Positions 1 to 64,000 of a stretch of 64,000 nt of DNA are shown here, one piece after another. The notes beneath the pieces are model-generated. The model saw only the letters and a list, made by a program, of their open reading frames with translations. It had not been told where the DNA came from and did not search any database. Both the position numbers and the translations under genes were made by a program. The stretch is taken from the NCBI RefSeq assembly GCF_016801775.1, contig NZ_CP069004.1, positions 3,224,001 to 3,288,000 of the forward strand, given 5' to 3'. Source of the DNA: Sulfitobacter mediterraneus (GTDB taxonomy: Bacteria > Pseudomonadota > Alphaproteobacteria > Rhodobacterales > Rhodobacteraceae). The stretch's first letter is position 1; each line of letters starts with the position of its first letter.

Positions 1-137
1 GTCCGATCTAGATGGTGATAAAGATAAACCGGATCCTCCATACCAAAGAGAAACTCGACGCCATACAAGGCCAGTGTATCAGCCATCAACTGGGCCACTT
101 TGGCGGTTCTCGTCTGGCTCGATAGTCTTTCGTGCAT
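1..137 (-). CDS. Thiamine-diphosphate-dependent enzyme, N-terminal fragment (cut by window edge)
   Basis: An open frame reads leftward from an ATG at 137 off the window edge, giving 45 residues. The peptide contains AQLMADTLALYGVEFLFGM, which has the look of the first helix and strand of the N-terminal PYR domain of acetolactate-synthase-like enzymes (usual form: adLxxxGVxxvFGxPG). The catalytic glutamate and cofactor motif lie outside the window, so neither the reaction nor the integrity of the gene can be judged. The GxPG region reads GMEDP here, which suggests a divergent member rather than a housekeeping acetolactate synthase. Confidence 0.55.
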   Translation of the reverse strand, partial: MHERLSSQTRTAKVAQLMADTLALYGVEFLFGMEDPVYLYHHLDR

Positions 138-309
138 CTCGAATAAGCTCCATATAGCGGGATTTATTTTCACCTAAAGCGAAGCATCTGGATGTTTTCC
201 TGTCAAAATATTATTGAAATAACGCCAATATTAAGCATCGACGTTAGCCAATTATCCCACTATATGAGAAGTTGTAGTTCTAACTTTGCCAATTTCTCGG
301 TGCGCGTGC

Positions 310-690
310 ATCGAATCAACATATTCGACGACCGGCTCCCGATGTCCTCAGCCAAGTTGACGGGTCACGGATCAGCATAGATGTTTTTGCTTCGCGCAGC
401 GCCCATCTGAGGTTGACATCACGGGCGTTGACGATGTTGGCAGGACTTGTTTTTCACCAAACTTGCGGCGCGAAGGGGTTAAGCCGACCCATGGTTCCGC
501 CTCTTTAGACGAGGTGAAGCGGTCAGGATCATCGACAGCGAAGTGGTAACTGAGCGCTGCAAATGGACCACTCGCCGCTATTGCTATCGGCAAGCTCGCG
601 GGTCATCGACGCGAGGTTTGCCATGCGCCTTGTCAATGATCTGGGAAAGGCCTGCGGGAAGCTTGCCTAATTGTGCTGCCGTGATCCAGG
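310..690 (-). pseudogene. IS110-family transposase remnant
   Basis: On the reverse strand one frame (about 560 to 430) encodes ALSYHFAVDDPDRF followed by WVGLTPSRRKFGE. This matches the C-terminal transposase_20 region of IS110/IS116-type transposases (usual form: AvdDPxRFxxsrxvgaxlGLtPrryqSG). The next conserved block continues in a different frame (ARDVNLRWALREA, then STWLRTS), so a frameshift has split it, and upstream blocks are unrecognisable or interrupted by stops. No terminal inverted repeats were found. The boundaries are approximate. It is a dead insertion sequence marking this end of the window as accessory DNA. Confidence 0.6.
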
Positions 691-696
691 AAGAGC

Positions 697-1455
697 CTAC
701 CCCAAGGCCAACGACTGAAGCCAGCGCCCGGCGGTCAGCACGGCCTGTGTTGCCGGAGCCTCTTTGCCAGCATCACGCAAGAAGCCGTGCCCTGCACCCG
801 GCGTCACATGGACGTCGAAGGTTCCAAGTCCATGCAGTATATTGCGGTCATCGGCCAAAGGCTCGCGATCCCCGGTGAGGACAAGGCAGGGTGGTAACCC
901 TTGCTCCCAACGCGCCGAAAGATCAGGAGCGCCAAGACGCGCATACATCTTTTTGACCGCTGCGGCATCGAGACCGTTTTCCTGGCTTCCCCATTGCTCA
1001 ACAGACGCCCCCGGCGCTGCGCCAAGTGCGGGATAACCCAGCACCAGGGCCTCCGCCAGATCGGAGCAAGCCAAAGCAAGCGCACCACCGGCGCTGTCTC
1101 CGCCGACATAGACTGGTCCTGTTATCCGGCGACACCAGTTGCGGGCATGTCGGGCCTGCGCGGGCCATTTTGTCTCGGGCGCAAGTGGCCAGAGTGGCAG
1201 TATGCAGGTCATTCCGGCGGTCTCAGCGATCCATGCGGCCGGGGCCAGCGCCCGCAAAGGGTGACCGGCGACAAATCCACCGCCATGCCACCAAAGCAGC
1301 GTTGCTGCATTCATGGACGAATGCGAAGGATCAACGATCAATGCACCCTTCACCCGCCGCACGGTAACGCCAGGCGGCAAACAACCGCGCTTCCGCCCTT
1401 CGATCCGGTGAGCGCGTCGTAATGTTTCGGAAGATGCCGTTGCCCAATTCGTCAT
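697..1455 (-). CDS. Alpha/beta hydrolase of the hormone-sensitive-lipase (HSL) family
   Basis: A 252-residue protein with the HSL-family oxyanion motif WHGGGF at about residues 56-61 and the nucleophile elbow GDSAGG with Ser121. LTGDREPLADD and GAGHGF near the C-terminus supply the expected acid and histidine. Family members are cytoplasmic carboxylesterases acting on short-chain esters. At 252 residues it is shorter than the usual ~300, lacking part of the N-terminal cap. No signal peptide is seen. It is transcribed away from the GlxA-type regulator at 1527, leaving about 70 bp for divergent promoters. The substrate cannot be deduced. Confidence 0.8.
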   Translation of the reverse strand: MTNWATASSETLRRAHRIEGRKRGCLPPGVTVRRVKGALIVDPSHSSMNAATLLWWHGGGFVAGHPLRALAPAAWIAETAGMTCILPLWPLAPETKWPAQARHARNWCRRITGPVYVGGDSAGGALALACSDLAEALVLGYPALGAAPGASVEQWGSQENGLDAAAVKKMYARLGAPDLSARWEQGLPPCLVLTGDREPLADDRNILHGLGTFDVHVTPGAGHGFLRDAGKEAPATQAVLTAGRWLQSLALG

Positions 1456-1526
1456 TCGGGACTACTAACCCGACATTGGTCTAGGATGCCAGTAATGACA
1501 GGCACTGTAGGTTTGCTTTTTGCTTT

Positions 1527-2519
1527 ATGATGTCCGTAGATCGCAACAGATATCCCCAGTTCGTTCTAAAACACCCCCCCCGCAAACCTAAGCGAGTGGG
1601 CGTGGTCGTGCTGCGCGGGTTCCCTGCCATGGCATTCGCTGCGTTGATCGAGCCAATTCGCGCGGTAAATGGAATGACGGGACAACCCTTCTACGACCTG
1701 AAGGTGATCGGATGTGACCCCGTTGTTCCATCCTCGGGGGTGCTGTCTGCGCGGCCCGATCTCATCGCGCCGGCGTTGCCAGATATGGATCGTATCATTT
1801 TGTTATCTGGAGGCGATGCAGCAACGGTCGATCTTGCCCCGCTTTTGCCTTGGCTTCGAAAAATGGACAGAATGGGGGCTGAGATAGGGGCCGCCGCAGA
1901 TGGTGCCTTTGCGCTCGCTCGGGCGGGATTGTTGAACAGTCGGCGCTGCGCCGTGCATTGGACCGCGCGCGCCGCTTTTGCGACGCGGTTTCCGGAAATC
2001 CCCCTTGAACCCAGCCTCTGGGTGATCGAAAGGCGGCGGCTGACATGTGCGGGCGGTACGGCGGCGCTGGATATGTCGCTCGAACTCATCGCGCTTGACG
2101 CAGGCGCTGCTTTGGCGGACGCGGTGGCGGACTGGTTCAGTCATACCCGGCGCAAGGGCGCGGGTGCGCTTGGACCGCCGCCGCCAGCAGCGACCTTGCC
2201 GGAAGGGCCCATTCGGGCCGCCGTCACGGCATTGGAACAACAGATCGAGACCGGGTTCGATGTCCACGCACTGGAAACGGAGTCAGGTCTTGGCCGCGAC
2301 GCTCTCGAACGTCGATTTAATGCAATCCTTGGTGAAGGACCGGCGGCCTACCTGCGCCGGATGCGCCTGAATCGTGCGGCAGAACTGCTCCAATCTACGG
2401 ACCTATCCATCGCGCAGATCGCCCTTGCCTGCGGATATGCAGATGCGGCGGCCTTTTCGCGCGCTTTCAGAACCAAAACCGGTAGTGCGCCAAGGAATTT
2501 GCGGCGGCCAGCACATTAG
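1527..2519 (+). CDS. GlxA-family transcriptional regulator (DJ-1/PfpI domain plus AraC HTH)
   Basis: A 330-residue one-component regulator. Residues about 20-190 form a DJ-1/PfpI (class I glutamine amidotransferase-like) ligand domain, and residues about 235-328 an AraC-type double helix-turn-helix ending in ACGYADAAAFSRAFRTKTG. This architecture is shared by GbdR (glycine betaine), CdhR (carnitine) and SouR (sarcosine), which activate quaternary-amine genes. It sits 61 bp upstream of, and codirectional with, a betaine-type ABC importer, so it is the likely activator of that operon. The sequence begins with two adjacent ATG codons (1527 and 1530), and either may be used. Ligand identity is inferred from context only. 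Confidence 0.85.
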   Translation: MMSVDRNRYPQFVLKHPPRKPKRVGVVVLRGFPAMAFAALIEPIRAVNGMTGQPFYDLKVIGCDPVVPSSGVLSARPDLIAPALPDMDRIILLSGGDAATVDLAPLLPWLRKMDRMGAEIGAAADGAFALARAGLLNSRRCAVHWTARAAFATRFPEIPLEPSLWVIERRRLTCAGGTAALDMSLELIALDAGAALADAVADWFSHTRRKGAGALGPPPPAATLPEGPIRAAVTALEQQIETGFDVHALETESGLGRDALERRFNAILGEGPAAYLRRMRLNRAAELLQSTDLSIAQIALACGYADAAAFSRAFRTKTGSAPRNLRRPAH

Positions 2520-2580
2520 CGGCGGTTGAGGGCAAAGCGCCAGCTTCGATTCGGGCGTCCCTTGAGAAAAGGGGGACGCC

Positions 2581-3228
2581 ATGGAAACGATCAACTTCGC
2601 AGCTCAGAACTGGCAGGTGATCCTGGAACGCGCGGGCGAGCATATCGTCATCGTTGCCGCGGCCGTGGGCATTGCCATCATAACCGCCGTGCCGTTGGGC
2701 ATCGCGATCACGCAGAACCGGCGCGCGGCGGATGCGGTTCTTTATGCAGCGTCAATCCTTATTACCATCCCCTCTGTCGCGTTATTCGGGATCATGATCC
2801 CTTTGCTGGCCCCCATCGGCCACGGCATCGGCGCGGTGCCCGCCGTGGTGGCCATTGTGCTCTACAGCCAGCTTCCCATCGTGCGAAACACCTATACAGC
2901 TATCGCCGATGTCGATCCTGCCCTCCGCGAGGCCGCGATGGGAATGGGAATGCGTCCCTTTCAAAGGTTGGGACAGGTGGAGATCCCGTTGGCCCTTCCC
3001 GTTATCATGGCGGGCGTGCGTACGGCGGTCGTGATGTCCATCGGCGTCACTGCCATCGCCGCCTATATCGGCGCGGGTGGCCTAGGTACTTTCATTAGCC
3101 GGGGCATCGCGCAATCCGACCCGCGCCAGCTGATTACCGGTGCCGTCGCTGTCTCGCTGCTGGCCATCGCGGCGGATCTTGGCCTTGGCGCTTTACAGCG
3201 CGCTCTGACGTCGAAAGGCATCCGATGA
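2581..3228 (+). CDS. Betaine/choline-type ABC transporter permease (OpuBB/OsmW-like)
   Basis: A 215-residue inner-membrane protein with about six hydrophobic segments and the BPD_transp_1 EAA loop (DPALREAAMGMGM at about 118-130), which contacts the ATPase. The family transports compatible solutes such as glycine betaine, choline or proline betaine. A good ribosome-binding site (AAAAGGGGG) precedes the ATG at 2581. It is the first gene of a five-gene operon. Its stop overlaps the next start in an ATGA junction. A second, non-identical permease is encoded at 4325, so the membrane core is probably a heterodimer as in OpuB/OsmVWXY systems. Confidence 0.85.
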   Translation: METINFAAQNWQVILERAGEHIVIVAAAVGIAIITAVPLGIAITQNRRAADAVLYAASILITIPSVALFGIMIPLLAPIGHGIGAVPAVVAIVLYSQLPIVRNTYTAIADVDPALREAAMGMGMRPFQRLGQVEIPLALPVIMAGVRTAVVMSIGVTAIAAYIGAGGLGTFISRGIAQSDPRQLITGAVAVSLLAIAADLGLGALQRALTSKGIR

Positions 3229-4328
3229 TCCGTCTGGAAAATGTGACCAAGGTGTTTGACACCGTGACCGCCGTGGACCGCGTGAACCTTGAGGTGCCAA
3301 AAGGGGAGATCTGCGTCCTGCTTGGCCCATCGGGCTGCGGCAAGACAACGACGATGCGGATGATAAACCGGTTGATCGAACCTACCTCGGGCCGCATCCT
3401 GATCGATGGAGAGGATGTGACGCAGGGCGATCCGGTCAAGCTGCGGCGGCGCATAGGTTACGTCATCCAACAGATCGGCCTGTTCCCCAACAAGACCGTG
3501 GTGGACAACATCTGCACCGTGCCGGATCTACTGGGGAAGCCGCGCAAGGAGAGCCGCGCCCGGGCGGCGGAGCTTCTGGAGATGGTGGCGCTCGACCCGG
3601 CGGTCTTTCTCAACCGCTACCCGCGCGAGCTGTCAGGTGGACAGGCGCAGCGCATCGGAGTGGTACGCGCGCTGGCCGCGGATCCGCCCGTTATGTTGAT
3701 GGATGAACCTTTCGGTGCCATCGACCCGATTAACCGCGAGGTCATCCAGGACGAGTTTCTGCGCCTGCAACGCCGCCTTGGTACGACGGTGGTTCTGGTC
3801 AGCCATGATCTAGACGAAGCGATCAAGCTCGCGGACCGGGTCGCGATTCTGCGTGACGGCCGCCTGATGCGCTACGCCCCACCAGCGGAGCTTTTGTCCG
3901 ATCCGGGTGATGCCTTTGTCGAGGACTTCTTGGGCCGTGACCGTGCGTTGAAACGCCTGCGGTTGGTGTGCGCGGGCGACGCGATGGACCGCAATCCACC
4001 GCGCTTGCTGCTGTCCGACACGCAGGCCCGCGCGCGTGAAATTTTCGAAGCGACGGCAGCACCAGCCCTCGTCGCGGTCGGCCCGCGCGGACGGCCGAGA
4101 GGGCTGATCACCCGCGCCGCTGCCAATGGTGCGGGCACGGTGGCCGAACACGCCACACCCGTCGCCGCCACCTGCCGGGTAGAGGATGATCTGCGCCTTG
4201 CTGTTGCTGCAATGCTGGCCGACAACATGCCAATCATCCCCTGTGTGGATGCAGAGGGAATTCTACGTGGCACGTTGAATTTCGCCGATGTGACTGCCGC
4301 CCTTTCAGAAAAGGAAACGGCACCGTGA
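3225..4328 (+). CDS. Betaine/choline-type ABC transporter ATP-binding protein with CBS region
   Basis: A 367-residue ATPase. It has Walker A GPSGCGKTT (about 34-42), signature LSGGQAQR, Walker B VMLMDEPFG and a switch histidine in LVSHDLDEA. The C-terminal 120 residues have the layout of CBS domains, which in OpuA-type systems sense ionic strength or nucleotides. The DPxNRE motif after Walker B (IDPINREVIQDEF) is typical of glycine betaine/proline ATPases (ProV/OpuBA class). The start overlaps the previous stop (ATGA) and the end overlaps the GTG start of the second permease. It powers import of the solute captured by the protein encoded at 5079. Confidence 0.88.
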   Translation: MIRLENVTKVFDTVTAVDRVNLEVPKGEICVLLGPSGCGKTTTMRMINRLIEPTSGRILIDGEDVTQGDPVKLRRRIGYVIQQIGLFPNKTVVDNICTVPDLLGKPRKESRARAAELLEMVALDPAVFLNRYPRELSGGQAQRIGVVRALAADPPVMLMDEPFGAIDPINREVIQDEFLRLQRRLGTTVVLVSHDLDEAIKLADRVAILRDGRLMRYAPPAELLSDPGDAFVEDFLGRDRALKRLRLVCAGDAMDRNPPRLLLSDTQARAREIFEATAAPALVAVGPRGRPRGLITRAAANGAGTVAEHATPVAATCRVEDDLRLAVAAMLADNMPIIPCVDAEGILRGTLNFADVTAALSEKETAP

Positions 4329-5059
4329 GGCTGCTTCTATCCTCTTTCAAACCGCTGCGCGGACCGGCGATCCTGCTGGGCGTCTTTCTGGCGGGCGCGT
4401 GGTTCTGGGCATCGGGGCTCGGCCCCTCGCTGATGTCTTACCGTCCCGATATCGCTTATCTCGGCGTGCAGCATGTGATTTTGGTGCTGTGGTCCGGGGG
4501 CTTGGCGATCCTCGTCGGTTTGCCTGCAGGCGCAATCCTGTCACGGCCCCGGTTTCGCCGTGCGTCGGAGACCGTTTTGCAGGTTTTCAACCTAGGCACC
4601 ACGATCCCCACGCTGGCAGTGCTTGCGCTGTCGATGTCGTTGCTGGGCATCGGCACGCCACCTGCCGTCTTTGGCCTCTTCGTGGCCACCCTGCTGCCCA
4701 TTGTGCGCAACACGCACGCTGGGCTCTCCGCCGTTGACCACAGTTTGATCGACGCGGCGCAAGGCATGGGCATGACACCCTCGCAGACGTTTTTCCGCGT
4801 TGAATTGCCCAACGCGCTTTTCGTGATTTTCGCCGGGTTGCGCACGGCGCTGGCGATCTGCGTCGGTACCGCCCCGCTCGCCTTCCTGATCGGTGCGGGC
4901 GGCTTGGGCGAACTTATTTTCACCGGCATCGCTCTTTACGATCAAGGGATGATGCTGGCTGGAGCAATCGCGGTGGCAGCACTCGCGATCTTCACCGACT
5001 TCCTCGTGGGGCGCCTGCAATGGGCGCTGGTGCCGCGAGGGGTCAATCCACTCCGATGA
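4325..5059 (+). CDS. Second betaine/choline-type ABC transporter permease
   Basis: A 244-residue permease starting at a GTG that overlaps the stop of the ATPase (GTGA). It has about six membrane segments and its own EAA loop (HSLIDAAQGMGM). It is about 30 residues longer at the N-terminus than the first permease. Two different permeases plus one ATPase and one binding protein match the OpuB/OpuC/OsmVWXY type of compatible-solute importer. A 19-bp gap separates it from the binding-protein gene. Confidence 0.85.
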   Translation: MRLLLSSFKPLRGPAILLGVFLAGAWFWASGLGPSLMSYRPDIAYLGVQHVILVLWSGGLAILVGLPAGAILSRPRFRRASETVLQVFNLGTTIPTLAVLALSMSLLGIGTPPAVFGLFVATLLPIVRNTHAGLSAVDHSLIDAAQGMGMTPSQTFFRVELPNALFVIFAGLRTALAICVGTAPLAFLIGAGGLGELIFTGIALYDQGMMLAGAIAVAALAIFTDFLVGRLQWALVPRGVNPLR

Positions 5060-5078
5060 CCAACAAAAGGATTTGAAC

Positions 5079-5957
5079 ATGATACGCAATAAACTGATGG
5101 CTCTTGCCGTCGCCATGGGCATGGCGACCCCCGTTGCCGCACAAGAAATTACCGTTGGCGGCAAGGGTTTCACTGAACAGCTCATACTGGCCGAAATGAC
5201 CACCCGCCTTCTGGAAGCCAACGGTTTCGAGGTTGAAAAGGCCGATGGCATGGGCACCACCGTGGTGCGGCAGGCGCTGGAATCGGGCGCTGTCGATCTT
5301 TACTGGGAATATACCGGCACTTCGCTGGTGACCTTCAACAAGGTCGAGGAACGCCTGTCGCCCGAAGAAACCTACCAGCGAGTGAAGGAGCTGGATGGAG
5401 AAAAAGGGCTGGTTTGGTTGGCGCCGTCAAACGCCAACAACACATACGCCTTGGCGATCCGTAAGGATGACCCCGTGACCGAAGGGATGGCGACTCTCTC
5501 CGACCTCGCCGCCGCATATAGCGAGGGCCGCGCAGTGCTGATGGCCACAACAGCAGAATTCCCGCGCCGCGACGATGGCCTTCTGGGCCTGCAGGAGACC
5601 TATGCTTTCGAAGCGGGGCGCGCGAACATCCGTCCCATGGATGGCGGTCTGGTCTTCGATGCGCTATCGAGCGGAAACGTTAACGTCGCCGTTGTGGGCG
5701 CAACTGATGGCCGGATTGCAGCGATGGACCTGCAACTGCTTGGGGACGATAAAAGTTTCTTTCCCAACTACGCGCTGGTCCCCGTTGTGCGGGCCGAAGT
5801 GCTAGAGGCCAATCCGCAGATCGGCACCCTGCTGGAAGATCTTTCCGGTCGGCTGAACGATGCGACTATGCAGCGACTGAACGGAATGGTGGACGTGAAC
5901 GGTCAATCCGTGGAACAAGTGGCTGAAACCTACCTGAGTGAAGAAGGCCTGCTATGA
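5079..5957 (+). CDS. Glycine betaine/choline-type ABC substrate-binding protein (OpuBC/OsmX-like)
   Basis: A 292-residue periplasmic protein with a Sec signal peptide (about 1-21, cleavage near VAA-QE). The OpuAC-type domain begins EITVGGKGFTEQ and includes GMGTTVVRQAL and LYWEYTGT, the motifs that line the quaternary-ammonium cage in this family. The ATG at 5079 is chosen over an upstream TTG at 5073 because it directly precedes the charged signal-peptide start. It delivers the solute to the two-permease channel. Its stop overlaps the next gene (ATGA), tying an enzyme gene to the transporter. The exact ligand is unknown. Confidence 0.85.
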   Translation: MIRNKLMALAVAMGMATPVAAQEITVGGKGFTEQLILAEMTTRLLEANGFEVEKADGMGTTVVRQALESGAVDLYWEYTGTSLVTFNKVEERLSPEETYQRVKELDGEKGLVWLAPSNANNTYALAIRKDDPVTEGMATLSDLAAAYSEGRAVLMATTAEFPRRDDGLLGLQETYAFEAGRANIRPMDGGLVFDALSSGNVNVAVVGATDGRIAAMDLQLLGDDKSFFPNYALVPVVRAEVLEANPQIGTLLEDLSGRLNDATMQRLNGMVDVNGQSVEQVAETYLSEEGLL

Positions 5958-7090
5958 CGGACGGCGCATCCGCCCCCCGCGCGGGGGCGCCTGTCATCGA
6001 CAGTATCCGGGTGACGCCTCTGCGTCACCCACTGCGCACCCCCTACCGGTGGTCGCAGGGGACAGAAACGCATTTCCACACTCTGCTGATTGAAGTGCGG
6101 TCGGGTGATCTGACGGGCATCGGTGAATGCACCGCTGCTCCCGATCCGCAGGCCACCGGGATGATTGTCCGGCGCGTCGCCGAGGGGCTGACCGGGCAAG
6201 ACCCTTGGCACCATGCCGGACTTCTTGCTGCGGCGTGGAAGAAGCACTGGACGGTCTGGGGATGCGTCGTGCCACGGCAGTTCGCACAGGTCGCCAGCGG
6301 GCTGGAGATGGCCTGTCTCGATCTTTGCGGCAAGCTGGCGGGCCGGCCGGTCTGGGACTTGCTGGGGGGCGCGGTCCGCGACAGCGTGGGCTACTTCCAT
6401 TTTCTTCAGGGGGAAACACCGGAAGAACTGGCCGAAGATGCACGCGACGCAGTGGCCAGGTCCATGCCTGTCCTTTACCTCAAAGTCGGGATGGGCGAGG
6501 CACGCGACATTGCGTCGGTCCAAGCCGTTCGCGCCGCGGTTCCCAACACGCGGCTGCGGCTGGATGCCAATGAAGGTTGGCCAGTGGAAGTGGCATTGCG
6601 CATGCTGCGCCGGATCGCAGAATACGATATCGAGTATGTCGAACAGCCCACGCCTGCCACCTCGACCGAAGCGCTGGCGCGGCTGACTGCGCGTTCGCCC
6701 ATCCCGATCGGGGCGGATCAGGCGGTGTTCTCGATTTCAGACGCGCACCGGGTTGTGGCAAACGGCGGGGCAGACATGCTTGCAGTTGGCCCACGCGAAG
6801 CGGGGGGGCTACGTGCAACGCGGCATGTGGCGGCGCTGGCCGAAGGCGGTGGCATGACACTGTGTATCCATTCCTCGATGACGACCGGCATAACCACCGC
6901 CGCCGAACATCACGTCGCGCGGACGATCCCAAACCTTGACGATGCGAACCAGATCATGTGGCAACTGCTGGAACGCGATATCGTGGCCGCGCCCGACCTG
7001 ACCCCGGTTGCAGGGCACCTTGCTCTGCCAGCGGTTCCGGGGCTGGGCATCACGCTTGACCCACGCGCTGTCGACGCCGCCCGTGCCTGA
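5954..7090 (+). CDS. Enolase-superfamily (mandelate racemase/muconate lactonizing type) enzyme with altered catalytic lysines
   Basis: A 378-residue enzyme with an N-terminal capping domain (about 15-140) and a TIM barrel. The metal ligands are present: D203 (RLDANEGW), E230 (YVEQP) and D255 (IGADQ). The usual KxK motif reads YLK, so only the second lysine (K177) remains, and the strand-six lysine expected at about residue 279 is glycine (LAVGPREAGG). H306 in CIHSSM could act as a base. Known hydroxyproline-betaine epimerases, as I recall, use both lysines, so that assignment is not supported. It is cotranscribed with a betaine-type importer (ATGA overlap), so it probably processes the imported compound. 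The reaction could be a dehydration, a one-base epimerisation or something else. Confidence 0.75.
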   Translation: MTDGASAPRAGAPVIDSIRVTPLRHPLRTPYRWSQGTETHFHTLLIEVRSGDLTGIGECTAAPDPQATGMIVRRVAEGLTGQDPWHHAGLLAAAWKKHWTVWGCVVPRQFAQVASGLEMACLDLCGKLAGRPVWDLLGGAVRDSVGYFHFLQGETPEELAEDARDAVARSMPVLYLKVGMGEARDIASVQAVRAAVPNTRLRLDANEGWPVEVALRMLRRIAEYDIEYVEQPTPATSTEALARLTARSPIPIGADQAVFSISDAHRVVANGGADMLAVGPREAGGLRATRHVAALAEGGGMTLCIHSSMTTGITTAAEHHVARTIPNLDDANQIMWQLLERDIVAAPDLTPVAGHLALPAVPGLGITLDPRAVDAARA

Positions 7091-7791
7091 TACAACAGCG
7101 GCGACCTCCGGATCGGAACTGACCAGATCTCGCGGCAAATTGAACCGTAAGAAGCTGGTAGCCGGAGGAAGCTAAGGAGCCGGAATGAGTGGGCAAACCC
7201 TGGGGAAATTCCTCCGACAGCTGTGGTTCGCTGGCGATTTGACTTGCTTGTTCCTGCTCTGATTTGACGAAAGCACCGGCGATTGCGATGGGCGTTTGTG
7301 TGCCTGCGATGATGGCAAAATTCCCGCAATGTTCCCTCGGCAGCTTTTGTTACCCAATCCGCTGTCGGTTTGAGAGGTGATCGGGCGCCGGCCTGTGACC
7401 CCCTTGGTGTGCCCGTTCATCAGACCGCGACACGACCCAGGCGCGGACCCGGCTTGCATGTGCCCAATCGCTGCTTGAATTCGGATATCGCCTTCGCGAA
7501 CAAGGTCGAGGCTATTTCAGCATTCCGCCTGACCGCCCTATGTCGCTGTCAGAAGGGCAGGGCGGGTCGTCGCACAATAAGCCTTCGTCAGCGGCGCCCA
7601 CGCCGTTGGAAATTGCATTGACGCCCTGCGCATCCGCGACCAGACGGAAATGGGATCGGGCCACAGCCCTATGCTCCGCTTGATGTCCTGACAGGCTATT
7701 TTGAGAAATGCACCTCTGAGGGACGTTTCAAATAGGTGGCCGTGCCAATGTGAGCCAGACAGTTCATATTAAATTTTCGCAGCTCGTGAGC
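7091..7791. other. Gene-free stretch between the enolase-type gene and the LysR gene
   Basis: About 700 bases without a convincing gene. Open frames here are short, lack ribosome-binding sites, and none gives a recognisable domain. The base composition and the scattered stops suggest a decayed gene, but no family could be identified on either strand. The promoter-distal ends of both flanking genes face into it, so no promoter is required here. Confidence 0.5.
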
Positions 7792-8670
7792 TCAAACCAC
7801 TGCACGCAGTTGGCGGAACTCTTGCAGGACCATTTCTCGGAACAAACGGCGGGCGGCGAAAGAGGGACTGTCAGCACGCGAGATCAAGAAAGTGTCCAGC
7901 CAGGCCCAGGGTTCCGGAACATCATGAATGCGTACCGTTTCACGGTCTGCCAAGCGCTCCAATGTAGACAAGGGCAGAACCGTCACACCCATTCCGGCCG
8001 CCGCACAGCTGATGCGCATCTCGATATTTGCCATTTCAATCAGCCGGATCGGAGCATGCGCCCCCTCGGACCACCACTCTTCTACCCTTGCACGTTGAAC
8101 GCAACCGGTTGGTGCAGCGAGAAAGGTAAATTCGTCGGCGTCCGTTATTTGATCTACCGTCAGGGCAGAGACCAGCACCAACCGTTCACGACGCACCTGT
8201 TCGGCCTTGAACAGTGGATCACGGACTTCACGATTGACAATTGCACAGTCAAGTTTGTGATCGCGTACACCCGCAATCAGGGTTTCAGTCACGCCCGAGG
8301 TGACCTCAAGGCTGACATCGGGATAAGACAGGTGGTACTGCGCAAAAACACGCGGCAGATAGAGCGTGGCGGCGGTATCCGTGGCTCCCACTTTCAACGT
8401 ACCCTGGGGCAGATCGTCGTGACGCACCGCTTTTTCCGCCTCATCAAACAGCACCATCGCCTTTTTGGCATAGTCCAGCAGCACCCGGCCTTTCGGGGTC
8501 AGGATCATTCCTTGCCGTTCGCGTAAGAAAAGAGGCTGACCGATCTCCTGCTCGAGCTGTCGGAGCCGTGCGGTCACCGCCGAAGGAACGCAGCACAATT
8601 TATCGGCCGCCCGAGTGACGCTGGCGGTTTCGGCAACTGCCTGAAAAGTCTTGAGCGCTGAAAGGTCCAT
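7792..8670 (-). CDS. LysR-family transcriptional regulator
   Basis: A 292-residue regulator starting MDLSALKTFQAVAETASVT, the standard N-terminal winged helix of LysR proteins. The helix-turn-helix runs to about residue 60 and the co-inducer domain from about 90. The start at 8670 is chosen because the domain begins there; upstream in-frame ATGs (up to 8757) would add a non-conserved extension. It is divergent from the TAXI-TRAP operon starting at 8851, leaving about 180 bp for a shared control region. It probably activates that operon in response to the transported acid or a catabolite. Confidence 0.85.
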   Translation of the reverse strand: MDLSALKTFQAVAETASVTRAADKLCCVPSAVTARLRQLEQEIGQPLFLRERQGMILTPKGRVLLDYAKKAMVLFDEAEKAVRHDDLPQGTLKVGATDTAATLYLPRVFAQYHLSYPDVSLEVTSGVTETLIAGVRDHKLDCAIVNREVRDPLFKAEQVRRERLVLVSALTVDQITDADEFTFLAAPTGCVQRARVEEWWSEGAHAPIRLIEMANIEMRISCAAAGMGVTVLPLSTLERLADRETVRIHDVPEPWAWLDTFLISRADSPSFAARRLFREMVLQEFRQLRAVV

Positions 8671-8850
8671 GACCGCTCCATCCATGAGAAAAACTGTCGC
8701 CGGTACAATAGCGGAAAAAGGCAGGCACGGTCCATTCTTCATTGGAGAAGGCGGCATTCAGATAATATCAATTGCGTTGTGGCACCCGCATTGCATCCTG
8801 TCGGGACATTTACCGCCGGGACTGTTCATGGCGGATCTAGGGAGGATCAG

Positions 8851-9792
8851 ATGAAGAAGTTTCTATCGACACTGGCGCTAGCCGCTATGGTTTCAAGCCC
8901 GGCTGCTGCCGACACGCTACGCTGGATGACAGGTTCGCCGGGCGGGTCTTTCTATCCACTGGGCGGCGCACTCAAAGGGTTCCTGGAAGAGGAACGGCCC
9001 GATCTGAAGCTGGAGGTGGTGAACGGTGGTGGGATCGCCAACATCAAGGGCGTGGGCACAAATAAGGCCGTGCTTGGGTTTGCCAACTCGGTCACGACGG
9101 TCGATGCGCTTAACGGTGCCGAGCCGTTTGGCACGCCGCATACCGATGTCTGCAACGTGGCTGCACTTTACCCGCAGTATTTTCAGATGGTTGTCCTGAA
9201 GGACAGCGAGATCAAATCACCTGCGGATTTCAAAGGCATCTCGCTTGCCAGCCAAAAGGCGGGTACCACGGGGGAACAGTTTGCCCGGCTGGTGCTCGGC
9301 GTGAACGGATTGAGCTATGACGATCTGGGACGCTTGAACCAAGTCGGTTACAACGATGCCGTTTCGATGATGAAGGATGGAAATGCCGATGCCTTCACGC
9401 TTGTGACCACGGCCCCCGCCGGTGCGGTCATGGACCTTGCCGCGGCGCGAGACATCCGCATGTTGCCCGTAGCCGATGCCACATATGAAACACTGAAGCA
9501 GAATATGCCGGGCCTGCAACTGGGGGCGATTCCGGGCGGTACCTATCAGGGTGTAGACGAGGACACGGCCGCGCTGACTTGGTCGGCTCACATTATCACA
9601 CGCTGCGACGCACCGGACGACTTGATCTATACGCTGACCCGCAACGTCCTTGAACATGCAGAGGCGCTTGGCGGTGTCGCCAGCGCAGCCAAGGGGCTGG
9701 ACCTGGAACGCATGAGTCAGGATTTAGGCGTGCCATTCCATCCCGCAGCCGCAAAGTTCTATGCCGAGAACGGCATTGAGGTTGCCAAGTAA
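8851..9792 (+). CDS. TAXI-family TRAP transporter substrate-binding protein
   Basis: A 313-residue periplasmic protein with a signal peptide (MKKFLSTLALAAMVSSPAAA). The mature start LRWMTGSPGGSFYPLGGAL is the typical first block of TAXI binding proteins. TAXI proteins pair with fused QM permeases and bind carboxylates. The ATG at 8851 follows a clear GGGAGG ribosome-binding site. A strong hairpin (9813-9838) separates it from the permease gene, which would allow the binding protein to be made in excess. The context suggests a di- or tricarboxylate ligand. Confidence 0.88.
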   Translation: MKKFLSTLALAAMVSSPAAADTLRWMTGSPGGSFYPLGGALKGFLEEERPDLKLEVVNGGGIANIKGVGTNKAVLGFANSVTTVDALNGAEPFGTPHTDVCNVAALYPQYFQMVVLKDSEIKSPADFKGISLASQKAGTTGEQFARLVLGVNGLSYDDLGRLNQVGYNDAVSMMKDGNADAFTLVTTAPAGAVMDLAAARDIRMLPVADATYETLKQNMPGLQLGAIPGGTYQGVDEDTAALTWSAHIITRCDAPDDLIYTLTRNVLEHAEALGGVASAAKGLDLERMSQDLGVPFHPAAAKFYAENGIEVAK

Positions 9793-9812
9793 TCCTGCCG
9801 ATTAACATCAAA

Positions 9813-9838
9813 GCCCCTCGCCGAAGCTGGCGAGGGGC
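9813..9838 (+). terminator. Hairpin between TRAP binding-protein and permease genes
   Basis: A perfect 10-bp inverted repeat, GCCCCTCGCC and GGCGAGGGGC, separated by six bases. There is no T-run after it, so it is more likely an mRNA-stabilising or attenuating hairpin than a full terminator. Such intercistronic hairpins commonly raise the ratio of binding protein to permease. Confidence 0.7.
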
Positions 9839-9857
9839 CGCATTCAGGTTTCATAAC

Positions 9858-11693
9858 ATGCGTCATCTCGTAACTCTTGGCAGGGCAGTGGCCTTGTTTA
9901 TGGCTGTCTATCATCTGTGGATTGGCTATTTCGGGGCGCCAAACGCGCTTATCATGCGCAGCGTGCATCTGGGTCTCGTGCTTACGATCACCTTCCTGAT
10001 GATCGACTGGCGAGGGAAGAAGGACACACCGGGAATAGCCGAAGTGGCACTGGTTCTCCTGTCCATCGGAGTTGCCGCATACCCTATTGTTGAAATCGAC
10101 TATATCTATAACCGCTTCTATTTGATTGACCCGATCAAACCCGCCGACTGGGTGTTTGGTATTGCCGCAAACCTGTTGGTGATCGAGGCCGCGCGTCGTT
10201 TGATGGGGTGGCCACTGGCCATTACCGCAAGCATTTTTCTGGGATATGCGGTGTTCTTTACCAATATCGCGCCGGGTGAATTGATTGAACAAACCTACCT
10301 GACGACTGAAGGCATTTTTGGCATCCCGCTTGCTGTATCGGCCACTTTCATCACGCTATTTGTCCTGTTCGGAGCATTGATCGAGAAGATGGGGATCGGC
10401 CAGTTTTTTGTCGATTTCGCGCTGGCTCTGGCTGGGCGCACTTCGGGCGGTGCGGCAAAGGTGGCGCTGATTACCTCGTCGCTGTTTGGCACAGTGTCCG
10501 GAAACGGCGTTGCCAATGTCATGACAACCGGTGTTTTTACCATCCCGATGATGAAAAAGGCCGGGTTCCGGCCGAATGTCGCCGGCGCGGTCGAGGCTGT
10601 TGCTTCAACCGGTGGACAGATCCTGCCGCCTGTCATGGGCGCGTCGGCCTTCCTAATGGCCGAGTTCATCGGCACATCCTATGCCCAGATCTGCCTTTAT
10701 GCGTTGATCCCCGCGTTGCTCTATTACGCCACCGTATTTGCCGCGATCCACTTCGAAGCGCGGGCCACAGGTCTGGAGGGGTTGCCGGCGGATCAGACGC
10801 CAAAACTGGGCAAGGTCCTGATCGAGAACGGACATCTTTCCATTCCGTTGCTCGTGATTATTCTGTCGCTGGTCTCCGGTTATTCGGCCCAATTCTCTGC
10901 TCTTGCCGGTATTGCCAGCGTTGTTCCCGTGGCCCTCCTGCGCAAGTCGACACGCAGCAATGTAACGGTCCGTAATGTTCTGGATGCGCTCGTAGAGGGT
11001 GCGCGAAACGCGGTGCTGATTGCCACGGCCTGTGCCACTGCCGGTATTGTAGTCGGGGTGATTAACATCACCGGCATTGGGCTGGATTTTAGCCAGGCCG
11101 TGCTTCGACTTGCAGACGAGAACCTATACTTGGCCCTTATCCTCGCCTCAATGGCCGGCATTGTGGTCGGCATGGGGATTCCGACCGCGCCGGCCTATAT
11201 CGTTCAGGTCGCGCTGTTCGTGCCGACACTGACAGAGTTGGGAATTCCGGTGCCGGCGGCGCATATGTTTGCATTTTATTTTGCCATTTTGTCTGGCCTT
11301 ACCCCACCTGTCGCCATCACGGTTTATGCGGCAAATGCCATTTCGGGTGCGGGGCTTTGGCAGGGATGTGCAGCGTCGATGAAGCTTGCTGGTACGGCTT
11401 ATGTCATGCCATTCATGTTTGCATTGTCACCTGCAATCCTGACACTTGGTACCGGTTCCGAGATTGCGCAGACGGCACTGACCGCGCTTTTAGGTGGCGT
11501 ATTGCTGGCAGCGGGCTTTCACGGTTGGTTGCTGTCCTCGCTTGCTGCACTCCTGCGTCCCGTCGCGGTGGTGGCAGGGCTTTGCCTGCTGGGGCCGTCG
11601 GGGCTGCTGGATCTGGCCGGACTGGCACTTGCGGCACCGGTGCTTTTTCTTTCAGCACGCGCACGTCGCAACCCTGAGGAGACCGGGGCATGA
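9858..11693 (+). CDS. TRAP transporter fused permease (DctQM type)
   Basis: A 611-residue integral membrane protein with many hydrophobic segments. The first four or so correspond to a DctQ-like small subunit and the remainder to the DctM domain, as is usual for TAXI systems. Recognisable DctM features include the repeated glycine-rich hairpins SSLFGTVSGNGVANVMTTG and GMGIPTAPAYIVQ. It uses an ion gradient to drive uptake of the ligand of the protein at 8851. The downstream enzyme gene starts within its stop codon (ATGA), joining transport to catabolism. Confidence 0.9.
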   Translation: MRHLVTLGRAVALFMAVYHLWIGYFGAPNALIMRSVHLGLVLTITFLMIDWRGKKDTPGIAEVALVLLSIGVAAYPIVEIDYIYNRFYLIDPIKPADWVFGIAANLLVIEAARRLMGWPLAITASIFLGYAVFFTNIAPGELIEQTYLTTEGIFGIPLAVSATFITLFVLFGALIEKMGIGQFFVDFALALAGRTSGGAAKVALITSSLFGTVSGNGVANVMTTGVFTIPMMKKAGFRPNVAGAVEAVASTGGQILPPVMGASAFLMAEFIGTSYAQICLYALIPALLYYATVFAAIHFEARATGLEGLPADQTPKLGKVLIENGHLSIPLLVIILSLVSGYSAQFSALAGIASVVPVALLRKSTRSNVTVRNVLDALVEGARNAVLIATACATAGIVVGVINITGIGLDFSQAVLRLADENLYLALILASMAGIVVGMGIPTAPAYIVQVALFVPTLTELGIPVPAAHMFAFYFAILSGLTPPVAITVYAANAISGAGLWQGCAASMKLAGTAYVMPFMFALSPAILTLGTGSEIAQTALTALLGGVLLAAGFHGWLLSSLAALLRPVAVVAGLCLLGPSGLLDLAGLALAAPVLFLSARARRNPEETGA

Positions 11694-12520
11694 TCCGCAC
11701 CGAGGCACAGCTGCTGCCCGCGGGGGCTTGCGACACGCATATGCACTTCTATGACCATCGATTTCCCGGAGCAGCGAGCGCGGTGAAACCCACACCGCCG
11801 GATTTCTCGACAGAGGACTACCGCGCGACAATGCGGCGTCTGGGGCACAGCCGCATGGTGGTCGTTCAACCCACAACCTATGGGCTGGACAACCGATTGC
11901 AGTTGGCCGCGGCGGCCGAATTCGGACAGGACGCCAGAGTGGTGGTCGTTGTTGACGAGACTGTGACCGATGCGGAATTGGCCCGGCTGGACGCGCAGGG
12001 TGCCTGTGCAGTGCGCTTTTTCATGTGGAAGGGCGGTGCGCTTGGGTGGGATAGTCTGCAACCGGTCGCCGAGCGGATTGCCCCTTTGGGCTGGCATATC
12101 GAGCTTCATATTGACGGGGCGACCCTGCCAGAACACCTCGAGCGACTTGTCGGGCTGCCGTGCCCTGCGGTGCTAGACCATGTTGGCCGGTTCCGAGAGC
12201 CCGCGCCCGAAGGGCATCCGGCGGCACGGGCTTTGGAGGCTCTTATGGATACAGGACGCTGGTGGGTCAAACTGTCGGCCCCGGGCCTCCAATGTAGCGA
12301 GGGGCTGCGTGCGCGGGTGGAGCGGCTGATCGAGCGAACGCCAGACAGGCTGGTTTGGGCCACGAACTGTCCGCATCCGGGGCAGTTGCAGCCGCCAAAC
12401 GAGTTGGAAGAACTGCGAACCTGGCTGGATTGGATTGATGATCCGGCCCTTGTTCATAAGATTTTTTGCAGCAACCCAGAGCAACTATACAGATTTCGCC
12501 AGTTCGAGGACGCAACATGA
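11690..12520 (+). CDS. Amidohydrolase-family protein (2-pyrone-4,6-dicarboxylate lactonase-like)
   Basis: A 276-residue TIM-barrel hydrolase of the COG3618 type. The metal-site HxH motif is in CDTHMHFYDHRFPG, followed by VVQPTTYGLDNR and VLDHVGRF. The barrel closes with LVWATNCPHP, where the more usual form is GS/TD or GTN-WPHP; the Asn is tolerated in this family, the Cys is unusual. Relatives such as LigI hydrolyse lactones of dicarboxylic acids. It overlaps both neighbours with ATGA junctions in the TAXI-TRAP operon. It may open a lactone to a hydroxy or unsaturated acid that the downstream LeuCD-type hydro-lyase then processes. Confidence 0.75.
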   Translation: MIRTEAQLLPAGACDTHMHFYDHRFPGAASAVKPTPPDFSTEDYRATMRRLGHSRMVVVQPTTYGLDNRLQLAAAAEFGQDARVVVVVDETVTDAELARLDAQGACAVRFFMWKGGALGWDSLQPVAERIAPLGWHIELHIDGATLPEHLERLVGLPCPAVLDHVGRFREPAPEGHPAARALEALMDTGRWWVKLSAPGLQCSEGLRARVERLIERTPDRLVWATNCPHPGQLQPPNELEELRTWLDWIDDPALVHKIFCSNPEQLYRFRQFEDAT

Positions 12521-13938
12521 CACGGACCCTGTATGATAAACTCTGCGATAGCCATACAGTGCGGAGGATCGACGACAACCGGCTGCTTTTGTACGTCGAT
12601 CTGCATATCATGAATGAATACACCAGCCCGCAAGCCTTTGCCGGCCTGCATGCGGCAGGACGTCCGGTGTGGCGACCAGAGGCGCATCTGGCGGTTGTGG
12701 ATCATGTGAACCCGACTCGCGCCATCGCTTCATTGGACGAGATGACGGACAATGATGCCCGGCTACAAATTGAAAACTTGGGCCGCAATTGCGCACGCCA
12801 CGGGATTGAGCTTTTTGACCTGTTCGACCGCAGGCAGGGGATCGAGCATGTGGTGGTGCCGGAAAACGGCTTAGCGCATCCGGGCAAGGTGATCGCTTGC
12901 GGCGACAGCCACACCACCACTTATGGTGCGTTTGGTGCGCTTGGCTTCGGGATCGGCACTTCGGAAATCGAGCATGTTCTGGCCACGCAGACCCTTGTCT
13001 ACACCAAGCTGCGGAACATGCGGGTGACCTTTACCGGCGAAATGCCACCGGGGTTGACAGCCAAGGATCTGGTCATGGCCTTTATTGCAAAGGTTGGCGT
13101 GTCTGGGGCAGTGGGCCATGCGGTCGAATTTGCTGGCGCTCCTGTCAACCTGCTGTCGGTCGAAGGGCGGATGACAATGTGCAATATGGCCGTCGAAGGC
13201 GGCGCACGTGTCGCGTTGATCGCGCCGGATGCAACGGTATTCCATTACCTGCAAGGTCGGCCACGCGCACCGAAGGGTAGGGATTGGGACACCGCCAAAC
13301 AGGAATGGGCCAGCTGGCAATCCGATCCTGATGCCAAGTTCGACATCGACATCGACATCGATGTAGCGGCTATCGCGCCTCAGGTCAGTTGGGGCACCAG
13401 CCCCCATCAGGCCTGCGGGATTGACGGGGAGGTTCCGGCGCCGGAGCACGCAAATGATCCAATGGAGCGAGCCGCGCAAGAACGCGCATTGGAATACATG
13501 GGGCTTGAGCCGGGTCAACCGCTTGGGGCGATAGAAATCTCACATGCGTTCATCGGTTCCTGCACCAATTCCCGCATGGAAGACTTGCGCGCTGCTGCGG
13601 AAGTGTTGAAGGGCCGGAAGGTGTCTGCTGGTGTTTCCGCGATAATCGTCCCGGGGTCGCTTGCCGTGCGACGGCAGGCCGAGGCAGAGGGGCTGGATCG
13701 GGTATTTATCGAGGCAGGCTATGAATGGCGCAATTCGGGATGTTCCATGTGCCTAGCTATGAATGATGACATACTTGACGCTGGCGCCCGATGTGCATCG
13801 TCCACCAACCGGAATTTCGAGGGACGACAGGGTACCGGTGCTCGCACCCATCTGATGAGCCCGGCGATGGTCGCAGCGGCCTCCGTAGCGGGTCATTTGG
13901 TCGATTATCGGGAATTTCTGCCAGGAGCACAGACATGA
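12517..13938 (+). CDS. Aconitase-family hydro-lyase large subunit (3-isopropylmalate dehydratase LeuC-like)
   Basis: A 473-residue protein. The iron-sulfur cluster cysteines are visible in SCTNSRMEDLR and in SGCSMCLAMN, and CGDSHTTTYGAFGALGFGIG is the diagnostic LeuC block, so the 4Fe-4S site looks complete. Family members isomerise or hydrate hydroxy-dicarboxylates: 3-isopropylmalate, citraconate/2-methylmalate, dimethylmalate, or maleate. No leuA or leuB lies nearby, and the gene is embedded between a TRAP importer/lactonase and its own small subunit, so a catabolic role is more likely than leucine synthesis. A repeated aspartate stretch (DIDIDIDV, about residue 275) is a local oddity. The ATG at 12517 overlaps the previous stop. 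Confidence 0.85.
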   Translation: MTRTLYDKLCDSHTVRRIDDNRLLLYVDLHIMNEYTSPQAFAGLHAAGRPVWRPEAHLAVVDHVNPTRAIASLDEMTDNDARLQIENLGRNCARHGIELFDLFDRRQGIEHVVVPENGLAHPGKVIACGDSHTTTYGAFGALGFGIGTSEIEHVLATQTLVYTKLRNMRVTFTGEMPPGLTAKDLVMAFIAKVGVSGAVGHAVEFAGAPVNLLSVEGRMTMCNMAVEGGARVALIAPDATVFHYLQGRPRAPKGRDWDTAKQEWASWQSDPDAKFDIDIDIDVAAIAPQVSWGTSPHQACGIDGEVPAPEHANDPMERAAQERALEYMGLEPGQPLGAIEISHAFIGSCTNSRMEDLRAAAEVLKGRKVSAGVSAIIVPGSLAVRRQAEAEGLDRVFIEAGYEWRNSGCSMCLAMNDDILDAGARCASSTNRNFEGRQGTGARTHLMSPAMVAAASVAGHLVDYREFLPGAQT

Positions 13939-14558
13939 CACCTTTCACTTCGGTTACTGGAATCGCCGCACCCATGCCGTTGCCGAACATCGATACCGAT
14001 GTGATCATGCCCAAGAAATTTCTCAAGCGGATCGACCGGGAGGGGTTGGCTCAGGGTGTGTTTCACGATTTGAGGTTTGACGAAAATGGGAATGAGCGTT
14101 CTGGTTTCGTATTAAATCGCGCCGGATATCGTAACGCGCGATTTATTGTGGCGGGCCGCAACTTCGGCTGCGGTTCTAGCCGCGAACATGCGGTCTGGGG
14201 GCTTTTGCAACAGGGCATTCGCGCGATCATCGCGCCCAGCTTTGCCGGGATCTTTTTCGGAAATTGCGAGAAAAACGGACTATTGGCCGTAGAACTGCCC
14301 GAAGACAAACTAACCGTTCTTCTGGAAACGATCAGCGATGGCGATAGGGCCGAACTGACTATCGACTTGGACGCTCAGAAAATTCGGCCAGCGCAGGGCG
14401 CGGCCCTGGAGTTTGACATCGATGCAGGCCTGCGCAGGAACCTGATGCTTGGGCTAGACCATATTGAGGAAACCCTGCAATACGCTGATGGCATCCGTGC
14501 ATACGAGGTCAAAAACGGCCTTGTTGCCGAACCAAGTCGGGGCAGTGCGGAGGCTTGA
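13935..14558 (+). CDS. Aconitase-family hydro-lyase small subunit (LeuD-like)
   Basis: A 207-residue swivel-domain subunit. It begins with the LeuD signature PNIDTDVIMPKKFLKRI and contains NFGCGSSREHAVWGL, the substrate-binding loop with the conserved Ser-Arg pair. It starts in the stop codon of the large-subunit gene (ATGA) and completes the heterodimeric hydro-lyase. A perfect 14-bp palindrome follows the stop codon. It is the last gene of the TAXI-TRAP operon. Confidence 0.87.
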   Translation: MTPFTSVTGIAAPMPLPNIDTDVIMPKKFLKRIDREGLAQGVFHDLRFDENGNERSGFVLNRAGYRNARFIVAGRNFGCGSSREHAVWGLLQQGIRAIIAPSFAGIFFGNCEKNGLLAVELPEDKLTVLLETISDGDRAELTIDLDAQKIRPAQGAALEFDIDAGLRRNLMLGLDHIEETLQYADGIRAYEVKNGLVAEPSRGSAEA

Positions 14559-14572
14559 AATCAGCGCTGATT
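14559..14572. promoter_or_regulatory. Perfect 14-bp palindrome after the LeuD-like gene
   Basis: AATCAGCGCTGATT begins directly after the LeuD-like stop codon. It lacks a loop and a T-run, so its role as a terminator is doubtful. It could be a protein-binding site or chance. Confidence 0.3.
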
Positions 14573-14964
14573 CATAAATCATTGCTGTTGCAGTTATTTG
14601 GCTCCTCGCTTGATCACGCTACGACTTCGAACAATTGATTGATGGTCGCCCGCTCGCCGGATGCCCATTGCTTGTTCTGAAAGAGGCCACGTTTGATACG
14701 TGTTGCCCGCGCTGTGACGTTGTAGGTTCGGCCATGGCCTGAGATGTCGAACGAGGATTACCGTGGCGGTTATCAGGCAATTCGCTCCGGCACGTTGAAA
14801 AAGTACGGCGCATCCGTCACCCACATCGCATTCATTCCAAAGAGATGTTGCTTGGGATTCTTGAGAAGTACTGCTTTGGCCACCTATAGAAACTGGGAAA
14901 GGGAGCCAGCATCAAAAATCGTTTTCGCAGGTTTCCGTTCACCACAGAACGCTTGCGCCATTGA
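14573..14964. other. Gene-free stretch before the LysE gene
   Basis: About 390 bases with only short open frames. None has a ribosome-binding site with a recognisable product. Possible decayed mobile DNA was considered, but no family could be named. Confidence 0.45.
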
Positions 14965-15606
14965 TTATGCCCGGCTGGCCAGCAACTTTAGACCGGCGAA
15001 AGCAAAGAAGGTGCCTAGGACGCCTTGAATGACACGTCGGGAATTGCCGTACAATCGCACCATCGCCGGGGTCGAGAATGCAACCGCATACATCAGGTGG
15101 ATGGCTACCGAGAGCATGAATGTCCCGAGCACGATGACAGCTCCTACCCAAAGCGGCGCTCCTTCCTTCAGACCCAGGGAAATGATTGCAATCCAAGCAA
15201 GAGCTGCCTTCGGGTTGGTCATTTGGATGATATAGCCACGCTTGAAATATCCATATGGGGTCCGCCGTCCGCCTGCCAACTCTCTTGCTTCAATATCATG
15301 GGTTGAGGCTGCGGATTTGAAGGATTTGTAAGCAAGCCAAAGTAGGTAAAGACCACCGAATACTTTGATTGCCAAAAGAGCTGAGGCATAGGTGGAAAGT
15401 ATGGCTGACAAACCAAAGACTGTCAGTATGGCCCAAGTAAATGATCCGCTCGCAACGCCCATCGCCAAAGCCATACCAGAGGATCGACCGACGCTCATTG
15501 AAGTGCCAATGACAGCAAGAATATTAGGTCCGGGGCTTGCGATGGCCAGTAGAAATGCAGAATAGGCAAGAAGGATTCCCGGGAGGTAGATGGATATTTC
15601 TTGCAT
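14965..15606 (-). CDS. LysE/RhtB-family amino-acid exporter
   Basis: A 213-residue membrane protein with about six hydrophobic segments. The family signature ASPGPNILAVIGTSMSVG is near residue 30, and QMTNPKAALAWI occurs in the middle. Family members export amino acids or homoserine lactone-like compounds to the outside. It stands alone between two gene-poor stretches and has no adjacent regulator, so its substrate cannot be assigned. A second, different LysE-family gene is at 20936. Confidence 0.87.
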   Translation of the reverse strand: MQEISIYLPGILLAYSAFLLAIASPGPNILAVIGTSMSVGRSSGMALAMGVASGSFTWAILTVFGLSAILSTYASALLAIKVFGGLYLLWLAYKSFKSAASTHDIEARELAGGRRTPYGYFKRGYIIQMTNPKAALAWIAIISLGLKEGAPLWVGAVIVLGTFMLSVAIHLMYAVAFSTPAMVRLYGNSRRVIQGVLGTFFAFAGLKLLASRA

Positions 15607-15825
15607 GGTATCGCCCTCGTTCGAATATACGGTTGTTCACACAATGTTCCAAAGTCATCGCTTTGGCAAACAAAACCTCATATTGGCTTTGCCGATACTG
15701 GGCAGAGCATGTTGCAGCTAATGAGCAAAAGCGCTTCGTCAGCAAAGCTGAGCCTAAGTAACAACACTTCGAGAGGTGGCTTCGGTGCCGGTCAGATTTC
15801 CGTTATTCTTCTAAGTTCTCGGCGA

Positions 15826-16500
15826 CTAATCCTGAACATAAAAGGGAAATGACCCGTTACTCAAAAGCGTTTCCCGCCCGATTTCTGAAGTTCCCTGCCT
15901 CTGAGCTAAACGGTCCGGACAGTTTTTTAGAACATAGTCCAAACCAGCTTGGAAACGGGTCCTGTAGATGGTTATCGCACCATCTGCATCCCAATCCGCT
16001 TCGTGCAGCATGTCTTGAACATCGGACGAGGTGTTGATCCCCTTTCGATCCCAGACATCAATCGGAGTGCCATCGCGCGTGGTGCCATGCCCAGTGCCGC
16101 AATAGTCCGCACGTACCATTCGAATACAGGCCTGGTGAAAATCGCGCAGCTCGGCGTCCCATGGCAGATATCCCCATGTGACACATTTGCCTATCGGTCC
16201 GTTTGTGCAGGCCATTGTCAAACCTTCGGGGGACCATGACATATCTGCTCCCCACGAGCCGGAAAGTGGAATTGCGCCAACCGGTTCGCCATCTTGATCG
16301 CCGCAGGCGGAACCGTTTTCATCAGTGAGAAAATAGACATTGTACTGGCTTGTCTCTTCAACATGCGTGACGGTGATCTCCGCATTGCCCGCACCTCCCT
16401 CCATCTGAAGCACCGCGCCCGCAGGCAAGGGAATATCCGCCTTGCCCGTCGTGGCTATGGCGATGAGTGCAAAGGTCAAAACCAATCGAGTACAGTTCAT
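15826..16500 (-). CDS. Secreted ADYC-domain protein
   Basis: A 224-residue exported protein with a signal peptide (about 1-21). The mature part matches the uncharacterised ADYC domain as I know it: AIPLSGSWG, MACTNGPIGKCVTWGYLPW, a histidine-cysteine block FHQACIRMVRADYCG (ADYC at 131-134) and DGTPIDVWD. Six cysteines (C66, C98, C106, C125, C134, C194) suggest disulfides in an extracytoplasmic fold. The start at 16500 is chosen because it begins the signal peptide. It lies 52 bp downstream of the secreted NxLxL-repeat gene on the same strand. The function of ADYC proteins is not known. Confidence 0.75.
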   Translation of the reverse strand: MNCTRLVLTFALIAIATTGKADIPLPAGAVLQMEGGAGNAEITVTHVEETSQYNVYFLTDENGSACGDQDGEPVGAIPLSGSWGADMSWSPEGLTMACTNGPIGKCVTWGYLPWDAELRDFHQACIRMVRADYCGTGHGTTRDGTPIDVWDRKGINTSSDVQDMLHEADWDADGAITIYRTRFQAGLDYVLKNCPDRLAQRQGTSEIGRETLLSNGSFPFYVQD

Positions 16501-16552
16501 TCTAACAAACCTGAGTTGTGGCACGCGGTTGACCCGCGTGCCTTGTTTTTCT

Positions 16553-16879
16553 TTAGTGTTTGATGACCAAACGGCCGTTCTGTGCAACAATGGATGACGA
16601 ACCGTCGAAATCGAAGTCGTTCAGATGAAAGCCATTGAGTGCCAACCGGTTCAGAGCAAGCCGATTTAAGGCCAACCGGTTCAGCGCCAAACGGTTCAGC
16701 GCCAGACGGTTCAATGCCAGACGATTAATGGTCAGCGCGTTGAAGGTAAGTGCGTTAAAAGTAAGCGCATTTGTCTTGATGTCGACAGCCTGCGTTCGAG
16801 TTTCAGCAATCGCGCCTTGTGCAAACAGAAGTGCGCTCAGCGTTGCGGCAAGGGCCGTGTTTTTGTGGTTCAGTTTCAT
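16553..16879 (-). CDS. Secreted pentapeptide-type repeat protein (NxLxL repeats)
   Basis: A 108-residue protein: signal peptide (about 1-25, ending AIAE), then eleven uninterrupted five-residue units at residues 37-91. The order is NALTF twice, NALTI once, NRLAL six times, NGFHL and NDFDF. A short tail ends in LVIKH. The spacing fits a right-handed quadrilateral beta-helix as in pentapeptide-repeat proteins, but with Asn two places before the central hydrophobic residue rather than one. The start at 16879 precedes the signal peptide. It is 59 bp downstream of the methyltransferase gene and 52 bp upstream of the ADYC gene, so the two exported proteins are probably made together. Confidence 0.75.
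16639..16770 (-). repeat. 15-bp coding tandem repeats of the pentapeptide array
   Basis: The six NRLAL codon blocks are near-identical 15-bp units, for example variants of AACCGGTTGGCCCTT on the coding strand, preceded by three NALTF/I units. Such DNA can expand or contract by slippage in steps of one pentapeptide. Boundaries are approximate. Confidence 0.65.
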
Positions 16880-16938
16880 AGTATATCCCTTTTCAAGTTT
16901 GGGGTTGGTTGATGGGTTGATCTGTCTGGCTGGATGGC

Positions 16939-17889
16939 TCACGCAGCCCGTGCGCAACACAGATTGTTGGCGATTTCGGCGATGTGCCGACTGTCTGTCC
17001 CGCAGCAGCCGCCAAACACCGACAAATGAGGCAATTGCGCCTGCAAAGTGCCATAGCTGGCGCCAAGTTCGGCTGGATTGCCGTCATCCAGAACGTCGGC
17101 GTTGTCGAGTTCTTCGTGGCTGAGCCGTGAGGCATTGGCGCGGATGCCGCGCAGCCGCTGCAACCAAGGCTCCTGACTGCGCAGAGCGTCCTCAAAATGC
17201 TCAGGATGGGCGCAGTTGACCATGAAATAGGCCGCTTTGCCGTTTGTTGCCGCGTCCGTCTGGGTGATCGCCTCGCCAAGCGGAGTGCCATCTGCAAGGC
17301 AGCCGTCAGTCTCTACCGTAAAGGCGATCACCGCAGGGATCTGCACCTCCACGGCGGCCCGGACAATGCCGACTGCCTCATTCACTGTGCACAGTGTGAA
17401 GGCGCTGACCATATCGGCGGCGGTCTGTGCGAACCATCCGACCTGATCCGCGTGATAGGCCTGTGCTTCGCTCGCTGTCATCGCAGTATCGGCTTGATAG
17501 CCATCACCGCGCGGCCCGATGTTGCCGGAGATAACGACCGGATGGGGCAGGGCAGCTTTGTCACGCAAGGCGCACATCATCTCGATCGCCTGCGCGTTGA
17601 AGGCCTGCAATGCTTGCCGGTCATGACCCAACTCTTGGCCCCAACCCGGACTGGCTCTCCAGGTTGGCGCTTCCAGCAAGAAGCCCATCTTCCGCTGCCT
17701 GGCGATCTCCAGATGGCGTTCAAAATAGGTTTCAAGCTGGGCGCGTCCCTCCGCTGTACCAAGCAGCGGATAGGAGGCAAAACAAGGAAGGTCGATACCT
17801 TCGTGAAAGACCAAAGTGGTTTCAAGCCCACTGTCGGTGAGCAGTGCATGACCGTTCAATTGGGGCAGGGCGTTTCTGTACGTGTGCAT
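16939..17889 (-). CDS. Homocysteine S-methyltransferase family protein
   Basis: A 316-residue enzyme of the MmuM/BHMT type. The N-terminal block reads [16 protein letters not shown], and the zinc ligands are the cysteine in [10 protein letters not shown] and the pair in [12 protein letters not shown], so the Zn-thiolate site is complete. These enzymes move a methyl group from S-methylmethionine, betaine or similar donors to homocysteine. The start at 17889 is chosen because the domain begins there and the codon lies four bases after the stop of the small DUF1127-like gene. It leads a reverse-strand operon with two exported proteins; why a methyltransferase is combined with them is unclear. 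Confidence 0.85.
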
Positions 17890-17893
17890 AGGG

Positions 17894-18073
17894 TTACCAT
17901 CCGTGACAAGAGTGAATGAGACGGGATAGATCGCCCGCCTGATGATCCTGAAGCGGCACGCCAATGTCGGACAAAAGGTGCCGATTGATGCCTTCTGCGC
18001 CGGAACCGCTGAAGGTGGTGCGCGGCCTCGGAAATGCAGTCAGCAAGGATGTAAGACAATTTTGAAAAAACAT
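17894..18073 (-). CDS. Small DUF1127-like protein
   Basis: A 59-residue peptide beginning MFFQNCLTSLL, with the C-terminal block INRHLLSDIGVP followed by GDLSRLI. The helix ending in SDIG resembles the L-x-DIG-L motif of DUF1127 proteins, small alphaproteobacterial proteins some of which bind RNA or affect phosphate and carbon metabolism. A GAGGAAC ribosome-binding site precedes the ATG. It lies four bases upstream of the homocysteine methyltransferase gene, so the two are probably translated together. The family call is from motif resemblance only. Confidence 0.6.
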   Translation of the reverse strand: MFFQNCLTSLLTAFPRPRTTFSGSGAEGINRHLLSDIGVPLQDHQAGDLSRLIHSCHGW

Positions 18074-18358
18074 GGTCGTTCCTCTTCAGTTCACGACCGT
18101 TACGCAGCAACTTGAAAAATTATTCTCGGCTAGCAATTATTTTTTAGAAAGGGATAGTGGTTGAGACTCCGGCGCGCCATCGTGTTCCAGAAACAACGCT
18201 TTGAAATGCAATGTGTTTGGAGCATTCGCTTGCGATTTTTCTGAACGGTGATTTTCTTTAGCAGCGTGTCAAATAGGGGAATTCCGTCATTTCGATTGGC
18301 ACATATAGGAGCGGGTTCACCCGGCAGCAGTCATTCTAGAGTGAAACAAGGAGCCAAA

Positions 18359-18646
18359 ATGCCAGCCTACGTTATTTTTCAAGAAGACATTCAGGATCAG
18401 GAAAAGTTCGCCGAGTACAAAACACTTTCCCCGGCCTCGATCTCGCAATTCGGAGGAAAGTTCATTGTGCGTGGCGGTGACATCACTGAGCTGGAAGGCC
18501 AGTTTGAGTATGAAAGGATCGTGGTAATTTCTTTTCCTGACAAGGCTGCCGCACTTGCCTGGTACAACTCGACAGAATATGAGCCAGCCAAGAACATGCG
18601 GCTGTCATGTTCGTCAGGGGTGAGTGTCCTTGTCGAGGGGGCTTAA
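18359..18646 (+). CDS. DUF1330-domain protein
   Basis: A 95-residue ferredoxin-like (dimeric alpha-beta barrel) protein: PAYVIFQEDIQDQEKFAEY, then GGKFIVRGG and AALAWYNSTEYEPAKNMR, the characteristic DUF1330 blocks. The function of the family is not defined. AAGGAGCC precedes the ATG at 18359, which excludes the longer upstream frame. It converges with the GlxA-type regulator gene. A second DUF1330 protein with different sequence is encoded at 36490. Confidence 0.85.
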   Translation: MPAYVIFQEDIQDQEKFAEYKTLSPASISQFGGKFIVRGGDITELEGQFEYERIVVISFPDKAAALAWYNSTEYEPAKNMRLSCSSGVSVLVEGA

Positions 18647-18672
18647 CGGGCCGGGCATTTGCACAACATGGC

Positions 18673-19620
18673 CTATTGGCCAAAGTTCTCAAGATATTGG
18701 CGGATATCGAGACCAAACCGGCGTTTAAACGCACGGCGCATGCGTTGAAGATCACCAAACCCACTGCGCGCGGCCACCAATTTTAGCGCAAGCCCCTCCA
18801 ACAACAGCCCCCGTGCGTGATCTACCCGTACACGTTCGACAAACTGGCTGGGCGTGCAGCTCATTTCACGCTTGAACCGCCGCGACAAAGTGCGTTCATT
18901 CATGTTGCCAACCCGGCTGAGGGCATCGATTGTCCAGTTGTTTTCCGGTTGTGAAACGACCTGTTCAATCAGTTTGGACAGATCTGTGCTATCCGAAAAC
19001 TGGCTGGGCAGATGGACCGCGAATTGGCTTTGCCCGCCAGACCTGCGCAATTGAATAACCAGCTCCCGCGCGCAATCCAGAGCGACCTTGGCACCGCAAT
19101 CTTGCCGTATGATGTGCAGAGCCAGATCAATGCCCGTGGTCACCCCGGCAGACGTAAATACGTTGCCTGAGATGCAGAATATTTTATCGAGATCCCAACG
19201 TACCTGATCATAGGCTTGTATGTCCTTTGACCGTGTCCAATGCGTTGTCGCTTCGCGATCGTCCAAAACCCCGGCTGCCGCCAGGATCAACGCGCCGGAA
19301 CAGATCGAAATGAGACGATGTTCGTTTGGGTTCGCCTTTCGATCGCGGATGATGTCAAGAAGGTGGTTGTGGGTCAGCAAAGGTTCAACGCTGCCGCCGG
19401 GTATCAGGAGGTCGCCGCGGGCCGATCCTGCTTCCAGCATGGCATCCGCCCCCAACAGCAACCCGCAAGACGCTCGAACCGCAGCACCGTCGAGAGTCAC
19501 AAACCGAAGCTCATAGGGCTTGCGACCATGGACTTGCGCCGCTTCAAACGCTTGGACAGGGCCCGAGACGTCCAAAAGGTTGACCCCGTCAAAAAGTAGA
19601 ATTTCGATTGAACGCCGCAT
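18673..19620 (-). CDS. GlxA-family transcriptional regulator (DJ-1/PfpI plus AraC HTH)
   Basis: A 315-residue regulator. A DJ-1/PfpI domain covers about residues 5-190 (ILLFDGVNLLDVSGPVQAFE, then ICSGALILAAAGVLD with the elbow cysteine). An AraC domain covers about 215-313 (MNERTLSRRFKREMSCTPSQF). MRRSIEI at 19620 is the preferred start; an in-frame start at 19662 would run through a palindrome at 19644-19665. It is divergent from an MFS transporter gene, and the palindrome between them is the likely operator. It probably controls the MFS and LysE exporters. Confidence 0.83.
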   Translation of the reverse strand: MRRSIEILLFDGVNLLDVSGPVQAFEAAQVHGRKPYELRFVTLDGAAVRASCGLLLGADAMLEAGSARGDLLIPGGSVEPLLTHNHLLDIIRDRKANPNEHRLISICSGALILAAAGVLDDREATTHWTRSKDIQAYDQVRWDLDKIFCISGNVFTSAGVTTGIDLALHIIRQDCGAKVALDCARELVIQLRRSGGQSQFAVHLPSQFSDSTDLSKLIEQVVSQPENNWTIDALSRVGNMNERTLSRRFKREMSCTPSQFVERVRVDHARGLLLEGLALKLVAARSGFGDLQRMRRAFKRRFGLDIRQYLENFGQ

Positions 19621-19643
19621 GGATGGAGTCCGTTTTTGATGCT

Positions 19644-19665
19644 TGATTGTCATATCTGACAATCA
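19644..19665. promoter_or_regulatory. Perfect inverted repeat between GlxA-type regulator and MFS gene
   Basis: Arms TGATTGTCA and TGACAATCA, nine bases each and perfectly complementary, flank a four-base TATC spacer. The site lies 23 bp upstream of the regulator start and 13 bp upstream of the MFS start, where an operator for both divergent genes would be. The binder is not known; AraC-type regulators usually prefer direct repeats, so another protein is possible. Confidence 0.55.
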
Positions 19666-19678
19666 GAAAAGTCGATAT

Positions 19679-20908
19679 ATGGCAAGTGTTAACAAAAAAG
19701 TGCACCAAATGACTGGGCTCAGCCTTCTTCAAAACCGGAATTTTTTCGGACTTCTCACGGCCAATACTGTGCTTGGCTCTGCCATGCCGATCCTGATCAT
19801 TCTTGGGGGGCTGGCTGGCCTGATGCTCGCCCCCAACACCGCATTGGCGACACTGCCAGCATCGGTGCAAACCTTGGCGGGGCTTGTCTGTGCTGCGCCA
19901 ATATCCTTGTTGATGGGGCGTCTAGGGCGAAAGCTGGGTTTCTTTCTGGGCGGAGCATTGGCCATTCTGGGCGCGGTTTTGGGAGCGTATGCCTTGATGG
20001 CTGCCTCCTTCGTCCTGCTCTGTTTGGCCCATTTCATGTTGGGCATCGCCCTTGCGTCCTATCAGTATTTTCGGTTTGCGGCGGCAGAGGTGGTTGAAGC
20101 TGCCTGGCAACCAGTGGCGATCTCGCTGATGTTGACTTCAGGTTTGGTGGCGGCGTTTCTCGGCCCGCAAGTGTTTATTGCGGCAAAGGATGCCTATGCA
20201 GGGATCCCGCTTCTGGGTGCATATTTGGCAATCGCCGCGCTGTCGGTTGCAGGGGTCGTGCCTCTGGTCTTCGTCCGCATTCCAAAAACCTCGTCCCCTC
20301 TCGAAAAAGGAACATCCTCGAGGCATCTTGCCTGGTCCGCTTTGCGCCGACCCGAGGTGCGGGGTGCCATTTTGGCCGGGGCTCTGGCGCAGGGGGTTAT
20401 GGTTTTTCTAATGGTCCCAACCCCGATTGCCATGATTGGTTGCGGATTTGATGAGGCCATCGCGGGCGACGTCATCCGCTGGCACGTGGTGGCGATGTTT
20501 GCACCGAGTTTTTTCACCGGCTTTCTCATCAAACGGTTTGGCGCAATCAGAATTGTTCTGCTGGGGTTTGCCATGCTCATCGCATCTGCATGCATTGCCG
20601 CAAGCGGGATAGCTTCTCAGCATTTCTACCTATCACTGATCTTGTTGGGCACGGGTTGGAATTTTGGCTTCATTGGAGCCACGAGTATGCTGGCAGCATG
20701 CGTCACGATCCCCGAAAAGCCCGCAGTCCAAGGATTGAATGACACGTTGATCGCTTTGTCTTCGACTGTTTTTGCCTTCCTCGCGGGCGCGATCATTGCG
20801 GTCTACAGCTGGCCCATTCTGGCGGGGATCGGATTGGCGATTGTCCTGTTGGGACTTGCTGGTCTGCTGGTTACAGGTCGCATTCAGCGCCGCGCTGGCG
20901 CCAATTGA
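19679..20908 (+). CDS. MFS transporter
   Basis: A 409-residue membrane protein with about twelve hydrophobic segments. The basic loop MGRLGRKLGFFLGG after the second segment is the MFS signature between helices 2 and 3. Either 19679 or 19709 could be the start; no strong ribosome-binding site decides it. It is divergent from the GlxA-type regulator and followed 27 bp later by a LysE-family exporter, which suggests an efflux unit with unknown substrate. Confidence 0.83.
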   Translation: MASVNKKVHQMTGLSLLQNRNFFGLLTANTVLGSAMPILIILGGLAGLMLAPNTALATLPASVQTLAGLVCAAPISLLMGRLGRKLGFFLGGALAILGAVLGAYALMAASFVLLCLAHFMLGIALASYQYFRFAAAEVVEAAWQPVAISLMLTSGLVAAFLGPQVFIAAKDAYAGIPLLGAYLAIAALSVAGVVPLVFVRIPKTSSPLEKGTSSRHLAWSALRRPEVRGAILAGALAQGVMVFLMVPTPIAMIGCGFDEAIAGDVIRWHVVAMFAPSFFTGFLIKRFGAIRIVLLGFAMLIASACIAASGIASQHFYLSLILLGTGWNFGFIGATSMLAACVTIPEKPAVQGLNDTLIALSSTVFAFLAGAIIAVYSWPILAGIGLAIVLLGLAGLLVTGRIQRRAGAN

Positions 20909-20935
20909 TATCAAGTTCATTCATCTGGAAAACAA

Positions 20936-21556
20936 ATGTCATCAATCGATTTGGATTCTGCTGCGGCAGTACTTTTTGCAATTGCGGCAACCGGTCTGCT
21001 GGGCTCGCCCGGTCCGGCGATTGCGGCGCTCCTGGCCGTGGGGCGCACATTTGGCTTGAAAGATGGCATGCGCTTTTATCTGGGCTTGCAGCTGGGGTTA
21101 GGCACGGCTGCCGCTATCAGTGCGGCAGGTCTCATTTCGCTTTTTGTGGCTTTTCCTGCGGTTCAAACGGTTATGGTCATTATCGCCACGGCCTATCTGC
21201 TGTATCTCGCCTGGAAAATCGGAAGCGCACCTGTCTCACCTAAGGCCCAACAGAAACCACAGCCACCACGGGGCGGTTTTCTGATGGCGGGAGTTGTCCT
21301 GGGGATGACCAATCCCAAGGCCTATGTTGCCTTCGCGTCGCTTATGGGCAGCTACACCTTGGTCACGAATAGCGTCACTGCAGACGGTGTCTGGAAGTGG
21401 GGCATCGTCGTAACAGTGATGATTGTCGTTGATATTCTATGGCTTTTGGCTGGCGTCTTATTGGGCCGCGCAAACCTGCCACCATTTGCAGAGCGCGTTT
21501 TGAACCTGTCCCTTGCTTTGATGATCCTCCTGGCAGCCTTGCTGGCCTTTCTCTAA
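20936..21556 (+). CDS. LysE/RhtB-family exporter
   Basis: A 206-residue membrane protein with LLGSPGPAIAALLAVGRTFG near residue 25 and GMTNPKAYVAFASLMG in the middle, the two conserved LysE-family blocks. It is 27 bp downstream of the MFS gene and probably cotranscribed. It is clearly different from the LysE protein at 14965. The substrate is likely an amino acid or related compound. Confidence 0.85.
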   Translation: MSSIDLDSAAAVLFAIAATGLLGSPGPAIAALLAVGRTFGLKDGMRFYLGLQLGLGTAAAISAAGLISLFVAFPAVQTVMVIIATAYLLYLAWKIGSAPVSPKAQQKPQPPRGGFLMAGVVLGMTNPKAYVAFASLMGSYTLVTNSVTADGVWKWGIVVTVMIVVDILWLLAGVLLGRANLPPFAERVLNLSLALMILLAALLAFL

Positions 21557-21612
21557 CGGCAGTTAGACAGCGGCCCCACGACGGACCAAGCACGCTGCAT
21601 ACGCCTGAGACG

Positions 21613-22413
21613 TTACAACGAAATCGCTTGGGCCGCCGCTTGTTCGATCACATCCTGCCGCGCCTTTGGTCCGACCACAACGTAAGCACCGCCGTTGCTG
21701 CGCCAACTGACCATGTGGTAGCCGCCAATTTGCTGCGCTTTGCTTGATTCAGTGTCGGGTTTGTCTGTTTTCAGAAAGCATAGAGCAACAACATCGCCAC
21801 TTTCAGTTGTGTAAACCAGTTGGGCAACTGGCTTTCCTGCGGCGACCAACAGCCTGGCACCTTCGAAAGTCAAGCCAACGGCAGTGAGATCCGGTGTTTC
21901 AAACGAGACTTCAACGGTTTTGCCCAACCATGCTTCGATGTGATCGACGTCTGATGCGGGCACCTCCACAAGATGACGCGTCTGGGTTTCGTAAACCGCG
22001 TGGTACTCGGCAATATCGCGAAGCCAGCCCGGCGGCACCGTTGTGGCCGCAGTTTCGAGACCCGGAGCCGCACCACTTTTGGATAAACTCTGGCCGATCA
22101 CCACGCCGACTGCCAAGAACGCGACACTGGCTGCGATCTGGATCATCACTCGAAGGTGGCTTGGGGCGTCCGAGATATTTGCAGGTGCGGGGGGTGCGGC
22201 TTCAATCGCATGGATCAAGTGCGCCGGCACTGGCAACTCCAACATCCGGTCGAGCTCTTCCCGAGCCCGAGCGTCTGCATCCACGATGCTGCGATAGATT
22301 TCCGCCACCGATGGATCATTTTCCAAAAGATCTTTAATCTGCTCGGCGTCTTGGGGTGAGAGCTCGCCGTCAATATAGGCGCTGAGCTTCTGAAAAAGAA
22401 CTTCGTCCATCAC
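21613..22413 (-). CDS. Membrane anti-sigma factor
   Basis: A 266-residue protein: a cytoplasmic N-terminal part (LSAYIDGELSPQDAEQIKDLLENDP, the helical layout of anti-sigma domains), one membrane segment at about 100-118, and a periplasmic C-terminal domain of about 140 residues. There is no HxxxCxxC zinc motif, so it belongs to the non-zinc RskA/NrsF-like group. Its start overlaps the end of the sigma gene by four bases, the usual pairing. It should hold the sigma factor at the membrane until an envelope signal releases it; the signal is not evident. Confidence 0.8.
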   Translation of the reverse strand: MMDEVLFQKLSAYIDGELSPQDAEQIKDLLENDPSVAEIYRSIVDADARAREELDRMLELPVPAHLIHAIEAAPPAPANISDAPSHLRVMIQIAASVAFLAVGVVIGQSLSKSGAAPGLETAATTVPPGWLRDIAEYHAVYETQTRHLVEVPASDVDHIEAWLGKTVEVSFETPDLTAVGLTFEGARLLVAAGKPVAQLVYTTESGDVVALCFLKTDKPDTESSKAQQIGGYHMVSWRSNGGAYVVVGPKARQDVIEQAAAQAISL

Positions 22414-23030
22414 ATCGGCTCCTTCTCGGTCAGCCGCTCACGCAGGAGTTGCCGCGCTCTACTGATGCGGCTCATCACTGTGCCAATGGGCCAGCCCAGA
22501 TGTGCAGCGGCTTCTTTGTAGCTATATCCCTCAACAGAGACGAGTAGCAAAACCGTCGCAAGCTCGGATGGCAATTGCATGATTTGATGCCCCAACTGCC
22601 GTCCAGCCAGCGCATTTTCCCCATTGACCGTGGTATAGAGCTCGCCGGTTTCAACTGCATCGACCTGCCCTGCTCCCAGTCGCACCTTACGTTTGCGGGT
22701 TTCGCTGAACCAGTGGTTGCGGGCAATTCGGAAAACCCACCGGTCCAGATCTTGGTGGGGGTGATATTGATCCGAATAGCGCAACGCCTTGGCACAGGTA
22801 TCCTGAACCAAATCATCTGCATCCGGAAGGGACCCGGTCAATGACAGTGCATAGCGCCGCAAGCGTGGCAGCATCGCGATTAACTCTTGGCGCAATTGGA
22901 AATCATCGGCAGACAAGACGGAGAACCTTTTTGATGTCCTTAAGAACCAGTGCCAGAACAGACGCATTTGCACGTCCATTTCGTGGAGCCCTGGCAAGCT
23001 GGAAGAAGGGGATTGAACGCTTACAATCAT
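22410..23030 (-). CDS. ECF-type RNA polymerase sigma factor
   Basis: A sigma-70-family protein with region 2 (LTGSLPDADDLVQDTCAKAL, DLDRWVFRIARNHWF) and region 4 (LVSVEGYSYKEAAAHLGWPIGTVMSRISRARQLLRE). The 206-residue reading uses the ATG at 23030; conserved sequence begins only near FQLRQELIAMLPRL (about residue 44), so a later start is possible. It is cotranscribed with its anti-sigma factor. No obvious target operon lies next to it, so the regulon is probably elsewhere. Confidence 0.85.
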   Translation of the reverse strand: MIVSVQSPSSSLPGLHEMDVQMRLFWHWFLRTSKRFSVLSADDFQLRQELIAMLPRLRRYALSLTGSLPDADDLVQDTCAKALRYSDQYHPHQDLDRWVFRIARNHWFSETRKRKVRLGAGQVDAVETGELYTTVNGENALAGRQLGHQIMQLPSELATVLLLVSVEGYSYKEAAAHLGWPIGTVMSRISRARQLLRERLTEKEPM

Positions 23031-23076
23031 GATATCATTTCCAATTTTCCGCGCAGGAACAAGCCTTCCACCACTA

Positions 23077-23102
23077 AATACGCGCCTATGGGCGGATTTA
23101 TT
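23077..23102 (-). promoter_or_regulatory. Candidate autoregulatory ECF-type promoter
   Basis: On the reverse strand AATAAATCC is followed, at a spacing of 10-15 bases, by CGTATT, 47 bp upstream of the sigma gene start. AATAAA with CGTA is the sort of pair found in front of self-regulated alphaproteobacterial ECF genes. This rests on appearance only. The rest of 23031-23334 holds no recognisable gene. Confidence 0.3.
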
Positions 23103-23334
23103 TTGCGCCTGAAAAACTCTGTCTTTTTTCGATGCAGTATTGTCTGGAAATGATAGATTTTGACGGCAGTGAAAAGACCTCTTGCACAGGATTTCTGGAG
23201 CGACTGCTCAAACGCGATGCCCAAAGAGAATCGCGTTAAAGAGTTCCACCAGACTGGGAAGTAAAAGATGGTTTTCGCTCATTGAACTGAGATACGACAA
23301 TTCGGGCGATCTCGCAAAGTGGATGTCTATCAGT

Positions 23335-23928
23335 TTAGTCGAGATCATCAGCAGATCGAATAATCTTTCCGACCAACCCATAGTCAACTGCTTCTTTCGA
23401 AGTGAGCCAGAAATCTCGCTTGGTATCTTCTGCTATCTTCTCCGGTGTTTGCCCGGTCGCCGCAGCAAAAAGATGATCAAACCGCTCACGCATGATCTTA
23501 ATCTGCTCGGCTTGGATCATCATATCCGATGCTTGCCCACCTATGCCACCAGAGGGTTGGTGCAGCAAGAACCTGGTGTTGGGCAGGCAATAGCGATTTT
23601 CCAATTTGGCACCGACAAAAATCAAGGCACCGGCACTCGACGCCCAGCCGGACGCAATGGTGCGGACCTTCGGGCGAATAAATTTGATCATGTCGTGAAC
23701 CATATCGCCTGATTCAACGTGTCCGCCAGGGGAAGAAACAAACAGATTGATCGGGTCATCGCTTTCTTCTGCAAGTGCCAATAGATGCGTTACGGTTTCT
23801 TTGGCCAGCTTGTCATTTACCTGACCGGAGACAACCACATTCCGGCTTTGAAACAGAAGCTGTTCTACGCGAGGGGACGGTTTGTCGTTTTTTGGATGGT
23901 CACCTGTGACGGGTTCGTTTTCGTTCAC
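23335..23928 (-). CDS. ClpP-family serine peptidase
   Basis: A peptidase of about 197 residues with the ClpP catalytic set: serine in SGWASSAGALIF, histidine in RFLLHQPSGG and aspartate in EDTKRDFWL. NLFVSSPGGHVESG forms the peptide-binding strand. ClpP forms a barrel that degrades proteins fed to it by Clp ATPases. The N-terminus has a charged extension unlike housekeeping ClpP, and no clpX or clpA is adjacent, so it is an accessory copy. GTG at 23928 is preferred because AGGA lies seven bases upstream; TTG at 23934 is an alternative. Confidence 0.85.
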   Translation of the reverse strand: MNENEPVTGDHPKNDKPSPRVEQLLFQSRNVVVSGQVNDKLAKETVTHLLALAEESDDPINLFVSSPGGHVESGDMVHDMIKFIRPKVRTIASGWASSAGALIFVGAKLENRYCLPNTRFLLHQPSGGIGGQASDMMIQAEQIKIMRERFDHLFAAATGQTPEKIAEDTKRDFWLTSKEAVDYGLVGKIIRSADDLD

Positions 23929-23934
23929 ATTCAA

Positions 23935-24514
23935 GTCCTATTGATGGCCTCACCCTTACGCAGACTCCTCGCCAAGGCAAAGTAATGTCGTCTCCGGGTC
24001 GTGGCTGTTTGAATTAAGATCAAGGGATCCAGTTTCGGCCTATGCTCCATTTTCCAAGCCATCCAGGCGTCTTTGCGTTTGGTCAGGATTGAGAAAATCT
24101 GTTGCGGCCTGAAAGGGCCTTCGGCGAACCCCAAGATAGGAAGGCAAATTGTAGCAACCTGCAGGCTGTTAACAAATGACAGAGTAACGTCATTTTCCGC
24201 CAACCTTCGGAGCCTTTCGCAATTGTTCATCTGGTATGGTCAAATTTTTACATACTGGATGGGTACAAAGGCCAATTGGAATGCGATCTGCCAGTGAACA
24301 ATGGATTTCAGGTAAAGCATGACGATCTCATTTGCCGATTTTGAAGTGACGCAGATGCACGCTGAAGGAGGGAAACGTCATCTACTTGGAAGAGCCGATA
24401 ATTCCCGTTCCGGACGGGCAGATTCATTTGTGCTGCACACCCCCGGATGGGCCAGTTGTCCTGGATCTTTTATCTCTCAACCGTTTCTCAACAAGTCCGA
24501 ACAGGAGCCACAAA
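23935..24514. other. Gene-poor stretch between the ClpP-like gene and paiB-like gene
   Basis: About 580 bases. A 99-codon reverse frame ends at 23931 next to the ClpP start but shows no domain or ribosome-binding site and is not accepted. Forward frames are also unsupported. The region must contain the divergent promoters of the two flanking genes, but none could be pinned down. Confidence 0.45.
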
Positions 24515-25150
24515 ATGTTTCAGCCGCCCGTTTTCCGCGAAGATGACATTGAGGTCATGCACGCCATGATCCGAGAAAACCCCTTTGCCAGCCTGCTGTC
24601 ACTGCAGAACGGAGAGATGGTATGCGACCATATTCCCATGATGATCCATGCGGAGGAGTCGGACCAAGGGACACTTCGTGGGCATATTGCCCGTGCCAAT
24701 CCAATGCGCCGGCTTGTTGATCACGATGCGAGGGCCCTGGTCGTCTTTACCGGCTTGCACGCCTATGTGACGCCATCGTGGTATCCATCGAAAGACATGC
24801 ATGACAAAGTTGTGCCAACTTGGAATTACATTTCTGTTCATGCGCGGGGCAAGATTGACCTGATACATGATGAAGCGTGGATTTTATCCCATCTGAATGC
24901 ATTGACGGATCTGCACGAGGAAGGGCGGGAAAAACCGTGGACGGTTTCCGATGCACCTAGTGAGTTCATCCATAGGCAGTTGCGCGGCATCACGGGCATC
25001 GAAATCAAGATTGAAAGCCTGCAAGGCACCTGGAAAGTCAGCCAAAATAAAGAGACCGCCGACAACGCAGGGGTGGCAGAGGGTCTGCGGTGCGAGCATG
25101 CGCAGGCCGCACGGGACATGGCAGCGATTGTCGAAACTCGTCGGCGTTAG
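24515..25150 (+). CDS. FMN-binding PaiB-family protein
   Basis: A 211-residue protein with the PaiB pattern: MFQPPVFREDD at the start, IRENPFASLLS, and TPSWYPSKD followed by VPTWNY, the blocks that bind FMN in a split-barrel fold. PaiB proteins were first described as negative transcriptional regulators in Bacillus, but many are probably flavin-dependent oxidoreductases. The ATG at 24515 has AGGAGCC upstream, ruling out the longer frame. It is followed 77 bp later by a MocR regulator on the same strand. Confidence 0.85.
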   Translation: MFQPPVFREDDIEVMHAMIRENPFASLLSLQNGEMVCDHIPMMIHAEESDQGTLRGHIARANPMRRLVDHDARALVVFTGLHAYVTPSWYPSKDMHDKVVPTWNYISVHARGKIDLIHDEAWILSHLNALTDLHEEGREKPWTVSDAPSEFIHRQLRGITGIEIKIESLQGTWKVSQNKETADNAGVAEGLRCEHAQAARDMAAIVETRRR

Positions 25151-25227
25151 ACTGAACGGTCGTCTGCATCGCTAAAGGATGCTATCAACATTTCTGGTTG
25201 TGGAGTATCTCGTGGTCGAATGAACTG

Positions 25228-26631
25228 ATGGCTCAAAAGGCAAATATCCCGTTCTCAATCTACCGCACATCGAGAATCCCGATGTTTGAACAGATTTGTT
25301 CGGCCATCCGGCAGGCGATCATAGATGGCGACCTGGTTGAGGGGACCAAGCTCGCGCCGTCCCGGTCGTTTGCAGCGGACTTGGGCGTTTCGCGGTCCAC
25401 GATCGTGACGGTGTACGACCAATTGTGTGCGGAGGGGTATATCACAAGCGTGCCTCGCTCCGGGATGCTGGTGTGCGCCATATCCGAAACCCAATTCAAA
25501 CCGCGGCAGGAAATCCAGAACAGATTTGAGGATGAGGTACAGACCCTGCCGCAACCCCTTTTAGGCGGGCAGCCGGATATGGAGTTGTTTCCCCATCGGC
25601 AGTGGGCCAAAGCTGTGGCCAAAGTCTGCCGGACAAATCCACAAGCGATGTTGCTTGGTGGCGGTCGGTTCGGGAATTTTGAGCTTCGAAAGGCAATTGC
25701 CAGTCATGTCTTGGACTGGCGCGGGATCGAGGCCTCTCCTCATCAGATCATAATCACTGCTGGCTCAACCGATGCACTTGGAATCTGTATTCGCACCCTG
25801 GCAAAAGCCGGGGACAGCATTGGGTTGGAAAATCCGGGCTACCCGCCGGTGCGCAATTTCGCCAAGGCCATGCAGCTGGCGCCTGTAGACCTGAAAATTG
25901 GGGATCAGGGAGCCGAGGTGCCGCTCCCCGGGCAAACCCCAAGGCTGTCGATCCTAACCCCGTCTAACCAATCCCCGCTTGGCGGCGTGATGTCGCCCCG
26001 ACGGCGTCAGGAATTTGTGGCCTGGGCCAAAAGACATAAAGCGTGGATCATTGAAGACGATTATGACAGTGAGTTCCGCTATGCCGGTCATCCAATCCCA
26101 GCGCTGGCAGGCTTTGACCATCTTGATCGCACGATTTATGTCGGCAGTTTTGCAAAGATCTTTTCCAACCTACTCAGGATAGGTTACCTGATTGTTCCGG
26201 CTGAACTGATCGGGAAATTCCGGGTTTCGTTGGAGCGTTTTGGTTTCAGCGCCAGCTACATGCCGCAGCAGGCATTGGCCGAGTTTATTCAAACCGGAGC
26301 TTTCTATCACCATTTGCGCAAGGTTCGACGTATCTACAAAGAAAGGCGCAAATATCTGATTGGGAGATTGTCGGCTGATCTTGCTGAGTTTGGCTGGTTC
26401 ACCGATCATCAAGCAGGGATGCAAATCGCCTTTCACCTCAGGACCAGCTTCCAAGACACAGTGGTGTCTGAAAAGGCAGAAAAGCTTGGCGTCACCGCGC
26501 AACCCTTGTCATCATTTGGAACCGATGACGCATCCTATAATGGGTTAATCCTGGGGTTTTGTAACTACACAGAACCGGAAATCGACCGGGCTGTGGCCAC
26601 CTTAAGACAAGTCATGCTTGGGCAATATTAG
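25228..26631 (+). CDS. MocR/PdxR-type GntR regulator with aminotransferase domain
   Basis: A 467-residue fusion: an N-terminal GntR winged helix (about 15-80; KLAPSRSFAADLGVSRSTIVTVYDQL in two parts) and a fold-type I aminotransferase domain (about 110-460). The PLP lysine is in YVGSFAKIFSN and the DDYDSEFRY block is present. These proteins sense PLP or amino-acid adducts and control nearby genes such as vitamin B6, taurine or GABA genes. The start at 25228 is preferred over 25198. No metabolic target is obvious; the neighbouring PaiB gene is a candidate. Confidence 0.85.
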   Translation: MAQKANIPFSIYRTSRIPMFEQICSAIRQAIIDGDLVEGTKLAPSRSFAADLGVSRSTIVTVYDQLCAEGYITSVPRSGMLVCAISETQFKPRQEIQNRFEDEVQTLPQPLLGGQPDMELFPHRQWAKAVAKVCRTNPQAMLLGGGRFGNFELRKAIASHVLDWRGIEASPHQIIITAGSTDALGICIRTLAKAGDSIGLENPGYPPVRNFAKAMQLAPVDLKIGDQGAEVPLPGQTPRLSILTPSNQSPLGGVMSPRRRQEFVAWAKRHKAWIIEDDYDSEFRYAGHPIPALAGFDHLDRTIYVGSFAKIFSNLLRIGYLIVPAELIGKFRVSLERFGFSASYMPQQALAEFIQTGAFYHHLRKVRRIYKERRKYLIGRLSADLAEFGWFTDHQAGMQIAFHLRTSFQDTVVSEKAEKLGVTAQPLSSFGTDDASYNGLILGFCNYTEPEIDRAVATLRQVMLGQY

Positions 26632-26875
26632 CCGTCCAGCGGGTGCGCCTCTGACCAGTCATGGCCGTCGCTCTTTCCAGACCTTGATCGTGATGATGTC
26701 CCTGGCCCGCCACCGTAAAACGGCCCGGGAAATCCAGCTTTCAGCGGTCCAGAACTGGAGAGCAGAGCCCGCTTTCATCCACAAGTGCGAACATCGCGTC
26801 AGTCGGCAGGGCGAAGAGACTAAAGGCGAATGTGATGAGGAAACGAACGACTTGCGATCCAGTGATAGAAAGAAA

Positions 26876-26899
26876 CGAGGGCCGGCCATCCGGCCCTCG
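26876..26899 (-). terminator. Rho-independent terminator for the SRPBCC operon
   Basis: A perfect 10-bp stem (CGAGGGCCGG with CCGGCCCTCG) around a four-base loop, followed on the reverse strand by TTTCTTTCT. It begins 11 bp past the stop of the gene ending at 26910. The rest of 26632-26875 shows no gene. Confidence 0.75.
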
Positions 26900-26909
26900 T
26901 GTGATGGGC

Positions 26910-27557
26910 TTACATCTCCACGTAGGTGCCACCGTGGATGTTGGCGAAGTTGCGAAAATCCACGGCGAGTGCCTCACCGACCGCGGCGGCCGCGTTCCCG
27001 CCCATGTCTTGCGCTTCGTCAAAATAGATGCGCGTGGTGATCAATGTGCCGTCAACCCCCTTGTCCTCAAGCGTCCAGATCACGAAGAAATCCTTGATTG
27101 GAAGCGGCACGGTGCTGCGTTCCATATCCAGATCGTAGGCAATCATGCGGTTCTCTTCGACTGCGAAGATGCGTTCATAGGCTGTGCCTGCTCCGCCCAC
27201 GAAATCGCAGCGGCGCACAGACCCCATGCCCAACTCGCCCGGTGTTTCAGAGGCCGAATGATCCCAGGTCAGCGTCTCGATCTGAAGTGACCAATCGGCG
27301 TTGCCCGAGTGAACCAGCGGGAAGGCTTCTTCGGGCGTCATGGGCAGCAAGAGCGTCTGAACGGACTGCAGGGGTGCGTCGATATAGGCGCCCAGATAGC
27401 CACTTTCATAGGTGTAATCGGTCAAAGCATCAGCAGATGTGACGGCGGCGAATTCGCCGTACATGGCGGTTCGTTCGGCTTCAATATTGGGCATCTGTTG
27501 TGCTGAGAGTGCGGTCGAAATTGTGAGGGCGATTGCAAAGGAAAGCAGATGTTTCAT
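26910..27557 (-). CDS. Exported SRPBCC-family protein
   Basis: A 215-residue protein with a signal peptide (MKHLLSFAIALTISTALSAQ). The mature part has the START/SRPBCC layout: YIDAPLQSVQTLLLPMTPEEAF at the start of the fold, CDFVGGAGTAYERI, and FFVIWTLEDKGVDGTLITTRIYF near the end. Such helix-grip folds hold hydrophobic ligands. The start at 27557 marks the signal peptide. It is the last of three reverse-strand genes (tautomerase, SRPBCC, exported SRPBCC), 37 bp after its neighbour. The ligand is unknown. Confidence 0.75.
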   Translation of the reverse strand: MKHLLSFAIALTISTALSAQQMPNIEAERTAMYGEFAAVTSADALTDYTYESGYLGAYIDAPLQSVQTLLLPMTPEEAFPLVHSGNADWSLQIETLTWDHSASETPGELGMGSVRRCDFVGGAGTAYERIFAVEENRMIAYDLDMERSTVPLPIKDFFVIWTLEDKGVDGTLITTRIYFDEAQDMGGNAAAAVGEALAVDFRNFANIHGGTYVEM

Positions 27558-27594
27558 GGTCTTCTCCAATTTTTTGAGAGGTGGTTGCGGCCGG

Positions 27595-28116
27595 TCAGGC
27601 CATGGCCTGCCGCGCGGCGGCGGCTTTCTTGGACGCATCGACCTTGAGCTTGCGGGGCGACGGTCGACCTGTTTCGGCATAGACCTTCAGATCGTCGATG
27701 GTCTCGGTCAGGGCCTTCTTGAACTGCATCTTCATCATCCAGCCCATGAGTATGTTCATAGGAAAGGCGATATCGGCGCGCAGGGTCATGCTGGCCTTGG
27801 TGCCATTGCCGCTGGGGGTCAGGTGCCACGTATTGCGCAGCCCTTTCATGAAGCCAGGCATCTTCGCCCCGGTCGCCGAGTAGGACACGATATGGCGGGA
27901 GTCGTCATAGGCTTCGATTGTTTCCGTGAACGGTCCGAGCGAGGTTTCGCAGACGCGCCCCGCTGCCGGGGCATTGGCGACCTTCGGCGTGCCGGGCCTT
28001 GCGCCTGACACATAGACCGAGCTGGCCCAGTTTCCGGCGGAGGTGTAGTTCGGTCCTACGATGTTCCAGACCTTGTCCAGCGGCGCGTTTATTTGTCGTA
28101 TTATGGTCAGCTCCAT
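27595..28116 (-). CDS. SRPBCC-family protein
   Basis: A 173-residue polyketide-cyclase-like helix-grip protein. It begins MELTIIRQINAPLDKVWNIVG, typical of the family, and has a lysine-rich C-terminal tail (about 150-173). There is no signal peptide, so it is cytoplasmic. It follows the tautomerase gene by three bases and precedes the exported SRPBCC gene. The tautomerase neighbour suggests small-molecule conversion, but no substrate can be named. Confidence 0.78.
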   Translation of the reverse strand: MELTIIRQINAPLDKVWNIVGPNYTSAGNWASSVYVSGARPGTPKVANAPAAGRVCETSLGPFTETIEAYDDSRHIVSYSATGAKMPGFMKGLRNTWHLTPSGNGTKASMTLRADIAFPMNILMGWMMKMQFKKALTETIDDLKVYAETGRPSPRKLKVDASKKAAAARQAMA

Positions 28117-28119
28117 TGT

Positions 28120-28317
28120 TCAGCCCACCACCTGACCGCCCATCGCGTAGCCGCCTTCGGCGGTTTCCTCGATGTGGACGTTGATATGTTGCTTGATATC
28201 GCCCTTGCCGGTCGCGGCTGCGACCTGATTGAGGCTATCGGTGAGCTTGGTCACGATCTGAGCCTTCTCGTCCTTGGACCAAGCTGCCTGCGGGACGGTA
28301 ACGCGAATGGTTGGCAT
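28120..28317 (-). CDS. Tautomerase-family protein (4-oxalocrotonate tautomerase-like)
   Basis: A 65-residue protein starting MPTIRVTVP; removal of Met would expose the catalytic Pro1 typical of the 4-OT superfamily. WSKDEKAQIVTKLTDSLNQ is the helix that follows. The length matches the family (60-75). Family members shift enol and keto forms. It is the first gene of the reverse-strand SRPBCC operon and divergent from a LysR regulator. Confidence 0.78.
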   Translation of the reverse strand: MPTIRVTVPQAAWSKDEKAQIVTKLTDSLNQVAAATGKGDIKQHINVHIEETAEGGYAMGGQVVG

Positions 28318-28406
28318 GTCATTCTCCTTTGGTATTGTTGATGTCGACAGATTGCGCCGGGCCGGTTATTGCCTCAATGCAGGAATATGCAGGTCAGCCT
28401 GCACAG

Positions 28407-29297
28407 ATGCAGGGGGTGACTGTGAGACCAAGTGAACGACTTGATTGGGACGATCTGAAACTCATCCTTGCCCTGGCAGAGGCGGGCTACGTGACCCGCG
28501 CCGCAGAAAAACTGCGGGTCGACCAGACGACGATCCCCCGCCGGATCAGGCGCCTCGAAGACCGGCTCGATCTGAAACTGATCGAACGGATCAAGGGCGG
28601 CGTTGTTCTGACTGCCGCTGCCGACGATCTGGTGCGCATCGCCCGCACGGTTGAAACCGGTATCGACGACGCGCTGGCCGCACCGCTGAAAGCCCCACCC
28701 GTGACGGGCACGGTCAAACTCTCGGGGACGGACTTCATGCTGGATCTTCTAACCGACACGCTTGTCGATCTCGGGCGACGGTTCCCGGGGCTGGTGCTCG
28801 ACCTCAAGCCGACCAACGCCTACCTCAGCCTTGACCGGCGTGAAACCGACGTGGCGATCCGGCAGGCCGAAAGCCCCCATGACGGTCTGGTGGGGCGGCG
28901 GCTGCCCGCGATCGACCTGGGCATCTACGCGCCGCCAAACCTCGCCCATGATGCGCCGGGCAAGCCTTGGCTATCGTGGTCCCTGCCGCGCGGGGTCAAC
29001 GAAATCGATGACGTGATCCTGCGCCATGACCCGCAGGGGCGGATCGTCGCGCGCGTCGACAGCATGATGGCGCAGGCTCGCTTATGTGCAGGCGGCATGG
29101 GTTGCGCATGTCTGCCAAAGGCCTTTGTCGCGGCATACACAGAGCTTTCGACGCTTGTCGAGATTTCGGACGGGCCGTCCTACCCCGCGTGGGTCGTGAC
29201 CCATGAGGAACTCCGCCACGTCCCCCGCGTGCGCGAGGTCATGAAAGCTGTAGCGGCAGGATTAGAGCGCGTCGCAAAGGGTGGAGTCTCATTCTGA
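28407..29297 (+). CDS. LysR-family transcriptional regulator
   Basis: About 296 residues. The helix-turn-helix reads LDWDDLKLILALAEAGYVTRA and VDQTTIPRRIRRLEDRL, with the effector domain from about residue 95. The start at 28407 puts the DNA-binding domain near the N-terminus; upstream ATGs at 28341 and 28377 are possible. It is divergent from the tautomerase/SRPBCC operon (start 28317) and is its likely regulator. Confidence 0.83.
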   Translation: MQGVTVRPSERLDWDDLKLILALAEAGYVTRAAEKLRVDQTTIPRRIRRLEDRLDLKLIERIKGGVVLTAAADDLVRIARTVETGIDDALAAPLKAPPVTGTVKLSGTDFMLDLLTDTLVDLGRRFPGLVLDLKPTNAYLSLDRRETDVAIRQAESPHDGLVGRRLPAIDLGIYAPPNLAHDAPGKPWLSWSLPRGVNEIDDVILRHDPQGRIVARVDSMMAQARLCAGGMGCACLPKAFVAAYTELSTLVEISDGPSYPAWVVTHEELRHVPRVREVMKAVAAGLERVAKGGVSF

Positions 29298-29450
29298 GAA
29301 GCCTCAGGTCTGCGAAAAAAACCAGTCCGACTTTTGTCACACGCCAGCGGGATGATTTGCAGATTTGCCATTGGAATGGCTACAGCAGCAAGAATGAGCG
29401 CCTTGTGTCCACTAATGGGATGTATTTGCTGCTTCACCCAGCAGGTCAGC

Positions 29451-30050
29451 TTAGCCTGATTCTGCCCAGCTCCTGACTGTCCGTACCGCTTCGCTTATGA
29501 AACCCGCTCCGCCTGACGCATCGCCAGCTGCGCGGTTCAACACCATTGCTGCGATCACCGCGCCCTTGACGAACTCGGCGCCAGAGGCGGGATCGACGTC
29601 GGTGCGCACCTTGCCATGTGCACGCCCGCGGATCAGCAGGGCCGCAACCTCATCTCTTAGCGTATCGAAATGCTTGTTTGTTGCTTCTCGCAGTGGGCCA
29701 CTATCAAGGGCTGCGTTCTCGACCGAAGTGTTGACCATCAGGCATCCGAGATGCCGCATGGTCTCCGGATGCGGCGTGACCATGCCCTCCAAGATTTCGA
29801 CGATGGCTTCGGTATCGTCGCGTGCACGAAGCACCTGATGGACATAGGTGTCAGTATCGCCCGTATAAGAGGCCAGCGCCTCCAGCATTAGCCCTTCCTT
29901 ACCTCCGAATTCCGTACGGATTGCAAAGCGGCCGAGGCCGGTCTCCTCCTCGATAGCGCGAATGCCCAAGCCCTGGTAGCCGTGTTTCCAGAACAGGTCT
30001 CGGACGCGGTCGACGACCTCGGCGCGGTTATAGCTTTTTGGACGTGCCAT
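29451..30050 (-). CDS. TetR-family transcriptional regulator
   Basis: A 199-residue regulator beginning MARPKSYNRAEVVDRVRDLF, with helix-turn-helix YQGLGIRAIEEETGLGRFAI (about 24-45) and a ligand domain carrying the HLGCLMVNT block of the AcrR-type C-terminal family. Its ATG overlaps the stop of the upstream gene by one base (TAATG). It probably represses its own operon and the divergent hydrolase operon at 30818; matching direct repeats lie in between. Confidence 0.83.
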   Translation of the reverse strand: MARPKSYNRAEVVDRVRDLFWKHGYQGLGIRAIEEETGLGRFAIRTEFGGKEGLMLEALASYTGDTDTYVHQVLRARDDTEAIVEILEGMVTPHPETMRHLGCLMVNTSVENAALDSGPLREATNKHFDTLRDEVAALLIRGRAHGKVRTDVDPASGAEFVKGAVIAAMVLNRAAGDASGGAGFISEAVRTVRSWAESG

Positions 30051-30706
30051 TACAGTTCCTCCACGATGTCTTTTAATCCCTTCGCCAACATTGATCCCGC
30101 CACGCGGTTTCCATGGGCAGGATAGAGCTGAACCGGCTTGTCTCTCTCGATCTGCGCCAGCGCCCATGCCTTGTACATCAAAGGGTCGCCCAGGCACATG
30201 GTCGCAAAAGCGCCGCGCAATTTGGGGACTGCGGCAGGGGTGTCGTCCGTACCCGTGGGGCCGGCAAAGGCGTCGCATACGGCCCATGCAACGCCGTCGG
30301 CGCATTTGGCACGCAACCAGACTTCAGCGGCTTTCAGACCATCCGGGATGATCAACGTCACATCGCCCGCAAACGTCGGCATCTCGGCAGAGGGCCGGAA
30401 CCCCAGCCGCTTTTCCAGCCGGTCGAGCGCAGCTTCCGGCGCGGACACTGCGGCGTCCGGAAACGCGGCAAGCCAATCGGCAACGCCAAGATGGTGGAAT
30501 GGTGACGGCGCAATGATGGCCGAAACCCCGCCAAGGTCGCGGGCGACGGCGATGGCGTCCGGATCGGGTGCGGGAATCGGGGAATAAAGCACCAGCCCGC
30601 CACTCGCAGCACGCGCCGCCATCATCCTTGCAGCGCCTCTGCGTGCCGTGAAAAGCACATTGGTTCCGGGCACAAGCATCAACGGCTGAAGGGGTTTGGA
30701 GGGCAT
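30050..30706 (-). CDS. DUF4336/metallo-hydrolase-like protein
   Basis: A 218-residue protein with the order seen in DUF4336 proteins, distant relatives of metallo-beta-lactamases: IIAPSPFHHLGVADWLAAFPDA near residue 65, then VTLIIPDGLKAAEVW and a late YPAHGN. The full HxHxDH zinc motif is missing, so hydrolase activity is doubtful. It is the first gene of a two-gene operon with a TetR regulator and is divergent from an exported haloalkane-dehalogenase-like hydrolase. Confidence 0.55.
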   Translation of the reverse strand: MPSKPLQPLMLVPGTNVLFTARRGAARMMAARAASGGLVLYSPIPAPDPDAIAVARDLGGVSAIIAPSPFHHLGVADWLAAFPDAAVSAPEAALDRLEKRLGFRPSAEMPTFAGDVTLIIPDGLKAAEVWLRAKCADGVAWAVCDAFAGPTGTDDTPAAVPKLRGAFATMCLGDPLMYKAWALAQIERDKPVQLYPAHGNRVAGSMLAKGLKDIVEEL

Positions 30707-30750
30707 GGCGTATTTCCTTTGGATTCTACGTTGACTTCTTTTTCGCTACG

Positions 30751-30781
30751 TGTGTAGTGTTAAAGCACTTCATGTGTAGTG
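30751..30781. promoter_or_regulatory. Direct repeats TGTGTAGTG spaced 22 bp
   Basis: Two identical nine-base repeats (30751-30759 and 30773-30781) begin 22 bp apart, about two helical turns, in the divergent region between the DUF4336 gene and the hydrolase at 30818. The spacer contains AGTG and CACT as a small inverted repeat. A plausible operator for the adjacent TetR protein. Confidence 0.4.
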
Positions 30782-30817
30782 ATACGCCGACTTTACCCAC
30801 CTGACCAGAGGAAATCC

Positions 30818-31774
30818 ATGAAACATCTACTCCTTTCCACCGCGCTTCTCTTTGCGGCAACGCAGGCATCCTTGGCTGAAACGCCACGCGAGACACATCG
30901 CGCGATGCTCGACCGCGCCAACATTGGCGGTCACGGTATCGCTTATCTCGACCTTGGCCACCCTGACGATCCTGCTGTCATGCTGCTGCATGGCATCCCG
31001 ACATCGTCCTACCTTTATCGTGACGTCGCCCCGCGTATTGCCGCCGCAGGCTACCGCGTGATCGTCCCCGACCTTTTGGGACACGGTGCATCTGACCGCC
31101 CCGACGATATGGCTGTCTATGCGACTGAGGCCCGCGCCGCTCGCATGTTAGAGCTGGCAGACTCACTCGGAATTGAACGCTTTGCGCTGGTTCTTCATGA
31201 CGTCGGTGGCATGACAGGTTGGTCGATGGTGGGGCAGGCACCTGAACGGCTAACATCCATTGCCGCCACCAATACCCTGGCAGGTCTCGATGGGGTCACG
31301 CCCACGCCACTGGTCATGCAGATGATGGCGGGTCAGGTCTCACCCATGGACGCCTTCGCCGATCTGGACGACCCGGCAGTCGCGCGCGAGATGGCGCAGA
31401 TGTGGATGGACCAGGGCTATTCCGGACCCGGCACAGCACCTGCACAAGAGGTTGACGCCTACGGTACGGATCTGGTCGGGGCAGGGGCCGCCTACAGTGC
31501 CTTCTTCGGCATGGCCGTCCCTGCCTTCATGCAGGGTGGGGAGGCGCTGGCCGCCGATCTGGCCGCCTACGACGGGCCGACTGCCATCATCTTCGGTGAA
31601 CAGGACCGCTTTTTCGCGCCCGATATCGTCATTCCTGATCTCGCCGCCAAGCTTGGCACGGACGAGGGCGACATTACTCGCATTCCCGATGCCGGACACT
31701 TCCTGCAGACCCAGGCACCCGACGCCTATGTCGCAGCACTTACTGCCTTCCTCAATAAAAATCTGGAGAACTGA
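30818..31774 (+). CDS. Exported alpha/beta hydrolase (haloalkane dehalogenase/epoxide hydrolase-like)
   Basis: A 318-residue protein with a signal peptide (MKHLLLSTALLFAATQASLA). The lid-type fold shows HGIPTSSYLYRDV (oxyanion loop), VLHDVGG with an aspartate nucleophile rather than serine, GEQDRFFAPD for the acid and DAGHFLQ for the histidine. An Asp nucleophile is the mark of haloalkane dehalogenases and epoxide hydrolases. Export to the periplasm is unusual for these. It heads an operon with two SRPBCC genes (gap two bases) and is divergent from the TetR operon. Confidence 0.8.
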   Translation: MKHLLLSTALLFAATQASLAETPRETHRAMLDRANIGGHGIAYLDLGHPDDPAVMLLHGIPTSSYLYRDVAPRIAAAGYRVIVPDLLGHGASDRPDDMAVYATEARAARMLELADSLGIERFALVLHDVGGMTGWSMVGQAPERLTSIAATNTLAGLDGVTPTPLVMQMMAGQVSPMDAFADLDDPAVAREMAQMWMDQGYSGPGTAPAQEVDAYGTDLVGAGAAYSAFFGMAVPAFMQGGEALAADLAAYDGPTAIIFGEQDRFFAPDIVIPDLAAKLGTDEGDITRIPDAGHFLQTQAPDAYVAALTAFLNKNLEN

Positions 31775-31776
31775 AA

Positions 31777-32235
31777 ATGGCCAAAGTCACCACACGCCGC
31801 GAGATCGACGCCCCCGCTTCCGAGGTCTGGAAAAGCCTCGACGACTACGGCGGTATCGCGAAATGGAACGACAACCTCGCCGCCTCGCGCATTCTGCCGG
31901 GCAGCGCCGAAACAGGTCTGGGCGCAAAACGCCAGTGCGATCTGAAGGCGGACGGCAGTCAATACCTGCGCGAGACCATCAACCAATACGAGCCGGGCCG
32001 TAAGCTGGGCCTTGTGATTGACGACACAACCATGCCGATGAAAGGCGCGACCTGCCTGTTCGAGGTTCGCGAGATCGGGCCGAACAAGAGCGAGCTGATC
32101 TTCACGATGGACTTCAAACCGCCCATGGGCCCGATCGGCATGCTGATGCTGCCGATGATGAAGCCGATGCTGCGCGGCAAAATGGCCAAGGCGCTCGATG
32201 GTAATGCCCGCCATGTCGAACGTTTGTTTGCCTAA
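31777..32235 (+). CDS. SRPBCC-family protein
   Basis: A 152-residue helix-grip protein beginning AKVTTRREIDAPASEVWKSL, the usual first strand and helix, with GAKRQCDLKADG and a hydrophobic C-terminal helix rich in methionine (IGMLMLPMMKPMLRG). No signal peptide. It starts two bases after the exported hydrolase gene and is followed by another SRPBCC gene, so the three probably form one transcript. Confidence 0.8.
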   Translation: MAKVTTRREIDAPASEVWKSLDDYGGIAKWNDNLAASRILPGSAETGLGAKRQCDLKADGSQYLRETINQYEPGRKLGLVIDDTTMPMKGATCLFEVREIGPNKSELIFTMDFKPPMGPIGMLMLPMMKPMLRGKMAKALDGNARHVERLFA

Positions 32236-32261
32236 ATACCACAATATCGAAAGGACCGAAA

Positions 32262-32708
32262 ATGACCAAGACATCCGCTTCCGTCAGCTTTGCGACCCAT
32301 ATCGACGCGCCACTCGACGCCGTTCGTGCCGCCGTGCACGACCCGGCATGGAGCAACTGGATACCGTTCCTGAAATCCGACACCTGTCATGGTGACACCG
32401 CAGGGTCTGCGCGTGTCTGCGTCATGGCGCATCCCGACCCGCAGCTTGATGGTTATGAGCTGCGGGAGACCATCGTGGAGAACGACCGGGATACTGGCCG
32501 TTTCGGCTATGCCATCAAAAACCCGCCTTTCCCGGTCGAAAACCTGGGCGGCGTTGTGACGACCGAACAGACCGACAACGGTGTTCTCGCAATCTGGACG
32601 GCGCATTTTGACGCCGACCCCGCGGTGCTGGAGGAGATCAGACCGATGATGGTCCAGTCCTATCACGCTGCATTCCAAGGCCTCGAAAGTCACGCGAACA
32701 AGGCGTAA
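32262..32708 (+). CDS. SRPBCC-family protein
   Basis: A 148-residue helix-grip protein starting MTKTSASVSFATHIDAPLDAV, followed by HDPAWSNWIPFLK. The pattern is the MxrA-like/polyketide cyclase type with no export signal. Together with the preceding SRPBCC gene and the hydrolase gene it completes the operon. The 32709-32960 stretch after it shows no complete gene. Confidence 0.78.
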   Translation: MTKTSASVSFATHIDAPLDAVRAAVHDPAWSNWIPFLKSDTCHGDTAGSARVCVMAHPDPQLDGYELRETIVENDRDTGRFGYAIKNPPFPVENLGGVVTTEQTDNGVLAIWTAHFDADPAVLEEIRPMMVQSYHAAFQGLESHANKA

Positions 32709-32961
32709 ATGATTGCGGGGTCGGTCCATCGCCACCGGCCCTGCTACACGGCCTCAAGCCTTTCTCGAAGGCAACGCCTGGCTTCTGTGCCGCCTGCGTT
32801 GTGAGGCACTCCGGGTTTGATGTCTAACGCCAGTCCAGAAAGAACTTGATCGCACCGTCTCTAGCGGCCTGTTCCACTAGACTTCGAACATCTACTTTTT
32901 GTGATTTCGCGCTGCGTTTACGCAAAACTTTGCACTACTGAATCAAAAGCTCTTGATAGGG

Positions 32962-32974
32962 GAATGAGCGTTCT
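32962..32974. promoter_or_regulatory. Candidate TetR operator, copy 1
   Basis: GAATGAGCGTTCT, 13 bp upstream of the TetR start at 32988. It shares GAATGA and CGTTCT with the site at 33578-33591 in front of the downstream operon. The sequence is nearly palindromic. Confidence 0.55.
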
Positions 32975-32987
32975 ATAAATTGAATGT

Positions 32988-33557
32988 ATGCCACGCCCAC
33001 GCACATATGATCCTGATGAGGCACTCGACGCAGCGATGCTCCTGTTCTGGAAGCGGGGCTTTGCCGAGGCATCCTACGACGATCTTACCAAAGCAACCGG
33101 AGTCAGCCGCAAGAGCCTTTATGCGACTTTCGGAGACAAGCGTTCCCTTTTCCTCAAATCCCTCGAACGCTACCGCAGGACACAAGCCGTCACCATTCTT
33201 TCCGAACTCGATAGCGAAGACGCAAGCCTGGCCACGATCACGGCCTTGTTCGAACAGATCGGCGCAATTGCCAAGTCGCCCGCAGGGCGCACGGGATGTC
33301 TGATGGCCAATACAGCCAATGACGAAACGGCCCATGATCCGGATGTTCATGACCAGATCGAACGTCACCTGTCGCGCACCAGCGCGCGGTTTCGCACGGC
33401 GCTTGGTCGCGCGGGTGTCGCGCAAGACCGGGCCGGGCCGTTGGGGGACTACTTAACGGGATTGCTTCAGGGTCTGTTCGTTCTCGCGCATGCCGGTGCG
33501 CCCGCGCACATGATCGACGCCACTGTTTCGGAGGGCCTGCGGGCGGTACAGTCGTGA
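32988..33557 (+). CDS. TetR-family transcriptional regulator
   Basis: A 189-residue regulator beginning MPRPRTYDPDEALDAAMLLF, with helix-turn-helix ASYDDLTKATGVSRKSLYATF and the GRTGCLMAN block of the AcrR-type C-terminal domain. A palindrome lies just upstream of its gene and a close copy lies between it and the membrane-protein gene at 33613. It therefore probably represses itself and the two-gene operon downstream. Confidence 0.85.
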   Translation: MPRPRTYDPDEALDAAMLLFWKRGFAEASYDDLTKATGVSRKSLYATFGDKRSLFLKSLERYRRTQAVTILSELDSEDASLATITALFEQIGAIAKSPAGRTGCLMANTANDETAHDPDVHDQIERHLSRTSARFRTALGRAGVAQDRAGPLGDYLTGLLQGLFVLAHAGAPAHMIDATVSEGLRAVQS

Positions 33558-33577
33558 GCTTTCATTTACCCATTAAG

Positions 33578-33591
33578 AGAATGATCGTTCT
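33578..33591. promoter_or_regulatory. Candidate TetR operator, copy 2
   Basis: AGAATGATCGTTCT, a 14-bp near-perfect palindrome (12 of 14 symmetric), 22 bp upstream of the membrane-protein gene. It closely matches the site at 32962-32974. Confidence 0.6.
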
Positions 33592-33612
33592 GCATTTAAC
33601 ACGCCGTGCCAG

Positions 33613-34329
33613 ATGACAGTCTCTACACTTCCGTTTCTGTTCGCGGCGCAGATCGCCTTTGGACTGCTGTTTGGCTTTCGCGCGTCTGCAGCGGGTCTGC
33701 GCACGATGGGCGGGATAGCCGCCGCACTCTCCGTCTGGGCATGCGTTACCGCATGGATGGCCCTTTCCGGGATTTACGATTCCGGCTTGGTTCTGTCCTT
33801 GATGCCCGGCCTGTGGTTGCCTGTCGTGCCGTTCATTCTCGTTGGCATCTTCCTGTTGTCGCATGAGCAGCGTCAGACGATTTTTCACATCGCCGGAAAT
33901 ACTCCATCTCACTGGCTGGTCGCCGTCCAATCATTGCGCATTCTGGCAATCGGAACGCTTATCAAGACGGCTCAGGGCACGTTCCCGCTCGAAGTCTTGA
34001 TGGCGATTGGCCTGACCGATCTGGCCTTTGGTTTTTCGGCGCTTCCGGTCTTCGTGTTGGTGCGCAATAAACGCATCCACAAAGATGCGCTCGTTCTATG
34101 GCATCTCGTCGGGGTCGCCCTGATCCTCGTGCCTGGCATGCTGGCTCTTCAGACGGGACTGCCGGGACCGATGCAGATGTTCGACCGGTACCCGACCTCT
34201 GCCGTCATGCTCGATTGGCCGATGGCGCTCGGTCCGACCCTCGTTGTTCCGGTCTTCCTTATCTTCAACCTGCTCGGTGCGGTCGCGGCCTGGCGCGCGG
34301 CTTCCCCAAACGAAGGATTTCAAACATGA
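33613..34329 (+). CDS. Integral membrane protein of unknown function
   Basis: A 238-residue protein with about seven hydrophobic segments. I do not recognise the family. A conserved-looking stretch HKDALVLWHLVGVALILVPG lies near the C-terminal third. The stop overlaps the start of an NAD(P)-binding protein gene (ATGA), and a TetR operator lies upstream, so it probably acts with that enzyme, for instance as a membrane oxidoreductase partner or sensor. This role is a guess. Confidence 0.6.
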   Translation: MTVSTLPFLFAAQIAFGLLFGFRASAAGLRTMGGIAAALSVWACVTAWMALSGIYDSGLVLSLMPGLWLPVVPFILVGIFLLSHEQRQTIFHIAGNTPSHWLVAVQSLRILAIGTLIKTAQGTFPLEVLMAIGLTDLAFGFSALPVFVLVRNKRIHKDALVLWHLVGVALILVPGMLALQTGLPGPMQMFDRYPTSAVMLDWPMALGPTLVVPVFLIFNLLGAVAAWRAASPNEGFQT

Positions 34330-35324
34330 CTACATCGGAAACCCGAACCCTCGTTCTCGGTGCGACCGGGCATGTTGGCTCACAAGTCATCAAGGCACTA
34401 TTGAAGCGCGGTCGGCCCGTCCGGGCGCTCGTGCGCAAGCCGCACGCGAAGGTCCACGGTGCGGAGGGCTTGGGCGATCTGGACTACGCCGTGGGGGATC
34501 TCGCCGACCGCGAAAGCCTGCGCCGGGCGCTCGATGGTGTCGATATCGTCGTGTCTTCGGCGAATGGTATCATCCCGTCCGGCAAGACCATGTCGGTCAA
34601 GTCCATCAACCGTGACGGCCACGACGCGCTGATCGAAGAGGCAGAACGCGCAGGTGTTCGACAGTTTGTCCAGTCTTCCGTTCCGACATGGGAAAGAGAA
34701 CACACCGTGCCGGAGATGGCGGGCAAGCGGGCGCTGGAAGCGCGGCTCGCGGCATCCTCCATTCCGGCGACGATTGTGCGCAATCCGGCGTTCATGGATG
34801 TCTGGCTGGTCATGGGCGGCTGTCGCCAGCTGATCGGTCCCGATCCCCATGCAACAACGCGCCGCCCTTATGGCTTCATGCGGATGTGGCAGGCAATGAC
34901 AGGCAATCTTGTCACCCGGCGCGGTGTGCTGCTCGCCCCCGGCGGGGGCCGCCACGGCGCACCCTTCATCGCGACCCGCGATGTGGCCGAAATCTTGGCA
35001 GGAGCCGTCGGGCGCGATGATTGCCTAAATCGTATTATCGAGGCGGGCGGGCCGGAGTGGGTCACGTGGCGCGAGGTGGCAGAGAAGCTGTCTCGCAAGA
35101 CCGGACGCAAGGTGCGACCGGTCCCGATGAAGGCATGGTTCGCGGCGACAGGGCAAGGTGCGATGCGGCCGATCATGCCCTCGGCGGCCAATGTCCTCGC
35201 CCTCGTCAAACTCGTCGCCGCCCACCAGCCGCGATGGGAAGACCCGCCCATCGTGGAGGAGCTGGGTTTGCCCGAACAGATGACCCTCGACCGGTACATT
35301 GAACAGAACTGGAACACCAACTGA
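34326..35324 (+). CDS. NmrA/atypical SDR NAD(P)-binding protein
   Basis: A 332-residue protein with the dinucleotide motif VLGATGHVGSQV at about residues 10-21 and the NmrA-type continuation PVRALVRKP. The classical YxxxK active site is not evident, so it may be a redox sensor or a quinone-type reductase like QorB. The C-terminal 100 residues contact substrate in relatives. The ATG at 34326 overlaps the stop of the membrane protein gene; the longer upstream frame is an artefact. TetR-controlled by context. Confidence 0.8.
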   Translation: MTTSETRTLVLGATGHVGSQVIKALLKRGRPVRALVRKPHAKVHGAEGLGDLDYAVGDLADRESLRRALDGVDIVVSSANGIIPSGKTMSVKSINRDGHDALIEEAERAGVRQFVQSSVPTWEREHTVPEMAGKRALEARLAASSIPATIVRNPAFMDVWLVMGGCRQLIGPDPHATTRRPYGFMRMWQAMTGNLVTRRGVLLAPGGGRHGAPFIATRDVAEILAGAVGRDDCLNRIIEAGGPEWVTWREVAEKLSRKTGRKVRPVPMKAWFAATGQGAMRPIMPSAANVLALVKLVAAHQPRWEDPPIVEELGLPEQMTLDRYIEQNWNTN

Positions 35325-35634
35325 TGCACGAACTCACCCCCGGAACTCGGATGGCTTTTCATCGTCCTTAATCTGAACCTCCGCCTTCTTGTTTTCACTT
35401 TGCGCTGCAACCGCTGGTGCGCGATCTCACGCTTGGCGTCGACCAACTAATCGCGAAGTTAGGCGAGCAGCGCGAAGAAGCGAAGTTTGGGCGTCGGCGC
35501 TGTCACGCGCGCAGGTGTCGAAGCTCGAGCCAACACTTTTAGCACAACTTGGGTAAGAAAACGCGTCCGCTGGAATTGACACGGCCTCCGTGCGGCTCCG
35601 TTCTTCTTTAACGCAGACGAATTAGTTGACTTTC
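35325..35634. other. Gene-free stretch before a TetR gene
   Basis: About 310 bases. No open frame with a start, ribosome-binding site and recognisable product is seen on either strand. Its right end carries the promoter and operator of the TetR gene at 35660. Confidence 0.5.
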
Positions 35635-35650
35635 TTCACTGATCGGTGAA
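35635..35650. promoter_or_regulatory. Candidate TetR operator, copy 1 (second TetR unit)
   Basis: TTCACTGATCGGTGAA, a 16-bp near-perfect palindrome, ends nine bases before the TetR start at 35660. It matches the site at 36260-36275 in 14 of 16 positions. Confidence 0.6.
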
Positions 35651-35659
35651 TAAGGTCAT

Positions 35660-36244
35660 ATGGCACGCCAAATTGCATACGATCCAATAGCCCTGCGGAC
35701 CAACCTTTTGTCGGTGTTCTGGCGACAGGGCTACGCGGAAACGTCGCTCAACGACCTTGAGGCAGCGACGGGGCTGAATCGTCGGCAGCTCTACAATGGG
35801 CCAGGCGATAAGCTCGCTATGTTTTTAAAGGCGATGGATGATTTCGCTGACCAGGCTGGGCGCATGTTTCTGGCCCCTCTTGAGGTTGAAACGGCAGGCG
35901 TGCGCGAGATCGCAAACCTGCTAAACACCTTTGTGGAGCTGTCACAAGCAAAGGAAGGCCCTAAGGGGTGTCTCGTTTGCAGCGTTTCGCAAGAAGAGGT
36001 CTCGGCGGTTCCGGAAGTGCACACTCGTGCGGAAGCCTATTTCGACCGGATCAAGGCAGCTTATCGCAATGCGCTGACCCAAGCGGCGAAGCGGAACGAG
36101 GTCAATTTAAATTCTGAAGACATTGCCCAGCGCAACGCTCGGCTGTTTGCGGCGCACGTGGCGCTGTGCATCCTTGGTCGGGCCGGACGCCCCGTCGATG
36201 AGCTTCGTGCCATCGCCGCGGATGCGGTGGCCGATCTAAGCTGA
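35660..36244 (+). CDS. TetR-family transcriptional regulator
   Basis: A 194-residue regulator. The helix-turn-helix is ETSLNDLEAATGLNRRQLYN, and GPKGCLVCS corresponds to the conserved block of the AcrR-type ligand domain. The palindrome over its promoter recurs directly after its gene, before the next operon. It probably represses itself and the DUF1330/oxidoreductase/haloalkane-dehalogenase operon at 36490-38808. Confidence 0.85.
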   Translation: MARQIAYDPIALRTNLLSVFWRQGYAETSLNDLEAATGLNRRQLYNGPGDKLAMFLKAMDDFADQAGRMFLAPLEVETAGVREIANLLNTFVELSQAKEGPKGCLVCSVSQEEVSAVPEVHTRAEAYFDRIKAAYRNALTQAAKRNEVNLNSEDIAQRNARLFAAHVALCILGRAGRPVDELRAIAADAVADLS

Positions 36245-36259
36245 AAAATTTCACTATTA

Positions 36260-36275
36260 TTCACTAATCGTTGAA
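36260..36275. promoter_or_regulatory. Candidate TetR operator, copy 2 (second TetR unit)
   Basis: TTCACTAATCGTTGAA lies 16 bp after the TetR stop and is a near copy of the site at 35635-35650. Its position fits an operator for the following operon. Confidence 0.6.
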
Positions 36276-36289
36276 GAAAAGGAGCGGCA

Positions 36290-36493
36290 ATGGAACAAGT
36301 TGGAAATCTGACAGGGGCTCGATCGGTCGCTGCGCCAGCGGACTTTGCGTTCCCAACAATTTCACCAAAATCGGGTGATAGGCAACCGGCAGACTCCGCC
36401 ATCCATTTCATTCGGAAAAACCACCCGAATCCATCCGGCGCAACCTGTCGGACTGGCTGTGCGATCGCGTTCAATCGGAGAACTGACCCATGA
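36290..36493 (+). CDS. Small unrecognised open frame at the head of the DUF1330 operon
   Basis: A 67-codon frame with a strong ribosome-binding site (AAAAGGAGC) whose stop overlaps the next start (ATGA). The translation shows no known domain and has a random-looking composition (many Pro, Arg, Cys). It could be a leader peptide, or a decayed gene still carrying its translation start. It is included because signal and coupling are better than for background frames. Confidence 0.35.
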   Translation: MEQVGNLTGARSVAAPADFAFPTISPKSGDRQPADSAIHFIRKNHPNPSGATCRTGCAIAFNRRTDP

Positions 36494-36807
36494 GCGATAC
36501 CTCTCCCGTCTACATGATCGTGATGCTGGATATTGACGACATGCCTGCGTTTTTCGAGGATTATGCAAGACCGTTGCAAGCGATCCACGCCAAACACGGG
36601 GTCGAGGTACTGGCCGCGACGCCAGAACCACAAGTGTTGGAGGGCGAATACGCCAAGTCCTTCACCGTGATGCTCAAGTTCGCGTCCGCAAAAGCGCATG
36701 CCGACTGGTGGGCCGACCCCGATTACCAACCCCTCCGCCAGCGGCGGCATGAACTGACCAACACGGATACCTCGGTGGCGCTGGTCGTGCCGTCCTTCGC
36801 GCCCTGA
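36490..36807 (+). CDS. DUF1330-domain protein
   Basis: A 105-residue dimeric alpha-beta-barrel protein: PVYMIVMLDIDDMPAFFEDY, then HGVEVLAATPEPQVLEG and HADWWADPDYQPLRQRR. These are the usual DUF1330 blocks. No catalytic role is established. It is 58 bp upstream of the oxidoreductase gene, within the second TetR unit. Confidence 0.82.
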   Translation: MSDTSPVYMIVMLDIDDMPAFFEDYARPLQAIHAKHGVEVLAATPEPQVLEGEYAKSFTVMLKFASAKAHADWWADPDYQPLRQRRHELTNTDTSVALVVPSFAP

Positions 36808-36865
36808 ACCTTTACCTCGCCCCATTTTCTGGGCGCGGAGCTTCCCCATTTGAGAGAGAATTCCC

Positions 36866-37870
36866 ATGCCTAAGACTGTTCAATTTGACACCCTCGGCGG
36901 CCCAGACGTGCTGCATTTCGTGGACAAGACCGTGCCGCCTCCCCAAGAGGGTGAAGTACAGATTGCGGTCAAGGCCGCAGGCCTTAACCGTGCTGAGTTG
37001 CTGTTCATCGCTGGGCAATATCTGATCGAACCTGTTCTTCCGTCCGGCGCGGGCGTCGAAGGCGCGGGCGAGATCGTCGCGGTTGGCCCTGAGGTCAAAG
37101 AATTCTCTGTTGGCGACCGCGTGGCAATTACACCGGGGTTTGACCAGCTGAAATATCTCACGCTGGGAGAGATCGTGAACATGACCACCTCGGCGCTGGA
37201 ACCAGTCCCGGAGGCGGTGAGCTATATCGATGCCGCCGGCTTCTGGATGGCGTTCGGAACGGCCTACGGGCTGCTGGTGCAGAAAGGCGGGCTGACCAAA
37301 GGCACCGGGCAAGCTGTGGTGGTGAATGCGGCCAGTTCCTCGGTCGGCATGGCGGCACTTCAGATCATTAAGGCCCATGGTGGCAAATCGATCGCGATGA
37401 CGCGCACTGACAACAAGGTGGCGGCGCTCAAAGAGGCGGGCGCGGATCATGTGATTGTCACCGAAAACGAGGACGTGGTGGCGCGGATCATGCAGATCAC
37501 TGATGGTCGAGGGTTCGATATCGCCTGTGACGCGGTGATGGGCACGGGGGCAACGACGCTTGCCGCAGCGGCAGGGACGGATGCGACGCTGGTGGCCTAT
37601 GGCCTGCTGTCGGGTGAGGTCCCCGCGCTGCCTTTCGAGGCCATGATCCGGCGCGGCTTGACGGTGACGGGCTTTCATCTGGTTTGGCAGCTGCTCGATC
37701 ACCCCGCGCGGCGCGCAGCGGCAGTAGCGCATTTGTCCGGGGGGCTGGCGCGTGGCGACTACCGGCCCGTGATCGACAAGGTGTTCCCTTTCGATCAAGT
37801 GGCGGACGCCTACCGGCACATGGCGTCCAACGCGCAACTTGGAAAAATTCTGGTGGAGATGAATACATGA
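36866..37870 (+). CDS. Medium-chain dehydrogenase/reductase (quinone oxidoreductase-like)
   Basis: A 334-residue MDR protein. The N-terminal GroES-like domain reads VAVKAAGLNRAELLF and GVEGAGEIVAVG, and the nucleotide motif lies in VVNAASSSVGMAALQII (about 152-168). Zinc-binding Cys/His ligands of alcohol dehydrogenases are absent, so it belongs to the zinc-free NADPH quinone reductase type. It overlaps the following hydrolase gene (ATGA), so the two probably act on related compounds. Confidence 0.83.
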   Translation: MPKTVQFDTLGGPDVLHFVDKTVPPPQEGEVQIAVKAAGLNRAELLFIAGQYLIEPVLPSGAGVEGAGEIVAVGPEVKEFSVGDRVAITPGFDQLKYLTLGEIVNMTTSALEPVPEAVSYIDAAGFWMAFGTAYGLLVQKGGLTKGTGQAVVVNAASSSVGMAALQIIKAHGGKSIAMTRTDNKVAALKEAGADHVIVTENEDVVARIMQITDGRGFDIACDAVMGTGATTLAAAAGTDATLVAYGLLSGEVPALPFEAMIRRGLTVTGFHLVWQLLDHPARRAAAVAHLSGGLARGDYRPVIDKVFPFDQVADAYRHMASNAQLGKILVEMNT

Positions 37871-38808
37871 CTGACGATTTTCAAGCCGCGCAAAAGCGCG
37901 CACAACAGATGGTCCGCAAGCTCGGGATTGCCGATGCCTATCCGTTTGATCACCATTTTGCACAAACGCCGATGGGCGTGATGCATTACGTGGATGAGGG
38001 CGCTGGCGATCCGGTGCTGATGCTGCACGGCAACCCCACGTGGTCGTTTTTGTACCGGGACTTCATTGCAGGGGTATCGGACGCGCACCGCGTCATCGCG
38101 CCCGATCACATTGGTTTCGGGCTTTCGGACAAACCGCAAAACGAGGCGTCCTATACAATTGGCGCTCACATCCGCAATCTGGAGGCTTTGGTCACCAATC
38201 TCGATCTTCGCAACGTCACTCTGGTCATGCAGGACTGGGGCGGGCCCATCGGCCTTGGTATGGCTGCGCGCCACCCCGACCGTATCAAAGATATCGTGGT
38301 GATGAACACCTTCGGCTTTTACCCGCCTGCTGCGGGGATGGACCCGGACAATCTGAAACTGCCAGTGCCCCTGCGCGTGATGCGCAAGCCGGGGATCGGA
38401 GATTTTATTGTCCGTCGCCTTGGCTTTTTCGAACGCATCGTGATGAAGCTGGCGACCGCCGACAGTGCCCGTCTGAAATCGGTGCATCATGCTTACAAGG
38501 CTGTGTTCGAAGGGCGGCAGGATCGCGCTGGTGTCATGGCGTTTCCGCGCTTGATCCCCACGCGCACCGCCGACGCCAGTGCACAAATACTCATCAACGA
38601 AACTGGGCCGTTTCTGGACAATTTCTCCGGAAGAGCTCGGATATTCTGGGGTATGAAAGATCCGCTTTTCCCTGTCGCCGCGCTCGACGCGTGGGAGGCG
38701 CGTTTGCCCAATGCCGAGGTGACGCGTTTGCCGATGGCAAAACACTACATGCAGGAGGACGCGCCTGACGTTATCATTCCTCAGTTGCGCACTTTCCTCG
38801 AGGGATGA
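37867..38808 (+). CDS. Haloalkane dehalogenase-like alpha/beta hydrolase
   Basis: A 313-residue hydrolase. Haloalkane-dehalogenase motifs are complete: HGNPTWSFLYRDF with the halide-binding Asn, VMQDWGGPIG with the Asp nucleophile and adjacent Trp, GMKDPLFP for the acid region and AKHYMQED for the histidine. Unlike the hydrolase at 30818 it has no signal peptide. The ATG at 37867 overlaps the oxidoreductase stop. The match in motif detail makes dehalogenase activity plausible, although fluoroacetate- or epoxide-type activity cannot be excluded. Confidence 0.83.
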   Translation: MTDDFQAAQKRAQQMVRKLGIADAYPFDHHFAQTPMGVMHYVDEGAGDPVLMLHGNPTWSFLYRDFIAGVSDAHRVIAPDHIGFGLSDKPQNEASYTIGAHIRNLEALVTNLDLRNVTLVMQDWGGPIGLGMAARHPDRIKDIVVMNTFGFYPPAAGMDPDNLKLPVPLRVMRKPGIGDFIVRRLGFFERIVMKLATADSARLKSVHHAYKAVFEGRQDRAGVMAFPRLIPTRTADASAQILINETGPFLDNFSGRARIFWGMKDPLFPVAALDAWEARLPNAEVTRLPMAKHYMQEDAPDVIIPQLRTFLEG

Positions 38809-39174
38809 GGTCTTTGGGCATGCCACGACAACAGCTGCTGGAGCAGCACGACTGCGAAATCTAAAGTTGAGGGGGTGCCGCTGATTGCCTCGGAGGCCAC
38901 TGTTTGGGCTGTCGTCGATGTGATCGTCCTGACGATCTAGCCCGGGCTTACACAACTGCGCTGGAGGTTGGTCCGCGCTGGCGGGAGCGCATCGGTAGAA
39001 CGCTGGAGCGGATGCCGGGAACGAAACCGATCCTTGAGAGCCTCGGCAGATGAGCCTTATCCATGCGGCTGACGCCGATTACCCCAACGGCTCCCCGACC
39101 AAACGGCCCCTGAAGCCACCAATACTGAGCTACAAGCCTCATTGCTACAGGACATCGTGTTCGCTGGCCGGAGC
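38809..39174. other. Gene-free stretch between two hydrolase genes
   Basis: About 365 bases where two operons converge. No supported gene is seen. Short frames on both strands lack ribosome-binding sites and known domains. Confidence 0.5.
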
Positions 39175-40062
39175 TCAAGTATGTTCGAACGCCGCAAGCC
39201 GATCCGCGAACCAATCGACATGAGGCATGAGCGAAGGCAGCAGGAGATCATGCAGTATGGCCCCGTGATACAGCCCCTCCATCATACGGCTCTCAACGTG
39301 CCGCCTGGCCGACAGCAACTTGTGTTCCAGTGCCTCGCTGTCGCTGCGCAGGCAATCTGTTTCGGCGATCAAAAGGACCGTGGGCGGAGCATGTGACAAA
39401 GGACCATGCAGCGGCCGTGCACGCCAGGGCCGCTCTACCGGTGCATAGGAATTCCAGAAATACTGCATCTCCTGCGTGGTCAGCGGATGCGTGCCGCCGC
39501 CATAGGACCGGTGGCTTTCTGTTTCGAAGTCGTCGTCGAAGGCTCCATAGATCAGTCCCAGACCGCAGACCGCCCGCTCTGGCAATGCCAGCGCGCAGGA
39601 CAGCGCCAGATTAGCCCCGGCCGAGTCGCCCGCCAGTATCACGGATTCATCCGTAGCCAGGGCCGCGATTGTCCGCTGCAGATGATCAGGCGCCGCGGGA
39701 AACGGATTCTCCGGAGCCAGCGGATATCTGAGGGACAACACCTCGCGCCCGGTCTTCAGCGCAAGCAGATCGCAAAAGCGAGCGTGCGTTTCCGGGCCCA
39801 GAAAGACCCAGCCACCGCCATGCACATAAACGATCCGCGGACCGGGCTGCCGCGTTTCGGGGCGGTGGCGTATCCCCTCGCGAATGGGTTCGCGCGTAAC
39901 ACCATCGACGAGTTCCTGCGCGTAAAGAAGGGCAAGCGGTTCCAACTGTCTGCGGTACTCAAGCGGTTCGAGACCCAGTAAAGCCGGACGCCCTTCGGCA
40001 TCTCGGGCCAATCTGGCAAGAGCCTGTTGAACCTCCTCATGGATTCTGGCGTTCCGCGTCAC
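39175..40062 (-). CDS. Alpha/beta hydrolase of the HSL family
   Basis: A 295-residue esterase of normal HSL-family length. The oxyanion motif is YVHGGGWVF, the nucleophile lies in AGDSAGANLAL, and LYHGAILHD supplies the histidine. No export signal is present. It lies next to the FadR-type regulator gene, in the same direction, with palindromes just upstream (40121-40167). In the locus context it could split the ester produced by the Baeyer-Villiger monooxygenase at 46892. It is not similar in detail to the HSL protein at 697. Confidence 0.83.
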   Translation of the reverse strand: MTRNARIHEEVQQALARLARDAEGRPALLGLEPLEYRRQLEPLALLYAQELVDGVTREPIREGIRHRPETRQPGPRIVYVHGGGWVFLGPETHARFCDLLALKTGREVLSLRYPLAPENPFPAAPDHLQRTIAALATDESVILAGDSAGANLALSCALALPERAVCGLGLIYGAFDDDFETESHRSYGGGTHPLTTQEMQYFWNSYAPVERPWRARPLHGPLSHAPPTVLLIAETDCLRSDSEALEHKLLSARRHVESRMMEGLYHGAILHDLLLPSLMPHVDWFADRLAAFEHT

Positions 40063-40120
40063 TCTTTCGACATCCCTTCAGACGATCCAACACACTTTCC
40101 AAGCACTATGCGGTCTTGGT

Positions 40121-40167
40121 TGGTCTTTAACCATCTTTTCATATTTGGACCAGTTTAGATACCAAAT
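40121..40167. promoter_or_regulatory. Two inverted repeats upstream of the HSL hydrolase gene
   Basis: TGGT-CTTTA-ACCA (40121-40133) and ATTTGG with CCAAAT separated by 13 bases (40143-40167). Both carry the TGGT/ACCA-type arms used by FadR-family GntR regulators and stand between the regulator stop and the hydrolase start. Confidence 0.45.
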
Positions 40168-40184
40168 ACTCTAATGTCATCTTC

Positions 40185-40913
40185 CTACTTCGGACCATTG
40201 CCTTTGACGGTATCGGGGTGAAGTTCGCCTGTGGCGAGGTTCAGGTGGATCCTGTCGAGGTGATCATGCATCGCCTGACGGGCCCCTTGCGCGTCCCTTT
40301 TCAAAAGTGCCTCGATAATCTTGCGATGATCTTCGACAGCCAGGTCCCGCATCGGCGCGGTTGAGAAATGGTCCTCAAGCCGTTGGTACAGCTTGCCGCG
40401 CTGCATCTCCCAAAGCTCCACGACCAGACGCGCCACAGCCCTGTTGCCCGAAGCTTCTGCGATCGCAATGTGAAAATCTCGATCAGAGGGGTGTCGCAGA
40501 TCATACCGGCGAGGCCCGGCAGAAAAGTCGGTGAGGAGGTTTGAAATCCGCACAAGATCCCCGTCCGATGCGTTCAGCGCGGCGTGGAGTGCGGCTTCGC
40601 CCTCTACAATCCTCCGCGCCTTGATAATATCGAGGGGCGGAACATCCGCGCTGTGTGGCATGGGGCGGGCGTAAGCGCGTGACAATCCGTCCGCCGTCAC
40701 GAAAACTCCGCTGCCAGGCTTGATGTCCAGAATACCATCCAGCTCCAGCCGTACCAACGTCTGGCGCAGCGTCCCGCGACTGACACCGAGGCTCGAAGCC
40801 AGGCTGCGCTCCGATGGCAAACGCTGCTCCGGTGCGACCTCACCGTTCACGATCATGTCGATCAGATGCTGTGCGATCTGGTCATTGAGCTTGAGCGGTT
40901 CGAGTTTTTCCAT
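40185..40913 (-). CDS. FadR-subfamily GntR transcriptional regulator
   Basis: A 242-residue regulator: GntR winged helix at about 8-75 (QRLPSERSLASSLGVSRGTL) and an all-helical FCD ligand domain from about 95, with the metal-site pattern DRDFHIAIAEASGN and a later HRKIIEAL. FCD-type regulators respond to sugar acids and other organic acids and usually repress. It is divergent from the ABC operon at 41063. TGGTTCA-type repeats at 41022, 51284 and 40121 define a likely regulon covering the whole 39-51 kb locus. The ATG at 40913 is preferred over a start at 40955. Confidence 0.85.
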   Translation of the reverse strand: MEKLEPLKLNDQIAQHLIDMIVNGEVAPEQRLPSERSLASSLGVSRGTLRQTLVRLELDGILDIKPGSGVFVTADGLSRAYARPMPHSADVPPLDIIKARRIVEGEAALHAALNASDGDLVRISNLLTDFSAGPRRYDLRHPSDRDFHIAIAEASGNRAVARLVVELWEMQRGKLYQRLEDHFSTAPMRDLAVEDHRKIIEALLKRDAQGARQAMHDHLDRIHLNLATGELHPDTVKGNGPK

Positions 40914-41021
40914 GGGTCTTCCTGTTTCGCATAATCGGCATTTGTAGAGCACCATGGGATGCGCCTCAATCCTGCAAGACCTACCGCAAGGAAAAAAACA
41001 CTTGACCTGGCATTCTCAAAC

Positions 41022-41040
41022 TGGTTCACATAATAAACCA
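41022..41040. promoter_or_regulatory. Candidate FadR-type operator before the ABC operon
   Basis: TGGTT and AACCA arms around nine bases, with the left half extended to TGGTTCA. It lies 23 bp upstream of the ABC ATPase start and matches the half-site of the perfect repeat at 51284-51300. Confidence 0.5.
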
Positions 41041-41062
41041 ATAGTCAGTATGAGAGAAGCTT

Positions 41063-42151
41063 GTGAGCGATATCTCCTTTGTCAATCTTTCAAAGAGCTT
41101 CGGCTCTGTCACGGTCTTTCAGAATCTTAATCTGAAAATCGAGGCGGGGGAGTTCATCGCATTCCTCGGGCCATCGGGATGCGGCAAATCCACATTGCTG
41201 CGGATGGTCGCGGGTCTGGAAGGGGTCGATGCGGGCGAGATACGTATCGGCGACCGCCGCGTCGATACCCTCGCTCCCGGTGCGCGTGGCGTCGCCATGG
41301 TGTTTCAGCATTACGCGCTCTATCCCCACATGAGCATCGCTGACAACATCGCTTTCGGTTTGCGCAACATCGGCATGGAGAGTGCCGAGATCGACGAACG
41401 CGTGGCCGAGGCCGCCGAAATGCTGGAAATCACCCCGCTGCTGGCCCGCAAACCCGCACAGCTGTCAGGTGGTCAGCGACAGCGTGTGGCAATCGCCCGG
41501 GCGCTGGTAAAAAAGCCCGAAGCCTTTCTCTTTGATGAACCTCTGTCCAATCTGGACGCTGCGCTGCGACTGCGGACGCGGATCGAGCTCGCCCAATTGC
41601 ACAAACGCACCAAGGCCACGACCATCTTTGTTACCCATGATCAGGTCGAGGCAATGACATTGGCCGACCGCATTGTAGTCATGCGCGAGATGCGGATCGA
41701 ACAGATCGGCGCGCCGATGGAGATCTACAACGCACCGGCCAACGCCTTCGTCGCTAGCTTTGTCGGGTCGCGGCCGATCAACATGCTGCCCGTCTCGTTG
41801 GCAGAAGGCAGCGGCGGCATAGCGATGGCTCGTCTGCCGGACGGGTCGGTGCTGCCGACCACGGTGCCACTCAACAGCATCAACGCGGGACCGCATCAGC
41901 TTGGTCTTCGAGCGGAAGCATGTATGCCCGATCCGGAAGGGGCGCTGTCCGGCAAGGTTGAGATTGTCGAGCATCTCGGGGACCGCACCAGCCTACACCT
42001 GCGTCTGCCCGACGGCTCACCGCTGGTCGTTGAGGCCGACGGGCAAACACATATCTCGTCAGGCGACACAGTGCGTTTTGGTGTGGCACCCGACCGTCTG
42101 CACATTTTCGACGCCGAGGGACTGGCGTACAATCCGGTGCAAGTAAAGTGA
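41063..42151 (+). CDS. Sugar ABC transporter ATP-binding protein (MalK/UgpC-like)
   Basis: A 362-residue ATPase starting at GTG. Walker A is GPSGCGKST, the signature is LSGGQRQR, Walker B is AFLFDEPLSNLDA, and a C-terminal TOBE/OB domain (about 240-360) is present. These are the marks of CUT1-type carbohydrate importers. It is the first gene of an operon of six genes to 48811, and its stop overlaps the permease start (GTGA). It powers uptake of the glycoside bound by the protein at 43953. Confidence 0.9.
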   Translation: MSDISFVNLSKSFGSVTVFQNLNLKIEAGEFIAFLGPSGCGKSTLLRMVAGLEGVDAGEIRIGDRRVDTLAPGARGVAMVFQHYALYPHMSIADNIAFGLRNIGMESAEIDERVAEAAEMLEITPLLARKPAQLSGGQRQRVAIARALVKKPEAFLFDEPLSNLDAALRLRTRIELAQLHKRTKATTIFVTHDQVEAMTLADRIVVMREMRIEQIGAPMEIYNAPANAFVASFVGSRPINMLPVSLAEGSGGIAMARLPDGSVLPTTVPLNSINAGPHQLGLRAEACMPDPEGALSGKVEIVEHLGDRTSLHLRLPDGSPLVVEADGQTHISSGDTVRFGVAPDRLHIFDAEGLAYNPVQVK

Positions 42152-43071
42152 CGGCGATACACCCTGATAGCACCAAGGCACCGCGCCGTGCCGCCAGCCG
42201 CACGCTGGAGTCTCCCGATATCCGCAACGCGGTATTCGTAGCGCCGTTCCTGTTGGCATACGTCATCCTCCTGCTCTACCCATTGTTTTACGGCATCTGG
42301 ATCAGTCTTCAGCGATATGACCTGTTCGACCTGTCGGCCGAGTTCGCGGGTCTGGAAAACTATTACCGGCTGTTGGACGACGACATCTTTTTGGGTGCGG
42401 TGCGCAACACTTTCATATTCGTCGGCATGACGGTCCCGGTCTTCGTCGGGCTCGGTCTTGCACTGGCCCTGGTGCTCAATCGCCGGACCCGTGGTGCCGC
42501 CATCATGCGCGCCATCTTCTTCGGCACCTCTGTTCTGTCGGTCACCATCGTCACCATCATCTGGAAGGTGGTCCTGATGCCGAGCCAGGGGTTGGTCGGC
42601 GCTCTTGCCGAGCCCCTCGGCGTGGAGCCGGTGGCCATGCTCTCGCACCCCGATCTGGCATTGGTTGCGGTTGCTATGGCGACGGTCTGGTGGGTTCTGG
42701 GTCTGCCGATGATCCTGTTTCTCGCGGCGCTTCAGCAGATCCCGGATGACCTCTACGAGGCTGCCGCGCTTGATAACGCGGGGCGATGGACGACCCTGAC
42801 CAAGATCACCCTCCCTTCAATCAGACGGACATTTGTCGTGGTAACGATTTACCAGGTCGTCGCGCAATTCCAGCTGTTCGGCCAGTCACTTCTGATGACC
42901 GGGGGAGGGCCCAACAACCGCTCACGCTCCTTCGTTCAGTTCATCTATGAACAGGGCTTCAAGAACTGGGATGTCGGCTATGCCGCCGCCGCGTCCGAGG
43001 TGCTGTTTCTCATCATTGCCGTCGCTGCCCTGGCGCAATACGCATATTCGGTTCGGGGGCAGACAAGATGA
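42148..43071 (+). CDS. Sugar ABC transporter permease (MalF-like)
   Basis: A 307-residue permease starting at a GTG that overlaps the ATPase stop. About six hydrophobic segments follow a short cytoplasmic N-terminus. The EAA loop is LYEAAALDNAGRW. It pairs with the MalG-like permease whose start overlaps its stop (ATGA). CUT1 family, importing di- and oligosaccharides or glycosides. Confidence 0.88.
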   Translation: MTAIHPDSTKAPRRAASRTLESPDIRNAVFVAPFLLAYVILLLYPLFYGIWISLQRYDLFDLSAEFAGLENYYRLLDDDIFLGAVRNTFIFVGMTVPVFVGLGLALALVLNRRTRGAAIMRAIFFGTSVLSVTIVTIIWKVVLMPSQGLVGALAEPLGVEPVAMLSHPDLALVAVAMATVWWVLGLPMILFLAALQQIPDDLYEAAALDNAGRWTTLTKITLPSIRRTFVVVTIYQVVAQFQLFGQSLLMTGGGPNNRSRSFVQFIYEQGFKNWDVGYAAAASEVLFLIIAVAALAQYAYSVRGQTR

Positions 43072-43904
43072 TGGTCGGCGTTCACAATCGTCCCGCCTCC
43101 CGTGCGATCAGCCTCGCAGTTGGCGTGTTCGCCGTGGTCTGGATACTGCCCGTCCTCTGGGTGCTGATCCTGTCGTTCAAGCCGAACGAGGTATTGATGC
43201 TGTCCGGCGATCCAGTCTGGGTGCCACCTTTCACGTTCAAGAACTACATCAATATCATGGAAACCTCATCGGTTTTCCGCTGGCTTCTGAACAGCGCGAT
43301 CGTATCGGTCAGTGCAACCGTTGGCGTACTTTTTGTGTCGTCACTGGCGGGCTACGGCTTCGCCCGGCTGAACTTCCCGTTCCGGCGCACCCTATTCGTG
43401 ATCGTGCTGATCGGTCTCGCGATTCCCGAGCAGGCCGTAATCATCGCGCGCCATCAACTGTTCACCGACTGGAATTTGCACAACACCTACACCGGCCTGG
43501 TTTTGCCGCATCTTTCCCTGCCCTTTGGCGTCTTTCTGATGACGCAGTTTTTCCGCGGCATTCCGCGCGAACAGGATGAGGCGGCGATCCTCGACAATGC
43601 GTCGCGGTTCAAGGTTTTTTGGTCTGTGCTGCTGCCGCAAAGCATGCCGGTGCAAGCAACGCTGGGCATTTTCACCTTCTTGCTGGTCTGGAATGACTAC
43701 TTCTGGCCGCTGATTTCCGCCACGCGTCCCGAAATGTACACACTGACAGTGGGCATCGCATCCGTGCAAGGCAACTTCGCCCAGTCAGAAGGGCTGGGAT
43801 ATCTGATGGCGCAAGCCGTGTTCGCCGGGCTGCCCGCCCTGATTGTCTACCTGATTTTCCAAAAACAGATCATTGGCGCAGCGGCGGGAACCGCCGGGCG
43901 CTGA
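43068..43904 (+). CDS. Sugar ABC transporter permease (MalG-like)
   Basis: A 278-residue permease with about six membrane segments. The EAA loop is EQDEAAILDNASRF and the C-terminal membrane segment ends in QKQIIGAAAGTAGR, typical for the MalG partner. It forms the transport channel with the preceding permease. A 48-bp gap with a ribosome-binding site GGGAGGAG leads to the binding-protein gene. Confidence 0.88.
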   Translation: MMVGVHNRPASRAISLAVGVFAVVWILPVLWVLILSFKPNEVLMLSGDPVWVPPFTFKNYINIMETSSVFRWLLNSAIVSVSATVGVLFVSSLAGYGFARLNFPFRRTLFVIVLIGLAIPEQAVIIARHQLFTDWNLHNTYTGLVLPHLSLPFGVFLMTQFFRGIPREQDEAAILDNASRFKVFWSVLLPQSMPVQATLGIFTFLLVWNDYFWPLISATRPEMYTLTVGIASVQGNFAQSEGLGYLMAQAVFAGLPALIVYLIFQKQIIGAAAGTAGR

Positions 43905-43952
43905 AAGTCCAACGCCGGCAACGGCAGAACCAATCAACCGGGAGGAGAACCA

Positions 43953-45269
43953 ATGAAACACCTGAGATACACCCTGATAACGAGTGTTGCTGCCTGCGCG
44001 TTTGCGGCTCCCGCACTTGCCGAAAAGACGGAGATCAGCCTTAGCCGCTTCTTCGGCTCTTGCGAAGCTGACTACGGAGATGTGACCGAAGCCGCAAAGG
44101 GCAACGGCGAATGCGGGATCATCACAACGTTGATCAATGAATTCAACAACACATCAGACAGCTATCAGATCAAGGAAGAGGTTGTGGAGTGGCCAGGCTA
44201 TGACCAGCTGACCGCGCGACTGCGCAACGGAGAGCCCCCCACCATTTCCGTGATGCACCAGTCGATACTATCCAATTATGCATCACGCGATCTATTGATG
44301 CCGTTGGGCGACAAACTAACCGAAGCGGGTGTCGATCTTGGCGACATGACCGACGCCGCCCGAGCCGGTGTGACCAAGGCGGGCGATGTTTACGCCATGC
44401 CTTTCGACACGCTGGGCTGGCTGTGGCACACCAATATGAACCTGATGGAGGAAGCTGGCATGGTGAATGGCGACGGCACCCCCGTCACCCCATCCAGCGC
44501 CGATGATTTCATCACTCAGGCACGGCAGTTCAAGGAAGCCACAGGCAAGCCATATCTGTGCGAGGCCTCGGTTGGCAACGCGCAGGTCTATGCCCGCACG
44601 CTGTTCACCTTGCTTTATCAGCAGGACCACAACTTCTTTGCCGATCCAACCATGATCAACCTCAACAGCGATGCCACGCGCAACTATGTCGATCTGTTTA
44701 AAACCCTCTATTCGGAAGGCCTCAGCACAACAGACTACGATTATTCTGCGGCAACGGCGGCATTCCCGCAGGGCGAATGCGGCGTCTACATCATGGGCAC
44801 TTGGCTGATTGACACCTACCAGCAGGAATCGCTGAAGGACGAAAGCGCGCTGGCTGGCGGCTATTTCGTCCAGCCGTTTCCCCAGCTTTTTGCTCAGGAC
44901 GGTATCTGGTCCGACGGCCACGCCTGGGTGATCCCCAAACAGGATCTCAACGCCGAGGAAGAAGCCGCCGCTATCGCGTTCTTGAAATTCCTGTGGGACA
45001 ACAACCTGCACTGGGCGCGCACCGGCCATTTGCCGGTCCGCAGTTCGATCATCGAAAGCGAGGAGTTCAAGTCCCTGCCTGCCCGTGACCGGCTCGAGCG
45101 TGTCGCACTGCATGCCACCCCGTTCCCGCCAGAAGTCAAGCGGCAGTTCACCGTGACTGACTATGTCGGGGAAGAGATGCAGGCGGCGGTCAACGGTCAA
45201 AAGACCGTGGACGAAGCCATCGCCGCTGCCGAAAAGCGGGTGAACGACATGCTTGCCCGCGCAAACTGA
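43953..45269 (+). CDS. Sugar ABC transporter substrate-binding protein
   Basis: A 438-residue periplasmic protein with a signal peptide (about 1-23, ending ALA). The family 1 extracellular solute-binding fold is visible: SLSRFFGSCEADYG at the start, DTLGWLWHTNMNLMEEAG in the middle and QGECGVYIMGTW, typical for carbohydrate binders. Several Cys and the EADYG loop are unusual. The gene is followed by a hairpin (45288-45318). Linkage to GH51 suggests an arabinose-containing ligand. Confidence 0.88.
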   Translation: MKHLRYTLITSVAACAFAAPALAEKTEISLSRFFGSCEADYGDVTEAAKGNGECGIITTLINEFNNTSDSYQIKEEVVEWPGYDQLTARLRNGEPPTISVMHQSILSNYASRDLLMPLGDKLTEAGVDLGDMTDAARAGVTKAGDVYAMPFDTLGWLWHTNMNLMEEAGMVNGDGTPVTPSSADDFITQARQFKEATGKPYLCEASVGNAQVYARTLFTLLYQQDHNFFADPTMINLNSDATRNYVDLFKTLYSEGLSTTDYDYSAATAAFPQGECGVYIMGTWLIDTYQQESLKDESALAGGYFVQPFPQLFAQDGIWSDGHAWVIPKQDLNAEEEAAAIAFLKFLWDNNLHWARTGHLPVRSSIIESEEFKSLPARDRLERVALHATPFPPEVKRQFTVTDYVGEEMQAAVNGQKTVDEAIAAAEKRVNDMLARAN

Positions 45270-45287
45270 GTATTATCTCCCCACCTT

Positions 45288-45318
45288 CCGGCAGCGTCAC
45301 TTCCAAAGGCGCTGCCGG
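45288..45318 (+). terminator. Hairpin after the sugar-binding-protein gene
   Basis: CCGGCAGCG and CGCTGCCGG form a perfect nine-base stem around a 13-base loop, followed by CATTTTG. It could partly stop transcription, or protect the upstream message, between transporter and enzyme genes. Confidence 0.6.
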
Positions 45319-45350
45319 CATTTTGAACCCAAGCTTACGGAAATCTGAAC

Positions 45351-46895
45351 ATGGCGCATGCTCTCTATTCGCTCCACCCGTCATTCACCATTGGCGAGGT
45401 TGATCCACGCATCTACGGTTCCTTCGTCGAACACATGGGGCGCTGCGTCTACACTGGCATTTTCGAGCCTGACCATCCAAGCGCCGATGAAAACGGCTTC
45501 AGACAGGATGTCGCCGAACTGGTGAAAGAACTTGGCGTAACTGTCGTGCGCTACCCGGGCGGCAATTTTGTCTCCGGCTACAACTGGGAAGACGGCGTTG
45601 GCCCGGTGAAGGACCGCCCGGTGCGGCTGGACCTCGCCTGGGGTACGCGCGAGCCCAACACCTTCGGCACAAATGAATTCATCGACTGGTGCCGCCAGAC
45701 AGAGATCGAACCGATGTTCGCCGTCAACCTTGGCACCCGCGGCATCGACGACGCCCGTCGCTTTGTCGAATATTGCAACCATCCTGGCGGTACCGAACTG
45801 TCCGATCTGCGGCACGAACACGGCTATCCCGAACCGCATGGCATCAAGTTCTGGTGCCTTGGCAACGAAATGGACGGCCCATGGCAGATCGGTGCCCGGC
45901 CCGCTCGCGAATACGGGCGGCTGGCGCTTCAGGCGGCCAAGGTGATGCGCTGGGTCAACGACGAACTGGCCCACACCCGCGACTACCTCGCCAACATGGG
46001 GCAGGGGGGTGGCAGGACGCAGCTTGACGATGACCGCTTTCTGACACTTGCGGCTTGTGGGTCTTCCAACCGCGAGATGAAGACCTACGCACGATGGGAA
46101 TATGACGTGCTCGACGAATGTTTCGAGGCAGTCGACATCATTTCGTTGCACACTTATTTCAAGAATCCGGAAGGCACGACCGAAAGCTTTTTGGAAAACA
46201 TCGACCGGCTGGACGATTACATTTCGGAAGTGATTGCAATTGCCGATGCGGTTGCGGCCACCCGGCGTTCGCCAAAGCGGATCATGCTGAGCCTCGACGA
46301 ATGGAATGTCTGGTACAAATCCGGCCACCCAGTCGATACGCTGGATGAGGGTTTCCCCGAACATCCGCCTCTTATCGAAGAGGTCTTCGACGCCAAGGAT
46401 GCGATGGTTGTTGGCGGCGCTCTGATCGTGCTTCTCAACCACGCGGACCGTGTCAAGGCCGCCTGCACTGCGCAGCTTGTCAACATCATCGCGCCGATCA
46501 TGACCGAACCGGGGGGGCGGGCTTGGAAGCAGACGATCTTTCATCCCTTCGCTTTGGCTTCGAAATACGGGCGCGGTACGGCGCTCCGCGCTGGCCACCA
46601 GGGCGGCGCCAAACTCGATTTCGCCGCCACCCGCGATGGTGACCGTGTGACTGTCTTTGCGCTGAACCGCGATCTAAAGGAGTCCTGCGAGTTGCGCGTG
46701 GACGTTTCGGGTCTGGGTATCGACAACGTGGACGTCGCATTGGCAGTCGGTAACACAGATACGGAATTGACCAACACTGCCGAGGCCGACAACCTCGCCC
46801 CGGTCAACATCGAAGGCGCCAAAATCGAAGATGGCCACCTCGTCGCCAGCCTACCGCCGGCAAGTTGGTGTGTTCTTTCCTGCCTGCCCGGATGA
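45351..46895 (+). CDS. Alpha-L-arabinofuranosidase, glycoside hydrolase family 51
   Basis: A 514-residue enzyme, normal for GH51. The acid/base glutamate is E173 in CLGNEMDGPW and the nucleophile E317 in SLDEWNVWY; RYPGGNFVSGYNWEDGVG is the typical first block. No signal peptide is present, so it works in the cytoplasm on substrate imported whole. It releases L-arabinofuranose from small arabinosides. Its stop overlaps the start of a Baeyer-Villiger monooxygenase gene (ATGA), which points to an aglycone that is metabolised after the sugar is removed. Confidence 0.9.
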   Translation: MAHALYSLHPSFTIGEVDPRIYGSFVEHMGRCVYTGIFEPDHPSADENGFRQDVAELVKELGVTVVRYPGGNFVSGYNWEDGVGPVKDRPVRLDLAWGTREPNTFGTNEFIDWCRQTEIEPMFAVNLGTRGIDDARRFVEYCNHPGGTELSDLRHEHGYPEPHGIKFWCLGNEMDGPWQIGARPAREYGRLALQAAKVMRWVNDELAHTRDYLANMGQGGGRTQLDDDRFLTLAACGSSNREMKTYARWEYDVLDECFEAVDIISLHTYFKNPEGTTESFLENIDRLDDYISEVIAIADAVAATRRSPKRIMLSLDEWNVWYKSGHPVDTLDEGFPEHPPLIEEVFDAKDAMVVGGALIVLLNHADRVKAACTAQLVNIIAPIMTEPGGRAWKQTIFHPFALASKYGRGTALRAGHQGGAKLDFAATRDGDRVTVFALNRDLKESCELRVDVSGLGIDNVDVALAVGNTDTELTNTAEADNLAPVNIEGAKIEDGHLVASLPPASWCVLSCLPG

Positions 46896-48811
46896 TCCAG
46901 CCCATGCTCGACGCCGCCCATCCATTCGCCACTGCCGATGAAGCTACGTTGCGCCGCATGGTCGCGGTCGCCAACGTGCCTGCGCTGATGATGACGCTCA
47001 TGCATCTGGAAGGGGACGACGCCGTGCTTTCGTCAGGCATCACCCCAGACACCGACATGCTTGAAGGGCGGGAAGACGGGTTGAGCGAAGCCGATCGCGA
47101 TGCCATCCGCGCCCGCGCGGTCAAAGCGGCGCTAGACTGGCGCACCTCAGGCCGGGACTTGTGGATACCGCCGCACGCCGTACTCGATCATGCGTCTACG
47201 CATATCATCGGTCAGGACACCCCGGACAGCTATGCTCCGCTGCTGCGCGAGGAACTGCCCTTCGCCGGACCAAATCGTCCGGCCTGGCGCGAAAACGAGG
47301 TACCAAAGGGCAACTGCGCCGAATGGCCCGTCGTGATCATTGGCGCTGGCATATCGGGCATCGCCGCGGCTGTGCGCCTCAAGCGTGCAGGCCATCCCTT
47401 CGTGGTGCTGGAAAAGTCCGATAGCCTTGGCGGCACCTGGCGCGACAACACCTATCCCGGCTGCCGCGTAGACACGCCCAACCATATCTACTCCTACAGC
47501 TTCGCGGCCGATCACGACTGGCCAGCCCGGTTCTCGGACCAACAGACGATCCGCGCCTACCTCGAAGAGGTTGCCGCCCGCTTTGACCTGATGGACCACA
47601 TCCATTTCGGGGCCGAGGTAGTGGCAGCCGACTGGAACGAGGACAGTGCCCACTGGACTGTCCGCCTTGCTGACGGAACGACACACACGGGCCGGGCCCT
47701 GATCTCCGCCTTGGGCCAGCTGAACCGGCCCAAGACCCCGGACCTTCCCGGCTTGGACACTTTCGCTGGTGCCGCTTTCCATTCCGCCCGCTGGGACCAC
47801 GCGGTCGATCTGCAGGGCAAGCGCGTCGTGGTCATCGGCACCGGTGCCTCGGCCACGCAATTCGTCCCCGCCATCGCCGACAAGGTCGCTCACCTGACCG
47901 TCCTGCAACGCTCGCCGCCTTGGCTGGTGCCGACGCCCGACTATCACGACACCTTGCCGGAAGAAGAACGCTGGCTGATCCGACACTGGCCGTTCTATGC
48001 CGAATGGTATCGTCTCTGGCTGTTCCGCCGAGATGGTGTCGATGGTGTGCTGCCGGATCTTTTCTGCGAGGAAGGCTATGCAGGCGATAAAGCTGTCAGT
48101 TCCCGCAACGCATTGATGCGCGATCTTTGGGTGAACTATCTCCGGGAACAGACCGGCGGTGACGAAACCTTGCTGGCCAAGTTGATGCCCGACTATCCCC
48201 CCTGCGCCAAACGCCCCTTGCGAGACAATGGATCGTGGGTTCGTACGCTTCGGCGTGACGACGTGAGCCTGATCCGTCAGGGGATCGACCGGATCGAAGG
48301 TGATGCCGTCATCCTGTCGGATGGCACCCGCATTCCTGCAGACGTACTGATCTTTGGCACCGGGTTCCAGGCTGATCGCTTCTTTGACGGGATCGAGATC
48401 ACCGGTCGCGACAGCGCCTCCATGGCCAAAGCGATGGCGGACCCCTGCGCTTATCGCGGCACTTCTGTGCCAGGGTTTCCTAACCTCTTCATGCTTTATG
48501 GGCCGAACACCAACACCGTCGTGGGTGCAGGCATCATCTTCTTTGCGGAATGTTCGGCGCGGTATGTGCTGGGATGTCTCAACCACATGATGACCGAAGG
48601 TTTTTCCAGCATGGAAGTAACAACCGAGGCGCTGGAAACCTACACTGCGCGGATGGACGCGATGAATGCCGAACGCGCCTGGGGCGTACCGGGCGTGGAC
48701 AGCTGGTACAAGAACGCCGCCGGTCGCGTCACGCAAAACTGGCCGGGAACGCATTACGAGTTCTGGGACATGACACTGCGGCCAGACCCGGACCATCACG
48801 TCTTTCGCTAG
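46892..48811 (+). CDS. Baeyer-Villiger monooxygenase (4-hydroxyacetophenone monooxygenase-like)
   Basis: A 639-residue flavoprotein. An N-terminal extension (about 1-130) of the type found in 4-hydroxyacetophenone monooxygenase (640 residues) precedes the FAD motif IIGAGISGIAAAVRL, GGTWRDNTYPG, and the Baeyer-Villiger fingerprint FAGAAFHSARWDH. A second dinucleotide motif VVIGTGASATQF binds NADPH. Such enzymes insert oxygen beside a ketone to form an ester or lactone. The ATG at 46892 overlaps the GH51 stop. Its end overlaps the convergent GMC gene by four bases. An HSL esterase at 39175 could hydrolyse the product. Confidence 0.87.
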   Translation: MIQPMLDAAHPFATADEATLRRMVAVANVPALMMTLMHLEGDDAVLSSGITPDTDMLEGREDGLSEADRDAIRARAVKAALDWRTSGRDLWIPPHAVLDHASTHIIGQDTPDSYAPLLREELPFAGPNRPAWRENEVPKGNCAEWPVVIIGAGISGIAAAVRLKRAGHPFVVLEKSDSLGGTWRDNTYPGCRVDTPNHIYSYSFAADHDWPARFSDQQTIRAYLEEVAARFDLMDHIHFGAEVVAADWNEDSAHWTVRLADGTTHTGRALISALGQLNRPKTPDLPGLDTFAGAAFHSARWDHAVDLQGKRVVVIGTGASATQFVPAIADKVAHLTVLQRSPPWLVPTPDYHDTLPEEERWLIRHWPFYAEWYRLWLFRRDGVDGVLPDLFCEEGYAGDKAVSSRNALMRDLWVNYLREQTGGDETLLAKLMPDYPPCAKRPLRDNGSWVRTLRRDDVSLIRQGIDRIEGDAVILSDGTRIPADVLIFGTGFQADRFFDGIEITGRDSASMAKAMADPCAYRGTSVPGFPNLFMLYGPNTNTVVGAGIIFFAECSARYVLGCLNHMMTEGFSSMEVTTEALETYTARMDAMNAERAWGVPGVDSWYKNAAGRVTQNWPGTHYEFWDMTLRPDPDHHVFR

Positions 48812-50400
48812 CGCGCGTCGTCCAGAACCAGATCGGCTCCCTTTTCAGCCAGCGCAAAGACCGCCGCCTGCGTGTTGCCGGACGGGATTGCTGGCATAAC
48901 GCTGGCGTCGATCACGCGCAGGCCGTCAACACCTCGCACCCGCAGTGCCGGATCTGTGACGCTTTCCCCTTCACGCCCCATCCTGCAAGTGCCACTGGCG
49001 TGATAGATGGTCTGGCCGGTTTCACGTGCAAAAGCCTCCCATTCCGCGTCCGTATGACAGTCAGGCCCTGGCGCGGTTTCCCTCACGCAATGCTGTGCCA
49101 ACGGCGCGGTGTTCACAATGTCGCGTGCACGGCGCATGCCTTCGATCATCACCCGCAAATCTTCGGGATGGGACAGCATGTTGGCGCGGATCGCCGGCGG
49201 GACTTTCGGATCCGATGACACCGCGTGGATCGACCCCCGTGACTTCGGGCGCAGTTGACTGACCGCCAGCGTGATCCCCGGATGGCGGTCGAGAATGCGT
49301 TCGGCCGCATTGGCATAGCTTGCGTGCATGAAGAACAACTGGACATCGGGCCGCTCGGCTTCGGGCACGGCACGCAAGAACGCACCGGCAAGCCCGGTGC
49401 CGAGAGTCAGTATACCTTTTCGTGTCAGGGTATAGCGAAGCACTGCCGCGGCCAGACCCAACCCACGGGTTTGCTGGTTCAGGGTCGAGGCACCTCTCAC
49501 TTCCCAGGAGAGGCGAGTGCAGAAATGATCCGCGTAGTGCTCACCCACGTGAGGGTTGTGAACCAATGGGTCGATCCCCAGTGCCTGCAGGCGTGGCGAT
49601 TCGCCGACGCCTGATAGCTCCAACAGTTGGGGGCTTTGAACGGCGCCTGCTGCCACGATAACCTCCCGCCGGGCCCGAACCTGACAGACCTCTCTTCCGC
49701 GGCGGAAGATCACGCCGGTCGCGCGGGCTTTATCGATAGTGATCCGTTCAACCGAGGCATCTGTCAGTACTTCGAGATTTGCACGCCGCAACGCCGGGGC
49801 AAGATAGGCATGCCAGGCGCTTACCCGTTGTCCATGTTGCTGATTGACCTGGTAGGTGCAGACCCCCTCCTGTTCGCCGGCATTGTAATTTGGGTTCTGC
49901 GGCAGCCCCGCAGCATGTCCCGCTTTGAGAAAGAGTTCCGCAATATAGGGGCGCTCTTCTGTTTCTGCGACAGGGATCATACCGCCGGTCCCGGTGCTGT
50001 TGTGACGGAGGCCGATGCCGTCGACCCGCTCGAAGTAGGGCTGGATGGCTTGCCAACTCCACCCGTCACAACCCATCTCGGACCAGGCGTTGTAATCCTC
50101 GGGTTGACCGCGCACCCAGATCATCCCGTTGATCAGGCTCGACCCACCAAGCCCTCTCCCTCGCGGGATCGCGATAGCGCGGTGCCCGGTTGTGGCTTCC
50201 GGTTCCGTTACGAAACGCCAATTATGTCGATGTGATACCAGCAATTTCTGGAACCCGGCCGGGATATCGACCCAAGGTGAACGGCGCGCCGATCCAGCTT
50301 CAATGACAAGAACCCGGTGAGCGCCATTTTCGCTCAACCGGTGTGCCAGTACGCAGCCGGCGGTGCCACCGCCGATAATGACGTAATCAGCTTCGATCAT
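48808..50400 (-). CDS. GMC-family oxidoreductase (choline dehydrogenase-like)
   Basis: A 530-residue FAD enzyme. The Rossmann motif is VIIGGGTAGCVLAHRL, the GMC signature GRGLGGSSLINGMIWVRG, and the C-terminal catalytic part shows IYHASGTCRMG and the final SGNTQAAVF with the active-site Asn. GMC enzymes oxidise primary or secondary alcohols. The ATG at 50400 is preferred because the longer frame starts with TTG at 50430. It lies 30 bp after the SDR stop in the same transcript. It could oxidise an aglycone alcohol. Confidence 0.87.
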   Translation of the reverse strand: MIEADYVIIGGGTAGCVLAHRLSENGAHRVLVIEAGSARRSPWVDIPAGFQKLLVSHRHNWRFVTEPEATTGHRAIAIPRGRGLGGSSLINGMIWVRGQPEDYNAWSEMGCDGWSWQAIQPYFERVDGIGLRHNSTGTGGMIPVAETEERPYIAELFLKAGHAAGLPQNPNYNAGEQEGVCTYQVNQQHGQRVSAWHAYLAPALRRANLEVLTDASVERITIDKARATGVIFRRGREVCQVRARREVIVAAGAVQSPQLLELSGVGESPRLQALGIDPLVHNPHVGEHYADHFCTRLSWEVRGASTLNQQTRGLGLAAAVLRYTLTRKGILTLGTGLAGAFLRAVPEAERPDVQLFFMHASYANAAERILDRHPGITLAVSQLRPKSRGSIHAVSSDPKVPPAIRANMLSHPEDLRVMIEGMRRARDIVNTAPLAQHCVRETAPGPDCHTDAEWEAFARETGQTIYHASGTCRMGREGESVTDPALRVRGVDGLRVIDASVMPAIPSGNTQAAVFALAEKGADLVLDDAR

Positions 50401-50430
50401 GTCCGGCTCCAGTTCGGGGGTGATGTCCAA

Positions 50431-51180
50431 TCAATAGGTCGCGCGTCCACCGGTCATGTCAAAGACTGCAGCGGTCGAATAGGAGCAACGGTCGGAGGCG
50501 AGGAACAGGGTCATGTCAGCGATCTCGTCGACCGTCCCCATCCGTCCCATCGGGATTTTCGACAGCATGTAATCAATCTGAGCCTCCGTCACGTCCTTGA
50601 GCATCTCGGTTTCGATTACCGCCGGCGTGATGGCATTGACGGTGATGCCTGTCGTCGCAAGTTCCTTGCCCAGACTCTTGGTCAGTGCGATCACGCCTGC
50701 CTTTGACGCCGAATAGGCGCTGGCGTTGGGGTTGCCTTCCTTTCCTGCAACCGAGGCGATGTTGACAATCCGGCCCGAGCCGGCCGCGCGCATGTACGGG
50801 ACGGCGGCGCGGCAGCAATGGAAGGTACCGTTCAGATTTACCTGCATGACCCGCGCCCACTCCGATGGAGGGAAGGCTTCGACCAGCGTGTTTGGCCCGG
50901 CAATCCCTGCGGAGTTGACAAGGGTATCGAGACCATTCATGTCGTCGGCCGCCTTGTCCATAGCGACCTGAACCGCGTCCGGATCAGCGACATCAACAGT
51001 CATAGCACGCACGCTGCCGGCAATGCGCGAAACGGCTTCATTCAGCGCCTCTTGCGAAATATCCCAAAGACAAACCTCGCCGCCCTGTTCGGCAAAACGT
51101 TTCGCTATGGCAAAGCCCATCCCTCGCGCTGCACCAGTGACGACTGCGCGGCGTCCTTCAAATCCGGGCTTGGGGGTCAT
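50431..51180 (-). CDS. Short-chain dehydrogenase/reductase
   Basis: A 249-residue classical SDR. The NAD(P) motif is TGAARGMGFAIA, NSAG corresponds to the NNAG motif, and the active site is S in IASVAG with YSASK (Tyr and Lys). The length is normal. The ATG at 51180 follows AAGGAAA; the in-frame extension upstream is not coding. It probably interconverts an alcohol and a ketone, the ketone being the substrate type for the Baeyer-Villiger enzyme. A perfect TGGTTCA-type repeat lies upstream. Confidence 0.87.
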   Translation of the reverse strand: MTPKPGFEGRRAVVTGAARGMGFAIAKRFAEQGGEVCLWDISQEALNEAVSRIAGSVRAMTVDVADPDAVQVAMDKAADDMNGLDTLVNSAGIAGPNTLVEAFPPSEWARVMQVNLNGTFHCCRAAVPYMRAAGSGRIVNIASVAGKEGNPNASAYSASKAGVIALTKSLGKELATTGITVNAITPAVIETEMLKDVTEAQIDYMLSKIPMGRMGTVDEIADMTLFLASDRCSYSTAAVFDMTGGRATY

Positions 51181-51283
51181 GTTGTGATTTCCTTTCAGTT
51201 CTCGTTGCCATTGCGTCCAGTTAAAACGGCTGCTCTGGCGTCTTGCGGCTCCGGATAAATCCATCACGACACGCAAGAATATT

Positions 51284-51300
51284 GGTTCATTAAGTGAACC
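51284..51300. promoter_or_regulatory. Perfect inverted repeat before the SDR-GMC operon
   Basis: GGTTCA and TGAACC around TTAAG. The half-site TGGTTCA is the same as at 41022, before the divergent ABC operon. It is a candidate site for the FadR-type regulator at 40185. Confidence 0.6.
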
Positions 51301-51811
51301 GTAAATTGAAACTTTCGGCACGTCAATCTTACATCGTCGACATAGCTGGAAAGCACTATAATAAGAATATTTTGGGAAATAGAAGCAAAACCTGGCTAAG
51401 GAACTATTGCGGGCTTCGTTCAGGCTTTGATGGAGTGTGTCGGTTTGGATCTGTTGATGAACCAATATTCGAACCGCCCAAATATGCCCAAGTTGCTGTC
51501 AATGCCAAACCTCCGTCCCTTGCACACAACGGAATCGTCAGTTGACAGACAAAGAGCCATAGCCGTTTTGCGCGCCACTCAGACCTGTCCACGGGACGAT
51601 TGGCGCTGTCTCACAGCTTTTCGGGAACTGCTGCATTGCTTTTGGATTGGCCTCTAGAGCCGCCACAATTGTCACGCCACCGAGGCGAATTTGATATCGA
51701 CGGTGTAAAGTTTGCGATGTTCTTGCGCGAGTGAAATGAATTGACTTCCGACCAACCTCTGATGTCTTGGCGGGACTGGCGGAGGAGACGTGCAGTCGAT
51801 AAATTTTTGGC
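51301..51811. other. Gene-free stretch after the catabolic locus
   Basis: About 510 bases of lower-GC sequence. Frames up to about 80 codons exist on both strands, but none shows a domain or a ribosome-binding site. It may be a decayed insertion; nothing could be identified. Confidence 0.45.
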
Positions 51812-52237
51812 CTAGAGATGTGCTTCGCACCAAGATTTCAAGCCAGCACTCTCTTGCTTCAATGCGAGCCTGATGGGCAGGTAAAGCAATGGTGCCAGAA
51901 AAGGTGCCAGACGACCATTGAGCCGTAATGAAATCGAGCTTTCAGCACCTCGAGCGGACTTCCGGACAATGTGAGCCGCCTCCATTTGCAAGCCGCTCCC
52001 ACCGCTCTGCCATGCAAACTGATGCCCTTCATCAAAGCGGATAACCCGCCAAAGCTTCGCCCGCTGTCCAGGCTGCTTCACTCTGGTTACACTTTCCAAC
52101 CCGAACGGACCGGAATCGATCCTTTCAACCGAAGTAACCGTCGGCGTCCATTGCGGCCAGTTCTCTACGTCCGTAACAGCAGACCAGACAGATGCCGGAT
52201 CGCTTTGAATTTCAATGGTATCTTTTATTGTGTACAT
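51812..52237 (-). CDS. SRPBCC-family protein
   Basis: A 141-residue helix-grip protein beginning MYTIKDTIEIQSDPASVW, followed by AVTDVENWPQWTPTV, the typical strand-helix start of polyketide-cyclase/SRPBCC proteins. No export signal. It stands alone. The start at 52237 puts the domain at the N-terminus; a start at 52249 adds four basic residues. Confidence 0.75.
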   Translation of the reverse strand: MYTIKDTIEIQSDPASVWSAVTDVENWPQWTPTVTSVERIDSGPFGLESVTRVKQPGQRAKLWRVIRFDEGHQFAWQSGGSGLQMEAAHIVRKSARGAESSISLRLNGRLAPFLAPLLYLPIRLALKQESAGLKSWCEAHL

Positions 52238-52358
52238 TCGACGTCTCAAAAGTAACAGAACGGATCAGAATGCGCTGAGGCGCCCCTGGTTTTCTCAACA
52301 CCTCCCCCATTGGCTTGAGCTATAGGTCTGCGATAAAACCGAGCCGTTTCAGATTCAA

Positions 52359-52529
52359 TCATATCGACTGTTCGAACAGCTGGACCGCCTTTTCAAACTT
52401 GTCCCGGCAGCCGGGGTTACAGAAGCCGACGACCTCGCCTTTGTAGATTGTCAGTGAATCCGCGGAAACTGGATCACCTGACCAAGGGCATCTATCGTTG
52501 CGACAATCTTCCAATTTCAGTTCTGCCAT
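52359..52529 (-). CDS. Small YHS/TRASH-like cysteine protein
   Basis: A 56-residue protein. DCRNDRCPWSGDPVSADSL and VGFCNPGCRDKFEKAVQLF carry four cysteines (C9, C14, C37, C41) in the order of a YHS/TRASH metal-binding zinc-ribbon-like fold. The CPWSG...CNPGCRDKF pattern is common in small Rhodobacterales proteins. GAGGAA precedes the ATG. Probably metal-binding; no partner gene is evident. Confidence 0.75.
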   Translation of the reverse strand: MAELKLEDCRNDRCPWSGDPVSADSLTIYKGEVVGFCNPGCRDKFEKAVQLFEQSI

Positions 52530-52934
52530 GGGTTCATTCCTCGTGGTTTCGACGCAAGCAGAGTTACCACATCAGAAACTCATGTGTCAGCGTCGTATCC
52601 TGGACAAACTGAAGGCAAAATCAGACACCTGCCGGCATCGCCATTCAGCCGCTGGCCGCCTAGCCTTGCATGTAGGCACGGGCTACGATCACGGCAGTTC
52701 AAAAAACTAAATTTGCTTTCAATGTTGAAAGGCAGAGTGATTGGTTGAACGCCCAGACTATAGAGTGGCTGAAAGTCTTTCAGTTGAGGAAATCAGGTGG
52801 AAAATTGCGGGCATTGGTGCGCCTTGTTTCGGGGCGCACATGGTCGTTTGTTCTTGAGCTTATCCAGGGGTAAGCTGCCCTGTCTTTCGGGAAGTTATCA
52901 TATACTGTGCGCGGGAATCACTGGTGCGAATGCA
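52530..52934. other. Gene-free stretch before the RsbQ-type gene
   Basis: About 400 bases containing the divergent promoters of the YHS-like and RsbQ-like genes. No further gene is supported. The frame running in from 52797 has no ribosome-binding site and is not part of the hydrolase. Confidence 0.5.
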
Positions 52935-53735
52935 ATGTCCTTTTTGAAGAACCACAATGTCACTCAGTCTTCTGATGGGGGGCGAACCATAGTCTTTGTT
53001 CATGGCTACGGCTGTGACCAGAACATGTGGCGCTACGTTGTTCCACTGCTTTTCGGGACGGGCAAGATTGTACTCTATGATCTCATGGGGATGGGAAAAT
53101 CAGACGCCGCCAACTACGATTTTGACAGATATCAAAGCTTGACGGGCCATGCTGAGGATTTGGTCGGAATTCTTGATGAACTAGATGCTGTTGACGCGGT
53201 ACTTGTCGGGCACTCTGTGGGGGGAACAATTGCCGCTCTGGCCGCGCAAATGGTCCCTGACCGGATCAAGGCCTTGGCACTTATTGCTCCCTCTCCATGC
53301 TTTATCAATGATGCAGATTATGTGGGAGGGTTTGATCTGGAGACCATTGAAGGTCTGATCGACCTCATGGAGCAGAATTTTCTGGGTTGGACCTCTCAAC
53401 TCGTGCCCACCATCACCGGACAAAAGGCGGATGGTCTGGCCTCTACCGAGTTGGCTGAAAGCTTTTGCCGCGCGAATCCAAAGATTTCAAAGCACTTTGG
53501 TAGGGTAACTTTTTTGGCAGACCACAGAGAGGATATGAGCAAGATCCATTGCCAAACCCTTATCGTGCAATGTTCTGACGATGCACTCGCGCCGCTGAAC
53601 GTAGGTAATTGGTTGGCTTCGGCGATCCCGTCAAGTGAGTTGAAGGTCGTAGATGCGACAGGCCATTGCCCTCACATGACTGAACCAGCAAAAACTGCCG
53701 ACCTTCTGGCGGAGTTTTTGGAAGCACTGAAGTGA
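52935..53735 (+). CDS. RsbQ-type alpha/beta hydrolase
   Basis: A 266-residue protein, close to the 269 of Bacillus RsbQ, with the RsbQ pattern throughout: VHGYGCDQNMWR (24-33 region), VGHSVGGTIA with Ser94, SPCFINDADYVGGF, SDDALAP with Asp216, and ATGHCPHMTEP with His244. The catalytic triad is complete. RsbQ supplies or modifies a small hydrophobic ligand that the PAS domain of RsbP senses, under energy stress. The ATG at 52935 begins the conserved part. It is one base away from a PAS-HWE kinase gene, reproducing the RsbQ-PAS pairing with a kinase in place of the phosphatase. Confidence 0.87.
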   Translation: MSFLKNHNVTQSSDGGRTIVFVHGYGCDQNMWRYVVPLLFGTGKIVLYDLMGMGKSDAANYDFDRYQSLTGHAEDLVGILDELDAVDAVLVGHSVGGTIAALAAQMVPDRIKALALIAPSPCFINDADYVGGFDLETIEGLIDLMEQNFLGWTSQLVPTITGQKADGLASTELAESFCRANPKISKHFGRVTFLADHREDMSKIHCQTLIVQCSDDALAPLNVGNWLASAIPSSELKVVDATGHCPHMTEPAKTADLLAEFLEALK

Positions 53736-53736
53736 A

Positions 53737-55089
53737 GTGATGGCAAAGAGTATCCTGAGTGATGACTTAATTCATGAGGCCCCATGCGCTTTCTTGGTAA
53801 CGGATCTGAGAGGTACAGTGTCCTATGCGAACAAGACCCTCTCCGATTGGTTGGGCTGGGAGCTGGGCGATCTGGTTTCTGTTTCAAAGTTACACAGCCT
53901 TTTTGATCCGGCCAGCAGACTTTATTTTGAGACACAGATTTTCCCGAAAATTCTGCTTGATGGGCAGGTGAAGGCAATTTCCTGTTCCCTTCAAGCGAAA
54001 GACAGCAATTCCGTTATCCCGGTGCTCCTAAATGCGAAGCTTAGAAAACTCGCGGACCAAAACGCTGGAGAAATACACTTCGCTTTGTTTGATGCTTCCG
54101 AGCGGACAAGTTTTGAAAGGCAGTTGCTTGAAGCCAAGTCAGAAGCGGAGGAATTGGCCGCGATCGTTCGACATTCTCCTGACGGTATTCTGAGGTGCGA
54201 TAGTTCGGGCCTGCCTAGACGCATGAACCCGGCTGCAGTGATGATGATGGGCTTGGAGAGTGCTGAACCACCTCAAAAAAAGGTGAGTGACCTTATTGAG
54301 ATGACAGGGGAACGCAAAGACTGGTTTGACTATGCGCTGAACCGGCTGAGCGAAAATGCAGGACATGTTCGGTTTGAGACTTCTGACGACAGAGGTCGTT
54401 TTTTTGAAATCTCGGTTGCCCAGATTGATCAAACAGAAAACCCTTACGCGTCAAATGAGTATTCGATCATTTTGACTGATATAAGCGGTCGGGTTAAGGT
54501 GCAAAACCGCCTCAACTTGTTGGTCGAAGAACTGAATCACAGGGTTCGCAATATTTTCGCAAACGTGAGCGGCCTGGTGCGATTGTCTTTGCGTGGCGAC
54601 AAGTTAAAAACAGATCGAGAAAAGCTGCTTGGTCGGTTGGATAGCCTATCAAACTCCCACAACCTGGTGACTGCCAATCTATGGAAGCCGACAGAGCTAT
54701 CGGAATTGATAGTTCCGGTGATAGCACAGGCCAGCGATAATCAGCAGATCAGTTTCGATGGCCCTGACGTTAAGGTTGGTTCGAACCAGTTCAAGGCATT
54801 GTCGATGGCGTTCCACGAGCTAACAACCAACGCAAGGAAATACGGCGCATTGTCGGTATCGGGTGGCCAAGTTGAAATAACATGGTCACTTTCCGGCAAT
54901 GACAATCGCAATCTGCACATTCGCTGGTGCGAGCGAGGTGGCCCGCCGGTGGTGACACCCCAAAGAACCGGCTTTGGAACTATCATGCTTAAGCAAATGC
55001 TAAGCGCAGAGTTTGATGGTGATATATCCATGAACTATGCCCGTGACGGTCTTGAGTTTGATTGCACAGGTCGATTGAGATCTGACTAA
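53737..55089 (+). CDS. PAS-domain HWE-type sensor histidine kinase
   Basis: A protein of about 450 residues starting at GTG 53737 or ATG 53740. The first PAS domain (about 10-120) reads APCAFLVTDLRGTVSYANKTL, a short coiled linker (ERQLLEAKSEAEEL) follows, then a second PAS domain (about 140-250). The kinase core has the phospho-accepting H268 in EELNHRVRN, the N-box HELTTNARKYGAL (N365) and WCERGGPPV, the Trp-x-Glu mark of HWE kinases. No membrane segment is present. HWE kinases often feed the PhyR-NepR-EcfG general stress response. No response regulator is nearby, so the partner is encoded elsewhere. Confidence 0.87.
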   Translation: MMAKSILSDDLIHEAPCAFLVTDLRGTVSYANKTLSDWLGWELGDLVSVSKLHSLFDPASRLYFETQIFPKILLDGQVKAISCSLQAKDSNSVIPVLLNAKLRKLADQNAGEIHFALFDASERTSFERQLLEAKSEAEELAAIVRHSPDGILRCDSSGLPRRMNPAAVMMMGLESAEPPQKKVSDLIEMTGERKDWFDYALNRLSENAGHVRFETSDDRGRFFEISVAQIDQTENPYASNEYSIILTDISGRVKVQNRLNLLVEELNHRVRNIFANVSGLVRLSLRGDKLKTDREKLLGRLDSLSNSHNLVTANLWKPTELSELIVPVIAQASDNQQISFDGPDVKVGSNQFKALSMAFHELTTNARKYGALSVSGGQVEITWSLSGNDNRNLHIRWCERGGPPVVTPQRTGFGTIMLKQMLSAEFDGDISMNYARDGLEFDCTGRLRSD

Positions 55090-55294
55090 CCAAATTGAAA
55101 GCAACGGCAACAAGCCTACAAGACCAGAGCCTCACCACCTCTTGCCAATGATTTGCGTTTCTGGAGTGAACGGCTGAAAAACGCGCAAAACCCAAAGAAG
55201 CAACCGATGTGTCATCGATTGGATGGGGTAAAGGCGGACCAATAGCGAGAGCCTAACGGCAGCTATTTGATAACGCTAGATTAATCGGGGTTCC

Positions 55295-55309
55295 ATGGTG
55301 CTGCTGGAG
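55295..55309. repeat. attL core, 15-bp direct repeat
   Basis: ATGGTGCTGCTGGAG, identical to 61120-61134. It is the displaced end of the tRNA-Thr gene: reverse complement of its acceptor-stem 3' strand plus CCA and one flanking base. The surrounding sequence does not match. The stretch 55090-55294 to its left holds no gene. Confidence 0.78.
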
Positions 55310-55453
55310 GGCATTGTAAGCCTATATATTGGGGCACCACGGCATATCGCCCAAAGCAAATATTCCATATTTTATTGAATTTTCTTGCCCCAAGGTGTTT
55401 CGCCATGCCCCACAGCATACTATATGTTGAGGGTGGACCTGAGGGTGGACCAA

Positions 55454-56647
55454 ATGGCAAGAGCATTGAACAAGCTATCGGCACAGGCTGTCAAAGCGGC
55501 TGAACCCGGCAAATATTCAGATGGTGGTGGCCTTTGGTTCGCACGGGCCAAGGATGGCAATGCCAAGTGGTTCTTGCGGGTCGTAGTGCATGGTCGGCGG
55601 CGTGAAATGGGTTTGGGTGCATATCCTGCCGTATCGCTTAAGGAGGCACGGCTGGAGGCGGACAAGTGGCGGGCCGTTGTCCGCGAAGGGCATGACCCAA
55701 TCAAGGTGCGGGATAAACAACGCCGGGATAGTGAGCGCAACATGCACCTATTGCAGGACGTGGCGCTGGATGCCTTTGAAAGCCGCAAGGCTGAACTGAA
55801 AGGCGATGGCATGGCAGGGCGCTGGTTCTCACCTTTGGAAAACCATGTGCTGCCTAAGCTGGGCAAGGTTCCCGTATCAGAGATTGACCAGCGCGATATA
55901 CGCGACACCCTTGCCCCGATCTGGCATGACAAGGCGCATACAGCCAAAAAGGCCATGAATCGGCTGGGCATTTGCCTGCGCCATGCCGCCGCGCTGGGCT
56001 TGGATGTGGATCTGCAAGCAACAGATAAGGCCAAGGCACTTTTGGGCCAGCAACGCCACAAGACACAGAACACCCCGGCGCTGCATTGGCAGGATGTGCC
56101 TGCCTTCTATCAATCGCTGAACAAAGGCACGACAACGGAACTGGCGCTGCGCCTGCTTATCCTGACCGCGCTGCGTTCAAAGCCCGTGCGCTTCATGCAC
56201 CTTGACCAGATCGAAGGCGATGTTTGGACGGTGCCAGCGGACTTGATGAAAGGGCGCAAAGGCACAACCACTGACTTCCGGGTGCCGCTGTCCACAGAAG
56301 CCAAGGCGGTGATTGAACAGGCCAGACCCTTTGCACGCGATGGCTTCCTTTTTCCCGGCGTCAGGCGTGGTGTTATCTCGGATGCAACCATGTCCAAATA
56401 CATGCATCGGCGCGGCATGATTGAAACCCCGCACGGGTTCCGGTCCTCCTTTCGGGATTGGGTGGCAGAGACGACCAATACACCCCATGACGTGGCCGAA
56501 ACCTGCTTGGGACATGTTGTCGGCGGCAAGGTTGAGCGGGCGTACAGGCGCACGGATTTTCTAGAGCAAAGGCGAGCGCTGATGGAACGGTGGAGCAAGA
56601 AACTAAAGCAGCCTGTTGTATCAAACCTAATTGTTCTTGATGGCTAA
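55454..56647 (+). CDS. Tyrosine-type site-specific integrase (DUF4102 plus phage integrase domain)
   Basis: A 397-residue recombinase. The N-terminal arm-binding domain (about 1-90) has YSDGGGLWFARAKDGNAKWF and MGLGAYPAVSLKEAR, the DUF4102 blocks of P4-type integrases. The catalytic domain (about 200-385) shows TALRSKPVR (Arg), PHGFRSSFRDW (His-x-x-Arg), CLGHVVGG and AYRRTDFLEQR (Tyr). The ATG at 55454 precedes the DUF4102 domain. It catalyses insertion at the tRNA-Thr 15-bp core. The following gene overlaps its end by eight bases. Confidence 0.92.
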   Translation: MARALNKLSAQAVKAAEPGKYSDGGGLWFARAKDGNAKWFLRVVVHGRRREMGLGAYPAVSLKEARLEADKWRAVVREGHDPIKVRDKQRRDSERNMHLLQDVALDAFESRKAELKGDGMAGRWFSPLENHVLPKLGKVPVSEIDQRDIRDTLAPIWHDKAHTAKKAMNRLGICLRHAAALGLDVDLQATDKAKALLGQQRHKTQNTPALHWQDVPAFYQSLNKGTTTELALRLLILTALRSKPVRFMHLDQIEGDVWTVPADLMKGRKGTTTDFRVPLSTEAKAVIEQARPFARDGFLFPGVRRGVISDATMSKYMHRRGMIETPHGFRSSFRDWVAETTNTPHDVAETCLGHVVGGKVERAYRRTDFLEQRRALMERWSKKLKQPVVSNLIVLDG

Positions 56648-57290
56648 TAACCCCCTTCCAGAACCACTAAGTAATGACCAATGGATGCAAAGGTTGGAGT
56701 CCTTAGATTTGCAGTCTTCTCCGGCTAATTTTGATCAACTGGTTGAGCTTGCACGAACATCCTCGGCGCTCCGAATCGCATTTGATTCTGACTGGCAAAT
56801 CAATATGAACCGAAGTGGTAAGGTTGCATTCTTTAGGCAAGAACTTTTCTTGCTTCACGGCATTGAACCGTATTTTTCAGAAGAAACGGAGGATTGGTCA
56901 ACCCATCACACCTTGGCGGAAATACTAAAAGAAAGTCTTTCCGATCCGGACGTTTGGGATGCGTTGTCGGCGGTGGTTTCAGAGATTGTGCGAGATAACT
57001 TGCCCCTACTGCCTGAGACTAGAGAGTGGGCAAGTGGCACTATCGCTGGCACAATCAGTAGGCCAGCCGTTGGTCGAGGTCCGCACCCACTTAAGTACAG
57101 CGCACGCAATTCGATGGTGGTCTTTTTTCTGTCCCACCTTGAGAAATATGGTGTGCCCATCACCGAAAATGAAGCCACGCACAAAAACCAAAGCGCCTGT
57201 GATGCGATTTCGGAGGGGTTGGGCAACCATTTCGCAGTTCCGTCACCAAAGACACTGATGAACATTTGGTCAAACCGTTCCCAGAATTGA
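56640..57290 (+). CDS. Unrecognised 216-residue element protein
   Basis: A 216-residue protein beginning MANNPLPEPLSNDQWMQRLE. I cannot assign a family. It has an acidic N-terminal half rich in hydrophobic helices, no membrane segment and no signal peptide, and a C-terminal part that looks like a small helical DNA- or protein-binding domain (AISEGLGNHFAVPSPKTLMNIW). The ATG lies inside the end of the integrase gene, so it is translated with the integrase. It has lower GC than the flanking chromosome. A role in integration control or in host interaction is possible. Confidence 0.6.
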   Translation: MANNPLPEPLSNDQWMQRLESLDLQSSPANFDQLVELARTSSALRIAFDSDWQINMNRSGKVAFFRQELFLLHGIEPYFSEETEDWSTHHTLAEILKESLSDPDVWDALSAVVSEIVRDNLPLLPETREWASGTIAGTISRPAVGRGPHPLKYSARNSMVVFFLSHLEKYGVPITENEATHKNQSACDAISEGLGNHFAVPSPKTLMNIWSNRSQN

Positions 57291-57331
57291 AAGAGTATCT
57301 CCGGGTATGACTGAGTAGGCACCTGCTGTCA

Positions 57332-57354
57332 CATAGGATTCATCGCAACCTATG
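57332..57354. promoter_or_regulatory. Inverted repeat upstream of the AlpA-like gene
   Basis: CATAGG and CCTATG (six bases each, perfect) separated by eleven bases, ten bases upstream of the AlpA-like start. The position suits an operator for the element's regulator. Confidence 0.4.
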
Positions 57355-57364
57355 GAGCACATCA

Positions 57365-57535
57365 ATGCGCTATCTTTCATTTAAGGACCTGCAAGCCAAA
57401 CTCGGCAACCGTGGCCGCACTACCATCTACCGCGATGTAGATCTGGGCCGTCTGCCCAAGCCCACTAAAATCGGGTCTCGTCTATACTGGAATGAGGTCG
57501 ATGTTGATGCAGCGATTGCATCCTTTGCGGGTTAA
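57365..57535 (+). CDS. AlpA-like small DNA-binding protein
   Basis: A 56-residue protein: MRYLSFKDLQAKLGNRGRT, TIYRDVDLGRLPKPTKIG and RLYWNEVDVDAAIA. This is the MerR-type helix-turn-helix of AlpA/excisionase proteins (start region, Y-R-x-x-x-x-G-x-x-P-x-P, W-x-x-x-V-x-x-W/A). Such proteins activate or assist excision of P4-type elements. A perfect inverted repeat lies just upstream. It begins 75 bp after the unknown protein gene. Confidence 0.78.
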   Translation: MRYLSFKDLQAKLGNRGRTTIYRDVDLGRLPKPTKIGSRLYWNEVDVDAAIASFAG

Positions 57536-57648
57536 GACCCGTCCCACCCTGCGCACAAGCGCTGAGCATTTGGGACGGGAATATATCCGGCAAGATACGT
57601 CCTATACCTACGCCCAGCGCCGCGCTTTTTCAATCGAAAGGATTGAAG

Positions 57649-57936
57649 ATGCCACAGGCACACTTTTACTCAAAACCCACCAGCGTCTACTGGACGTGCA
57701 AAGCGCTCACAGAAGGGCGCACTATCTCCCAACTGACCCAAATTCAGAACGTGAAAGGCTGGCGTTTGGGGGCTATCATTCACCGCCTGCGCTGGGAGTA
57801 TGGCTGGCCGATCAAGACGGAATACTCCAGCCCCGGCCAAATCGCTCTTTACAGCCTTGCGCCAGACACAGACCGCAGCAAGTTGCGCTTTCCCAAATCC
57901 GCCAAGGCGCTGGGCGCAAAGGAGGGCGAGGTATGA
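57649..57936 (+). CDS. Helix-turn-helix-like element protein
   Basis: A 95-residue protein starting MPQAHFYSKPTSVYW. RTISQLTQIQNVKGWRLGAIIHRLRWEYGWPI has the look of a winged helix-turn-helix. An AAAGGA ribosome-binding site precedes the ATG at 57649. It is the first of four overlapping short genes. The function is unknown, but the position suggests regulation or replication of the element. Confidence 0.65.
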   Translation: MPQAHFYSKPTSVYWTCKALTEGRTISQLTQIQNVKGWRLGAIIHRLRWEYGWPIKTEYSSPGQIALYSLAPDTDRSKLRFPKSAKALGAKEGEV

Positions 57937-58037
57937 ACCGCCATCAGATTGCCCGCCTACGCCGCCGTTTTGGATTGACCGAAACCCAAGCCCGTTTGGT
58001 GGCCTTCTTGCACTATGGAGGGCCGCGCCATGGCTGA
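57933..58037 (+). CDS. Very short coupled open frame
   Basis: A 34-residue peptide (MNRHQIARLRRRFGLTETQAR...) starting in the stop of the previous gene (ATGA) and overlapping the next. The sequence is a plausible small helix-turn-helix (LRRRFGLTETQARLVAFL). It has a GGAGGGCGAG-like ribosome-binding site. It is probably translated, though its size makes this uncertain. Confidence 0.45.
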   Translation: MNRHQIARLRRRFGLTETQARLVAFLHYGGPRHG

Positions 58038-58200
58038 ACGCTTCAAACTCGCCAACCAAGGCGGGACTTGGCACGTCATGGCCCGCAAGGGCGCTGGAGC
58101 GGCCACAGAGGCGCTCTGGTTGTCCTTGGGGGGCTGTCCCGACCAGATCGTCGCAACCCGCGTCTATCTGGCCCTCAAGGCAAGGGAGGCGCTCAAATGA
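58030..58200 (+). CDS. Small unrecognised element protein
   Basis: A 56-residue protein starting MAERFKLANQGGTWHVMARK. The ATG at 58030 has GGAGG eight bases upstream, better than the in-frame ATG at 58015. It overlaps the neighbours on both sides (start inside the preceding gene, stop inside the next start). No family is recognised. Confidence 0.5.
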   Translation: MAERFKLANQGGTWHVMARKGAGAATEALWLSLGGCPDQIVATRVYLALKAREALK

Positions 58201-58661
58201 GCCGCAAGCCATACAAGGGTAAGAAAAAGGGGGCTGGGCGTTTCGTCCAGCTTCCTGAGTGGCTTCAAGCGTCAGAGGCATGGGCTACCCTCAAACCCGG
58301 TCCAAGGGCGCTCTATGTGGAGCTGAAGCGGCGTTACACCGGATCGAACAATGGGCGAATTGCCCTAAGCCATCGTGAGGCCGCACAACTGTTAAACGTG
58401 AGCCGCAATACTCCGGGGGCGTGGTTCAAGGAACTTGAGAGACGCGGGTTTATCCGCATGACGCAAGGCCATCATCTTGGGCCATCCGGTATCGGGCAAT
58501 CATCGCGCTGGGCGCTGGAGGAAGTGCCAACGGACAACATGAAAACCGCGCCAAAGTCTTTCATGGCGTGGCGGGAAAAAAAGAACCCCCGCACAAAAAC
58601 CGTGCCATCGCGTCACAATGGTTGTGACACCAAAGGTCAGTTGAGGGTGGTTGGGGGGTAA
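58197..58661 (+). CDS. Winged-helix DNA-binding protein (possible initiator or repressor)
   Basis: A 154-residue basic protein. A lysine-rich N-terminus (SRKPYKGKKKGAGRF) is followed by a winged-helix region (about 35-100) with ALSHREAAQLLNVSRNTPG as the recognition helix and FKELERRGFIRM as the wing. It ends in a basic tail. The gene's end and the 60 bases after it carry matching palindromes (58612-58681), so it may bind there as initiator or regulator. The ATG overlaps the previous stop (ATGA). Confidence 0.65.
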   Translation: MSRKPYKGKKKGAGRFVQLPEWLQASEAWATLKPGPRALYVELKRRYTGSNNGRIALSHREAAQLLNVSRNTPGAWFKELERRGFIRMTQGHHLGPSGIGQSSRWALEEVPTDNMKTAPKSFMAWREKKNPRTKTVPSRHNGCDTKGQLRVVGG

Positions 58662-58720
58662 AGCGTCACAATAACCGTGACAGGAAAGAGCAATTTGCTC
58701 ATTCGGGCGTCACAAAAATC
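58612..58720. repeat. Palindromic GTCACAA-type sites in the element (control or replication region)
   Basis: GTCACAA-TGG-TTGTGAC (58612-58628, perfect), a second copy GTCACAA-TAA-CCGTGAC (58665-58681, matching 13 of 17), a half-site GTCACAA at 58709-58715, and a separate palindrome GAGCAA-T-TTGCTC (58688-58700). The sites are clustered between the winged-helix gene and the gene at 58755. Confidence 0.55.
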
Positions 58721-58754
58721 AGGACATTTATACATCTAGCCATAGGCAGCGACC

Positions 58755-59285
58755 ATGACCAAAGAACCAAATATCGAACTCAGCTCTTTCGGAGTCAGCC
58801 TGAAAGGAACGCCAGAAGCCGGGCACCATGTCCACCTTGCAAAGGAGGACACACTTGAAAACCTGTTCCAAACAGATCTGCCGGAAATGGCAAACGGACT
58901 GCTGTCTCATTGCCTCAAGGTTCTCAAGGCCAATGAGGCAAGTGACGACTTTGCCGGAAACGATGAACGCGCCTTCATGCTGGCCGCAATCAAAGAACTT
59001 GCGCCTCGGGATGCCGTGGAACGGATGTTGGCGGTTCAGATGGCCGCAACCCATGTGGCCATGGTCAGGGCGGGGCGTTGGTTGGCGTCAGCGGACACGG
59101 TTGAAAAGGCAACGGCGTATAACTCCAGCTATACCAAACTGGCCCGCACCTACACGGCTCAGATGGAGGCGCTGCGAAAACATCGCAACGGAGGCAAGCA
59201 GACTGTCACAGTTCAGCATGTTAACGTAGAGGGCGGCGGGCAAGCCATTGTGGGCAACGTCCAGACGGGGGAGGGGCGTTCATGA
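58755..59285 (+). CDS. Conserved element protein paired with HGGXG gene
   Basis: A 176-residue protein. The C-terminal half (AATHVAMVRAGRWL, YTKLARTYTAQMEALRKHRNGG, TVTVQHVNVEGGGQAIVGNV) matches a family I know from alphaproteobacterial genomes, usually encoded next to an HGGXG protein. The function is not established. It overlaps the HGGXG gene by four bases. Palindromic sites lie just upstream and may control it. Confidence 0.7.
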   Translation: MTKEPNIELSSFGVSLKGTPEAGHHVHLAKEDTLENLFQTDLPEMANGLLSHCLKVLKANEASDDFAGNDERAFMLAAIKELAPRDAVERMLAVQMAATHVAMVRAGRWLASADTVEKATAYNSSYTKLARTYTAQMEALRKHRNGGKQTVTVQHVNVEGGGQAIVGNVQTGEGRS

Positions 59286-59530
59286 AAAGTGACGCCAACC
59301 CCATGCAAAGGGCACACCAAGCGCCGCGATGCGCCGCCCACTCAAAACGGACTGGCCTTCTATGCAAAAATCCTGCCGTTCGCGGCTGGCGCGTCTGTAG
59401 GATGCACGGAGCGGGAGGTGGTCACCCGGCAGGAATGCATCATCCAGCATGGCGACATGGGCTAAGGTCCGGTCACGTCATCGCTCTGAGGCAGCTCGTA
59501 AAGCAGTTGCAGCGCGGCAAGGGCGCTTGA
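59282..59530 (+). CDS. HGGXG-motif protein
   Basis: An 82-residue protein. RCAAHSKRTGLLCKNPAVRGWRVCRMHGAGGG contains the cysteine-histidine pattern and the motif in MHGAGGGHPAGMHHP that names this family. Such proteins are common in prophages and elements and are thought to bind metal or nucleic acid. It follows the conserved 176-residue gene and precedes the AT-rich region before the Fic gene. Confidence 0.72.
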   Translation: MKSDANPMQRAHQAPRCAAHSKRTGLLCKNPAVRGWRVCRMHGAGGGHPAGMHHPAWRHGLRSGHVIALRQLVKQLQRGKGA

Positions 59531-59714
59531 GTGGACTGACAGAGGGCGTGGTTTCGAGCTAGCCCCTCTTTTCCCATCACCCACCCACACGGAGTATCCC
59601 CCTGCGCTGGGCTGCTATCGGCTTCTTGGTTGCTTTGTTTCCGGCCCGACGTATGTGGCTATCAATAATCACATGCATTTGTAGAAAAATGTGCTATTCT
59701 GATAGACAAGAATC

Positions 59715-59750
59715 TTAAAAAATGTGGACTTTAGGTTCACAATTTTTTAA
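59715..59750. terminator. AT-rich imperfect inverted repeat before the Fic gene
   Basis: TTAAAAAATGTG and CACAATTTTTTAA pair with one extra base, leaving an 11-base loop. It is T-rich on both strands and may stop transcription in both directions, insulating the Fic gene. The surrounding 59531-59801 is AT-rich and holds no gene. Confidence 0.5.
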
Positions 59751-59801
59751 CTAACAATATGATGTTAATATATAAAAAATAGACATACGAAGGGAGAGAA
59801 A

Positions 59802-60995
59802 ATGTCGGCGAAGAGGGAATACTTGAGGACACACCCGTGGCTCACCTTCACCATGGATGTCACTCGGCTGCCGCATCAGTCTTGGATGGACTTAGGCGAG
59901 ATAATCTCAAAAGCAAAGCATGTAGCCAATGCGCCGATCGACCCGGACCATGCTACTAAGATGTACAACATTTTCTTAGCTAAAGGGGCTGCTGCAACCA
60001 CTGCGATTGAAGGTAATACGCTTACTGAAGAGGATGTGCTTAAGCAGGTTGAAGGCGGTTTAAAGCTGCCTGATTCCCAAGAGTATCTCCAAAAAGAAAC
60101 GCAGAATATCATTGATGCGTGCAACGGGTTTGTCGAAGATTTGAGGCATTCAAACCCGGCTGACTGCGAGGTCACAGTAGACTTCATTAGATCGCTAAAT
60201 TTGAAAGCTCTGGAGGGCTTGGATTTGGAGGATGGCGTCGTTCCTGGCGAAATCCGTCGGCACAGCGTGGTGGTTGCCGGGTATCGCGGGGCCCCAAACG
60301 AAGACTGCTACTATCTACTCGAGCGGATGTGTGAAGTGGTAGAAGAGATGCTTTGCTCTGACAATGATGAGCAGTCCAAGTTTATGAAGGCTATTTTCGC
60401 GGCGCTTTTTTCGCACGTTTACATAGCGCTCATCCACCCGTTTGGGGATGGTAATGGGCGGACGTCGAGGCTTCTAGAGGTTTATATTTTGCTTCGTGCG
60501 GGGTTTCCAATGCCGACCTGCCAGTTGCTCAGCAATCATTACAACAAAACGCGAACCGAGTACTACCGGAAGCTCGACGCCATTTCAAAGAAGGGCGAGC
60601 TGATGGAGTTTAACTCCTACGCATTGCAGGGCTTCGTTGACGGTTTAAGGGAGCAGGTCGAGCAAATTCAGTTGGAGCAGGTAAGAGTCACTTGGGTCAA
60701 CTATGTTCATGCTGAATTCGCAGACAAAACTACAGAGGCCGCCAAGCGACAACGAAATCTTGCGTTGGCGATAAGCCGATCCAATGAGCTCAGAAGAATT
60801 CAAGATGTATTGGCCGCTGATCTGGAGATGGGTCGTACCTATGCGCAACTCGCGGTCAAGACGCTGACCCGCGATATCAATGTGCTTGTAGATATGGAGC
60901 TTATTCGGCGAACTCCTCGCAAAAGGGTGAGGCCAAACATTGAAAAAATTACCTCATTCTTACCTTGGAAGAACGACGTCGACGATGAGGCGTAG
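59802..60995 (+). CDS. Fic-family protein with inhibitory motif
   Basis: A 397-residue protein. The Fic active site is complete: HPFGDGNGRTSR at 212-223. An inhibitory motif of the [S/T]xxxE[G/N] type is present near the N-terminus (T66 to E70-G71 in TTAIEGN), which places it in class II, self-inhibited. A winged-helix-like C-terminal region (about 330-390) follows a coiled segment. Fic proteins transfer AMP or related groups to target proteins. The gene has lower GC than its neighbours and stands alone at the right end of the element, with a poly-A/T hairpin upstream, as expected of cargo. The target is unknown. Confidence 0.87.
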   Translation: MSAKREYLRTHPWLTFTMDVTRLPHQSWMDLGEIISKAKHVANAPIDPDHATKMYNIFLAKGAAATTAIEGNTLTEEDVLKQVEGGLKLPDSQEYLQKETQNIIDACNGFVEDLRHSNPADCEVTVDFIRSLNLKALEGLDLEDGVVPGEIRRHSVVVAGYRGAPNEDCYYLLERMCEVVEEMLCSDNDEQSKFMKAIFAALFSHVYIALIHPFGDGNGRTSRLLEVYILLRAGFPMPTCQLLSNHYNKTRTEYYRKLDAISKKGELMEFNSYALQGFVDGLREQVEQIQLEQVRVTWVNYVHAEFADKTTEAAKRQRNLALAISRSNELRRIQDVLAADLEMGRTYAQLAVKTLTRDINVLVDMELIRRTPRKRVRPNIEKITSFLPWKNDVDDEA

Positions 60996-61120
60996 TCAAC
61001 TGGGCGCTCTTAGCCAACCTCAAGGGCTACAAGCGCGCGGTGAAAGGTGGCCTAAAGGGTGGTCTGGTAAAATGAGGAAGAATCTATCTCATTGATTATA
61101 ATGCGAATTTAGTAGGTAAA

Positions 61121-61195
<75 letters not shown>

Positions 61196-61278
61196 ATCGT
61201 GGCGGGTGATTAGCTGCAAAATAATATTGGTGCAACCCCAATCTGGACGCCTTTGTGCGCCTGCGTTAGACAAGCGTC

Positions 61279-61464
61279 ATGGCAAAGGCTCCCGCAGATC
61301 AAAAACCGGTAAAACAGGCGCAAATCCGCGAGGATCGGTTGAAGGCCGCGCTTAAGGCCAATATGGGGCGGCGCAAAGCTCAGGCGCGGGCGCGCAAGAT
61401 ACAAGATGAGACCGCGCCAGATACAGGCAACGGGCCGGATGGCTCCGAACAGGAAAGCAGATAA
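61279..61464 (+). CDS. Small conserved basic protein upstream of murA
   Basis: A 61-residue protein beginning [20 protein letters not shown], with [20 protein letters not shown]. It is highly basic, with no known domain; small proteins of this type precede murA in related genomes as I recall. Its stop lies one base before the murA start, so the two are cotranscribed. Confidence 0.65.
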
Positions 61465-61465
61465 C

Positions 61466-62734
61466 ATGGATTCAATTCTGGTCAGAGGCGGCGGCAAACT
61501 CAGTGGGCAGATCCCGATTGCAGGGGCCAAAAACGCCTGTCTGGCATTGATGCCTGCGACCTTGCTGTCTGATGAGCCTTTGACGCTGACCAATGCGCCT
61601 CGGCTCAGCGATATCCGCACCATGACAGAGCTGCTCAGCTCGCTTGGAGCTGAGGTCACCTCGCTGCAAGAGGGCAAAGTTCTGGCGATGGCGAGCCATG
61701 GGCCGATCAACACCCGCGCCGAATATGACATTGTCCGCAAGATGCGGGCATCCAATCTGGTGCTTGGACCGCTGTTGGCGCGTGAAGGCCATGCAGAAGT
61801 GTCCTTGCCAGGCGGCTGTGCCATCGGCGCACGGCCTATGGACATCCATACGGATGGTTTGGCCAAGATGGGCGCCGAGATCGATCTGCGCGATGGCTAT
61901 CTGCACGCCAAGGCGGATGGTGGCAAACTTAAGGGCGCGGTGATCGACTTTCCGTTTGCCTCGGTCGGCGCCACGGAAAACATCATGATGGCGGCCACGC
62001 TGGCCAAGGGCACAACAGTGATCAACAACGCCGCCCGCGAGCCAGAGATTGTGGATCTGGCCAATTGCTTGCGGGCGATGGGCGCTGAGATTGACGGCGA
62101 CGGCACGTCAACCGTGACCATCCAAGGGGTGGACCGCTTGCATGGTGCCACGCACCGTGTGGTCACGGACCGGATTGAGCTGGGCACCTATATGCTGGCC
62201 CCTGCGATCTGCGGCGGCGAGGTGGAGCTATTGGGCGGGCGCATCGACCTGCTGGCGGCCTTCTGCGAAAAGTTGGATGCGGCTGGTATCTCTGTCAGCG
62301 AAACCGAAAACGGGCTGAGCGTTACTCGCCGTGAGGATCATATCCGGGCGGTCAACGTGACGACCGAACCTTTCCCCGGATTTCCCACCGATTTGCAGGC
62401 ACAGATGATGGCCCTGCTGTGCACGGCTGACGGCACATCGGTTTTGGAAGAGAAAATCTTTGAGAACCGGTTTATGCATGCCCCCGAACTGATCCGCATG
62501 GGCGCAGATATCGAGGTGCACGGCGGCACGGCGACGGTCAAAGGTGTGGCCAAACTGAAAGGCGCACCGGTGATGGCGACGGATCTGCGGGCCTCTGTGT
62601 CTTTGATCCTTGCGGGAATGGCCGCCGAAGGGGAAACAACCGTCAGCCGCGTTTACCATCTTGATCGCGGCTATGAGCATGTGGTGGCCAAACTGCGCGG
62701 CGTGGGTGCGGATATTGAACGGATCAAAAGCTGA
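61466..62734 (+). CDS. murA: UDP-N-acetylglucosamine 1-carboxyvinyltransferase
   Basis: A 422-residue cytoplasmic enzyme. It adds enolpyruvate from PEP to UDP-GlcNAc, the first committed step of peptidoglycan synthesis. The start [19 protein letters not shown] is the standard MurA N-terminus; the catalytic cysteine lies in [14 protein letters not shown], and DRIELGTYM and [12 protein letters not shown] are diagnostic. The length is normal and all blocks are intact. The ATG at 61466 is chosen over the upstream frame. It overlaps the DUF2948 gene by one base (TGATG). Confidence 0.95.
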
Positions 62735-63204
62735 TGAGCATGGACGCCCGATTTGAGGATGGCCGCGAGGCACCGTTGAACCTTGGTGCGCTGGATGGGG
62801 CGGATCTTGAGGTGATCTCGTCACTGGCGCAAGACGCGGTGTTTCCGGCCTCCGAGATGACCTGGGACAGCAAGGGCAGACGTTTTGCCTTGCTGCTGAA
62901 CCGGGTGCGTTGGGAAGACGACGGCAAAACCCGTCATGCCCCGGAACGGGTGCAGTCGGTGCTGCTGTTCTCAAACGTGCAATCGGTCGCCAGTCAAGGC
63001 GTGCCAAAAGGCGATGCCGATGTGATTCTGTCCCTGCTGACCATCACGTTCGAAGAGGCGGACGCGCCTTCGGGCCATGTTTTGCTGACCCTTGCGGGGG
63101 ATGGTGCGATCCGACTTGCGGTTGAGGCGCTGGAGGTCACGCTCAAGGACGTGACGCGCCCCTATGTCGCTCCGTCAAAGAAGCTTCCCGACCATCCAGA
63201 GTGA
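62734..63204 (+). CDS. DUF2948-family protein
   Basis: A 156-residue protein. ARFEDGREAPLNLGALDGADLEVIS in two blocks, RRFALLLNRVRWE and RVQSVLLFSNVQSV are typical of DUF2948, a conserved alphaproteobacterial family of unknown function usually located after murA and before hisD. Here hisD does not follow; an RTX-like gene is found instead. The start overlaps murA. Confidence 0.85.
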   Translation: MSMDARFEDGREAPLNLGALDGADLEVISSLAQDAVFPASEMTWDSKGRRFALLLNRVRWEDDGKTRHAPERVQSVLLFSNVQSVASQGVPKGDADVILSLLTITFEEADAPSGHVLLTLAGDGAIRLAVEALEVTLKDVTRPYVAPSKKLPDHPE

Positions 63205-63346
63205 TTAAACCCGGATGGGTGAGGTGCCCAATCGCCCTTTTAAGGTGTTTCAGCCGAATTAAATTCAGTTCCTGATTGTGGGCATGAGCCATTGCTGTAC
63301 AGTGGACCAAACACTGTAGAACTTCAGCACTAAATGGCTTTTGATT

Positions 63347-64000
63347 ATGGCAAATGTACACATTGACGGTCCCCAGGTCCTTTTGGACGGGACCACCCTC
63401 AACGGGCTGCCACATTTCGGGCGGACAAACTACTTTTTGGCCCAAAGTGTAGAGATCGGCGGAAAGACTTTTTCAATCTCTTACCGCAGCTTCTCTTTTT
63501 CCGAGACGATGCTCATTATCGAATTGGGAGACACCCTGCGCACAGAGATCAGCGGGAATTTTCAGTACAGTGAAGACGGTCAGCTTTCTGGAACAATCAC
63601 TGGCGCGCGCACCGTGTATCAGCCGTCAGAGTTGATTACGAATGACGATCAACACGTGGTTCCTGCCCCCCCCGAGACATGGATCGAGATCACCGGGGCG
63701 AGCGTTTCAATTCCCGCGCAACAACCGAACGACGGATTGTTGGACCTTGAGGGCAACGTCATCGGTTCCGACCATGGCGCCATCCTCTGGGATGAACTCA
63801 TCCTTGGCGGTGATGATGACATTACTGTCAGTGCAAGTTGGCAGAGCGATGAACCTCCGGTCATTCACGGGTATGGTGGCGATGATGTGATCCGGGAGGA
63901 AGATCCTTGGACAATATATCATCTTGATGGCACCTTCGGCGATGACCAAGTGACTGCGCCGCAAGAAAACGCATCCCCCGAATTGGACGAACCCATCATT
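63347..64000 (+). CDS. RTX-like/calcium-binding-type protein, N-terminal part (cut by window edge)
   Basis: An open frame of 218 codons without a stop runs to the end of the window. The N-terminal third has no known domain and no classical signal peptide. Glycine-aspartate motifs of the loose hemolysin type appear later: LGGDDDITV, GYGGDDVIR and DGTFGDDQV, resembling GGxGxDxU nonapeptides. Such proteins are usually exported by type I systems using a C-terminal signal, which would lie beyond the window. It breaks the usual murA-DUF2948-hisD order. The ATG at 63347 is the only good start. Confidence 0.6.
   Translation, partial: MANVHIDGPQVLLDGTTLNGLPHFGRTNYFLAQSVEIGGKTFSISYRSFSFSETMLIIELGDTLRTEISGNFQYSEDGQLSGTITGARTVYQPSELITNDDQHVVPAPPETWIEITGASVSIPAQQPNDGLLDLEGNVIGSDHGAILWDELILGGDDDITVSASWQSDEPPVIHGYGGDDVIREEDPWTIYHLDGTFGDDQVTAPQENASPELDEPII

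Follow-up and report, generated by a model that had tools for sequence, protein, structure and literature searches.

The 64-kb window of the genome of the marine bacterium Sulfitobacter mediterraneus (the whole stretch of DNA analysed) contains a 5.8-kb mobile segment that runs from an integrase gene to a Fic gene between exact 15-bp direct repeats at 55295-55309 and 61120-61134. This segment is almost certainly an integrative element, and its best reading, which we consider probable, is that of a helper-dependent, satellite-like element that would excise, replicate and be packaged. By comparison with its relatives, it appears to belong to a family of tiny islands at tRNA genes, which apparently can replicate themselves, in many cases bear likely anti-phage genes and may be carried in the particles of another virus.

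Exactly two copies of the repeated 15-mer, ATGGTGCTGCTGGAG, are present in the window, at 55295 and 61120 in the same orientation, and none on the opposite strand. ARAGORN calls a tRNA-Thr(GGT) at 61121-61195 on the minus strand, and the right copy therefore corresponds to the tRNA 3' end plus one nucleotide. This target gene is intact (Rfam 75.3 bits) and alone reached the Rfam gathering score over 52-63 kb. The first-pass annotation had described 15-bp repeats around an integrase-to-Fic segment with one copy forming the end of tRNA-Thr(GGT), and both the 15-mer search and the tRNA call bear this out. We assign the tRNA-proximal copy (61120..61134), an exact 15-mer match, as the attR core, and the distal copy (55295..55309) as the attL core, given its exact match to 61120-61134 and a repeat-integrase geometry common to relatives. 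The integrase would recombine this core with the tRNA-Thr 3' end, and site-specific integration that leaves the tRNA intact is supported by anatomy and by comparison.

For this comparison, 15 tRNA-distal loci (the window included) and seven tRNA-proximal loci were available. In 14 of the 15 tRNA-distal loci, at tRNA-Thr, Leu, Arg, Ser, Ala and Lys genes, a second copy of the tRNA 3' end lies 169-264 bp ahead of the integrase; in 13 of these 14 the distance to the integrase match is 169-196 bp. Since the repeat recurs in the window and in 13 of 14 comparable relatives, at each of which 0 of 200 shuffles matched, its position beside the integrase is not attributable to chance. Relatives with the same genes but no flanking repeats had been named beforehand as evidence against an element; a repeat of at least 11 nt is absent from one tRNA-distal locus (L140) and from three of the seven tRNA-proximal loci (L091, L092 and L161, where the available sequence ends 0.8-2 kb past p176). 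Another two of the seven have an 11-nt repeat only, matched by 3 and 6 of 100 shuffles, and 12 integrase loci have no tRNA at the expected place.

Occupied and empty sites within the genus were compared at 22 tRNA-Thr(GGT)-murA sites, consisting of the window, a sister element in S. mediterraneus (G035) and 20 others. A second repeat copy beside an integrase of the window type is present only in the window and in the sister element; none of the 20 other sites has a second copy at the element distance or such an integrase. An unoccupied tRNA-Thr site retaining both 15-bp copies in the same spacing, the other observation that had been said to speak against insertion, was thus found at 0 of 20. 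Because only short stretches (at most 91 bp) of the 2.6-kb left flank have a match in the 57 further genomes compared from this genus, the ancestral left junction is not visible and the tRNA side was used for this comparison.

The first-pass annotation had proposed looking for the same gene order elsewhere, and it recurs in Rhodobacteraceae at several tRNA genes as integrase, overlapping gene, AlpA, small genes, replication module, p176-HGG pair and cargo, all of which lie on the plus strand in the window. The tyrosine integrase (55454..56647) matches Arm-DNA-bind_3, Phage_int_M and Phage_integrase (Pfam 8.4e-19, 1.8e-12 and 5.2e-8), and its gene overlaps by 8 nt that of p216 (56640..57290), a 216-aa protein that matches no Pfam family and is the analogue of iolg, the integrase-overlapping gene of phage-inducible chromosomal minimalist islands (PICMI). 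An ORF of the p216 kind follows the integrase in 26 of 34 integrase loci, and in 19 of the 34 the next ORF shares 1-11 nt with the integrase gene, like iolg in PICMI. The AlpA-like excisionase/regulator (57365..57535) matches HTH_17 (1.5e-4) and Phage_AlpA (0.0023), both below the curated cut-off, as well as a PHROG excisionase (1.2e-4). By analogy with PICMI, AlpA would drive excision, probably together with p216. Despite a match to PADLOC mad1 (8.5e-7), we rejected a MADS defence role for this gene, as its 12.2 bits for NCBIfam MADS1 fall below the cut-off of 80 and no further MADS protein was matched among the element's ten proteins.

The following genes, g95 (57649..57936), g34 (57933..58037), g56 (58030..58200) and wh154 (58197..58661), form a chain with successive overlaps of 4, 8 and 4 nt, the first of these being ATGA. 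The small winged-helix-like protein g95 matches HTH_39 (0.0018, below cut-off) and has HMM matches in 9 of 81 loci, while the small coupled ORFs g34 and g56 have them in 13 and 9 of 81, respectively. The winged-helix protein wh154 is a probable replication initiator: it matches a PHROG DnaD-like helicase loader (5.5e-7), and the best matches of its predicted structure are the plasmid initiator chains 4pql, 5kbj and 4pt7. A 17-bp dyad search with the pattern GTCN11GAC found three dyads near its gene, GTCACAATGGTTGTGAC (58612..58628), a probable iteron, GTCACAATAACCGTGAC (58665..58681) and GTCACAAAAATCAGGAC (58709..58725). Comparable intervals, 23 in all, contain 34 such dyads against a shuffle mean of 1.8 and maximum of 6, for a pattern derived from some of the same sequences in which it was then counted; 15 intervals bear dyads and eight have none. 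As a single-locus repeat test based on 7-mer counts reached p 0.05 in only 9 of the 23 intervals, the dyad claim rests on the pooled pattern. Together, the fold and the dyads make it very probable that the element has its own replication module, in which wh154 would bind the dyads at the 3' end of its own gene and start replication of the excised circle using replisome parts borrowed from the host or a helper. Relatives carry Prim-Pol, DUF3987, D5_N/DUF5906, Toprim/DnaB or VapE as alternative modules, with a DUF3987 or DUF5906 primase in L099, L109, L117 and L138.

The signature protein of the family, p176 (58755..59285), is found in 50 of 394 family genomes, its own included, and has 2404 homologues. 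Its gene is coupled by a 4-nt overlap to that of the 82-aa HGG protein (59282..59530), which matches NCBIfam HGG_STG at 6.7e-6, below cut-off; in 74 of 81 loci, HGG and p176 are no more than 1.2 kb apart. Overlaps, profile matches and dyads thus agree with the earlier description of an AlpA-like regulator, coupled short genes, a winged-helix protein with palindromes and an HGGXG pair. No match to p176 exists among 50,697 phage records, and HGG has just two weak 26-residue matches, to Thermus phages; at the DNA level, the element and phages share nothing at E 0.1. The place of the pair after the replication genes, along with a single weak match of HGG to the small-terminase PHROG 10899 (0.014), suggested a terminase small subunit, a reading we treat as speculation only. 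The best match of the p176 profile to PDB sequences had an E of 0.85, and a Foldseek search of p176 against the PDB and viral models gave nothing at or below 0.001, with the HK97 and Sf6 small terminases appearing only at E >1 and viral-model fold matches being mostly generic helical hairpins at residues 85-151. Of 398 HGG homologues, the 120 listed include no terminase name and are mostly nameless. Speculatively, the pair is a candidate for a helper-interaction or packaging step. A more tentative proposal, which we regard as possible, is that it represents a new helper-capture or packaging-specificity module defining an undescribed family of Alphaproteobacteria phage satellites with interchangeable replication cassettes (initiator plus dyads, or Prim-Pol/DUF3987/D5 primases). 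In 16 genomes, no integrase of the window type showed at the p176 locus; among the matches listed, which cover each genome as a whole, Phage_integrase occurs in all 16, and we base nothing on this.

The cargo protein (59802..60995) has a Fic domain (Pfam Fic 5.6e-10) with the motifs TTAIEGN, which we take to be a class II type inhibitory motif, and HPFGDGNGRTSR, presumably the Fic active-site motif. Among PDB sequences it matches FICD homologues best, and a 51-aa ORF overlapping the end of the Fic gene is the only ORF that follows. In the available text on SoFic defence, Sofic is followed downstream by AS1, an anti-Sofic gene (PMC12249575); our cargo matches the PADLOC SoFic model over 345 residues (3.7e-50) and falls short of the NCBIfam SoFic equivalog cut-off (44.1 bits versus 550), for which reason we put its role in defence no higher than reasonably likely. 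It would probably protect the host through abortive AMPylation. Relatives carry type IIG restriction, PycC (Pycsar-type), RT-Toprim or PDC-S02 defence genes, and the comparison indicates that the cargo is exchangeable and probably defensive.

The first-pass annotation could not place the element in a described class; it can be put closer to one, as its integrase, overlapping gene and AlpA match those of the PICMI of Vibrionaceae (PMC10803314). In the available text of that report, integrase-overlapping genes fall into many families and overlap most often by ATGA, the islands are reported to protect their host from other phages and have no capsid-remodelling genes, and the PICMI model requires a DUF3987/DUF5906 primase and fis alongside, iolg being typical and outside the model. 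The element shares with PICMI, as described there, a very small size, the int-iolg-alpA layout with co-located integrase and AlpA (the latter below curated cut-offs), few small genes, a replication gene and no capsid-remodelling genes. Unlike PICMI in that account, it has a winged-helix initiator and dyads instead of the primase, targets tRNA-Thr(GGT) rather than fis and possesses the p176/HGG pair. Given the common int-iolg-alpA layout, the PICMI of Vibrio are the closest known kind. Gram-negative PICIs and P4-like satellites have an integrase, an AlpA-type regulator, their own replication module and exchangeable defence cargo. The element has counterparts of these, the role of its replication module being deduced, but differs in its core proteins and, the weak small-terminase match of HGG aside, in the lack of a match to packaging-redirection or capsid-sizing families among its ten proteins. 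Pseudomonas tmRNA-targeting islands, which are moved by a jumbo phage, resemble it in their direct repeats (14-bp) at an RNA gene, tyrosine integrase, AlpA, defence cargo and, in the available text, absence of recognised transfer genes, and differ in their larger size, tmRNA target and core genes, among them YqaJ and RadC (PMC12595487).

Profile searches of the ten proteins found no capsid, portal, large terminase, relaxase or partition family and no coupling protein, consistent with the first-pass statement that capsid, large terminase, conjugation and partition genes are missing. That annotation had also suggested a satellite-like or minimal defence-carrying element; comparison upholds a minimal integrative element with exchangeable cargo, and the layout fits the proposed satellite status. 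Helper-phage particles may carry the element out of the cell, a route for which and against which we find the case evenly balanced. Alternatively, a co-resident conjugative system could move the excised circle via an origin-of-transfer mimic, and such mimics do not need a relaxase; 13 plasmid records contain relatives of p176, and DNA matches to parts of the element are found in three plasmid records. We nonetheless consider this unlikely, as the element has neither relaxase nor coupling protein, eight of the 13 records are typed non-mobilizable and only five mobilizable, and primase or initiator modules combined with AlpA are satellite features.

Searched with the Phage_capsid family as a sign of a helper, the genome gave one match (C1:600207), which we attribute to a gene transfer agent (GTA) owing to the nearby GTA_TIM gene (C1:607546), a mark of Rhodobacterales GTAs. 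This and the small size of some members (4.2-5.8 kb) would suit a cargo island that is no phage parasite but spreads by GTAs or transformation and is inserted by its own integrase. A GTA load is roughly 4.5 kb, however, and of the 14 tRNA-distal elements bounded by repeats all but one are larger, reaching 13.4 kb; a replication module would be superfluous, making such spread quite improbable. An immobile relic retained only for its Fic gene would agree with a single match of the element in its genome and with excision being something we infer, but neither repeat nor any of the ten reading frames is disrupted, and module exchange is visible between the element and its S. mediterraneus sister, so we give this very little credence. 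A prophage remnant without structural genes would account for the integrase, excisionase-like AlpA and phage- or plasmid-type initiator, yet is disfavoured and scarcely credible given a compact order that recurs at many tRNA genes in many genera and the near absence of the p176/HGG pair from phage records.

The satellite families known so far are mainly from hosts among Enterobacterales, Vibrio and Gram-positive bacteria. Among the matches listed from the open-licence literature we found no satellites from Rhodobacterales, an abundant marine order, and the available text of a Rhodobacteraceae prophage survey does not use the terms 'satellite' or 'AlpA' (PMC8224337). The gene pair, the layout and the frequency of p176 in sampled genomes make the family searchable, helper dependence is directly testable in culturable Sulfitobacter, and tRNA-gene islands could account for the spread of anti-phage genes between these bacteria. 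When viral contigs were scanned twice, with profiles of p176 and wh154, no relative was confirmed. The longest contig is 5232 bases in both P0120 (9 contigs) and P0190 (8 contigs), which hints at a recurrent metagenomic form.

Re-analysis of the window bore out the positions that the first-pass annotation had assigned to the direct repeat, tRNA and genes. The 15-mer occurs twice within the 64-kb window (55295-55309 and 61120-61134), its right copy forming the 3' end of tRNA-Thr(GGT), and the element so bounded measures 5840 bp with both repeats counted, has a GC content of 53.5% versus 57.2% for the window and is matched once in its own 4.2-Mb genome. The integrase gene (55454-56647) overlaps p216 by 8 nt and an AlpA-like gene lies at 57365-57535; g95, g34, g56 and wh154, a winged-helix gene, form a coupled chain with overlaps of 4, 8 and 4 nt, p176 and the HGG gene overlap by 4 nt, and Fic occupies 59802-60995. 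AlpA, g95 and HGG score under the curated Pfam and NCBIfam cut-offs, and we use these names with that caution. Capsid, portal, large terminase, relaxase and partition families had zero matches among the element's ten proteins.

We compared the tRNA-Thr(GGT)-murA junction in 20 other Sulfitobacter genomes, chosen from 28 same-genus loci besides G035, which carries a sister element. A second copy of the site's own tRNA end (14 nt, at most one mismatch, within 8-16 kb of DNA) was absent at 18 of the 20, while at the remaining two short tandem copies lie 116 bp away and 232, 348 and 464 bp away; the 14-nt end is the same as the window's at 12 sites, and none of the 20 has an integrase matching the window's profile. 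A single second copy, adjoining an integrase in each case, lies 5.8 kb away in the window and 13.4 kb away in G035. Tandem tRNA-Thr 3' ends spaced in multiples of 116 bp (L206 and L213, also L004 and L011, from two Sulfitobacter genomes) could be either scars of past integration or an array, and no integrase of the window's type was found beside them at L206 or L213. Left of the element, 2.6 kb with a hydrolase and an HWE histidine kinase (52700-55294) has only short matches among 57 other genus genomes and may therefore itself be acquired DNA.

The p176 profile recovered 285 relatives in named genome contigs, and in an even draw of 394 genomes from the bacterial family, 50 (the host's own among them) had a p176 match at E 0.001. 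We annotated the best 80 of the 285 plus the window. Of these 81 loci, 74 have HGG no more than 1.2 kb downstream of p176, and 34 have a window-type integrase upstream. Sixty loci extend 6 kb or more upstream or show an integrase; by this profile 26 of them lack one of that type, and the pair is thus wider than the element. A tRNA lies past the cargo in 15 of the 34 integrase loci, next to the integrase in 7 and nowhere expected in 12. Fourteen of the 15 repeat 14-20 nt of the tRNA 3' end 169-264 bp ahead of the integrase match, which none of 200 shuffles equalled at any of them, L140 being the sole exception; these 14 repeat-bounded elements span 4.2-13.4 kb and occupy tRNA genes for Thr (three anticodons), Leu, Arg, Ser, Ala and Lys. 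In two of the 7 the repeat is 14 nt long, unmatched in 100 shuffles, and in two more it is 11 nt long, matched by 3 and 6 of 100; in the last three none was found within 0.8-2 kb past p176.

Directly after the integrase, 26 of the 34 loci encode an ORF of 120 aa or longer, which overlaps the integrase by 1-11 nt in 19 and by exactly 4 nt in 13 (raw counts, the choice of start having favoured -4, -1, -8 and -11). BLAST sorted these ORFs into 21 families, with L088 joining the p216 family by iterated profile, and by sequence the slot is variable. It resembles in its overlap and many families the integrase-overlapping gene (iolg) of PICMI, a minimalist satellite of Vibrionaceae, for which an overlap that is most often ATGA, 13 families and a requirement for excision of PICMI115 are reported (PMC10803314). 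Between the window and its S. mediterraneus sister L082, identity is 92% over the integrase segment, 89% from AlpA to wh154, 90% over p176 and 100% over the 80 bp at the tRNA; p216 is replaced by a distant relative (23% identity over 97 residues, E 1e-5), and the window's HGG and cargo are unmatched. L082 also carries the wh154 end and its 17-bp dyads twice, with a 237-aa gene inserted between (8498-10045). A second p176 locus of S. mediterraneus DSM 12244, L083, has an integrase, AlpA and wh154, its p176 being 72% identical to the window's.

We scanned 87 non-core ORFs from 15 bounded relatives for cargo. Among the PADLOC matches listed (25 of 96 families) are type IIG restriction enzymes, PycC, RT-Toprim and PDC-S02; Pfam further recognises MmeI, Type ISP, Mrr and cyclase domains. 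Transposases are present; no terminase, capsid, portal, tail or relaxase occurs among the families listed (PHROGs 25 of 75; Pfam 25 of 58). A small number of ORFs resemble chromosomal genes (His_biosynth, porin), which may mean that some right ends are misplaced or that part of the cargo is metabolic. A profile of the window's Fic finds this gene in none of the other 80 annotated loci. The window's Fic matches PADLOC SoFic at 3.7e-50, scores 44 bits against an NCBIfam SoFic cut-off of 550, thus missing that threshold, and has FICD homologues as its top PDB sequence matches; SoFic is reported to act through AMPylation leading to abortive infection (PMC12249575).

The sequence supports integration into a tRNA end, exchange of modules and a recurrent layout. 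The mode of working is like that of a PICMI- or PICI-type satellite, in which AlpA would lead excision, replication would start at the dyads and phage would carry transfer. The element, having neither primase nor fis site, falls outside the PICMI model as its authors define it (PMC10803314), and among the open-licence PMC papers listed none, judged by title and abstract opening, appeared to describe a p176/HGG element family. Across 50,697 phage records p176 is unmatched, and fold searches gave it no confident match; for HGG, Thermus phages supply two weak matches of 26 residues. In two Bradyrhizobium loci (L141, L148) the pair lies near ordinary chromosomal genes (a penicillin-binding protein; a branched-chain amino-acid transporter), not in such an element layout. 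A role of p176/HGG in packaging is therefore no more than a hypothesis.

P0120 and P0190, homologues of p176 and wh154, occur on 9 and 8 contigs, the longest being 5232 bases for both, and perhaps represent one recurrent metagenomic form. A 16-kb record named Pseudomonas phage vB_Pae_U1 (L205, PP003913.1), with the layout int-cox-small genes-O-primase and zero annotated structural genes, looks rather like an island. In the host genome, a Phage_capsid match and a GTA_TIM match separated by 6.5 kb (C1:600207-608439) probably mark a gene transfer agent cluster.
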